Part shown: piece by piece, positions 1 through 37,039 of the stretch | Numbering within the stretch: position 1 is the first letter of the stretch | Layout of the letters: every line of letters begins with the position of its first letter | DNA from: Dichelobacter nodosus | Lineage (GTDB): Bacteria > Pseudomonadota > Gammaproteobacteria > Beggiatoales > Beggiatoaceae | Length of the DNA: 37,039 nt | Direction: 5' to 3' | Assembly (NCBI GenBank): GCA_020720085.1 | Contig: DYPE01000013.1 | Coordinates: forward strand, 1 to 37,039 | Notes under the pieces: generated by a model | The model's database searches: none | Told to the model about the DNA's origin: nothing | Seen by the model: only the letters and a program-made list of their open reading frames with translations | Program-made: the position numbers and the translations under genes

Positions 1-27
1 AACCTATTGTTTTTACTGATGTGGGTT

Positions 28-1047
28 TTATTTGGGAACAACTCTATTGAATAAATCGGAAATATAGAGGTTGTTATCTTTATCAAATGCTATGCTGGTT
101 GGATAGTTGAACTGAGCGTGGATTGCTAAACCACCATCGCCACTAAAACCACCTGTATCTTCTCCATCCCACGTATCAATAATTCCATCAGTTGCGCCAT
201 TCCCTGCTACAGTGGAAATAGTATTGCTTGTTAGATCAACTTTACGGACGCGATTATTTCCAGAATCAGCAATATAAAGATTACCATTCTTATCAAAAGC
301 AATATCGTTAGGCCAATCAAGTTGCGCATTGATTGCCAATCCACCATCCCCTCTAAAACCTTCAGAACCATTTCCCGCTACAGTTGAGATGATGCCGCTA
401 GTATCAATTTTACGAACCCGATGGTTTCTGCTATCAGCAACGTAGAGATTACTATTGTTATCAATAGCTAAACCTGATGGATAGCCAAGTTGAGCATGGA
501 TTGCTAATCCTCCATCTCCACTAAAACCGCCATCAATGGAGCCACTACCTGCTATCACATTGATAGTTCCATTAATCAATACTTGATAAATACGATGACT
601 GTCTTCGTCGCTAATATAAACTTCATCCTTATCATTAACAATTATTGAAGATGGCAAGCCAATTGATATGCTAGTAGCCGAGTTACTACTACCATTAGAT
701 AACCAGTCTGTCGCACGCCAATCATCGCTTCCTGCTATGGTAGAAATATTGCCAGCAATATCTACTTTGCGAATACGACTATTACCCCAATCAGCGATGT
801 AGATATTACCTCTATTATCAACAGCAATATCTTCTGGTTGATTAAGTTGTGCATTGATAGCTAAACTGCCGTCTCCACTGAAGAAGGTAGAGCTATCATC
901 ATTCACTGGATCAATATCAATTTTTCCTGCAACAGTTGTGATAATCCCCTCACTCGCATAAGCAAGCGTCCCAAAACTCCCAGCCACACTCAACAAAAAG
1001 ATGAGTTTAGCCGACATGCGTGCCAAATTTCGCCATAGTACATTCAT
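28..1047 (-). CDS. Secreted NHL-repeat beta-propeller protein
   Basis: The protein starts with a signal peptide-like segment (hydrophobic core FLLSVAGSFGTLAYA) and then holds about five NHL repeats of roughly 50-60 residues. Each repeat has a D-x-x-G-N-[IL]-Y-[IV]-[AS]-D core followed by N-x-R-[IV]-R-K-V and a T-[IV]-A-G-x-G turn; linkers read FSGDGGLA. NHL repeats fold as beta-propeller blades used for binding proteins or ligands, usually outside the cell in bacteria. The fifth repeat is cut short (DLFNRVVPK then TAA), so the propeller may be truncated. The start chosen is ATG at 1047, with AAGGAGG about 10 bases upstream; the longer frame needs a TTG. Base composition is clearly more AT-rich than the neighbouring genes, which suggests separate ancestry. 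The ligand is unknown. Confidence 0.8.
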   Translation of the reverse strand: MNVLWRNLARMSAKLIFLLSVAGSFGTLAYASEGIITTVAGKIDIDPVNDDSSTFFSGDGSLAINAQLNQPEDIAVDNRGNIYIADWGNSRIRKVDIAGNISTIAGSDDWRATDWLSNGSSNSATSISIGLPSSIIVNDKDEVYISDEDSHRIYQVLINGTINVIAGSGSIDGGFSGDGGLAIHAQLGYPSGLAIDNNSNLYVADSRNHRVRKIDTSGIISTVAGNGSEGFRGDGGLAINAQLDWPNDIAFDKNGNLYIADSGNNRVRKVDLTSNTISTVAGNGATDGIIDTWDGEDTGGFSGDGGLAIHAQFNYPTSIAFDKDNNLYISDLFNRVVPK

Positions 1048-1131
1048 GATCAAAAGCCCTCCTTCGTTGCCAAAAATGAAATTAACTAAACAAACAATGT
1101 GAATTGATACAACAAAAAATTATCATACAAT

Positions 1132-2413
<1,282 letters not shown>

Positions 2414-2417
<4 letters not shown>

Positions 2418-2752
2418 GGCGTGCTGGGCGTGGTATCGGCCAGGCGCAGGCGTTCGACGATTTGGCCGTGCATCAGGTGTTGTTCAATGATTTCATCCAC
2501 ATCTTGCATGGTTTGGTAGGTGTACCACACCGCTTGCGGGTAAATCACCAGCACCGGGCCGTGTGCACAACGGTTCATGCAGCCTGCGCTGTTGATGCGC
2601 GTATTGCCAGCAATGGCCGCGCCCAATTGTTTGACTTTGCGCTTGGCGTAGTCGCGCATGGCTTGCGCTTGGTGCGCATTGCAGCACGGCTCGCCATCCG
2701 GGCGTTGGTTGGTGCAGAAAAACACATGGTATTGATAAAACGATGCGGTCAT
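2414..2752 (-). CDS. Thioredoxin-like [2Fe-2S] ferredoxin
   Basis: A 112-residue protein of the thioredoxin-fold (2Fe-2S) ferredoxin family. Cysteines at 13, 23, 24, 58 and 62 (FFCTN, EPCC, SAGCMNRC) match the ligand pattern of this family, followed by GPVLVIYP, the usual strand after the second cysteine pair. Such proteins carry electrons in the cytosol; the partner is not known. It is coupled to the downstream hydrolase by a 4-base overlap and lies 23 bases after the chemoreceptor gene stop. Confidence 0.85.
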
Positions 2753-2775
2753 GGCAAATTTTTCAGTGAACCTCG

Positions 2776-5100
2776 TTAAAAGCGTACAAATTCATGCGCT
2801 GGCGGCGCACCATTGGTTTTTTTGCTCTCCGCTGGCGTTGGGCGGAGGTTGGCTTTATGCGCGATAGCCATGGGCGGATGGGCCAACGGACGCAAGGGTT
2901 CTTTATGTGCAACCGTTGCTTGCACGGGTTGTGCTGGATGGGTTGGCAGCAGTGCCGCAAGCGCACGCTCTGGCCCGTCGTGATCACGCAGTTTGAAAAA
3001 GCTCATTTGCTGTTGCAATTGCGCTGCATGTACATTCAATTCCTGCGAAGTAGCGGCCAGTTGTTCTGAAGCCGAAGCATTCTGCTGAGTCACTTGATCC
3101 AATTGGGTGATGCTCATGTTGATTTGTTGCGCGCCCGCCGCCTGCTCGCGCGAGGTTGCGGCAATTTCTTGCACCAGGCCAGCGGTTTGCTGAATTCCCG
3201 GCACCAGCAGGCTGATGAGCTGACCCGCACGTTCGGCTACTTTTACGCTATTGCCTGCCAATTCAGCAATTTCGCGCGCCGCAAGTTGGCTGTTTTCCGC
3301 CAATTTGCGTACTTCCGACGCCACCACGGCAAAGCCGCGCCCATGTTCACCCGCCCGTGCGGCCTCAATGGCGGCATTGAGCGCCAATAAATTGGTTTGA
3401 TAGGAAATATCCTCCACAATGCGAATATTTTCTGCAATTTTGCGCATGGCCACCACCGTTTCTTGCACCGCTTTGCCACCTTCTGCGGCTTGTTGCGCGG
3501 AAGACACAGCTACCTCGTTGGTGCGGTTAGCATTTTCTGCGTTTTGGTTAATGGAAGAAGTCATTTGCTCGACCGAGGCGCTAGTTTCCTCCACGCCCGC
3601 TGCTTGCTCGCTGGCCGATTGGCTCAGGGTTTGCGCAGTGGCGTTCACCTCTTCAGCGGCCCCGGCCAGGCTATCAGAAGTTTTGCGCACTTTGCCGACA
3701 ACTTCATGCAAACGCAGCTTCATTTCTTGCATGGTGTTCATTAATATGCCGATTTCATCGCGGCTGGTTTCACGCAATTCCACGGTCAAATCGCCTTGGG
3801 CAATGGTTTGGGCAAAAAGGATGCCATGGCGCAGCATGGTGGTAATCAAGCGGGTAATATACAAGGCCACGGCCATGCCCATCAGTAATGCACCCAGCGA
3901 AAGCCAAAAAATGCGGTATTCCGCCGCGCTCATTTCGCGCTCCATTTTTTTTCTTTGATCGGTTTTGGCCGCAACGTTCACCGCTTCCGCCTCGCGCCGG
4001 ATTTCAATCATGCTTTGTTCAATTTGGTCGGATTCCGCCATATTGGCCACAAAGGCAGAAAACGCCTGCCGGTATTGGTTTAAGGCATCCCCCAGCTCGC
4101 GCGCCTGAGTCTGCTCCACGCCGCTGGTTTGTTCAGCCAAGGCTTTCGCCAACACGTCAGTTTGTTGCGTGGTTTGAATCGACTGATCTAGATATTTTTG
4201 CTCCTTAGATAAAATATATTCCTTTTCATCCTTGCGTGCTTCTAAATAAAGCTGAATCAGTTTGCTTGCGCTGTTGGCGTTGCTGAGTCGCTGTGACACA
4301 ATGGCTTCGGTCTGTTTTAGTTGCGCGGCAATCTGTGCTTGTAATTCTTCATCCAGATAAACCGCTTGCTGGATCAGGGCGTCCACAGCGGATTTGCCCG
4401 CTGTGCCTGCTGGCGCTTTTTCATACTCCTTAAATAGCGCGGCGAGTCCCGCGAATTTTTCATGCCAACCGGGCAGGGTTTCTTGGGTAGTGAACTCATT
4501 GAGCAACGCTGCCGCCTTTTGTAGCGTATCTGCTTGTCGGTTGGTGGCAAAGTCCAGCGCCAAACGGGTGAATGTGCCTAGCTTGGCCATTGCTGTGAGC
4601 GCACGTTCCAATTGCTGCGCCTTGTCGCCGCGCGTGGCGTTGATTTCCTGCATTTGGGTTTGTAGCGCGTCTGCGCGTGCAAGCACCGTGTGCGCAAAAC
4701 CACGCATGGTGGCCATAGTGGCCTCGCGTTGCTGGTGGTTCGCTACAAAATGGTCGAAGGCTGTGCGGTATTCCTTAAATTTCGTAATAATTTGATCCAT
4801 TTGATCGCGGTTAAGCGCATCACTAAACAATGCCTTGGCTGCCAGCGCAGTTTGCTCCAGTTCATCCACGCCTTGGTGCACCAGTTGCACATATTCCTCG
4901 CTCCCGCGCAAAATGAAGTTTTTTTCCGCCTGTCGCGTTTTGCCAATGAGTTCGCTCAGTGTGCCAATATAATCGCTTTTGATGACCCGGCCATTGGCTT
5001 GTTGTAGGCCATAATAGCCAAATGTCGCAAGTGCAGCAGTCACTAACAACACCAATCCAAACCCAATGCCGAGTTTCCAGCCAAATTTAAGGTGTTTCAT
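2776..5100 (-). CDS. Methyl-accepting chemotaxis protein with helical periplasmic sensor
   Basis: A 774-residue chemoreceptor. A first membrane helix lies at about residues 10-32, then a long all-helical periplasmic region to about 395 with two repeated stretches ([15 protein letters not shown] and [17 protein letters not shown]), typical of helical bimodular (HBM) or paired four-helix sensors. A second membrane helix ([17 protein letters not shown]) leads into HAMP and the signalling hairpin, where [18 protein letters not shown] and [13 protein letters not shown] form the highly conserved tip. It would signal to CheA/CheW at the inner membrane. The C-terminus ends HEFVRF; whether this acts as a CheR tether is uncertain because the usual W is missing. 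No obvious flagellar sigma-28 promoter was seen in the 142-base gap upstream. Confidence 0.95.
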
Positions 5101-5242
5101 TATGGTGTCTCCTGATTCAGATGAAAATGCAAAACGCTTGGCCTATAGTAGGCGATTTCTGTCAAAGAAAATACCCACTTGCTGGCCTTTTTGTCCGCCT
5201 ACTGGGCTGCGCAAGGCAGTCAAAAGTCATTCCTGTCGCGCT

Positions 5243-6922
5243 TTACAAAGGTTTGCCGCGCTGTTCCAACAGTCCATCGATTTCTTGCAAAATCTCGTGC
5301 ATGGCGCTGACCGCAGCCACCAAGTTCTTAGCGAATTCTTGGGTCTGGCTGTTCCAAATTTCTAGCCGTTCGCGGGTTTGTTCGCGCACATCAATGGCAT
5401 AATCGGTCATCAGTTGGCTGGTTTGCTTGCGCAGTTGGGTAAGAATCTTGCGCAAATCCTCAACAAAGGCTTTTTGCGCCGTGCTGGCTTCCAATTGCGC
5501 ATTTTTAGCGGTTTCCGCTGAAATTTGCAAGGATTCCGCCGCACCGCGCATTCCCGCGTGCGCTTGCGCCAGTGCGGTGGTAATCGGTTCCAGTTGTGCC
5601 AAGGCCGCTTCCTGGCGCTGTGCGGCGGTTTCAGCCAGGCGCGCGCTGTGCATGTGCGCTTCGCCCAAATGGCGCGCGGCCTGGCCTGCGTCGCGGGCGA
5701 ACTGCTGCAAATGTTGGGTGGCCTGTTGCAACAGCGCGCCGCTGGCGCGCAATTCCGTTGCCGCTTTGGCCAGGGCCTGGCGGCTTAGGCTGCCCTCGTC
5801 GCGCAGGGTTTTGCCTTGTTCCAATAAATTGCCCATTTGCGAGTCAAATTCACCCGCACGCTGGCCCAATTTGCCCAGAAATTGTTCCATGCCTTGGCGC
5901 CATTCGCCTAAAGCCGCCGTGAGATCGTGCGTGACAGTTTCCAAACCCTGGCGGCTGTGCTCGCCAGATTGCGACACCGTTTGCGTAAATTGTTGTACCA
6001 GCGCGGCCAAGGCCTCGTGCGCGCTGCCGCTTTGCTTGTCTGCCAGCCGTTCTGCCGCTTGTACCAGTTTATCCATGGCCGGGGCCATGGCCGCACTAAT
6101 GCCGGTTTCAATTTTGTTGGGCACTTCCAGCAAAGCTTCCTGCATACGCACGCCGATTTGTTCGGCCAGCCCTTTGAGGGCATTTTCTGCTTCGCGGCTG
6201 GCCTGTTCAATATGCGCCAACGTCTGCTCAGACGAATGGCGCGGCAGCAGGGCGTCGATTTGCACTTGTAAGCGGCGCACGCGGCGCAGCAGCCATTGTT
6301 CGAGAAATTTTTCTTGGGCATTAAACAAAATGCTAATGGCGGTGCCCCACACCGAGGTGGCGAATGCCACCGCAGAGCCTTGAATCAACGGCACAATACT
6401 TTGCGTGAGCACTTGCGGCGAGCTTAAATCCAATTGCGCCAAGCCGATTTGCAGGCCAACAAAGGTACCAAGAATGCCGAACGCGGTGAGCACGCCCGGC
6501 ACGGAGGCCAATAAACGGTTGCCAATCAAGCCTGGCGCGAGCGCCTGGGCATGAAAAAATACCTCAGCGGATTGGGTTTGGTAAAGCTGGCGGCCATCGC
6601 TAGAACTGACCCAGGTAGCGTCGAATTCCAGCCACAGTCGCCCCAGCGGCGTAATGGCGCGTTGGCGCAAATCACGCCGTTGCGCAGGCAGGGTGTCGCG
6701 GTGGACGCCCTGGATGAGGCGAAAGAAAAATTGCACCGCACGCAGGGCAGCCATGCCACGGTAGGCTTGCCAGAGCGTGGCCGCCGTGTAGACCAGCAGC
6801 GTGGCCCAAATAAATAGCGCGCTGACATCCGTGGTGGTTGCCACGCCTTGGGTGAGCAAGGCCAGCGGGGTTTGGCCAGGTAAAAAAATGCGCCAATCAA
6901 TGGAGGCTGCCGGATTGTCCAT
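5243..6922 (-). CDS. MotA/TolQ/ExbB-type channel with long helical tail, ZorA-like
   Basis: The start is ATG at 6922, 14 bases after the preceding stop. The 559-residue product has a membrane helix at about 32-52, a cytosolic linker, and two more at about 140-162 and 180-202 forming the MotA/TolQ/ExbB core (PGVLTAFGILGTFVGLQIGL, then GSAVAFATSVWGTAISILF). The stretch before the core, with AEVFF-x8-G-L-I, and the core itself resemble ZorA of the Zorya anti-phage systems. From about residue 215 to the end is an Ala/Gln/Glu-rich coiled-coil tail, as in ZorA. Family knowledge: ZorA pairs with a ZorB peptidoglycan anchor to form a proton-driven motor. No ZorB, ZorC, ZorD or ZorE follows; a chemoreceptor gene does. 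It could instead be an orphan ExbB/TolQ-like channel with another role. Confidence 0.75.
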   Translation of the reverse strand: MDNPAASIDWRIFLPGQTPLALLTQGVATTTDVSALFIWATLLVYTAATLWQAYRGMAALRAVQFFFRLIQGVHRDTLPAQRRDLRQRAITPLGRLWLEFDATWVSSSDGRQLYQTQSAEVFFHAQALAPGLIGNRLLASVPGVLTAFGILGTFVGLQIGLAQLDLSSPQVLTQSIVPLIQGSAVAFATSVWGTAISILFNAQEKFLEQWLLRRVRRLQVQIDALLPRHSSEQTLAHIEQASREAENALKGLAEQIGVRMQEALLEVPNKIETGISAAMAPAMDKLVQAAERLADKQSGSAHEALAALVQQFTQTVSQSGEHSRQGLETVTHDLTAALGEWRQGMEQFLGKLGQRAGEFDSQMGNLLEQGKTLRDEGSLSRQALAKAATELRASGALLQQATQHLQQFARDAGQAARHLGEAHMHSARLAETAAQRQEAALAQLEPITTALAQAHAGMRGAAESLQISAETAKNAQLEASTAQKAFVEDLRKILTQLRKQTSQLMTDYAIDVREQTRERLEIWNSQTQEFAKNLVAAVSAMHEILQEIDGLLEQRGKPL

Positions 6923-6936
6923 GGCAAAACCGCGCG

Positions 6937-7407
6937 TCAGTTGTGCACTAAAAAGTGGAAGGGCGCGGCGCGGGTACCCTCCTGGCTGTGAATCAACACG
7001 CGCGCCTCCCAATCCATGGGATTTTTGTAACACGCAGGCAATGCGCCATACCCCGCGAACGCGGTGGGCGACACCCGGCGCAGGGTGGGGCGATTGAGAC
7101 CCATGTTCATGCTGACGCCGCGAAAGTCGATTTCCACCGCTTCAGCCGACACACCCTGCACCGCCACGCGCAATTCCAAGGGCTGGAAGGGGCGCAACGG
7201 GCGTGGCAACAAATCCACTTCCACTGTGCCGCCGGAGGGAAAGCGCGCTTGGCAGGCGCTTTGTTGCAAATCGCAAGACGGCAGATCCGCCGTTTCCACC
7301 ACGTTGGGAAACAACAGCGGAGCCAGCCAAAATCCGCCCGCCACCAGTGCTCCCGCTGCCACCAGCGCAAACAGGCTTAGCGCTGCAATCACCAAGGCAT
7401 TTTTCAT
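6937..7407 (-). CDS. Membrane-anchored protein of unknown function (weakly FixH-like)
   Basis: A 156-residue protein with one N-terminal membrane helix (residues 3-30, LVIAALSLFALVAAGALVAGG) and a small, probably periplasmic beta-rich domain. Two cysteines sit in DLPSCDLQQSACQARF and a third in LPACYKNPMDWEARVLI; the segment FRGVSMNMGLNRP is notable for methionines. The topology and length recall FixH/CcoH or YtkA-like domains, but I do not see a firm match. It overlaps thiD by ATGA (7404-7407) and precedes the ZorA-like gene by 14 bases, so the three are likely one transcript, and it could be a partner of the channel protein. Confidence 0.6.
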   Translation of the reverse strand: MKNALVIAALSLFALVAAGALVAGGFWLAPLLFPNVVETADLPSCDLQQSACQARFPSGGTVEVDLLPRPLRPFQPLELRVAVQGVSAEAVEIDFRGVSMNMGLNRPTLRRVSPTAFAGYGALPACYKNPMDWEARVLIHSQEGTRAAPFHFLVHN

Positions 7408-8204
7408 TGCCACCGTCCCGGAATCCATTGCCCGCGCCCAGCGGGAAAACTTTGCCGCACAGCGTGCGCGGTAAATTGCTGCGCTTGTTGCACGGCATCC
7501 ACCAGCGCCAAGCCATGCGCCAAACCGGCCGCACAGGCAGCGGCGAGCGTGCAGCCAGTGCCATGGTATTCGCCGTCCAAGCGCGGCCAATGCCAGGATT
7601 GCGGCGGCAAGTCCATTTGATACAACACATTGTGGATTGCGTTGCCCTGGGCATGACCACCGGTCACCAACACAGCGGGACAGCCTAATTCCAGCAAGAC
7701 GCGCGCTGCCCGGTCTAGATCATCTACATCGTCCGCCATCCCGGCCAGCGCGAGCGCTTCCGGGCCATTGGGCGTAAGCAAAGTCACGCGCGGCAGCAAG
7801 GTTTTCCGCAAAATTTGCAGCAAAGCGCCATCGGCCAGACGCGCGCCACCACCCGCTGTCAGCACAGGGTCAAGCACAATGGCCGCGCGCGGATGCAGGG
7901 CGTGCACCTCGGTCACGATTTCCGCCGCTGCCTGCGCCATATCTGCCGACCCCAGCAGGCCAATTTTGCCAGCGGCAATGGGCATGTCTGCCAGCAACAC
8001 GCGCGCCTGGCTACGCAGCCAATCTGCTGCCACCGGCTGCACATCGTGCACATTGCACGTGTCCTGCACGGTCAGACAGGTCACCAGGGGCAGCGTGTGC
8101 GCGCCCAGTGCGCGTAAGGTTTCAATGTCCGCTTGCACGCCAGCACCACCGCTGGGGTCCAAGCCCGCCAGCACCAGCACATTGGGCGGAGCATTGGCGT
8201 TCAC
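7404..8204 (-). CDS. thiD: Hydroxymethylpyrimidine/phosphomethylpyrimidine kinase
   Basis: ThiD phosphorylates HMP and then HMP-P, supplying the pyrimidine half of thiamine. The ribokinase-fold signature LAGLDPSGGAGVQAD is at residues 12-26, with DPVLTAGGGARL in the middle and the anion-hole/catalytic motif GTGCTLAAA near the C-terminus. At 266 residues it is of usual size. The start is GTG (8202-8204), overlapping the response-regulator stop as GTGA, which implies coupled translation. No thiamine riboswitch is seen; no other thi gene is in the window. Confidence 0.95.
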   Translation of the reverse strand: MNANAPPNVLVLAGLDPSGGAGVQADIETLRALGAHTLPLVTCLTVQDTCNVHDVQPVAADWLRSQARVLLADMPIAAGKIGLLGSADMAQAAAEIVTEVHALHPRAAIVLDPVLTAGGGARLADGALLQILRKTLLPRVTLLTPNGPEALALAGMADDVDDLDRAARVLLELGCPAVLVTGGHAQGNAIHNVLYQMDLPPQSWHWPRLDGEYHGTGCTLAAACAAGLAHGLALVDAVQQAQQFTAHAVRQSFPAGRGQWIPGRWQ

Positions 8205-8584
8205 GCGCGTATTGCCTCAGGCAAGCTGCGCGCAATAAAATGCCGCACCTCGTCTTCATCAATCGGTTTGCGCAGATAACTCATCCCCTGCTCATCCACT
8301 TGTTCTAAAATGGTTTCTTCTTCCGAAGCCGTAAGCAACCCCATTTTGATCACCGGGTAACGAACGCGCAAGGCTTTGGCCAATTCCAAGCCGTTCATGC
8401 CGCCCGGCATGTCCAAATCCAGCGTGGCTACGTCAATTAAATTATGCGCTGCCCATTTGAGTGCCTCTTGGCTGTCTTTGGCTTCCAGCAGGCGCGCGGC
8501 AGGCAATAGGCTTTTGACAATACTCATAATTAACATGCGCGACACGCGGCTATCATCCGCGATGAGAATTGTATATCCTGACAT
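8201..8584 (-). CDS. Stand-alone CheY-like response regulator
   Basis: A single receiver domain of 127 residues with no output domain. Key residues are visible: the acidic pair in LIADDSRVS, the phosphoacceptor in ATLDLDMPGG, the switch Ser/Thr in LLTASEE, and the Lys of LRKPID. It would act by binding a partner after phosphorylation, as CheY-type proteins do. The start is ATG at 8584 (MSGYTILI); the longer frame needs a TTG at 8608. It overlaps thiD by four bases, an unusual pairing. Confidence 0.9.
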   Translation of the reverse strand: MSGYTILIADDSRVSRMLIMSIVKSLLPAARLLEAKDSQEALKWAAHNLIDVATLDLDMPGGMNGLELAKALRVRYPVIKMGLLTASEEETILEQVDEQGMSYLRKPIDEDEVRHFIARSLPEAIRA

Positions 8585-9237
8585 GACACCGTCCGCTGCA
8601 ATAGGCAAAGTTAGCGCCTGGCAATCACTTTACCAGGAATACGGGCCGCCAGTGCGGCCCCGTGCGCGCATTATACCTGCCCGCCCCCCAGGGGTCACGT
8701 TATGCCAACTTCACCTTGGCGCATTTTTGGAGGGAGATGCGTCTTGTCGCCTCCCGATTGTTAGGTGAAACCACCTGTTTTTTAGCATAAAAACATATCT
8801 TATTGTTATATAATGGATTTAATAAAAATTATCTGCGCGCAAAAAAAAACAATTGTGCATTATCTTGCTGAATTTACACTAAAACCGCGTGAATTAGCAA
8901 AGGTTTTTGTCATAAATATAACAGTTAAAAATCAATTGGTTATTGTATTTTGCCTGGTATTTTTTATCATTTTACAGCCCCATAGCAATATCCTGCGGCT
9001 TTGTTATAGAATGCTCTTCCCGCGCCCCCCCAGGCCAGGCATCCACAGCGCGTTCCTGCTTGCACGCAAGTGCAGGCCACAAAAAATAAATTGTTTAATA
9101 ACAATAAAATAACAACAACTTTCAGCCTTGTTGGCGCGCAAACGCCCTTGATAAGGGTTCGTCCTTCGCCCCTGAGGTAAGGAACAAAACTTGCTTTTTC
9201 CAACTACACCAAAAATCACCATAAAGTGGAGTTCATA
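8585..9237. promoter_or_regulatory. Divergent intergenic region before dnaA, AT-rich, possible origin
   Basis: No gene is seen in these 653 bases. The left part holds a GC-rich hairpin (GGGCCGC, loop CAGT, GCGGCCC at 8643-8660). Bases 8770-9010 are strongly AT-rich with runs such as TATATAATG. A 13-base motif TTGTTATA[TG]AATG occurs twice (8803-8815 and 9001-9013). Only weak DnaA-box look-alikes are present (GCATCCACA at 9039-9047, two mismatches from TTATCCACA). It must carry the dnaA and response-regulator promoters; an origin role is possible but not shown. Confidence 0.35.
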
Positions 9238-10596
9238 GTGAACGTTGCACTGTGGCAATACTGCCGGAATTTGTTAGAAAAAATGATTTCTTCTAAAGAA
9301 TTCAACACTTGGATACGTCCGTTGCAGGCGGTAGAACAGCCAGGCAAGCTGGTATTGCTGGCACCTAACCCGTATGTTTTGCAACAGGTAAAACAGCATT
9401 TTCTGGAAAAAATTGAAAAAATCCTTGACTCAAGGAAAAATACAGCAAAATTGCAAGTTTTATTGCAAGTGGGTAGTTTGAAAAAAAACCCCAACATGCA
9501 GCCTGTGGCGGAGGATGTCAGTGCAGACGCGCCATTGGTAGCGTTGGCAGGCCAGGACGAGGCGCACAGCGGATTCGGTCGCCTCAACCCATTGTTTACC
9601 TTTGATACTTTTATCACCGGCCAATCCAACCAATTGGCCCATGCTGCCTCTTTGCAAATGGCCCGCCGCCATGATTTCAACCCGTTGTATATTTATGGCG
9701 GCGTGGGGCTGGGCAAAACGCACCTGATGCAGGCCGTGGGCAATTTGGTATTGGCAGAACAGCCGCACGCCAAGGTTGCCTACGTACATGCCGAGCAATT
9801 TGTGGCTGGGCTGATCAGCGCGCTACACACCAAACGGATGCAAGAATTCAAGCAAAGTTGCCGTTCCGTAGACGTGCTGTTGTTTGATGATGTGCAATTT
9901 CTGGCCGGTAAAAAACGCTCGGAAGAAGAGTTTCTGCACACCCTCAACACGCTGATGGATCGCAACCAGCGGGTGGTCGTAACGGCCAATTGTATGCCCA
10001 GCCAAGCGGGAATGGGGGAGTCAGTCACTTCGCGCCTGGGCAGCGGGCTGAGTGTGGTGGTCAATAAACCCGTGTTAGAAACGCGGGTAGACATTCTGCT
10101 GGCCAAGGCGCATCAAAATCGTTTGCAGCTATCTGACGAAGTGGCGCAATTTATTGCAGAACACATTGATTACAGCGTGCGCGAACTGGAAGGCGCGCTG
10201 AACCGCCTAAAAGCTATGGCGAATTTGCTAAAACAAAAAATTACGCTAGATTTTTCGCGCGAAGCGCTGGCCGATTTATTGAGTGTGCGGCAAGCCATGC
10301 CGCCGTTGACCATTGCGGACATTCAACGCGCAGTGGCGGAATATTACGCACTGTCGGTGGAAGAGTTATGCTCCAAGCGTCGCTTGCGCCATTTGGTCAG
10401 GCCACGGCAAATGGCCATCAGTTTGTCCAAAGAATTGACCACACACAGCTTGCCTGCCATTGGCAAAGCCTTTGGCGGGCGAGACCGCACCACGGTGCTA
10501 CACAGTTGCAAAACCATTGCAGAATTAAAGAATTGCGATGAAACCGTATTGCAAGACTACAGCCATTTGCGCGATGCCCTGGGCGGAGCGCAGTAA
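9238..10596 (+). CDS. dnaA: Chromosomal replication initiator DnaA, divergent
   Basis: DnaA binds origin DNA, melts it and loads helicase. All four domains are present: domain I (LWQYCRNLLEKM, FNTWIRPLQ), a short linker, the AAA+ domain with Walker A GGVGLGKTH (about 155-163), Walker B LLFDDVQFL and the arginine finger region SRLGSG, and domain IV with RPRQMAISLSKELT. The DNA-binding signature reads GGRDRTTVLH where nearly all DnaA have GGRDHTTVLH; codon CGC at 10486-10488. The start chosen is GTG 9238, with GTGGAG six bases upstream; GTG 9226 is also in frame. dnaN and recF do not follow; a convergent DUF1538 gene does. It could be the only DnaA or a paralogue. Confidence 0.93.
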   Translation: MNVALWQYCRNLLEKMISSKEFNTWIRPLQAVEQPGKLVLLAPNPYVLQQVKQHFLEKIEKILDSRKNTAKLQVLLQVGSLKKNPNMQPVAEDVSADAPLVALAGQDEAHSGFGRLNPLFTFDTFITGQSNQLAHAASLQMARRHDFNPLYIYGGVGLGKTHLMQAVGNLVLAEQPHAKVAYVHAEQFVAGLISALHTKRMQEFKQSCRSVDVLLFDDVQFLAGKKRSEEEFLHTLNTLMDRNQRVVVTANCMPSQAGMGESVTSRLGSGLSVVVNKPVLETRVDILLAKAHQNRLQLSDEVAQFIAEHIDYSVRELEGALNRLKAMANLLKQKITLDFSREALADLLSVRQAMPPLTIADIQRAVAEYYALSVEELCSKRRLRHLVRPRQMAISLSKELTTHSLPAIGKAFGGRDRTTVLHSCKTIAELKNCDETVLQDYSHLRDALGGAQ

Positions 10597-10632
10597 GAAG
10601 CTGTTGGTATAAAATGCCTCTTCGGGTATCTA

Positions 10633-11382
10633 CTAACGCGCACGGCGGTTGCGCCAATGGGCAATTTGCGCATAGCCCATCACAGTCATGATCGGAAACA
10701 GGCAGGCAAACGCGATGAGGCCAAAGCCATCTACCAGCGCACTGCGGCCAGGCACATTGGCAGCCAGACCCAAACCCAACGCTGCGACCAGCGGCACTGT
10801 GACCGTAGACGTGGTGACCCCGCCGGAATCATAGGCCAGCGGGATAATTACGCGCGGCGCGTAATACGTTTGCACAATGACAATGGTATAGCACGCCATC
10901 AGCGCATAGGCGATGGGCACGCCAGTCACAATGCGCAACACACCCACCGTAATGCCCACGCCCACGCCCAACGCAGCCGCAATGCGCAGCCCCCACACCG
11001 TGATGGTGCCGCCGGAAATTTGGTTGGCTTTCAGCGCGACGGCCAGCAGCGAAGGCTCGGCAATGGCAGTAGAAAATCCCAGCATAAAGGCAAATACATA
11101 GACCCAGGCATAGGCGTACCAATGGCCCGCTGCCGCGCCTGCGGGTAAAAACGCTGGGCTGGTTAATTGTTCCGCCATCAGCCGACCAATAGGAAATAGC
11201 GCCTGATCCAAGCCCTGTAAAAACAACGCCAACCCCACAATGACATAGCCAAATCCCACCAGCGTGCGGCCCAAATGGGGAATCGGACGGCGGATAATCA
11301 GCCATTGAAAGCCCACAATGGCCAGCACAATGGGCAACACATCCCAGCAGGTTTGCCATAGTGTGTGCAAAAAAGCAATCAT
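10633..11382 (-). CDS. DUF1538 integral membrane protein, second of a pair
   Basis: A 249-residue membrane protein with about six or seven hydrophobic helices and the DUF1538 hallmarks [24 protein letters not shown], split here as [10 protein letters not shown] and LFPIGRLMA, plus [11 protein letters not shown] and [19 protein letters not shown]. The DSGG-x-TTS-x-[IT]-VP loop is shared with its neighbour. The family is predicted to be a transporter, substrate unknown. Translation is coupled to the upstream paralogue by ATGA at 11379-11382. It converges on dnaA with only 36 bases between and no clear terminator. Confidence 0.85.
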
Positions 11383-12119
11383 AGGCCATGCACCGCCATA
11401 CCAAATACCATCACAAATAGAATCGGCACCAGTGAAGCCAGCGCAATCAGGCCAAAGCCATCCATCATCGGATTACGGCCATGCAGGCTAGAAGCCAGTC
11501 CCACACCCAACGCAGTCACCAGCGGCACCGTGATGGTAGAAGTGGTCACGCCGCCAGAATCATACGCCAAGCCGAGAATTTCACGCGGCACAAAGAAAGA
11601 CAGCAGCGTGGCGCACACATAACCGCCAATCATCAAAAAATGCACGGGCCAACCATGCACAATACGCAACACGCCCAACACAATCGCCACGCCCACGGCC
11701 AATGCCACAGTCAAACGCAGGCCCGTGGCATAGTCGGCTTGTGCTGCATCGCTGGCCGCAATAGCGCCGCTTTGCGCCGCAGTTTTAGCCGCAGCATTGG
11801 CCACTGCAATCAAGGCTGGCTCTGCCACCGTGGTGCCAAATCCCAAACAAAAGGCGAACACCAACAGCCACGCCAAACTGCCCTTGCGCGCAAAGGCATA
11901 CGCCATGTTTTCCCCCAAAGGAAATAGGCCCATTTCCAAACCACGCACAAACAGCGCCAGCCCCAGCACCACCAAAACCATGCCACCCACTAAATTCGCC
12001 ACATCCGGCAACGGCTGGCGCAACACCACCCCTTGAAAAAATACCAGCAGTACAACAATGGGCAACAAATTTTTTACGCTGTCTAAAAAAGCCAGCGCCA
12101 GTAACATGAGTTGTTTCAT
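11379..12119 (-). CDS. DUF1538 integral membrane protein, first of a pair
   Basis: A 246-residue paralogue of the next gene, with the same order of elements: [36 protein letters not shown], then [18 protein letters not shown] and a glycine-rich final helix. In many bacteria these two halves occur as one gene or as an adjacent pair, so they probably form a heteromeric transporter in the inner membrane. A divergent promoter region of 71 bases separates it from the aspartic protease gene. Confidence 0.85.
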
Positions 12120-12190
12120 ACGGTTCTAAACCAGGTAAAATGTTCCAGTATTATACACGGCACAAGCCAAAAACACGGATGGAGAACCGC

Positions 12191-12694
12191 ATGGCAGAAA
12201 ACACGCAAGGGATAGGCAAATCTATGCTGGCAGCCGCATGGGTGCTGGCGCTATTGTTGCTTACTTGGCTATTTAACGGCGGGCTGGACAGCGGCACGCC
12301 GCAGCCAGCAACGAGACGAGATGGGCAAGGCCGTGTGGAAGTGGTATTAACGCGCAATCCCTATGGGCATTACGTGAGCGCGGGAATGATTAACGGACAA
12401 CCAGTTGAATTTATGGTAGATACTGGCGCAAGCCTGGTGGTGGTGCCGCAAGCCATGGTGGCGCAGCTCAATTTAACCACTGGCCCAGCCTTCACCGCCA
12501 CCACCGCCAGCGATACGGTGACATTTTACGCCACACGCTTAGACAGTGTGCGCATCGGCGATATTGAATTGCTTGATGTACGTGCTGGCATCAACCCCTA
12601 CGCAGAAAACCAGGAAGTGTTACTGGGCATGAGCTTTCTGCGCTACTTAGAATTTTCACAACAAGGCAATGAGTTACGCCTACGCTATCCGTAA
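12191..12694 (+). CDS. Membrane-anchored retroviral-type aspartic protease
   Basis: The start is ATG 12191, with GGAG six bases upstream; earlier in-frame starts are less well supported. The 167-residue product has one N-terminal membrane helix (AAAWVLALLLLTWLF) and then a pepsin/retropepsin-like half-domain: VEFMVDTGASLVVVPQ holds the D-T-G-A-S catalytic motif, and EVLLGMSFLRYLEF is the conserved second glycine motif. This is the TIGR02281 clan AA family, probably active in the periplasm as a dimer. Substrates are unknown. Confidence 0.88.
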   Translation: MAENTQGIGKSMLAAAWVLALLLLTWLFNGGLDSGTPQPATRRDGQGRVEVVLTRNPYGHYVSAGMINGQPVEFMVDTGASLVVVPQAMVAQLNLTTGPAFTATTASDTVTFYATRLDSVRIGDIELLDVRAGINPYAENQEVLLGMSFLRYLEFSQQGNELRLRYP

Positions 12695-12810
12695 AGGTTA
12701 TCCAGCTAAAGAAAAGAAAACCGCGAAGAAGTTCGAGTGGGGGAATGGTCATGCCTCAAACACCCTCAGCATGATGGGTTTCGCTATCGCTCTATCCATA
12801 ACTTACCGCG

Positions 12811-14630
12811 CTACGGGTTGGTGGTCGCATACACCATGTCGCTGACGAAGCGCCTGAACGATTCATTTTCGACAAACTGCTTATAAACCTGCGTGTCGTC
12901 TTTCAGCAGGTGCTGCATCACTTTGGTTAGCGCCTGGTCGTGCGCCATGCGTGCGGTGTGGGGCGTGTTCTCCTTACCGCCTTGATCCCTGAGAGCGGCT
13001 CGTCGTAGCCGGTCTGAAACTTATCAGCGACGATCAGGAAGCGGTACGGGTCGGTCTGGATTTTGGCCGCGATCTCGCTGCTTGAAAATCCATTGAGCGA
13101 AGCCTCGCTCACTTTCGCGCCGTTGTATTCGTGTTCGCCGGAGAAAGCGACAATGGCCTGGTACGGGCTTTTGCGCTCCAGCAGATAGGCTTTGCAGGCG
13201 TGAAAATACTGAATGGCTCGCTCTATGCCGCTGCTGACCACCATCGCCCGCGCCTGACCGCCGATCTTGACGCTCGCCAACACCTGCTCGTGGAAGTGGT
13301 CTACCATAATCTCGGCCTTGAGCCGAATCGCGTGATCGTGGCTTTCCACATAGCGGCGCAGCTTCTTCTTGGCCTTTTTAGTATCAAACTCCGGGTCGTC
13401 TTCGGTCTTCTTGACCAGTTTGTAATAGCTGTCCACCGGGGTATAAGCCTTGAGTACATCGAGAATAAACCCCTCTTCGATGGCCTGCTTCATGGTGTAA
13501 CTGTGGAAGGGCCGATGCTTGACCTTACCCTCGGCGTCGGGCGGCAGTGGCTCGCCGAACATCTCCAGGGTTTTGTTCTTGGGCGTGGCGGTGAAGGCAA
13601 AGTAGCTGGCATTGGTCAACATCTTACGCGCTGCCATGCGCTTTTCGAGGGTGGCGTTTACCGTGTCCTCGGGGTCTGGCCCCTCGTCTTCTTCCTCTTG
13701 TTGACCAGCGGGGCCGAGCGCCTGACTCATTGCCGCCGAGGTCTTGCCGCCCTGGCTGGAGTGCGCCTCGTCAATGAGAATGGCGAAGGTCTTGCCGCCC
13801 ACAGCGGCGATTTCGTCAAGGATGAAAGGGAACTTCTGCACCGTCGAGACGATAATCTTCTTGCCTTGCTCAATGAAGCGGCGCAGGTCGCCAGAGCGTT
13901 CAGCATGGCCCACGGTCGCGCCCACCTGCATAAACTGCTTGATAGTCGCTTGAATCTGGCTGTCAAGGATGCGCCGGTCAGTGACTACGATCACCGAATC
14001 AAACACTTCCTGGTCGTCGCGCTGGAGGCCGATAAGCTGATGCGCCAGCCAAGCGATAGAGTTCGACTTGCCGCTGCCCGCCGAGTGCTGGATCAGGTAG
14101 CGCCGCCCCGCGCCCTGCTCGCGCACGTCGGTCAGCGCCTGGCGGACAAGGCTCAACTGATGGTAACGCGGCCACACTTGCCGGCGCTTCTTCTTGCCGG
14201 TGTGCGGGTCTTTTTCCTCAACGACCTGGGCGTAGTTTTCCAGGATGTTGATCAGCCCCGCCGGGGTGAGCACCTTTTTCCACAGATAGTCAGTCTTGAG
14301 GCCGTGCGGGTTGGGCGGATTGCCCGCGCCGTCCTGGTAGCCCTGATTAAAGGGCAAGAACCACGAACCTTTGCCGCGTAACTCGGTACACATCCGCACT
14401 TCGCTGTCGTCCACCGCGAAATGTACCGCGCAGCGCCCGAACTCAAACAAGCGCTCGCGTGGGTCGCGGTCGCGCTGGTACTGCTGGACGGCATCCTCGA
14501 CCGTCTGCTTGGTGAGGCTGTTCTTTAGCTCGAACGTAGCGATGGGCAAGCCGTCCGCCGTGTAGCCGCCGCCGGTCATGTGCCGCATGATCAGGGTTTC
14601 CAGGCCCTTCTCGCTGGTGTCGGTGGTCAT
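12811..14630 (-). pseudogene. hsdR: Type I restriction subunit HsdR remnant with multiple deletions
   Basis: Intact HsdR is a translocase-nuclease of about 1000 residues. Here the motor part survives (Walker A QHSAGSGKSNS at 181-191, DEAH at 287-290, AFTATPKNKT, ADKFQTGYDEPL) but three parts are missing. First, residues 1-24 (MTTDTSEKGLETLIMRHMTG...) join directly to GLPIATFELKN, dropping about 130 residues with the start of the nuclease fold. Second, DEPL joins SGIKAV, losing the LHTMYVDK-type stretch between two PL copies. Third, after GIKAV the sequence changes frame and resumes only at the extreme C-terminus (KENTPHTARMAHDQ ... MVYATTNP, TAG at 12811), dropping some 300 residues. The main frame ends at 12927. 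The start overlaps the preceding gene by ATGA. Confidence 0.9.
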
Positions 14631-14650
14631 TGGGGTTCCCTTTTAGAAGA

Positions 14651-14700
14651 GTCGGACTTGTCGGACTTGTCGGACTCGTCCGACCTATCCGACCTGTCCG
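14651..14700. repeat. 9-bp tandem repeat coding for an SDKSD tail
   Basis: Five to six copies of a 9-base unit, first GTCGGACTT (x2), then GTCGGACTC, GTCCGACCT and ATCCGACCT. On the minus strand they encode the charged tail DRSDRSDESDKSDKSD after the zinc ribbon. Units of nine keep the frame, so copy number could vary without breaking the gene. Confidence 0.85.
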
Positions 14701-14847
14701 CTTTCCAGAGCATCATACCCCTACATTCGGGGTAGCCGGTGCAGCCCCAGAAGGGCTGTCCGGCGTGACTGCCTTTTTTTGCTATGCACCGGCGCATGGG
14801 TTTGCCGCACTCCGGGCAGGCCGGCGCATCGGCGTGCGCCGCCCCAT

Positions 14848-14936
14848 CTCTCGCCCGCACCCGCGCGGCGTACAGAATTTACTGGTGAGCAGCTTACACT
14901 TTTCACAGCTCTCGCCCGCACCCGCGCGGCGTACAG
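14848..14936. repeat. Two 28-bp direct repeats bracketing a 33-bp insert
   Basis: The same 28 bases, beginning CTCTCGCCCGCACCC and ending GGCGTACAG, lie at 14848-14875 and 14909-14936, identical, with 33 AT-richer bases between. Both copies encode NLYAARVRAR on the minus strand. The total gain over a single copy is 61 bases, which is the frameshift in the four-helix-bundle gene. Confidence 0.92.
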
Positions 14937-15499
14937 GTTTTCCGTGAAACCGCCGTTTTCGAGAAAAGCGCGTCCTTGCTGCTCGCAGAGGCAGCGTAGC
15001 AGATAAGCCGCTTGGTTTACCGCGCACAGCATCGCGTTGGCCGCCAGTTCCGGTTCGGCTTTGGCGACGAACTGCGCCAGCCCCGCCAACCCTGTCAGGC
15101 GTACCGCGCCGGGCTTGGCGGGCGGCAGATCGGGCACGGTGTCGTGTTTCAAGCGCTCGCGCATCGCCAGCGCCTCGGGCGATTCCTTGTGCCAAACCCG
15201 CAGCCCGCGCTGGACCAGGAAGCTTTTGTAGTCTTTGAGCAATTCGTCGTTGAGGCTGGCGCGGGCGACGTTGGTCAGCTTGATTTCGGTTTTTTTTGAG
15301 GTGGCCGCCGCGCCGCTACCCTCAGAAATGTTGCGAACCCCGCTGCGCGCCGCCTGTACCATTTGGTCGTGGGTGCGCGAGCGTTTGTCAATGAAGCGGT
15401 CGCAGAATACCACGGTCGCGTCGTACACGGCCTCGGCTACGGCATAGGCGCGCAGTTTTTCATAGCCGCCGTGGGGCAGTAAAACGCTTTTGTCGCTGC

Positions 15500-16687
15500 T
15501 CATGGTGTTTGATCCACCCTGGCAAACTGGGTAAACAGCGCATCGCCAAACTCATCCACAAGCGCGGCGCGAATCTCCTCGTCGCCGGAGGCGAAGCGCA
15601 ACGATTCTATGGCTTTGCGGGTGAGTTGACTGTGCAAGCGCAGCGGGCGTTCCACCGTGACTTTCCAGTAACCGAAAGCGGCATTGGCAAAGATTTTCGA
15701 CTCAGGGGTTTCCTGAAAATCCAGGAACACGCGGCTGATGCGTGCGATGTCCTCTGGCGATAGCTCGCAGTTCTTCTTGCCCAGGTTCTTGCGCAGCGGT
15801 TTGAACCACTGGCTGGCATCGATGAGTTGCACCCGGCCTTGGCGGTGCGCGGGTTTCTTATTGGACAACACCCAGATATAGGTGGCGATGCCGGTGTTGT
15901 AAAACAGATTGAGCGGCAGCGCGACAATCGCCTCCAGCCAGTCGTTTTCGATCAGCCAGCGGCGGATGTTGCTCTCGCCCTGGCCGGCGTCGCCGGTGAA
16001 TAGCGACGAGCCATTGTGAACTTCGGCGACGCGGCTGCCCAGCGCCGACTTGCGGTTCATCTTCGCCGCCATGTTGGCGAGAAACAGCATTTGCCCGTCA
16101 CTGGAGCGGGTGACCAGGGAAAGTTCCTCGCCCTGGTGCATGACCTTAAAGCGCGGATCGCGCATCCCGTCCTTGCCGCCCATTGCCTCCAGGTCTTTCT
16201 TCCAACTCTTGCCATAAGGCGGATTGGCAAGCATGAAATCGAACTCTTGCGCGGGGAAGGCGTCGTGCGCCAGCGTAGACCACTCCGCGCCGCCGACGAT
16301 GTGATCGGCGCTGTCGCCTTCGCCCTTGAGCAGCATGTCCGCTTTGCACACGGCGTAGGTCTCGGGGTTAATCTCCTGGCCGTAGAGCAGACACCGAACC
16401 TGCTGGCCGCGCTGGGCGGCAATCGCGGCGAGGGTTTCCTCGGCGACGGTGAGCATACCGCCAGTGCCGCAGGCGCAGTCGTAAAGCAAATAAGTGCCGG
16501 ACTTGATCGTGCTCTCGATGGGCAAAAACACCAAGTTCGCCATCAGCCGCACGGCATCGCGCGGCGTCCAGTGCTCGCCCGCCTCCTCGTTGTTATCCTC
16601 ATTGAACTTGCGCACCAATTGAGCGGCAACGGCCTTGCTGACTTCGGATTTCTCGGCAACCGTGCTGACCAATTCGGCTTTGTTCAT
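15500..16687 (-). CDS. hsdM: Truncated HsdM methylase fused to an HU-like N-terminus
   Basis: HsdM is the N6-adenine methylase subunit of type I RM systems. Residues 24-395 are its catalytic core: FNEDNNEEAGEHWTPRDAV, SAM motif DCACGTGG (70-77; usual form D-x-A-C-G-T-G-G), and NPPYGKSWKK (motif IV, NPPY at 155-158). The normal helical N-terminal domain of some 150 residues is absent. In its place residues 1-23 read MNKAELVSTVAEKSEVSKAV, the usual opening of HU DNA-binding proteins. The C-terminal part after FGDALFTQFA is also missing (395 residues against about 500-800). The start is ATG 16687 with AGGG upstream. Activity is doubtful because the target subunit gene hsdS is absent. Confidence 0.85.
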   Translation of the reverse strand: MNKAELVSTVAEKSEVSKAVAAQLVRKFNEDNNEEAGEHWTPRDAVRLMANLVFLPIESTIKSGTYLLYDCACGTGGMLTVAEETLAAIAAQRGQQVRCLLYGQEINPETYAVCKADMLLKGEGDSADHIVGGAEWSTLAHDAFPAQEFDFMLANPPYGKSWKKDLEAMGGKDGMRDPRFKVMHQGEELSLVTRSSDGQMLFLANMAAKMNRKSALGSRVAEVHNGSSLFTGDAGQGESNIRRWLIENDWLEAIVALPLNLFYNTGIATYIWVLSNKKPAHRQGRVQLIDASQWFKPLRKNLGKKNCELSPEDIARISRVFLDFQETPESKIFANAAFGYWKVTVERPLRLHSQLTRKAIESLRFASGDEEIRAALVDEFGDALFTQFARVDQTP

Positions 16688-16708
16688 GTGCATCATCCCT
16701 GTTCAGTT

Positions 16709-16820
16709 AAATGCGAATGAAGAGCTAAAGAATTTCAGGTTTTTGCTCACTTGCAAAGTGAGGTTTTTAAAATATTGATTTTATTGATACAAGAATTTTT
16801 AGCTCTTAATTCGCATTTAA
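16709..16820. repeat. 112-bp element with 23-bp near-perfect inverted ends
   Basis: The left arm starts TTAAATGCGAAT (16709) and runs through AAGAGCTAAA; the right arm (to 16820) is its reverse complement with one mismatch in the first 23 bases. The AT-rich middle holds a small hairpin. It lies directly upstream of the chimeric hsdM and next to a transposase remnant, so it may be a miniature inverted-repeat element or a promoter/operator region of the lost HU gene. Confidence 0.8.
16746..16768 (+). terminator. Small hairpin followed by T run
   Basis: CTCACTT, loop GCA, AAGTGAG (16746-16762), then GTTTTT. This has the shape of an intrinsic terminator on the plus strand, but no plus-strand gene precedes it, so it may only be part of the 112-bp palindromic element. 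Confidence 0.3.
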
Positions 16821-16872
16821 ACTCTGCATCATGTCAAAAAATACTGACAAAATCTATGGCGGAAAAGAAAAC

Positions 16873-17056
16873 CAGGGCAATCGCACTACAATGCAGGGTT
16901 CAACAACGCCATTAACTTACCCAGGTAACGATGGTTCCAGTCGGCTTGTTTTCGTTTGGCGGTTATCCCGCACTTGAGGGATTTTTCCTGCTTTAACAAA
17001 TTCAACGCGATATGGCGGACTACCGCCAAGTTTTCCGCCGCATAGCCTTTTCTGGA
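16873..17056 (-). mobile_element. ISAs1-type transposase C-terminal remnant and IS end
   Basis: The minus-strand frame SRKGYAAENLAVVRHIALNL, continuing LKQEKSLKCGI and AKRKQADW, matches the conserved C-terminus of ISAs1-family transposases. Nothing upstream of residue RKG is recognisable, so most of the gene, including the first catalytic residues, is gone. Right after the stop comes CAGGGCAATCGCACTACA (16873-16890), which looks like the terminal inverted repeat of such elements. The other end is missing; the fragment is immobile. Confidence 0.75.
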
Positions 17057-17190
17057 AGGTTGGCTTGCATCGGGCATCTCATGTAACACGTTGTTTTTAG
17101 ATAGGATGCATGAAATTAAACTGGAATGCTGATTGTAGTGAGATTGCACTGCAACGTGCCCGCGCGCTGCGAATCTGTTACTATTTTGAC

Positions 17191-19080
17191 ATGATACTTT
17201 TATTTACTCGCCGTGCCTCCGTAGTTATCCACGATACCATCATGGTTGCCAGCGCTTGGTGGCTGGCGCTGCTGATTGATCACGCCTTGCGCGGCGCGCC
17301 ATTTACGTTATGGCCGCCTGCACTGATATTGTCCTTGCCCTTGGTACTGTTGGCGCAAGCGCCATTTTTATGGGGCCATGGCCTATATCGCGGCATTTGG
17401 CGTTTCGCCAGCTTACCGGATTTATGGAACATCACCCGTGCCGTGTTCAGCGGCACACTGGCGCTACTGGTTTTACTGTCTCTGCCGCAATGGCCATTTA
17501 GTCCATTGCGCGTTGCGTTATTGTGGTACTTGCCGCTGCTCATTTTTCTGATTGGCATTCCCCGCCTGGCATACCGGCTGTGGCGCGACGGCAATTTTAA
17601 CTTGGTATGGCAGCCGCCAGGCGCGATGCGCGTGCTGATTCTTGGCGCAGGGCGCGGCGGCGAAACGCTGGCGCGCGACATGCTGCGCGGACGTGAATAT
17701 CAAGTGGTGGGTTTTTTAGACGACCAGCCGCGCCTTAGCGGCGGTCGCATCCACGGCATACCGGTGCTGGGGGAAATTGCAAGGCTGCCGGAACTGGCGC
17801 AAAAATATCAAGCGGAATTATTGGTCATTGCCGTGCCGTCCGCCACGGATTTGGCCATGCAGCGCATGGTGGAACTGTGCGAACTCACGGGCGTGCCGTT
17901 TCGCATCCTGCCCCGCTTGGCGGGCGCGCAAACTGCGCCTGCGCCACGCGCATCCTCCTCGACTATGGCGCAATTGCGCGACGTTTCCATTGAAGATTTG
18001 CTGGGCCGCCAAGGCGTGCAATTGGATTGGGAAGCCATTGCCGACGGCGTGCGCGGGAAAATCATTTTGGTCAGCGGCGGTGGTGGGTCGATTGGCGCGG
18101 AATTGTGTTGCCAGATTGCCCGTTTTGAACCGGCACGGCTCATCGTGCTCGAACGCTGCGAATTCAATTTGTACCAAATCGAAATGCGGTTACAACAAGA
18201 ATATCCGCGCGTAGTCACGCACATGGCGCTGGGCGATGTCTGCGACGGGCGCGCAGTGGAGCATCTGCTCGCCACGTTGCAACCGCAATTAATTTTCCAT
18301 GCCGCCGCCTACAAGCATGTGCCTCTGCTGCAAGGACAAACGCGCGCTGCGGTGCGCAATAATATTTTTGGCACCATCACCTTAGCGCAAGCCGCCTGTT
18401 GCCATGGCTGCGAACAATTCGTGCTGATTTCCACGGACAAGGCAGTGAACCCAGCCAATGTCATGGGTGCCACCAAACGCGCGGCTGAGCTGTACTGCCA
18501 AGCGCTCAACGACGACTTATTGCGCGGCAATCCGCCCGGCAAACGGCCTACGCGCTTTATCACGGTGCGATTTGGCAATGTATTGGGTTCCACTGGTAGC
18601 GTAGTGCCGCTGTTTCGCCAACAAATCGCCCAAGGCGGCCCGGTGACCGTCACGCACCCAGAAATATCGCGCTATTTCATGACCACCCAGGAGGCGTGCC
18701 AATTGATTTTGCAAGCCGGTGCCATGGGCATTGGCGGTGAAATTTTTGTGCTCGACATGGGAACCCCGATTAAAATCCAATACTTGGCCGAACAACTTAT
18801 CCGCCTGGCAGGCAAAACACCAAACCAGGACATTCAAATCATCTATACGGGCTTACGGCCTGGAGAAAAACTGCACGAAGAATTATTCCACGCCGAGGAA
18901 CAAGCGATGAGTAAAACCCGTCACCAAAAAATCCTGCTCGCTGCATCGCGCAAGGAAGAATTGGCGCAATTGCTCGATAAATTCAACCAATTGCAATCCG
19001 CCAGCGAGGCGTTTGACGAAGTCCAATTGCTGGGATTGCTCCGTCAAATTGTGCCAGAATACCATGACGAAAAGCGCTGA
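17191..19080 (+). CDS. Membrane nucleotide-sugar 4,6-dehydratase (CapD/WbpM/PglF type)
   Basis: A 629-residue inner-membrane enzyme, likely converting a UDP-HexNAc to its 4-keto-6-deoxy form for capsule, O-antigen or glycan synthesis. Four membrane helices fill the first ~150 residues, followed by a first Rossmann domain (VLILGAGRGGETLARD) and a second, catalytic one with GGGGSIGAEL, AAYKHVPL, ISTDKAVNPANVMGATKRAAE and RFGNVLGSTGSVVPLF. In this family the usual catalytic Tyr is replaced by Met, as in VMGATKR here. The start ATG 17191 (MILLFTRRA) fits the family; the frame extends to 17110 but the extra residues are not conserved in kind. It is 15 bases before the TatD gene. Confidence 0.93.
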   Translation: MILLFTRRASVVIHDTIMVASAWWLALLIDHALRGAPFTLWPPALILSLPLVLLAQAPFLWGHGLYRGIWRFASLPDLWNITRAVFSGTLALLVLLSLPQWPFSPLRVALLWYLPLLIFLIGIPRLAYRLWRDGNFNLVWQPPGAMRVLILGAGRGGETLARDMLRGREYQVVGFLDDQPRLSGGRIHGIPVLGEIARLPELAQKYQAELLVIAVPSATDLAMQRMVELCELTGVPFRILPRLAGAQTAPAPRASSSTMAQLRDVSIEDLLGRQGVQLDWEAIADGVRGKIILVSGGGGSIGAELCCQIARFEPARLIVLERCEFNLYQIEMRLQQEYPRVVTHMALGDVCDGRAVEHLLATLQPQLIFHAAAYKHVPLLQGQTRAAVRNNIFGTITLAQAACCHGCEQFVLISTDKAVNPANVMGATKRAAELYCQALNDDLLRGNPPGKRPTRFITVRFGNVLGSTGSVVPLFRQQIAQGGPVTVTHPEISRYFMTTQEACQLILQAGAMGIGGEIFVLDMGTPIKIQYLAEQLIRLAGKTPNQDIQIIYTGLRPGEKLHEELFHAEEQAMSKTRHQKILLAASRKEELAQLLDKFNQLQSASEAFDEVQLLGLLRQIVPEYHDEKR

Positions 19081-19095
19081 ATAGTAACAAATCCC

Positions 19096-19860
19096 ATGCT
19101 AGTGGACACGCACACACACATTGATGATGACGCCTTTGCGCCGGACTTGAACGCTGTACTGGCGCGTGCGCGCGCAGCGGGCGTAATGGCGCAAGTGGTG
19201 GCGGGGTATGTTGCAACGCATTGGTCGCGGTTACGTCAAACCTGCGCCGCGCACGAAGGCTTGCACGCCGCGTATGGGCTGCACCCGCTGTATGTGGCGC
19301 ACCACCAACCTGCGGATTTGGCCTTGTTGGAACATTGGATTGAACAACAACAGCCTGTGGCGATAGGTGAATGCGGCTTGGATTTTTATGTGGCAGGCTT
19401 AGATAGCGCGCGGCAAGCGTATTTTTTTTCCCGCCAACTCGCTATGGCCAAGGAGGCCAACCTGCCCGTGGTAATCCACGCGCGGCGGGCGGTAGATGCA
19501 GTCATTGCCGAAATCAAAAAACATCCGGGCGTGCGCGGCATGGTGCATGGCTTTGTTGGCAGCGCGCAGCAAGCCATGCGGCTGGTGGATTTAGGCTTTA
19601 GCCTGAGTTTCGGCGGGCCGCTGACCTACGAACGCGCGCACCGCGTGCGTGCGTGTGCGCAGGCGGTGCCAGAATTCGCCTTGCTGCTGGAAACCGACGC
19701 CCCTGATCAGCCCCTGGCGGGTTGGCAAGGCCAGCGCAATGAGCCAGCACGGCTGCCGCAAGTATTGGCGGTGTTGGCCCAATTGCGCGAGACCGATCCA
19801 ATGACCCTGGCGGCCACCACCACCGACAATGCGCGACAGCTATTCAAGCTGGCCGTGTAA
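19096..19860 (+). CDS. TatD-family metal-dependent hydrolase
   Basis: A 254-residue TIM-barrel hydrolase of the TatD DNase family. Metal ligands are visible: H-x-H in VDTHTHIDDD (residues 4-6), Glu in IGECGLDFY, His in PVVIHARRA, His in MVHGFVGS and Asp in LLETDAPDQPL. Family members are 3'-5' exonucleases or deoxyribonucleases that use Mg or Mn. It probably shares a transcript with the dehydratase upstream, which appears to be chance. Confidence 0.93.
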   Translation: MLVDTHTHIDDDAFAPDLNAVLARARAAGVMAQVVAGYVATHWSRLRQTCAAHEGLHAAYGLHPLYVAHHQPADLALLEHWIEQQQPVAIGECGLDFYVAGLDSARQAYFFSRQLAMAKEANLPVVIHARRAVDAVIAEIKKHPGVRGMVHGFVGSAQQAMRLVDLGFSLSFGGPLTYERAHRVRACAQAVPEFALLLETDAPDQPLAGWQGQRNEPARLPQVLAVLAQLRETDPMTLAATTTDNARQLFKLAV

Positions 19861-19999
19861 ATCAGGTGCCGGTTTGCCTCGCGCAAGACGAGATCAGCCT
19901 GCTGTGACGGCTGAAAATCGGTTTTTGCGGCAAGCATAAGAATGTCCGCCACCGCCTCGGTAATGATGGCGCGGATACGTATCGTGCCGCCGCAGATTG

Positions 20000-20848
20000 T
20001 CACTTCTTTACCGTCTGCTGAAGATCACACGGTAAGAAATCTTTCACGGCATTCGCCAATTCCTTAATTTTAATCTCATGAAGCCCAGAATCCAACTCAT
20101 ATTTGCGGTTGTGTTTGAATGTGAGGAATAATGTTAACGTGGTATCGCCATCGCTATCTTTGCTTTCTTCGAGCACAAGTTTATCTATGTCAGCGATAGG
20201 TATCACAGTGTCTTCTTTTTTCAAACGGCTGGTGTTTTGATAATAAAAATTTCTGGCAATCTTGTCGAAAGTGAATTTTTCAGAACCTGCGTTCAGTATG
20301 CTATAAATCATCATACCGCCACCAATAGCCAAAAAAGGTATAAAAATTAAAATCAAAAATAGATTCATCCAATTACTTAATCTTGAATGCCAGGAAATTT
20401 TTTCGGTATTTCCTAAAAAACGGGTTAATTCATCTGCAAAGCTACGCATCTGCTCCGCATCGCCCTTATCGCCGTTGATATACATTGAATCTGATTGCAG
20501 CAAGAATGTATTATACTTCTTGTAAGTGATAACGACCTCATGATCCGTTAGCGTGTCTCCCTCGCTATCAGTGTGCTGTCGTGTTTGATAGTCGGCTTTC
20601 TTCACTTGGCTGATCTGTATTGGCGCGTGCGAAACAAATCCTAAAAGTTTGCTACTATTAATTTCGCAATCAATGTGAGTTGGCTCGATTCTTTGGCATT
20701 GAACAGTCACAGGGCCAATATTGTACAAAATGCTAAATAACATTATTAAAGGAAGACCGCCAAAAAATAAGCCAAACAGAAAAAAGAAGCTAACTGAATG
20801 GTTCTTTTTGAGCACGAGTTCTTGAAAAGTTTGCTTGATGATTTTCAT
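20000..20848 (-). CDS. Membrane protein of unknown function
   Basis: A 282-residue protein with a cytosolic N-terminus, a membrane helix at about residues 20-44 (SFFFLFGLFFGGLPLIMLFS), an extracytoplasmic domain of some 115 residues that includes YKKYNTFLLQSDSMYI, a second helix at about 163-185 (NLFLILIFIPFLAIGGGMM), and a cytosolic C-terminal domain with alternating hydrophobic strands (IPIADIDKLVLEESKDSDGD) resembling a PH-like fold. I do not recognise the family. It converges on the TatD gene with 139 bases between, in which nothing clear is seen. Confidence 0.75.
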   Translation of the reverse strand: MKIIKQTFQELVLKKNHSVSFFFLFGLFFGGLPLIMLFSILYNIGPVTVQCQRIEPTHIDCEINSSKLLGFVSHAPIQISQVKKADYQTRQHTDSEGDTLTDHEVVITYKKYNTFLLQSDSMYINGDKGDAEQMRSFADELTRFLGNTEKISWHSRLSNWMNLFLILIFIPFLAIGGGMMIYSILNAGSEKFTFDKIARNFYYQNTSRLKKEDTVIPIADIDKLVLEESKDSDGDTTLTLFLTFKHNRKYELDSGLHEIKIKELANAVKDFLPCDLQQTVKK

Positions 20849-20980
20849 TGGGTTTGCTCACAGTTCAACAGGTTATACTGCAATTGTCCATAAACTAAGC
20901 TTTTTATAACGTTACTCACCCTCTTGTGGCAGCAATTCCTGTTGGGAGCGGTCGTGATGCCACTGACTATGTCATTCAGG

Positions 20981-21536
20981 TTAACTTGCCAATGTCACAT
21001 TCAAACAAAACCGGCGGAGCTGTAGCTGAAAGGGTACGACATAGTGTATCACATTAATTTTTATAAAGAAAATACGCATATGCGCAAAAAAACGATTTGG
21101 GACGTGCATGGGGCATTCCAGGAGCGGAGGCTATGCGCATCACTATTTGAGTGGCTTGCTACGGATGAAAGGCGAGCGCCACTACACGGGAGTGGCACAA
21201 GGATTCTGGACGTGGATACGCGGCAAGATGACGGTGCTGGCCTCTTGGTTCGTGGCGCAAACCAAGTTTGAATGGGCACAGGAACACCCGCGTGCCCCCA
21301 AGTTATTGCAGGAACTTGAGGTAAACGTATTCCGCGCTATCAATGGCGAATATCCGCACGTTGTTGCGCGCGGTGATGCCCTTGAAACAACTGACCGTAT
21401 CGCAGGCAACCGAGCAGGTCGCTGATGTGCTTTTTAACCGGGCGCGCTCAAAAAATATTAACATTAAAAATCAATAAGTTGCTGAGCACCCTCCCTCCTG
21501 CACCGTCGTGGTTGGAATGTGACATTGGCAAGTTAA
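20981..21536. mobile_element. Internally deleted IS with perfect inverted ends
   Basis: The ends at 20981-21002 (TTAACTTGCCAATGTC...) and 21515-21536 are perfect reverse complements over 22 bases. The outer TTAA on both sides is best read as a duplicated target, leaving 18-bp terminal repeats starting CTTGCCAATG. A broken transposase lies inside. At 556 bp, including TTAA, this is a non-autonomous, MITE-like derivative of an IS4/IS701-type element. The flanking 20849-20980 and 21537-21653 hold no gene that I can see. Confidence 0.88.
21080..21477 (+). pseudogene. IS701/IS4-type transposase fragments in three frames
   Basis: The N-terminal piece MRKKTIWDVHGAFQE starts at ATG 21080. The next frame reads GGYAHHYLSGLLRMKGERHY, the usual opening of these transposases, and passes directly to WTWIRGKMTVLASWFVAQTK with no DDE catalytic core between. 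After ELEVNV a second shift gives SMANIRTLLRAVMPLKQLTV and ADVLFNRARSKN to TAA at 21475-21477. The gene is therefore deleted for its centre and frameshifted twice. Confidence 0.75.
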
Positions 21537-21653
21537 TAAGGATTAATTAACGTGTTGATTTTCAGGACTCTTTAATAAATTGACAAATAAGTTATTTTTG
21601 TAGCGGGTGCGGGGGGCGCAACGCGAACGGGGGAAATAGCGCTTGGCGTAGGA

Positions 21654-22628
21654 CTACCGTGTGCTTTTATAAATTCGCGCAAAATCGCGGTAGGCGTGCC
21701 ATAGCGCGGGCCACAGGTACATGCGGCCAGTGACGAGTAATGCTAGCGTTTTCAAAGTGAAGCGCAGTACATAGGCAATAGGGAACAGGCGGGGGTGAAA
21801 GCGTGCGGTGAATTTGAGGGTGCTGAGGTTTTCGTAGTAATTGGCGCGCAAGCGGGAACTCCGCTGTGAGTGGGAATGCTGCGGTGGTGTGGCGGTGTCG
21901 CCGTTCACGCTGGCGCTGCCGTGGTGCAGCACTAAACTGGCAGGGCACCAGGCCAGTTCCAGGCCAGCGCGGCGTAGGCGGCGGCATAAGTCGAGTTCTT
22001 CGTAAAACAAAAAATAATCTTCTGCCAGCAGACCCACGCGCTGGAAGCTGGTCATGGGGGCGAACAGGGCAGCACCGTAGACGTAATCCAGGCGCACGTT
22101 ACGGCCATCTGTGGCGGCGTTCCCGTCTTCGGCGGCGTTCCCGCCTTCGTGCAGTAGCGTGCGAGCGTCTTCGCCCTGGCGCAGATTACGAAATATAGTA
22201 AGCCAGGGGTTGTAGCGGCAGCCGCCAGCGGTTTGTACGCGGTAGTCCATGCCCGCCACCGTGCTGCCCCACAGGCCAACTTGTGGGCGCGCCTGCGCGC
22301 AACGCAGCAGGGCGTCTAGGCTGTTGGCCTCGGCAAGGGTGTCGTTGTTGAGCAGCCATACAAACTCATAACCGCCGCGCGCTAAGGCCAGGCGCAATCC
22401 TACGTTCATGCCACCCGCAAAGCCTAGGTTGTGCCCGGTTTGCACCAGGGTGATTTGCGGTTCAGAATGTTGGCACCAGGCGTGTAATCTGGCCCAGGAA
22501 TCATCGCTGGAGGCGTTGTCACACACGATGAGATGCGCCATGCCGCGTTCCACCCAGGGCAGCAGCGAATCCAGGCAAGGCAAGGTGTGTTGCCAGCCGT
22601 TCCAGTTGAGCACGATAATGGCTACCAT
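21654..22628 (-). CDS. Family 2 glycosyltransferase (rhamnosyltransferase-like)
   Basis: A 324-residue GT-A fold glycosyltransferase. Features are the opening VAIIVLNWNGWQHTL, DNASSDDSW, the NDP-binding strand FVWLLNNDTLAEAN (family D-x-D equivalent) and the acceptor-side motif DYFLFYEELDLCRRLRRAG with its general-base E-E/D. It would add a sugar to a surface polysaccharide or glycolipid. A C-terminal hydrophobic stretch may touch the membrane. The start ATG 22628 overlaps the deacetylase stop by seven bases; TTG 22634 is less likely. Confidence 0.9.
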   Translation of the reverse strand: MVAIIVLNWNGWQHTLPCLDSLLPWVERGMAHLIVCDNASSDDSWARLHAWCQHSEPQITLVQTGHNLGFAGGMNVGLRLALARGGYEFVWLLNNDTLAEANSLDALLRCAQARPQVGLWGSTVAGMDYRVQTAGGCRYNPWLTIFRNLRQGEDARTLLHEGGNAAEDGNAATDGRNVRLDYVYGAALFAPMTSFQRVGLLAEDYFLFYEELDLCRRLRRAGLELAWCPASLVLHHGSASVNGDTATPPQHSHSQRSSRLRANYYENLSTLKFTARFHPRLFPIAYVLRFTLKTLALLVTGRMYLWPALWHAYRDFARIYKSTR

Positions 22629-23419
22629 GGCCAAAGCCGCCTACGACGGCGTTCCAATTCGCCAATGCGGTGCTCGGCCAGCGTAAGCCGTTGGGTTAAG
22701 CGCGTGTGGCCGAACTGCTGTTGCGGTTGCGCTTGCAATTGGCGGTTGGTAATTTGGAAAAATGCTTCAGCGCCCAGGCAGCCGGCGGGCAGGGTATAGG
22801 CGCGGTAGCCATGCAACGCATTGACATGAAAGATATAATCTTGAATGGCCAATTGGCTGGCAAAGTAGCGCATGGCGTGTTGAATGCGCGCAAAATCGGC
22901 ACTCTGGTCTACCAACACATTGGGCCGCAATGGCGCGCCAATTTCGTACATCATCAAAGTGATGGGACGGTCTAGCGCGCAAACCGCGTGGATGGCAGCC
23001 TGGGCTAGCGCATAATGGTCGGGGTGGATTTCATGCACCGAGGGCGCGTATACAGTGTGAATGTCATGCGCAGCCAGCCAGGCGCACAGGCGTTGTGTCA
23101 GACCAGGGAATTCCGCCAGGTGTCGGTCGGGATAGTCCCAGGCGATGGGCACGGGATAGCCGAGAATGGCCGCAGCGGCTGCGCTTTCTGCCTGCCGTTG
23201 CTGGACGTAAGCGGCGCGTGCGGTTTCCGTGGCATGGGGTTGCGCTTGCGCGCCATCCGTGACAATAATCACAGTGAGCGCATCGCCTTGGCGCAAGTGC
23301 AATAACATTGCAGCAGCGCAGCCAAATACCTCATCGTCTGGGTGTGGCGCGAGGACGAGCACATTGCCGCCGGGCAGTTGTGCGCTGGCTTGATAGGGAA
23401 TAAAATCAATCTCTTGCAT
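22622..23419 (-). CDS. PIG-L/LmbE family N-acetylglucosaminyl deacetylase-like protein
   Basis: A 265-residue zinc hydrolase of the PIG-L family. The metal motif is APHPDDEVFG (H-P-D-D), with the later ligand in HEIHPDHYALA. Family members deacetylate N-acetylglucosamine in sugar conjugates or small molecules. It overlaps the glycosyltransferase gene, so both probably act on one glycan. A C-terminal extension rich in Gln and Arg follows residue 225 and may be a flexible helix. Confidence 0.9.
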   Translation of the reverse strand: MQEIDFIPYQASAQLPGGNVLVLAPHPDDEVFGCAAAMLLHLRQGDALTVIIVTDGAQAQPHATETARAAYVQQRQAESAAAAAILGYPVPIAWDYPDRHLAEFPGLTQRLCAWLAAHDIHTVYAPSVHEIHPDHYALAQAAIHAVCALDRPITLMMYEIGAPLRPNVLVDQSADFARIQHAMRYFASQLAIQDYIFHVNALHGYRAYTLPAGCLGAEAFFQITNRQLQAQPQQQFGHTRLTQRLTLAEHRIGELERRRRRLWPW

Positions 23420-23448
23420 AAATTCGTAATGGTGAATTATGAACGGTG

Positions 23449-23501
23449 AATTATGAATTATGAATTATGAATGAATCATTCATAATTCATAATTCATAAT
23501 T
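23449..23501. repeat. Heptamer-built palindrome with 26-bp perfect stem
   Basis: Tandem heptamers TGAATTA run up to a centre at 23475 and then repeat in reverse complement, giving 26 paired bases on either side of one unpaired A. Further heptamers (GGTGAATTATGAACGG) extend it left to about 23430. It fills nearly the whole gap between the divergent PIG-L and gspJ genes, so it must influence their promoters or be transcribed as a hairpin. Confidence 0.93.
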
Positions 23502-23518
23502 ATTTTGAGTCGTTGCCT

Positions 23519-24307
23519 ATGATTATACCATTCGCCGTCCTGCCGCTGGTTGCGCGCGGATTTACTTTGCTGGAGTTGTTGCTGGCGCTGTCTATTTTTG
23601 CAGTGCTGGCGGCCATGGGATATGGTGGCCTGAATGCGGTGTTGGAAACTTCGGCGCGCGCGCAAGCCTATGCTGAAGAAACCGCCGCTGTGCAATTGGC
23701 CGTGCATCGCATGGCCACGGAATTGGAATTGTTTTTACCGCGCGCCATCCGCAACGAATGGGGCGACATTCAGCCCGCCATGCTGGGCACGGAGCGCGCG
23801 ATGGAGTTCACTTGCGCCGCGCCAGCATTGCGTCCAGGCCGCAAGCATGGCGGCGCGTTGCGCGTGGCATATGCCTGGCAAGACCGTGCGCTGCGCCGCA
23901 CGTGGTGGCCGGTACTCGACCGTGCGCCAGACGCCCAGCCCTGGCGCGCTGAACTGCTGGATAATGTGGAAAAATTCCAAATCCGTTATTGGGACGCGCA
24001 TCTTGCTGTCCATTCGCAATGGCCGCCAGAGCAAAGCGAAAACCCGCGCCTGCGCGCTGTGGAGTTTGCGCTTACTTTGCCGCGCTGGGGGGAAATCCGC
24101 CGTCTTGTGGCGGTGCATGAAGATGCGCCTTGGCAGGCGCAAGCCAAAGAGGCGGGAACCTCTGCCGCACTTGCCAAGGAAAACACTGCGCGCGATTACC
24201 AGGCCGCACCGCTGCCAGGCAGCAACCTTGCACCCGTTGCGCCTGCGCCCAATATTGCGGCCCCGCCGTCTTCCTTGCCGCCTTCTAATCCCAATCAGGA
24301 CAGGTAA
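23519..24307 (+). CDS. gspJ: Type II secretion minor pseudopilin GspJ-like
   Basis: The N-terminus holds a prepilin site, RG|FTLLELLLALSIFAVLAA, with the Gly before cleavage and Glu at +5, then the hydrophobic helix that packs in the pseudopilus core. The body (ELFLPRAIRN, WWPVLDRAPDAQP, LLDNVEKFQIRYWD, LRAVEFALTLPRWGEIRRL) follows the GspJ order. A proline-rich tail of about 35 residues (PAPNIAAPPSSLPP) is an extra. ATG 23519 was chosen; the frame extends to a TTG at 23513. It stands alone: gspH, I and K are not beside it, and gspD/F are 6 kb away. Confidence 0.85.
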   Translation: MIIPFAVLPLVARGFTLLELLLALSIFAVLAAMGYGGLNAVLETSARAQAYAEETAAVQLAVHRMATELELFLPRAIRNEWGDIQPAMLGTERAMEFTCAAPALRPGRKHGGALRVAYAWQDRALRRTWWPVLDRAPDAQPWRAELLDNVEKFQIRYWDAHLAVHSQWPPEQSENPRLRAVEFALTLPRWGEIRRLVAVHEDAPWQAQAKEAGTSAALAKENTARDYQAAPLPGSNLAPVAPAPNIAAPPSSLPPSNPNQDR

Positions 24308-24491
24308 TTTTTGTACCATGCCCGTGTGGCACGCCTGGGGCGGCATTTTTGATGAGTTTTATTGAAATGACATTAAAAACAATGTATTGTTTGCCATACC
24401 CATTTGGCTGCGCGCCTGCGCCTAGCGTAGCGGTAACCTATTTACAACCATAGGCTTACTGCGTTTCAAAAAATATACGGAATGTGAACAT

Positions 24492-26549
24492 ATGAATTTA
24501 AAGAAAAAATTGTTATTGCCCTTGCTCACGATTCCAGCGGCGGCCTTGGTGGGGCTTTGGCTGATTTCCGCGCAACTGGATGAATTGCAAAAGCATACTT
24601 ATCAAGAGCACATCGCCATCCACCACGAAAAAATGCTCTCCATGGTTGAGCATTCTTCTCATGCGGCTTTGGAAAAAGCCGCGTTGTTTAGCCGTTTGCC
24701 GGTAGTAGTGCAAGCGCTGGAATTGGCCCAGCAAGGCGATATCAACGATGAAAATGACGCCAAAGGCCAGGAAGCCCGTGAAATGCTGCGCACGGGTTTG
24801 CAAGATATGTTGCAAGGCTACCGCGAGGTTTTTAACGGCAACCAGCTCAAAGTGCATTTTCACTTGCCCAATGGCCATAGTTTGGCGCGACTGTGGCTGG
24901 ATAAGCAAATCATGCGCAAAGATGCGGATGGCAAAATGGTATGGCTGGATGTTTCTGATGATATTTCTTCCTTTCGATCCACGGTGCTGGACGTAAACCG
25001 CGAAGGCAAGGCGGTGATGGGTTTGGAACTGGGGCGGGCGGGCTTAGACGTGCGCGGCATCGCGCCTATCAAAACGTCTGAGGGCAAAACGCTAGGCTCA
25101 GTGGAGGTGTTGGTGGAACTCAAAACCTTGCTGGATGCCATGGCCAAGACTGGCAATAGCGACAGCAGCAGCCTGTTTTTTTACTTGGAAAAACAATATG
25201 CCCACATTATTCCTGCCGCTATGGACAGCCAGGCATATCCGCGCATTGGCGATTATGTCCAGCTATATGCTACCAACCAGGGGGTAGGGCGCGATTTCGT
25301 TACCGCAGATTTACTGGCCAAAGGACAGCAAACTCGCACGCTGGCTTACCATCAACGCATTGTATTGGCTGCATTTCCCTTGCAAGATTATAAACGCCAA
25401 AAAATCGGTGCCTTGGTATATACCCTGGACATCTCGCCAGAGCGACAACTGGGCAATGCCGCCAAAATGAGTTTAATTTGGACACTGGCCGCTGTGCTGA
25501 TTGTGTTAGGCGGCATCAGCTACTGGATTGGCAACCGGTTTGTCCGCGTGCCCATCCGCCAGATGCTGCAATTCGTAGCCAAGGTGCATCATGGCGATCA
25601 ACAAATTGAATTGCGGCTCAATAGCCGAGACGAATTGGGCGATCTGGCAGCGGCCATGAACCAGATGGTATGCGATCAGCGCCATGTGCTGGGACAAATT
25701 CACCATGCTGGCGTGCAGGTCACTTCGTCAACCACCCAACTGGCGGCCACGGCCAAAGAACATCGCGCCACCATTTTGCAGCAGGTGGATTCCACGCGCA
25801 CGGTATCTGACTCGGTGGAGCAGATTACTCAGGTGATTGGCGGGTTAAAAACTACCGTAGATCAAGTGGCTGGCATGTCAGCGGCCACTGCTGAATTCGC
25901 CAGCCATGGTCAGGCGGATTTGGCGCGCATGAAGGATTCCATGCAGCAAATGGAAGCCGCTTCGCGCTCGATTTCTGGACGATTGGAAGCGATTAACGAA
26001 AAAACTGAAAACATTACCGGTGTGGTCACTACCATTACCAAAGTGGCGGAACAGACCAATTTATTGTCGCTCAATGCCGCCATTGAGGCAGAAAAAGCAG
26101 GCGAATACGGGCATGGCTTTAACGTGGTGGCACGCGAAATCCGCCGTTTGGCAGACCAAACCGCAGTGGCTACGCTGGATATTGAATCCATGGTGAAGGA
26201 AATGCAAAGCGCGGTGGCTGCTGGCGTGATGGAGATGGATAAATTCATCGGCGTGGTACGCTACAGCGCTGAAGATGTGAGCAAAATCAGCGGGCAATTG
26301 GGGCGGATTATTGATCAGGTCAAACTGCTATCCCCCAGTTTCAAGAGCGTGAAGGACGCCATGGAACATCAATCCACCCATGCCCGCCAAATCCGCGCGG
26401 AAATGGCAGCGTTGTCCGAGGGTATGCAGCAAACCTCGGAAACATTGCAAGAATCCTTCCTGGCCATTGAACAACTCAACCAAGCCGCGCGCGGCCTGCA
26501 AAATGAAGTAGAACGCTTTAAGGTAACCGATGGCACTAGACAAAATTGA
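24492..26549 (+). CDS. Methyl-accepting chemotaxis protein with Cache-type sensor
   Basis: A 685-residue receptor. One membrane helix lies at residues 5-25, then a periplasmic region of about 295 residues with features of a double Cache (VWFxx-like) sensor (FHLPNGHSLARLWLDK, RGIAPIKTSEGKTLGSVEVL), a second membrane helix (WTLAAVLIVLGGISYWIG), HAMP, and a signalling domain with tip NLLSLNAAIEAEKAGEYGHG and FNVVAREIRRLADQ. Likely ligands are small organic acids or amino acids, but this is inferred from the fold only. Its last 20 bases overlap the next gene, so the two are cotranscribed. Confidence 0.95.
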   Translation: MNLKKKLLLPLLTIPAAALVGLWLISAQLDELQKHTYQEHIAIHHEKMLSMVEHSSHAALEKAALFSRLPVVVQALELAQQGDINDENDAKGQEAREMLRTGLQDMLQGYREVFNGNQLKVHFHLPNGHSLARLWLDKQIMRKDADGKMVWLDVSDDISSFRSTVLDVNREGKAVMGLELGRAGLDVRGIAPIKTSEGKTLGSVEVLVELKTLLDAMAKTGNSDSSSLFFYLEKQYAHIIPAAMDSQAYPRIGDYVQLYATNQGVGRDFVTADLLAKGQQTRTLAYHQRIVLAAFPLQDYKRQKIGALVYTLDISPERQLGNAAKMSLIWTLAAVLIVLGGISYWIGNRFVRVPIRQMLQFVAKVHHGDQQIELRLNSRDELGDLAAAMNQMVCDQRHVLGQIHHAGVQVTSSTTQLAATAKEHRATILQQVDSTRTVSDSVEQITQVIGGLKTTVDQVAGMSAATAEFASHGQADLARMKDSMQQMEAASRSISGRLEAINEKTENITGVVTTITKVAEQTNLLSLNAAIEAEKAGEYGHGFNVVAREIRRLADQTAVATLDIESMVKEMQSAVAAGVMEMDKFIGVVRYSAEDVSKISGQLGRIIDQVKLLSPSFKSVKDAMEHQSTHARQIRAEMAALSEGMQQTSETLQESFLAIEQLNQAARGLQNEVERFKVTDGTRQN

Positions 26550-27585
26550 ACCCGCGCCGCGCCGTGCCGTGGCGCTGATTTCCGGCGGCTTGGACTCCAT
26601 GCTCGCTGCCCGGGTGATGCAAGAACAAGGCATTCATGTGGAAGGCATTAATTTTTTTACCGGCTTTTGCGTAGAAGGCCACACCCATGCCATTCGCCAC
26701 GATAAACAACAAAAACCGCGCCGCCACAATGCGTTGTGGGTTGCCGAGCAACTGGGCATGAAGCTACACATGGTAGATGTGGTGGAAGAATACAAATCCG
26801 TATTGCTCAACCCGGCGCATGGCTATGGCCGCCATGTAAACCCTTGCCTAGATTGCAAAATATTCATGGTGCGCAAAGCGCGCGAATGGATGGAAAGCCA
26901 GGGCTTTGATTTTATTGTCAGCGGCGAAGTCATGGGCCAACGCCCCAACTCGCAATTAAAATATAAATTGCCCATGGTGGCCAACCAATCCGGCGCAGGC
27001 GACCGTCTGCTACGCCCGTTATGCGCGCGCAACCTGCCGCCCACGTTACCCGAACGCGAAGGCTGGGTGGATCGCAGCAAACTGTATGATTTCAGCGGAC
27101 GCTCACGCAAGCCGCAAATGGCGTTGGCCGCACGCTTGGGCATTCACGAATATGCCCAACCTGCGGGCGGTTGCTGTTTCCTCACCGACGAAAGTTATTC
27201 CGCCAAACTGGTGGATTTATGGCAAGCACGCCATTCGCGTGAATATACCTTGGACGACATCATGTTGCTTAAAGTGGGCCGCCACTTGCGGCCTAACCCT
27301 GATTTTAAGCTGATTATTGGCCGTGAAGAGGGGGAAAACCTGTTTTTGGAAGGATACCGCAAACAATTTATTCACTTGCGCGTGGAAAAAGGGCCGCTGG
27401 CTTTGATTGACGGCCAGCCCACCGCCGAGGGCCTGGAATTGGCCGCCCGTATCATTGCCCGTTTTAGTCAGCAACGTGAACAGGCGCAAGCCATCGTCAC
27501 AGCACATTTTCCCCATGGCACAAGCCAAACCTTGTCGGTAGCCCCGCTACCGGCTACGGAAATTCCTGCGCTGTGGTATGTATAA
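26530..27585 (+). CDS. PP-loop ATPase, tRNA-thiolation/sulfur-transfer type
   Basis: A 351-residue protein of the adenine-nucleotide alpha hydrolase fold related to MnmA/ThiI. The PP-loop is LISGGLDSMLAARVM (residues 16-30). CLDC near residue 109 and GGCCF near 215 supply cysteines, and HVNPCLDCKIFMVRKA resembles the catalytic region of thiolation enzymes. A C-terminal domain (LKVGRHLRPNPDFKLIIGR, GLELAARIIARFS) is like the NFACT-R domain. Such proteins activate RNA or a small molecule for sulfur transfer; the target is unknown, and the usual name as a methyltransferase is a mislabel. The start lies 20 bases inside the chemoreceptor gene. Confidence 0.8.
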   Translation: MALDKIEPAPRRAVALISGGLDSMLAARVMQEQGIHVEGINFFTGFCVEGHTHAIRHDKQQKPRRHNALWVAEQLGMKLHMVDVVEEYKSVLLNPAHGYGRHVNPCLDCKIFMVRKAREWMESQGFDFIVSGEVMGQRPNSQLKYKLPMVANQSGAGDRLLRPLCARNLPPTLPEREGWVDRSKLYDFSGRSRKPQMALAARLGIHEYAQPAGGCCFLTDESYSAKLVDLWQARHSREYTLDDIMLLKVGRHLRPNPDFKLIIGREEGENLFLEGYRKQFIHLRVEKGPLALIDGQPTAEGLELAARIIARFSQQREQAQAIVTAHFPHGTSQTLSVAPLPATEIPALWYV

Positions 27586-27626
27586 CCCCCATTTTATGCT
27601 GCTAACCTCTGGAAAATAAAAGTATC

Positions 27627-29942
27627 ATGTCTGAAGAATTTTACCAAAATGCTCTGCGCTACCACCGCTACCCCACGCCGGGCAAATTGTCCGTGCAGGC
27701 CACTAAACCGCTGGCCACACAATATGATTTATCGCTGGCCTATTCCCCGGGCGTGGCAGCGGCGTGCCGTGAAATTGAGCGCGATCCGCGTGAGGCTTGC
27801 AACTACACCGCCAAGGGCAACTTGGTCGCAGTGATCAGCAACGGCACTGCCGTATTGGGCCTGGGCGCGATTGGCGCATCCGCCTCCAAGCCAGTCATGG
27901 AAGGCAAAGCTGTATTATTTAAGAAATTTGCCGGAATTGATGTGTTCGATATTGAAATTAATGAACGCGATCCAGATCGGCTGGTGAACATTATCGCCAG
28001 CCTGGAACCCACGTTTGGCGCGATTAACCTAGAAGATATTAAAGCGCCAGAATGCTTTATCGTGGAGCGCAAACTCAAAGAACGCATGGGCATTCCCGTG
28101 TTCCATGACGATCAGCACGGCACAGCGGTGTGTGTAGGCGCGGCTCTACTCAATGGCTTGCGCCTCTTGGGCAAACGCGCGCAAGACATCAAATTGGTCA
28201 CCTCCGGTGCAGGTGCAGCCGCATTGGCGTGCTTGGATTTGCTGGTGGAATTGGGCGTGCGCCCACAAAATATCATTGTCACCGACATTGACGGCGTGGT
28301 GTATCTGGGCCGGGAAGTTGGCATGGACGAGTTCAAGGCGCGCTATGCCGTAGACACTCCCGCGCGCACCTTGGCCGACGCGCTGGCGGGCGCGGACGTA
28401 TTTCTTGGTTTGTCTGCCGCGCATGTGCTCAAACCGGAGATGTTAGCGCGCATGGTGGAGCGCCCGTTGATTTTCGCGCTCGCCAATCCAGTGCCAGAAA
28501 TCATGCCCGCTGAAGCGCGTACCGTGCGCCCGCTGGCGATTATTGCCACGGGCCGTTCGGATTATCCCAATCAAGTCAATAATGTACTGTGTTTTCCATT
28601 TATTTTTCGCGGCGCATTGGACGTGGGGGCCAGCGAAATCAACCAAGCCATGAAACTGGCGTGCGTACAAGCCATTGCGGATTTGGCTTACGAGCGTGCG
28701 GGCGGCATGGCAGCGGCAGAAACCTCGGAAATTTTGCACCAAGCCTATGGTTCACAAGAATTGGTATTCGGTGCCGATTATCTGATTCCCAAACCCTTTG
28801 ACCCGCGCCTGATTGCCGTCATTCCACCGGCAGTGGCGCGCGCGGCCATGGATTCGGGCGTGGCCTCGCGCCCCATTGCCGATTTTGCCGCGTATCAACA
28901 AAGCTTAAGCCGGTTGATGTTCCGCTCTGCCAACATGATGAAAGTGATTTTTGACCGCGTGAAAGCGCGCCCGCAACGGCTGATTTTTTCCGAGGGCGAG
29001 GATGAACGGGTACTGCGCGCAGTACAAGTGTTGTTGGAGGAAGGCTGTTGCGCCAGCGCCCTGTTGCTCGGACGGCGCGCAGTGATTGAAGAACGCATCC
29101 GCACCTTGGGGTTATCCCTACCGCTTAGCCATCCGTCTGTACGCATCGTGGACACCGCCGACTGCAATTGCCTGCCCGAATTGGCTACCGAATACCACAA
29201 CATCATGGGACGGCGCGGCGTATGGCCCGCAGAGGCGGAAGTGGCGGTGCGCACCAATTCCACGGTAATGGCGGCATTGATGCTGCGCCGCAACGAAGCG
29301 GACGCGCTGATTGTTGGGCCAGTGGGCAGCTTTCGCGAGCATTTGCGCGACGCTGTGAACGTGATTGGCTTGCAACCGGGGGTGCGCCATCCGGCAGGGA
29401 TGCAAATGTTAATTTTGGATAAAGGCACCTATTTTATTGCCGACACTGCCATCAATTACGACCCTAGCGCCGAACAATTGGCAGAAATCACCGTGCTGGC
29501 GGCCCGCCAAATGCAGCGTTTTGGCATGGAACCCAAAGCCGCGCTGGTGTCGCATTCCAATTTTGGCAGCACTGACCACCCTTCCGCCGTTAAATTGCGC
29601 GAAGTACTGGCCTTGTTGCAAGCACGTATGCCAGAATTAGAATGTGACGGCGAAATGCAAGCCGACGCGGCGTTGCGTGAGGATGTGCGCTTGCGCTTGT
29701 TTCCGCACACGCCGTTGCGTGGCGAAGCCAATCTGCTTATCATGCCCAACCTAGATGCCGCCAACATCACCTTTAGCGCGCTGCGCGCGCTGGCAGACGG
29801 CGAAGCGGTAGGCCCGATTTTGTTGGGCATGGGCAAGTCAGTGCATTTGCTGGGACGCAGTTCCACCACGCGCAACATTGTTCATTTAAGCTTGATAGCT
29901 ACGCTGGAAGCACATGAAAATCAAGACAATTATAAATTATGA
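27627..29942 (+). CDS. maeB: NADP-dependent malic enzyme with phosphotransacetylase-like domain
   Basis: MaeB decarboxylates malate to pyruvate with NADP. The N-terminal half holds the malic motifs [47 protein letters not shown] and the Rossmann segment [18 protein letters not shown]. The C-terminal ~330 residues form a PTA-like regulatory domain ([58 protein letters not shown]). The 771-residue length is standard. The last codons (NYKL, TGA) are made by the adjoining heptamer repeat. Confidence 0.96.
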
Positions 29943-29977
29943 ATTATGCGTGATTCATTTATAATTCACAATTCATC
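29931..29977. repeat. Imperfect heptamer hairpin at the maeB 3' end
   Basis: Heptamers AATTATA and AATTATG are followed, across a short GCGTGA centre, by TTATAATTCACAATTCAT in reverse orientation. It overlaps the maeB stop codon and precedes the BamE-like gene by some 35 bases. It belongs to the same class as the palindrome at 23449-23501, with poorer pairing, and could end or stabilise the maeB mRNA. Confidence 0.75.
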
Positions 29978-30009
29978 TTCACCACGTATTGTATTGCAAG
30001 GAAAACACT

Positions 30010-30384
30010 GTGTTTTTAATCAAACGATTGCTGACTGTCAGTTTCATTATTGCCCTTGCCAGTTGTTCGCTGGCCTATCGCATTGACTTGCAACAAGGCA
30101 ATGTGGTTACCCAAGAAATGCTGGATCAGTTGCAATTGGGTATGGATAAACGCAAAGTGCGCTTTATCATGGGCACGCCGTTGGTTCAGGACATGTTTCA
30201 TGCGGATCGCTGGGATTTTGTCTACCGCATGGATCGCCGCCGTGCTGAACTCGAACAACGCCACGTAGTGCTGTTTTTTAAGGAGGGCGTGCTGACAGAC
30301 GTGCAAGGAGATGTGGCAGCCCTGCCACCGTCAAAATCTCCCCCACCGCCTGCGTCAATGGATGGTGCGGAACCCTTATTGTAG
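30010..30384 (+). CDS. bamE: BamE/OmlA (SmpA)-type outer-membrane lipoprotein
   Basis: BamE-type lipoproteins help the Bam complex insert beta-barrels into the outer membrane. The start GTG 30010 has AAGGA seven bases upstream; the frame is open further up but unsupported. Residues 1-19 form a lipoprotein signal ending LASC (Cys19). The SmpA/OmlA domain shows QLQLGMDKRKVRFIMGTPLV and WDFVYRMDRR, typical of the family. A short proline-rich tail (PSKSPPPPASMDG) follows. The product is 124 residues. Confidence 0.88.
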   Translation: MFLIKRLLTVSFIIALASCSLAYRIDLQQGNVVTQEMLDQLQLGMDKRKVRFIMGTPLVQDMFHADRWDFVYRMDRRRAELEQRHVVLFFKEGVLTDVQGDVAALPPSKSPPPPASMDGAEPLL

Positions 30385-30387
30385 GGG

Positions 30388-30503
30388 GGAGTGGTTAGTG
30401 GTGTGAATGGTGAGTGGTGAGTAGTGAGTGGTCAGCGCAAGACTCTCCACTCGTCCCTAATCACCAATCACTCGCCCCTAATCACTACTCACTATTCACT
30501 TAT
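30388..30503. repeat. Long heptamer-repeat array in inverted halves
   Basis: The left half (about 30388-30433) repeats GTGAGTR/GTGAATG heptamers; the right half (about 30444-30503) repeats their reverse complement (CTAATCA, CTACTCA, CTATTCAC). An unpaired centre near CAGCGCAAGACT separates them. It lies between the BamE-like gene and gspF; the gspF ribosome-binding site AAGGA starts right after it. Confidence 0.85.
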
Positions 30504-30516
30504 TAAGGACAGGCAC

Positions 30517-31731
30517 ATGTCAGCGCACCACTATCAATACCACTCCTGTGACGCAGCAGGACAAACGCATACCGGGCGGATGGCCGCAGACAGTGAGCAG
30601 GAAGTGATTGCCTTTCTGCAATCCAAGCGGTTGATTCCTGTGCGTATTGAACTGGCAGCACCAACCCCGCAAGGCACGGGCCTGAGTTGGCGCAAATCCA
30701 TGGGCGCTGGGGATTTAATTGAATTTACCAATGGCTTATGTACCCTGGTGGAATCTCATGTGCCCATTGATAAATCCTTAGGGCTACTGGAAGGTTTGAC
30801 GGAGAAACCAGCGGCCAAGGAACTCATTGGCCACTTGCGCCGTGAAGTCAAAGAAGGCCACAGCCTGGCAGATGCACTGCAAACCAGGCCAGAAATATTT
30901 TCGCGCATGTACGTCAACATGGTGCATGCGGGCGAGGAAGGCGGCATTTTGCACCACCTGCTGCCCAAATTGGCGCATTTTCTCGAAGCAGCCGCCGACG
31001 CGCGGCGCACGGTGCTGTCTGCGATGATTTACCCGGTGATTTTAGCGCTGGTGGGCGTGGTGAGCGTGGTTATGTTGCTGATGTTTGTGGTGCCGCAATT
31101 TGCCAGCATGTTCGAGGACATGGGCAGCGCTGTGCCGCCATCCGCCGCTTTTTTATTAGCAGTTAGCGCCTGGTTAAAAATATACTGGTGGCTGTTGCCT
31201 GCCATTCCGGTGGCTGCGTTGTATGGCTGGCGGGAATGGGGGGCCACGTCTGCGCGCAAGCTGCACCGCGACACCTTTATCTTAACCCTGCCCATTATGG
31301 GCAATCTGACCTTGGAGGCCGAATCCGCACGCTTTTGCCGCACCCTGGGGTCATTGCTGAGCGCGGGCATTCCCTTGCTCAAAGCGCTGGTAATTGCGCG
31401 CGGCGTAATGGAAAACAACCGACTGGCTTTGGCCTTAGAGCAGGCTGAGGAAGCCGTGCGCGGCGGTACGGGGTTAGGCCGCGCCCTGCAAAACGCCGGG
31501 TATTTTCCAGTATTGCTGTCGCAATTGGTGATTGTGGGCGAAGAATCAGGCCGCACTGCCGAAATTCTCGGCAAATTGGCAGAATCATTTGATGTAAAAG
31601 TAAAAACCCAAACCGCCCGCCTGGTGGCCATGCTAGAGCCATTGCTGATTTTAGGTTTGGGACTCATCATTGGCGGCATTGTCATCACCATGCTCTCCGC
31701 CATTTTCAGTATCAACGAACTGCAAACCTAA
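30517..31731 (+). CDS. gspF: Type II secretion inner-membrane platform protein GspF
   Basis: A 404-residue GspF/PilC-family protein. Two T2SSF domains are separated by membrane helices at about 170-195 (SAMIYPVILALVGVVSVVML), 215-240 and 370-400 (LEPLLILGLGLIIGGIVIT). The repeats share FTNGLCTLVESHVPIDKSL and FCRTLGSLLSAGIPLLKAL, and MVHAGEEGGILHHLLPKLA with LVIVGEESGRTAEILGKLA. It forms the platform that transmits motion from the GspE ATPase. The start ATG 30517 has AAGGA at 30505-30509; the open frame goes further upstream through the repeat array. gspE is not adjacent. Confidence 0.93.
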   Translation: MSAHHYQYHSCDAAGQTHTGRMAADSEQEVIAFLQSKRLIPVRIELAAPTPQGTGLSWRKSMGAGDLIEFTNGLCTLVESHVPIDKSLGLLEGLTEKPAAKELIGHLRREVKEGHSLADALQTRPEIFSRMYVNMVHAGEEGGILHHLLPKLAHFLEAAADARRTVLSAMIYPVILALVGVVSVVMLLMFVVPQFASMFEDMGSAVPPSAAFLLAVSAWLKIYWWLLPAIPVAALYGWREWGATSARKLHRDTFILTLPIMGNLTLEAESARFCRTLGSLLSAGIPLLKALVIARGVMENNRLALALEQAEEAVRGGTGLGRALQNAGYFPVLLSQLVIVGEESGRTAEILGKLAESFDVKVKTQTARLVAMLEPLLILGLGLIIGGIVITMLSAIFSINELQT

Positions 31732-31758
31732 TCAAGGTTCTTAAGATTGACTCAACCC

Positions 31759-34077
31759 ATGAATATGCACAAAACTGTCCGTTTTTCCCGCGCAGCCCTG
31801 CTTGGCCTGTCCGCCATGCTGCTTGCTTCCTGCGCCAACCTGTCGCACACCAAAACCAAATCACAACCGCGCGCCGCCGATTTGGCGGTTGCCAACTTGC
31901 CGTCCGCCCAGCCTATGGCCAACCCGCTGGAAACCGTGCGCGAGGAACACCATGACGTTCCGCGTCCGCCGTTGCCGGAATTCAACCAGCCTGGCAGCCT
32001 GCCGCCGCTGCCCGTTTCCACGGCATCCATGCCCGAGATGCCCAAAGTGGCCGCCGCCGATGACATTGTGGTGCTGGACTATGAACAAACCGACTTACGC
32101 CAGATTTTAGAGGAATTGGCCAGCGTGCTGGGCATTTCCATGGTGATTGACTCCTCCATTGCTGATAAAGTCACTGTGCGCACATCGCCAGACAAGCCAT
32201 TGAAACAGAAAGACATATGGCCATTATTGCAATTGCTGATGACCGACGCAGGCATCATGATGGAACGCCAAGGCGAAGTGTACTACGTCAAAAAAATGCC
32301 CCTGCCTGTGCCGCCGGACATTGGCAGCCGTGGCAATGCTGAACGTTCCACCGCGCCAGAAGTGATGCAAATCACACCGTTGCGCTACATCAGCGCCGAA
32401 TCCGCGCTAGAAGCCGTGCGCCCTCTGCTCGACCAGCAAGGCCGCTTGGTCTCTTTGCCCACGCTGAATATTATCGGTGTGGTTACCGCGCCGCCGCGCT
32501 TGCAACGCATCAACCAACTGCTATCGTTGCTGGACGCAGATCCATTTCAACACCGGGGTATACGCCTATACCGTCTGAGCAATGCCAAAGCATCGGAAAT
32601 TCAAGAAGATTTAGGCAAAATTCTGCAAGCGGTAGAAGGCGCAAAACCCTCTTATGCCATTGTTGCGCTGGAACGCATCAACGCCATTTTGGCCATTGCC
32701 CCGCCCAACCGAGGCTTTGAGCAAGTCAGCCAATGGGTGCGCATTTTGGATGAAAAAAACGACGAAGGCGGCGAACAGGTATTTATTTACCGCGTGCGCA
32801 ACCTAAAAGCCGCCAGCTTGGCGTCCACACTGTCCGAGGTATTCAAGTCGGATGATGACAAAACAGCCAAGTCTAAGCCCCCACAAGTGCCGGGTGTACC
32901 GCCGGAAGCCTTGCAAAATCCCAACGAACCGCCGCCCGAAGCGCCCACCCCACCGCCAGAAGGCCAGACCCTCAAAATTTCCGCTGAGCTAAAAGTCACC
33001 ATTGTGGCGGATGAAGACACCAACAGCCTACTGGTGCGCGCCCGCCCGCGCGATTACCGCCAACTGCTCGAAACCATCACAGTGCTGGATCAAGTGCCCA
33101 AAGAAGTCATGATCAACGCGGTTATTGCCGAGGTCAGCTTATCGGAAAACACCCGTTTCGGCGTGGATTGGGGCTATTTCTTCGGCAGCCGAGGCTTTGT
33201 GGGCACCAACTTCGGCATTGCCGGTACCGACCGCCTGCGCGCGGACAATGCAGACAGCAAATATGACAAATTTAATTTTGCCAATCTAAGTGGCCTGGTG
33301 CTACGCGACGTGGGCGATCATTTAACCGCCATGCTCAACCTGGTGGGCACAGACAACAACGTGCAACTGCTGTCGCGGCCCTCCATTTTGGTGCGCAATA
33401 ACCAAGAAGCCACCATGAACGTCGGTTCCGACGAACCAACCATCACCCGCATCAACACCTCCACGCAAAGTGCGCTGAACAGTAATTTCAGCGCATCCAA
33501 CGAAGTGCAATACCGTCAAACCGGTATCACGCTCAAAGTAACGCCGCACATCAACGAAGACGGCATTATCAACATGGACATTTTCCAAGAAATATCCTCG
33601 CTGGGCGCAGAACGCACCGAACAAAAACTGCCTTCCTTCACCCAACGCAAGATAGAAACTTCCGTGGTGGTGCGCGATGGCAGCGCCATCGTGCTGGGCG
33701 GCCTGATTCAACGCCGCGCCACCAACACCCAAGCTGGCCTGCCCGGCCTGATGGATGTGCCGCTGCTGGGTAAATTATTTGCCGACAACAGCAATGCCGA
33801 AGACCGTGTGGAATTGGTGGTCATTTTAGTGCCGCAAATCATCCGCCCCGATGCCGACAACCGCGACTTTGTGCGCGCCTTTAACAACCGCATGGAGCAT
33901 GTCAATTCCCTGCTCAATGACAGCGAAGTGCCGCTATTTTGGAATTGGCAAACCCCCATGCCTGCGCCCAAACCCGCGCCAACGCAGCCCGCTCCGTCCA
34001 CGGAAGGCCCCAAACCACCACCTGGAGAAACGCCGGATGAAAATTCCCCACAGCCCTCTGAACCCATGGATTTTTGA
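31759..34077 (+). CDS. gspD: Type II secretion outer-membrane secretin GspD (lipoprotein)
   Basis: A secretin of some 772 residues. A lipoprotein signal ends LLASC at residue 25, so this GspD carries its own lipid anchor. An N0 domain follows (IVVLDYEQTDLRQILEELAS), then N1-N3 repeats (LRYISAESALEAVRPLL; YRLSNAKASEIQEDLGKIL; YRVRNLKAASLASTLSEVF) and the secretin core (EVMINAVIAEVSLSEN, FGVDWGYF, GITLKVTPHINEDGIINM, TSVVVRDGSAIVLGGLIQR, VPLLGKLF). A proline-rich linker (PPQVPGVPPEALQNPNEPPP) sits in N3, and a proline-rich tail ends the protein. The gene overlaps the next by 41 bases. Start ATG 31759 is preferred to TTG 31747. Confidence 0.93.
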   Translation: MNMHKTVRFSRAALLGLSAMLLASCANLSHTKTKSQPRAADLAVANLPSAQPMANPLETVREEHHDVPRPPLPEFNQPGSLPPLPVSTASMPEMPKVAAADDIVVLDYEQTDLRQILEELASVLGISMVIDSSIADKVTVRTSPDKPLKQKDIWPLLQLLMTDAGIMMERQGEVYYVKKMPLPVPPDIGSRGNAERSTAPEVMQITPLRYISAESALEAVRPLLDQQGRLVSLPTLNIIGVVTAPPRLQRINQLLSLLDADPFQHRGIRLYRLSNAKASEIQEDLGKILQAVEGAKPSYAIVALERINAILAIAPPNRGFEQVSQWVRILDEKNDEGGEQVFIYRVRNLKAASLASTLSEVFKSDDDKTAKSKPPQVPGVPPEALQNPNEPPPEAPTPPPEGQTLKISAELKVTIVADEDTNSLLVRARPRDYRQLLETITVLDQVPKEVMINAVIAEVSLSENTRFGVDWGYFFGSRGFVGTNFGIAGTDRLRADNADSKYDKFNFANLSGLVLRDVGDHLTAMLNLVGTDNNVQLLSRPSILVRNNQEATMNVGSDEPTITRINTSTQSALNSNFSASNEVQYRQTGITLKVTPHINEDGIINMDIFQEISSLGAERTEQKLPSFTQRKIETSVVVRDGSAIVLGGLIQRRATNTQAGLPGLMDVPLLGKLFADNSNAEDRVELVVILVPQIIRPDADNRDFVRAFNNRMEHVNSLLNDSEVPLFWNWQTPMPAPKPAPTQPAPSTEGPKPPPGETPDENSPQPSEPMDF

Positions 34078-34402
34078 CGCAAATGAAGCCAATTTTGCCG
34101 AACGGGTGATTGACGGCTCGCACCAGGCCGATATTTTGGTCGATTTCTGGGCCGACTGGTGCGGCCCCTGCACCATGCTCACGCCCGTGCTTGAAGACGT
34201 GGTGCGCGAATACCACGGCCAGGTTTTGTTGGCCAAGGTAGAAGCGGATGAAAACATGAAACTGTGCGGCCACTACAAACTACGCGGCTTTCCCACCGTG
34301 CTGCTGTTTCAGCGCGGTGAATTGACCAGCCATTTCAGCGGCGCTAAACCCCGCCACTGGGTACGTGATTTTATCAACCAACACATACGTAGGGCGGATT
34401 AA
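34037..34402 (+). CDS. Thioredoxin-fold oxidoreductase
   Basis: A 121-residue cytosolic thioredoxin-like protein. The redox site is WADWCGPC, with the cis-proline segment FPTVLLFQRGE and DENMKLCGHYKLRGF before it. The extra cysteine in KLCGHYKLRG is unlike classical TrxA. No signal peptide is seen. It starts inside the gspD gene (GGAG at 34024-34027, nine bases before ATG 34037), which suggests cotranslation with the secretin. Confidence 0.9.
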   Translation: MKIPHSPLNPWIFDANEANFAERVIDGSHQADILVDFWADWCGPCTMLTPVLEDVVREYHGQVLLAKVEADENMKLCGHYKLRGFPTVLLFQRGELTSHFSGAKPRHWVRDFINQHIRRAD

Positions 34403-34449
34403 GGCGCGTCTGGCTTGTGCTGAGCCTGTAAGCGTGCGCCGTATCCGCC
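34389..34449. repeat. GGCGGAT-type inverted repeat after thioredoxin
   Basis: GTAGGGCGGATTAAGGCGC at the left and GCGCCGTATCCGCC at the right pair with two mismatches, the left arm overlapping the thioredoxin stop region. GGCGGAT/ATCCGCC palindromes are a common dispersed repeat class in proteobacteria. A third GGCGGAT follows in the next hairpin. Confidence 0.65.
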
Positions 34450-34456
34450 GCACCAC

Positions 34457-34486
34457 AAGGCGGATAGGCTGCGCTGAATCCGCCTT
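34457..34486. terminator. Hairpin between convergent genes
   Basis: AAGGCGGAT and ATCCGCCTT are perfect reverse complements (9 bp) around a 12-base loop. It overlaps the stop codon of the minus-strand NTPase-TPR gene and follows thioredoxin, so it could end either transcript; no clear T run supports it. Confidence 0.5.
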
Positions 34487-35841
34487 ATGCTAAGCCCAAA
34501 TTCCGCCGAATCTTCTCCGGCAAACTCTCTATCACCGCTTTGCGCTTCGCCCGCCAGTCCGCCGCTTCCTCCGGCTTATCCTCGCGCTCGGCAATCTCGG
34601 CAAGAATGGCGTAGGTTTTCCAAATCTCCACCCCCACCGGGTCTAGTGTTTCCATAATCGCCAACGCCTGCGTCGCCAGTTGCCGCGCTTCCGCCAGGCG
34701 GTCTTTTTGTCCCAAACTCAGCAGCAGGACGGCGAGGTTGTTGAGGGCTTTGGATTCACTCGCCGTATCACCAGCAGCGTGCAAACCCGCAATCGCCTTG
34801 CGAAACCAGTCCTCCGCCTCGGCGGGTTTGCCGACTAATAGGGTTACTGTCGCCAATTGATTCCAGCTTTCCGCCGCGCCTTGCAGATTGCCTTGGCTTT
34901 CATTCAAGCGCGCCGACTCCCGACATGCCTGTTCCGCCGCGTCCCACTGTCCGGCTGCTTGGTAGGTCATGCCCAGTTGGTGATGAATAACGGCTTCTGA
35001 GCCAGGTTCATTGATTTGGCGAAAAATCCCCAGCGCGGCTTGATAGCGCTGTGCCGCTTCCGCCAGTTGTCCTTGTCGCAGCGCCAGGGTGCCGAACTGG
35101 CCGTTAATTGCGCCTATTGACCGCGCATCGCCAAGCTCTTGCATAATCGCCAGCGCTGCCTGGTATGCCGCTCGTGCGCCGGGGTAGTCGCCTAAGTCTG
35201 TCAGCACGTCGCCCAGGTCGATGTGTGCTAGGCCGGTTCCGCGTTTCACGTCTTGGTCTTGCTCTAAGCCCGCCAATTCTTCCAGTTTTTGCCGATACCG
35301 CGCCGCCGCCTCGCCCAACTGCCCTTGCATTGCTAAGCAACGTCCCAACATGCCCAAAGTCACGCAACGCTGATAACTCGGCGCAGCGCCCAAACCGTCC
35401 AATAAATCCACAAACACCGCCTGCGCCTCAGTGGCGCGTCCGGCGTTGTACCACTGCTCGCCCAAGCCGAAACGCGCCCCAACCCACGGCTGCGAACTCC
35501 GCTCGCCGCCGCTGTGCGCGGCGCGGGTGGCGAGGCGTTCATGCTCGCGGCGCAAGCCGAAGTAGCCGAGAAATCGGTTGACGTTATTGGCAAACTTCAC
35601 CGCGTCGTTGTCTTTGGCCTCCAGCGCCGCGTTCACCGCTGCCAGCAGATTGGGCAATTCGCGCCGCACCACCGCACGGGCGGCGTGGGGATTGTTTTGG
35701 TCTAACCAAAACAATTCGCCGGATAATTGATAATAGGCTTGGCGATGGCGGCGGCGCAGGCTTTCCGCTTGTGACGGCGTGAGTTTGTTCAGCAGCACCG
35801 GGGCGAGGGTGGGGTGAAAGCGCAGGTAAGTATCACCGCCT

Positions 35842-35874
35842 AAACCTGGCAGGTCTTGAAGACCTGCCAGGTTT
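35842..35874. repeat. 33-bp perfect palindrome inside a coding region
   Basis: AAACCTGGCAGGTCTT, one central G, then its exact reverse complement. On the minus strand it encodes NLAGLQDLPGL within the NTPase-TPR protein, adding eleven codons without changing the frame. It sits in a loop just before DTYLRFHPTLAPVL. Confidence 0.9.
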
Positions 35875-36677
35875 TCAGTTTGGATCAGACCGGTGTGGAG
35901 CAGGGATTGTTTGAGCGCAGGCCAAGTGGATTCATCCGCACCGGGGGCGAGTTCGGACGGTTGATGTTTATTCACTTCAGCGGCAAGTTGTTCTTTATCC
36001 GCCAACATAGACAGCAATAAGGCTTGTAATTGCTGCATGATTTCCGGTGGCAATTCGACATTTTCCGGCAATGGAACCCCCACTGCCCGCGCAATCGCCA
36101 ACATATCGCCTGATTCCATTGCGGCAAGCAGTTGACGACCTTGCGCAACGGTACTGTCTTCATCCACCTTGCCCACGCCGGTCACTTTCAAAATCTGGCT
36201 TTCCATCGCCCCGCCCTGAAACACCGCTAAATTCGGCAACCACGCCCGCGCCTTTGCCTCCAATCTATCCAGCGACAAATTCAAAGACGCCAGCAAACCC
36301 GCGTCCTCACCGCTTTCCTGTGCCAGCAACTCATCCAAACGCGGCGACACATCCGCCAGCGAGCGGCTTTGTAATACTTTTGCCAGCAAACCGATAGACA
36401 GCGGATGAAACGCGACTTTTTCCAACAACTCCAACAAACCCACCCGCGTCAGCGACGGCAAGCCTCGGTCGCGTCCCGGCGGCAGGCGCAAAAGCTGATT
36501 CAGCCAATCCAGCGCGTCTTGCGGCGCTAAACCGGTCAATTGCAGGTGCTGATGCTTGAAACTACCGCTGGTGGGGTATTTGGGATGCTGCAAATCCGGC
36601 AGGCGCGAGGTGAGCAGAATGCGGATATTGGGCGAGTTTTCTGACCAGTGCGCGGCGGTGTCGAGTAATTCGCGTAA

Positions 36678-36710
36678 AGGGGTGTTATCCCTTGCAGGGA
36701 TAACACCCCT
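36678..36710. repeat. Second 33-bp palindrome inside the same coding region
   Basis: AGGGGTGTTATCCCT, loop TGC, then the exact reverse complement AGGGATAACACCCCT. It encodes ARGVIPARDNTPL in the minus-strand frame, again eleven codons, just after Walker B. Its sequence differs from the other palindrome, so it belongs to another repeat family. Confidence 0.9.
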
Positions 36711-37039
36711 GGCTTCGGCGAGGGTTTCCAGATTATCCAAAATCACCAGCGTCGGCGTTTCTTTCAGTAACGCAAACGCGGCTTGCGCATCCAACAAAGA
36801 GCTTTCCAACACCGCGCCCAGCGTACTGACCGCAAAACCTACCGCGTCCTCGCCCTGAAAACTGGCATAGGAAATAAACACTGCCCGCTTAAACAGCCCG
36901 GCGCGTAACAACCACCGCGCCGCTTGAGGGAAAAGCGTTGTGTGCCTTGTACGCCAAAAGCGCGTTCAATCTGCCACAGTTCACGGGTGCGCCCGTAAAA
37001 GCCGGATTCTTGCAGGGCGGGGAGGTTGTGCAGCGCATG

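What the first reader, a model, noticed from the sequence alone, without database searches (positions are those of the whole stretch)
15500..16687. HsdM with an HU-like N-terminus and no HsdM N-domain
Residues 1-23 (MNKAELVSTVAEKSEVSKAV...) look like the first helix-turn of HU proteins, and from FNEDNNEEAGEHW the protein is HsdM from mid-sequence. The normal ~150-residue helical domain is missing. A deletion seems to have joined the start of an HU gene to the methylase core in frame, giving it HU expression signals. This could be a dead fragment or a domain-swapped methylase.
Basis: partly seen in the sequence, partly recalled or inferred. Interest (0 to 1): 0.72.

Follow-up and report, generated by a model that had tools for sequence, protein, structure and literature searches.

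The report
Decayed restriction operon fused to HU
A deletion has joined the first 22 codons of a lost DNA-packing (HU) gene to the middle of a bacterial defence methylase gene, but the methylase has lost both its ends and the rest of its operon is full of holes, so this is an ordinary genomic wreck and not a new enzyme.

Summary
The 398-aa ORF at 15500-16696 (-) starts with about 22 HU residues and continues in frame as HsdM. A blind search with the first 23 residues finds HU genes, aligned from their start codons. The HsdM part aligns only from residue 23-26. Intact relatives (about 770 aa) show that the C-terminal ~230 residues are missing as well as the N-terminal ~165. hsdS is gone except perhaps its last codons. 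The next gene is frameshifted by a 61-bp duplication. hsdR has four deletions (about 57, 366, 30 and 742 bp), removing the nuclease region and part of its C-terminal half. The missing pieces are not elsewhere in the assembly. Upstream lie a MITE-like repeat ending ~19 bp before the HU start codon and a 277-bp ISAs1 remnant. "HU expression signals" are therefore not supported, nor is a domain swap: only HU helix 1 and the start of helix 2 are present. No relative examined has this N-terminus. One oddity: the surviving codons look conserved, so the deletions are recent. Verdict: a decaying type I RM island, low interest.

The parts
16620..16687 (-). HU leader: first 22-23 codons of an HU-family gene (MNKAELVSTVAEKSEVSKAVAA), joined in frame to hsdM
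   Evidence: blind 23-aa search gives HU genes aligned from their start codons; Pfam PF00216 E=0.005
15512..16619 (-). HsdM catalytic core only (about residues 168-537 of the 767-aa relative L046), SAM motif CACGTGG and NPPY intact; N-terminal ~165 and C-terminal ~230 residues missing
15500..15514 (-). junction of the hsdM core to what look like the last codons of hsdS (DQTP, stop overlapping the next ATG); about 3.2 kb missing relative to L030
14721..15503 (-). four-helix-bundle/suffix-domain gene of the RM operon (TIGR04258); C-terminal zinc ribbon frameshifted by a 61-bp duplication
14845..14941 (-). near-identical 36-bp copies spaced 61 bp: duplication that shifts the zinc-ribbon frame (14627-14860)
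12927..14630 (-). hsdR remnant ORF: about 57-bp and 366-bp deletions at 14575-14554 remove most of the nuclease domain; 30-bp deletion at ~13000-12992 between AGCCGCT repeats; 742-bp deletion at ~12975 shifts the frame
12817..12981 (-). out-of-frame tail of hsdR (about residues 951-1005 of L046 HsdR)
16707..16820 (.). MITE-like repeat with 23-bp terminal inverted repeats; related copies on contigs C123, C42, C54, C125
16874..17150 (-). ISAs1-family insertion sequence remnant, 277 bp, both terminal inverted repeats kept, most of the transposase deleted

Best explanation
This is a decaying type I restriction-modification island in a draft genome. It once held hsdM, hsdS, a four-helix/zinc-ribbon gene and hsdR, with an HU gene, an ISAs1-type IS and a MITE-like element beside or inside it. 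A series of deletions, at least one of them between short direct repeats, removed most functional parts. One of them fused the first 22 codons of the neighbouring HU gene to hsdM codon ~168 in frame. The open frame is a by-product: the product, if made, would be a bare MTase core without the regions that pair with HsdS and clamp DNA. Shown: HU origin of the leader, loss of both HsdM ends, loss of hsdS, holes in hsdR, IS and MITE remnants. Inferred: that deletion produced the holes, the order of events, and that the product is inactive.
For: HU hits for the leader. Core-only alignment to about 80 relatives of ~770 aa. Gapped collinearity of 16620-12829 with intact operons L046, L048, L037 and L030. 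HsdR reads MTG/GYTA/DGLPIATFELKN where relatives have ~140 further residues of nuclease domain. 30-bp deletion between AGCCGCT repeats. Frameshift in the operon's four-helix gene. Missing parts absent elsewhere in the genome; the only hsdS found is in a different type I locus on C34. ISAs1 remnant and MITE-like element directly upstream.
Against: The surviving codons show no decay: the HsdM core departs at 0 of 157 columns invariant in 80 relatives, and HsdR at 2 of 250, within the range of relatives. Either the deletions are recent or some selection remains. The junction into hsdM and those within the nuclease region are in frame. No reads were available to verify the junctions.
Confidence: 0.9

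Rival explanations
1. The fused ORF is a functional domain-swapped or orphan methylase, with the HU leader acting as a new N-terminus or expression leader.
For: The frame is open across the join, the catalytic motifs are intact and the core is fully conserved. AGGG lies 9 nt before the HU ATG.
Against: No C-terminal third, no hsdS of its own, only HU residues 1-22 (no DNA-binding arms), MITE-like element in place of the promoter region, no relatives with the same architecture. Type I HsdM needs HsdS for target recognition (established knowledge).
Confidence: 0.04
2. Assembly or amplification artefact: the joins at ~16620, ~15512, ~14570, ~13000 and ~12975 do not exist in the organism.
For: Draft genome of 170 contigs (87% complete); many deletions with no accompanying point decay is unusual.
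Against: Six or more separate junctions; where a shared repeat can be read it is only about 7-8 bp, too short for k-mer misjoins; missing pieces are not on other contigs; the damage includes a duplication, IS and MITE remnants, as in real decay; Pfam matches of flanking genes look largely complete.
Confidence: 0.05
3. The HU resemblance is chance and the leader is random upstream sequence.
For: Single-model Pfam match is weak (E=0.005, below cut-off); no DNA-level donor in the genome or family.
Against: Unbiased searches return HU genes, aligned from the HU start codon, at up to 68% identity.
Confidence: 0.02

Closest known systems
Type I RM HsdM of the class I SAM-dependent MTase kind (PADLOC PDLC03029; relatives L028-L107)
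   Same: Core residues 23-394 are up to about 91% identical, with the same catalytic motifs
   Different: N-terminal ~165 and C-terminal ~230 residues absent; first 22 residues from HU
HU family DNA-binding protein (PF00216)
   Same: First 22 residues: helix 1, turn and start of helix 2
   Different: The remaining ~68 residues, including the dimer core and DNA-binding arms, are absent
Decayed type I RM loci / pseudogenes
   Same: Multiple deletions, frameshift, loss of subunits, IS and MITE debris
   Different: Surviving sequence shows little substitutional decay, so the deletions look recent

Membership tests
Type I RM methyltransferase subunit HsdM | N6-adenine MTase catalytic core with SAM and NPPY motifs | tested here: met
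   PF02384 E=4e-49; motifs intact; no deviation at 157 invariant columns
Type I RM methyltransferase subunit HsdM | N-terminal helical domain (~165 aa) | tested here: not met
   alignment starts at query 22-26 = relative ~166
Type I RM methyltransferase subunit HsdM | C-terminal region of ~230 aa | tested here: not met
   alignment ends at query 394 = relative ~536 of 767
Type I RM system | cognate hsdS | tested here: not met
   hsdS is replaced by a junction; the only hsdS found is in a separate locus on C34
Type I RM system | intact HsdR nuclease and motor | tested here: not met
   nuclease deletions, frameshift and loss of about residues 688-950
HU family protein | full ~90-aa domain with DNA-binding arms | tested here: not met
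   only profile positions 1-30 matched, 22 residues by alignment
HU family protein | HU start MNK.EL(V/I)..(V/I)A aligned at the start codon | tested here: met

The most novel reading that the evidence does not exclude
The HU-HsdM core is retained as a stand-alone, expressed protein with a new role (for example an orphan methylase borrowing the HsdS of the second type I locus on contig C34), which would explain why its codons show no decay.
Probability: 0.03. Interest if true: 0.55.

Novelty: already known. Interest (0 to 1): 0.13.

Why it matters
It mainly matters as a caution. An open, conserved methylase ORF with a tidy N-terminus would be annotated as a functional gene, yet it is a doubly truncated fusion in a ruined operon. 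It is also a clear snapshot of recent decay by deletion in a defence island, with relatives close enough to place the deletions to within a few bases.

Tried and rejected
(1) HU donor in the same genome: three HU/IHF genes found (C34, C95, C48), none similar at DNA level, and no DNA donor in 43 same-family genomes; the hit with the best E-value in the plasmid set is an Azonexus plasmid HU next to an integrase. (2) Other HsdMs with this N-terminus: none in relatives or viral contigs; the one hit reaching residue 7 (L155) has the normal N-domain. (3) Missing pieces elsewhere in the assembly: not found. (4) RNA element in the island: none. (5) Relaxed selection in the remnant: no signal found. 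(7) One literature search gave nothing on this fusion (titles and abstracts only were looked at).

Full report
Observation. On the minus strand an open frame of 398 codons runs 16696-15500. Its first residues are MMH-MNKAELVSTVAEKSEVSKAVAAQLVRKFNEDNNEEAGEHW. The MNK start is at 16687. The leader gives only a weak Pfam HU match (residues 4-33 to profile 1-30, E=0.005, below cut-off), so I tested it blindly. The 23-aa leader alone against 370 genomes hit 83 genomes, aligned from query residue 1 to 21-23. 18 of the 19 other loci read out are HU genes matched at their start codon (one unresolved). Against plasmids and phages the functionally annotated hits listed are HU or DNA-binding proteins. 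The leader is the start of an HU gene.

HsdM part. About 80 named-genome relatives (81-91% identical) mostly have HsdMs of about 770-800 aa. The window protein aligns from residue 22-26 to about 394, i.e. relative residues ~166-537. Both ends are missing: N-terminal ~165 and C-terminal ~230 residues. DNA identity starts at about 16620 and stops at about 15515. Nearly all of the 80 loci have more than 140 codons of open frame upstream of the match (L034 and L092 are shorter, partial frames), and all 31 viral-contig relatives have the normal ...DNHxMG(T/S)(I/V/M)FEEL(V/I)R sequence at the join. No family sharing the HU start was found.

Operon. Relatives read hsdM, (an optional extra gene), hsdS, (four-helix gene in L030 and L107), hsdR (the hsdS and extra-gene labels are from ORF position and sequence, not a family search). 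The window is collinear with them but full of holes. After hsdM residue ~394 it jumps to what look like the last codons of hsdS (DQTP-stop overlapping the next ATG, compare EDAP-stop in L030), removing about 3.2 kb relative to L030. The four-helix/suffix gene (TIGR04258) carries a 61-bp duplication that throws its zinc ribbon out of frame. hsdR begins normally (MTTDTSEKGLETLIMRHMTG), then about 57 bp and 366 bp are missing, leaving GGYTADGLPIATFELKN and removing most of the nuclease domain. At ~13000 a 30-bp stretch between two AGCCGCT repeats is gone (compare L070). At ~12975 about 742 bp are gone and the frame shifts; the last ~55 residues of hsdR survive out of frame. None of the missing parts of hsdM or hsdR is elsewhere in the 87%-complete assembly. 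The genome has another type I locus on contig C34 with its own hsdM and hsdS.

Upstream. A MITE-like element with 23-bp inverted repeats occupies 16707-16820, with relatives on four other contigs. Its edge is about 19 bp from the HU start codon, so the HU promoter is not next to the fused ORF, and no sigma-70-like site was found in 16600-17100. Beyond it, 16874-17150 is a 277-bp ISAs1-family remnant with both terminal repeats and only the transposase tail. Pfam matches of the flanking chromosomal genes look largely complete.

Mechanism. A deletion from codon 22 of an HU gene to codon ~168 of hsdM, one of at least six in this island, is the simplest account (inference). The donor HU gene was not found at DNA level in this genome or family, so it was probably itself an accessory gene, like the Azonexus plasmid HU beside an integrase. 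The product would be a bare catalytic core; from established knowledge of type I enzymes it lacks the parts that bind HsdS and close on DNA. Twenty-two HU residues are not a DNA-binding domain.

What remains odd. The surviving codons have not decayed: 0 of 157 invariant HsdM columns and 2 of 250 HsdR columns differ, within the range of intact relatives. The deletions are therefore recent relative to substitution, or the process is strongly biased to deletions. This keeps a small probability for retained function and for an assembly problem, but six-plus junctions, shared repeats of only about 7-8 bp where they can be read, a duplication and IS debris make an artefact unlikely.

Verdict. The finding is real and well read at its 5' end. 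It is an ordinary remnant of a type I RM island, not a domain-swapped methylase with HU expression.

Noticed in passing
window 16707-16820: MITE-like element, 23-bp terminal inverted repeats (TTAAATGCGAATNAAGAGCTAAA), with related copies on contigs C123, C42, C54 and C125 of the same genome.
   Followed up: partly
window 16874-17150: ISAs1-family IS remnant of 277 bp that keeps both terminal inverted repeats but has lost most of its transposase; other fragments are on C37, C128, C121 and C155, several with stop codons.
   Followed up: partly
window 12817-16620: At least six deletions within about 4 kb while the remaining codons show no excess substitutions; a deletion-biased decay pattern that is not fully explained.
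   Followed up: partly
window 14845-14941: 61-bp duplication in the four-helix-bundle suffix gene, with 36-bp near-identical copies.
   Followed up: partly
G000 contig C34:24872-36900 (L001, L005, L186): A hupB gene and a second type I RM locus (hsdM and hsdS) lie within 12 kb on one contig; no DNA similarity of this hupB to the HU leader was found.
   Followed up: no
window 10633-12119: Two adjacent DUF1538 genes of similar length in tandem.
   Followed up: no

What the first reader, a model, noticed from the sequence alone, without database searches (positions are those of the whole stretch)
35842..36710. Two different 33-bp palindromes inserted in frame in one gene
Both palindromes are exact, both 33 bp, and both leave the reading frame open while adding eleven codons (NLAGLQDLPGL and about ARGVIPARDNT). 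They recall Rickettsia palindromic elements that make new protein segments. Two unlike families converging on 33 bp in one gene suggests selection for frame-neutral length.
Basis: partly seen in the sequence, partly recalled or inferred. Interest (0 to 1): 0.7.

Follow-up and report, generated by a model that had tools for sequence, protein, structure and literature searches.

The report
33-bp palindromes inserted inside bacterial genes
Two tiny 33-letter mirror-image DNA elements sit in one gene of a sulfur-bacterium relative, and they belong to a large class of such elements, all exactly 33 letters long but with many different sequences, that occurs across several bacterial phyla and phages and often adds or replaces eleven amino acids without breaking the protein.

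Summary
P1 (35842-35874) and P2 (36678-36710) are exact 33-bp palindromes, both open in one minus-strand ATPase/TPR ORF. Homologs lack 10 residues at P2 and about 7-9 at P1. The convergence on 33 bp is also real, but it is not a property of this gene. Both arm families recur in up to hundreds of copies per genome across this bacterial family. The P family also occurs in Bacteroidota, Chloroflexota, Methylococcales and phages. Nearly all copies have the same 33-bp layout, and about 80% lie outside genes. An unbiased palindrome census of 0.87 Mb shows a spike at exactly 33 bp, made of many unrelated sequences. These share a hidden 6-3-6-3-6-3-6 architecture (four hexamers, three trinucleotides), so shape rather than sequence defines the class. 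Coding copies lie in frame in unrelated conserved genes (NRPS, PKS, QueG, kinases, a Mu-like phage head gene), mostly reading NLxGLxDLxGL. Two other genes also carry two different families. Best reading: non-autonomous mobile or homogenised palindromes that work like Rickettsia palindromic elements but are not members of that family. The mobilising enzyme is unknown; four transposase (Y1/RAYT) loci examined carry none nearby. The window's own gene looks broken upstream.

The parts
35842..35874 (.). P1: 33-bp palindrome of the P family (AAACCT GGC AGGTCT TGA AGACCT GCC AGGTTT); codes on the minus strand for ..NLAGLQDLPGL..
36678..36710 (.). P2: 33-bp palindrome of the T family, inside-out form (AGGGGT GTT ATCCCT TGC AGGGAT AAC ACCCCT); codes on the minus strand for RGVIPARDNTP
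34485..36911 (-). Host ORF, 808 aa: ATPase domain remnant (Walker-B LVILDNLE) followed by TPR repeats. P2 follows the LVILDNLETL motif; P1 lies between the ATPase and TPR parts
36912..37039 (-). Upstream remnant of the same gene in another frame (NLPALQESGFYGRTRELWQIERAFGVQGTQ..); the Walker-A segment of homologs is absent and the frame changes at about 36.93-36.95 kb, next to the contig end

Best explanation
P1 and P2 are two members of a shape-defined class of 33-bp palindromic elements (four A-n4-T-type hexamers separated by three trinucleotides) that multiply within genomes and spread between bacteria without coding for anything themselves. Shown here: fixed length with sharp ends; hundreds of copies in some genomes; many arm sequences with one architecture; arms kept complementary; presence in several phyla and in phages; in-frame copies in unrelated conserved genes, mostly in linkers; coding copies carrying the arm type that is common in their own genome. 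Inferred: a copy is written into new sites, sometimes replacing a native stretch of similar length, through a single-stranded hairpin intermediate acted on in trans by an unidentified enzyme or by template switching and gene conversion. Insertions into genes survive when they land in a linker, because 33 is a multiple of three and one or two frames have no stop. The element does not serve the host protein; it is tolerated and occasionally becomes a stable new segment.
For: Length: with gaps of 0-30 or 2-30 bases allowed, the two families give a 29-bp core, that is 33 bp overall, in nearly all listed copies. In 184 of 208 copies pairing stops exactly at 33. Copy number: up to 598 (P) and 361 (T) per genome in the same bacterial family. 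Palindrome kept as such: 85 of 90 copies have complementary variable arm bases, against 43 expected if independent; 175 of 185 for the three-base arm centre. Architecture beyond P and T: in the palindrome census 59 of 144 are exactly 33 bp; the 23 that are neither P nor T have inner 6-3-6 symmetry 4.04/6, against 1.70 +/- 0.24 shuffled and 1.62 for palindromes of other lengths. Coding: 29 of 149 P copies lie in long ORFs, 25 of them in the NLxGLxDLxGL frame; examples are an NRPS adenylation domain against a solved homolog, QueG, and a Mu-like portal/head ORF in two viral contigs. P2-type copies sit in the same frame in two G000 genes. Relatives without the insert. Homogenisation: the linker copy in G047 is the CTTCAAG type that is commonest in that genome, while orthologs in other genomes carry CTGACAG or CTGCCAG. 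Decayed copies at the same site exist.
Against: No mobilising enzyme was found, no target-site duplication is seen, and no same-species filled/empty pair was available, so movement itself is inferred. Some coding copies replace rather than add residues (L361, QueG), which is not simple insertion. The window's own gene appears broken, so its two inserts may not be under protein-level constraint. ORFs were called by length and homology, not by expression.
Confidence: 0.75

Rival explanations
1. They are REP/REPIN elements moved by a RAYT (Y1 tyrosine transposase), the classic engine for short bacterial palindromes.
For: Size (20-40 bp), double inverted-hairpin layout and mostly intergenic location resemble REPs; Y1_Tnp genes occur in 35 of 43 genomes of the family; REPs inside ORFs are known (PMC3733652).
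Against: No GTAG or CGTC end tag. Four strong Y1_Tnp loci have no P or T unit within 1.5 kb. G052 (99% complete) has 114 P copies and no Y1_Tnp match, and G018 and G038 have T copies without Y1_Tnp. Hits in G000 are weak.
Confidence: 0.25
2. They are binding sites of a host DNA-binding protein (four hexamers, 9-bp repeat) with a chromosomal or regulatory role; copies are selected for and co-evolve with the protein, which explains fixed spacing and genome-specific arms.
For: Fixed spacing with variable sequence, strict arm complementarity, genome-wide homogenisation.
Against: Two or more unrelated arm families coexist in one genome (G040: 361 T and 193 P). Copies occur in phages and across phyla. 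Tandem arrays, and in-frame copies in unrelated genes such as NRPS, PKS and QueG, have no evident regulatory logic.
Confidence: 0.15
3. They arise in place by replication template switching at short quasi-palindromes; the dispersed copies are independent creations.
For: At P1 and in L280/L316 the native sequence probably already resembled one arm (ENLxG; EDLTGL) (for L280/L316 this is judged from the flanking repeat, not from a homolog alignment); palindromes can replace native sequence with no net length change (L361).
Against: Template switching predicts varied lengths and site-specific arms. Here one length and a few arm sequences recur hundreds of times in unrelated contexts.
Confidence: 0.1
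4. Bidirectional intrinsic terminators or mRNA-stability hairpins, with the coding copies being accidental.
For: Strong hairpins, many intergenic copies.
Against: Fixed 33-bp shape, second-level 6-3-6 symmetry, and in-frame coding copies in unrelated genes.
Confidence: 0.07

Closest known systems
Rickettsia palindromic elements (RPE), and the related palindromes of Wolbachia
   Same: Palindromic, several families, found inside unrelated protein genes in frame and giving a conserved peptide, as well as outside genes (PMC10969869; PMC2996958).
   Different: RPEs are described as about 150 bp and are known from intracellular alphaproteobacteria. Here the element is exactly 33 bp, in free-living sulfur bacteria, Bacteroidota, Chloroflexota and phages, with arms of many sequences and one architecture.
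REP sequences and REPINs (GTAG and CGTC superfamilies)
   Same: 20-40 bp palindromes, high copy number, mostly intergenic, sometimes inside ORFs (PMC3733652).
   Different: No GTAG/CGTC tag; no RAYT neighbourhood at four loci tested; a symmetric 33-bp double-hairpin unit instead of a tagged asymmetric hairpin; one arm family shared across phyla.
Bacterial MITEs, e.g. those reported in Candidatus Thiomargarita nelsonii
   Same: Non-coding repeats abundant in giant sulfur bacteria; that paper reports palindromic repeat consensus sequences of unknown identity (PMC4853749).
   Different: MITEs are 70-300 bp with terminal inverted repeats (PMC3733652) and, from general knowledge, target duplications; here 33 bp, all palindrome, no target duplication.
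Double-hairpin elements of fungal mitochondrial DNA (recalled from memory; only literature hits, not read)
   Same: Very small units made of two hairpins, dispersed, sometimes in genes.
   Different: Organellar; sequence relationship not tested. Here fixed 33-bp length and inner 6-3-6 symmetry in bacterial chromosomes.

Membership tests
Rickettsia palindromic elements | Inserted in frame in unrelated protein genes and coding for a conserved peptide | tested here: met
   NLxGLxDLxGL, KPDRSxRPVRF and RxVIPxRDNxP peptides in unrelated genes
Rickettsia palindromic elements | Length of about 150 bp | tested here: not met
   33 bp in nearly all copies; RPE length from PMC10969869
Rickettsia palindromic elements | Sequence homology to an RPE family / Rickettsiales host | tested here: inconclusive
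   no Rickettsiales among the listed hosts (a truncated scan); no Rfam match in the window; RPE sequences themselves were not aligned
GTAG/CGTC REP (RAYT-mobilised) | 20-40 bp palindrome in high copy number | tested here: met
GTAG/CGTC REP (RAYT-mobilised) | GTAG or CGTC tag at one end | tested here: not met
   ends are AAAC.. or AGGG../AGAC.., symmetric; flanks have no consensus
GTAG/CGTC REP (RAYT-mobilised) | Associated RAYT gene flanked by the repeat | tested here: not met
   four Y1_Tnp loci without P or T; genomes with copies but no Y1_Tnp; not exhaustive
MITE | Target-site duplication | tested here: not met
   direct flank repeats at chance level
MITE | Terminal repeats shared with a parental IS | not tested
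   no IS library was available

The most novel reading that the evidence does not exclude
A previously undescribed class of mobile DNA recognised by shape, not sequence: exactly 33 bp, built as 6-3-6-3-6-3-6 hexamers and trinucleotides, carried across bacterial phyla and phages by one kind of machinery that tolerates many arm sequences, and a continuing source of new in-frame protein segments in free-living bacteria.
Probability: 0.4. Interest if true: 0.88.

Novelty: new variant of a known kind. Interest (0 to 1): 0.76.

Why it matters
In-frame palindromic elements have mainly been treated as an oddity of Rickettsia and a few REP-rich genomes. Here a smaller version with a fixed length and a common architecture is spread over several phyla and phages, in genes as conserved as NRPS, QueG and phage head proteins. 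That makes two open questions testable: what copies such tiny palindromes, and whether they are a general route by which proteins gain new linkers. The sequence-independent 6-3-6-3-6-3-6 design points to a recognition mechanism based on DNA shape.

Tried and rejected
A RAYT origin was weakened. Rfam found nothing in the window. Plasmid searches with 33-base queries found nothing, and the first exact viral scans found nothing, while relaxed patterns did. A further palindrome at 35689-35717 (12-bp arms, 1 mismatch) is about what chance gives and lies in sequence with no length change in homologs, so it is not counted. Literature: no paper in the open library holds two of the four arm strings or describes a 33-bp palindrome of this kind; subscription papers could not be searched.

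Full report
What is there. The window is a whole contig (C35) of a 2.97-Mb, 170-contig genome. P1 and P2 are exact 33-bp palindromes at the stated coordinates, both open in the minus-strand 808-aa ORF 34485-36911, an ATPase-like domain followed by TPR repeats. Shuffled sequence gives nothing comparable. The genome belongs with sulfur bacteria of the Beggiatoa/Thioploca/Thiomargarita kind. That is inferred: the 137-aa query used came from locus L235 (titled Thioploca sp.) and matched G037 of the same family at 100%.

Relatives. Homologs in the same bacterial family lack ten residues at P2 (a constant four-residue linker against fourteen) and 7-9 residues at P1. At P1 the relatives already read ENL.., so the native sequence resembled the element's arm. 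Upstream of the ORF the Walker-A segment is missing and the frame changes about 100 nt from the contig end. The window's gene may therefore be a pseudogene or an assembly fault, and it is not the best place to argue for selection on the protein.

The families. P is ACCTGNCAGGT-N7-ACCTGNCAGGT and T is GGATAACA-N13-TGTTATCC, each 29 bp plus two paired bases per side. Although 0-30 or 2-30 spacer bases were allowed, nearly all listed copies have the same spacing. Copy numbers reach 598 (P, G048) and 361 (T, G040). The window's own genome has few: two P, five T, and two inside-out T copies (P2 and C119), both of which are in ORFs. With about eleven elements in the genome, two within 840 bp has probability about 0.03, a mild coincidence.

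Distribution. Viral contigs hold P in 14 stretches and T in two; one viral contig has both.

Anatomy. Pairing stops exactly at 33 bp in 184 of 208 copies, and there is no target duplication. Variable arm bases are complementary in 85 of 90 copies, against 43 expected, and in 175 of 185 for the three-base arm centre. Each 15-bp arm is itself a near 6-3-6 hairpin, so the whole is 6-3-6-3-6-3-6. A length-blind census of 865 kb gave 59 of 144 palindromes at exactly 33 bp. The 23 that are neither P nor T share the inner symmetry (4.04 of 6 against 1.70 +/- 0.24 shuffled; 1.62 for 42 palindromes of other lengths). Examples are AGGACT GCC AGTCCT TCG AGGACT GGC AGTCCT and AGAAAT CCG ATTTTT AAA AAAAAT CGG ATTTCT. 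The loci of that census were picked for holding one P form, so they represent genomes that carry the class; some of the 23 are near-copies of one another. Two 50-kb E. coli stretches gave three palindromes, none of 33 bp. Energetically the single 15-bp hairpin is far preferred to two small ones, so the inner symmetry is unlikely to be explained by stability of the folded strand alone (inference).

Coding copies. Of 149 P copies, 29 lie in long ORFs, 25 in the NLxGLxDLxGL frame, three in KPDRS.. and one in a third. Genes identified include an NRPS adenylation domain (insert between KFI and LYKTGDL against solved gramicidin synthase), QueG, a subtilase, a PD-(D/E)XK nuclease, a TPR-SpoIIE protein, a YfhO-like membrane protein, a pyridine nucleotide-disulphide oxidoreductase, FGE-sulfatase with DUF4062, and a PNP-domain protein. 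From the sequence alone I would add a PKS, a reverse transcriptase and histidine kinases. Two viral contigs carry it in an ORF with Mu-like portal and head domains, between the two domains. Two other genes besides the window's carry two different 33-bp families: the PKS (L255) and the TPR-SpoIIE protein (L262). Of 33-bp palindromes 33 of 178 are in long ORFs, against 6 of 106 non-P/T palindromes of other lengths (p = 0.002). The P copies in that set were ascertained by one form, so this is suggestive only.

One linker followed through evolution. A kinase/ATPase gene family has a linker of about 17 residues. Orthologs and paralogs either lack any palindrome (L374, L375), carry a perfect 33-mer of type CTGACAG, CTGTCAG, CTGCCAG or CTTCAAG, or carry a decayed one. 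In G047 the linker copy is the CTTCAAG type, which makes up about half of that genome's 40 copies. So coding copies follow their genome's own population, by fresh arrival or conversion. Flanks have diverged while the palindrome stays intact, but those loci were found by searching for intact palindromes.

Mechanism. I think a small non-autonomous palindrome is copied through a hairpin intermediate by machinery acting in trans, with local replacement of the target. Fixed length, homogenisation and cross-phylum spread are shown; movement and enzyme are inferred. RAYT transposases are the obvious candidates but are not supported: four strong loci have no P/T unit nearby, and G052 has 114 P copies without a Y1_Tnp match.

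Known kinds. It works like Rickettsia palindromic elements (PMC10969869, PMC2996958) and resembles REPs inside ORFs (PMC3733652), but it fails the length test for the former and the tag and RAYT tests for the latter. The Thiomargarita nelsonii paper mentions palindromic repeats of unknown identity (PMC4853749), which may include these.

Limits. Genes were judged by ORF length and homology. Genomes from the genome search are unnamed. The named scan was truncated. The own-genome census covers 56%. Subscription literature was not searchable.

Noticed in passing
L129 (G000 contig C84) 2369-3919, palindrome 2923-2967: MurE of the same genome has an 18-residue in-frame insert (GPERGRSPEQRPCSGHGRS) at a 45-bp palindrome, compared with solved MurE. 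A like peptide, GPERGRGPEQHPRSGYGRS, is in a CHASE8-domain ORF (L161 17111-17153): a further palindrome family, same frame in two genes.
   Followed up: partly
L137 (G000 contig C92) 3352-3404: 53-bp palindrome with CACGGAG repeats open in a 1199-aa MmeI-like methyltransferase ORF (HGGTETRSKNLRASVPPC).
   Followed up: partly
window 23449-23501: 53-bp exact palindrome made of AATTATGAATT-type repeats; similar palindromes recur in G000 (L079, L112, L119, L129) outside ORFs.
   Followed up: no
L146 13660-13720 and L112 13739-13799: Palindromes whose centre holds a CTGAGC(C/T)TGTCGAAG repeat, as if one small repeat had inserted in the centre of another; the first has T-family arms.
   Followed up: no
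L070, L086, L098: Three copies of a 48-56 bp palindrome GCCCTGAAGGGGCGAAAT..ATTTCGCCCTTTCAGGGC.
   Followed up: no
L119 4372-4424 and L161 16535-16564: Another palindrome family around GTGCCAAGC(T)ACGGCTTGGCAC in two contigs of the same genome.
   Followed up: no
L244 627-717, L295 4992-5078, L255 3189-3278 and 4890-4985, L238: Tandem duplications of a 33-mer plus flank, in frame inside ORFs; G040 has closely spaced copies with 45- and 53-bp steps.
   Followed up: partly
window about 36930-36950: The host ATPase gene lacks its Walker-A segment and changes frame next to the contig end; pseudogene or assembly error.
   Followed up: partly
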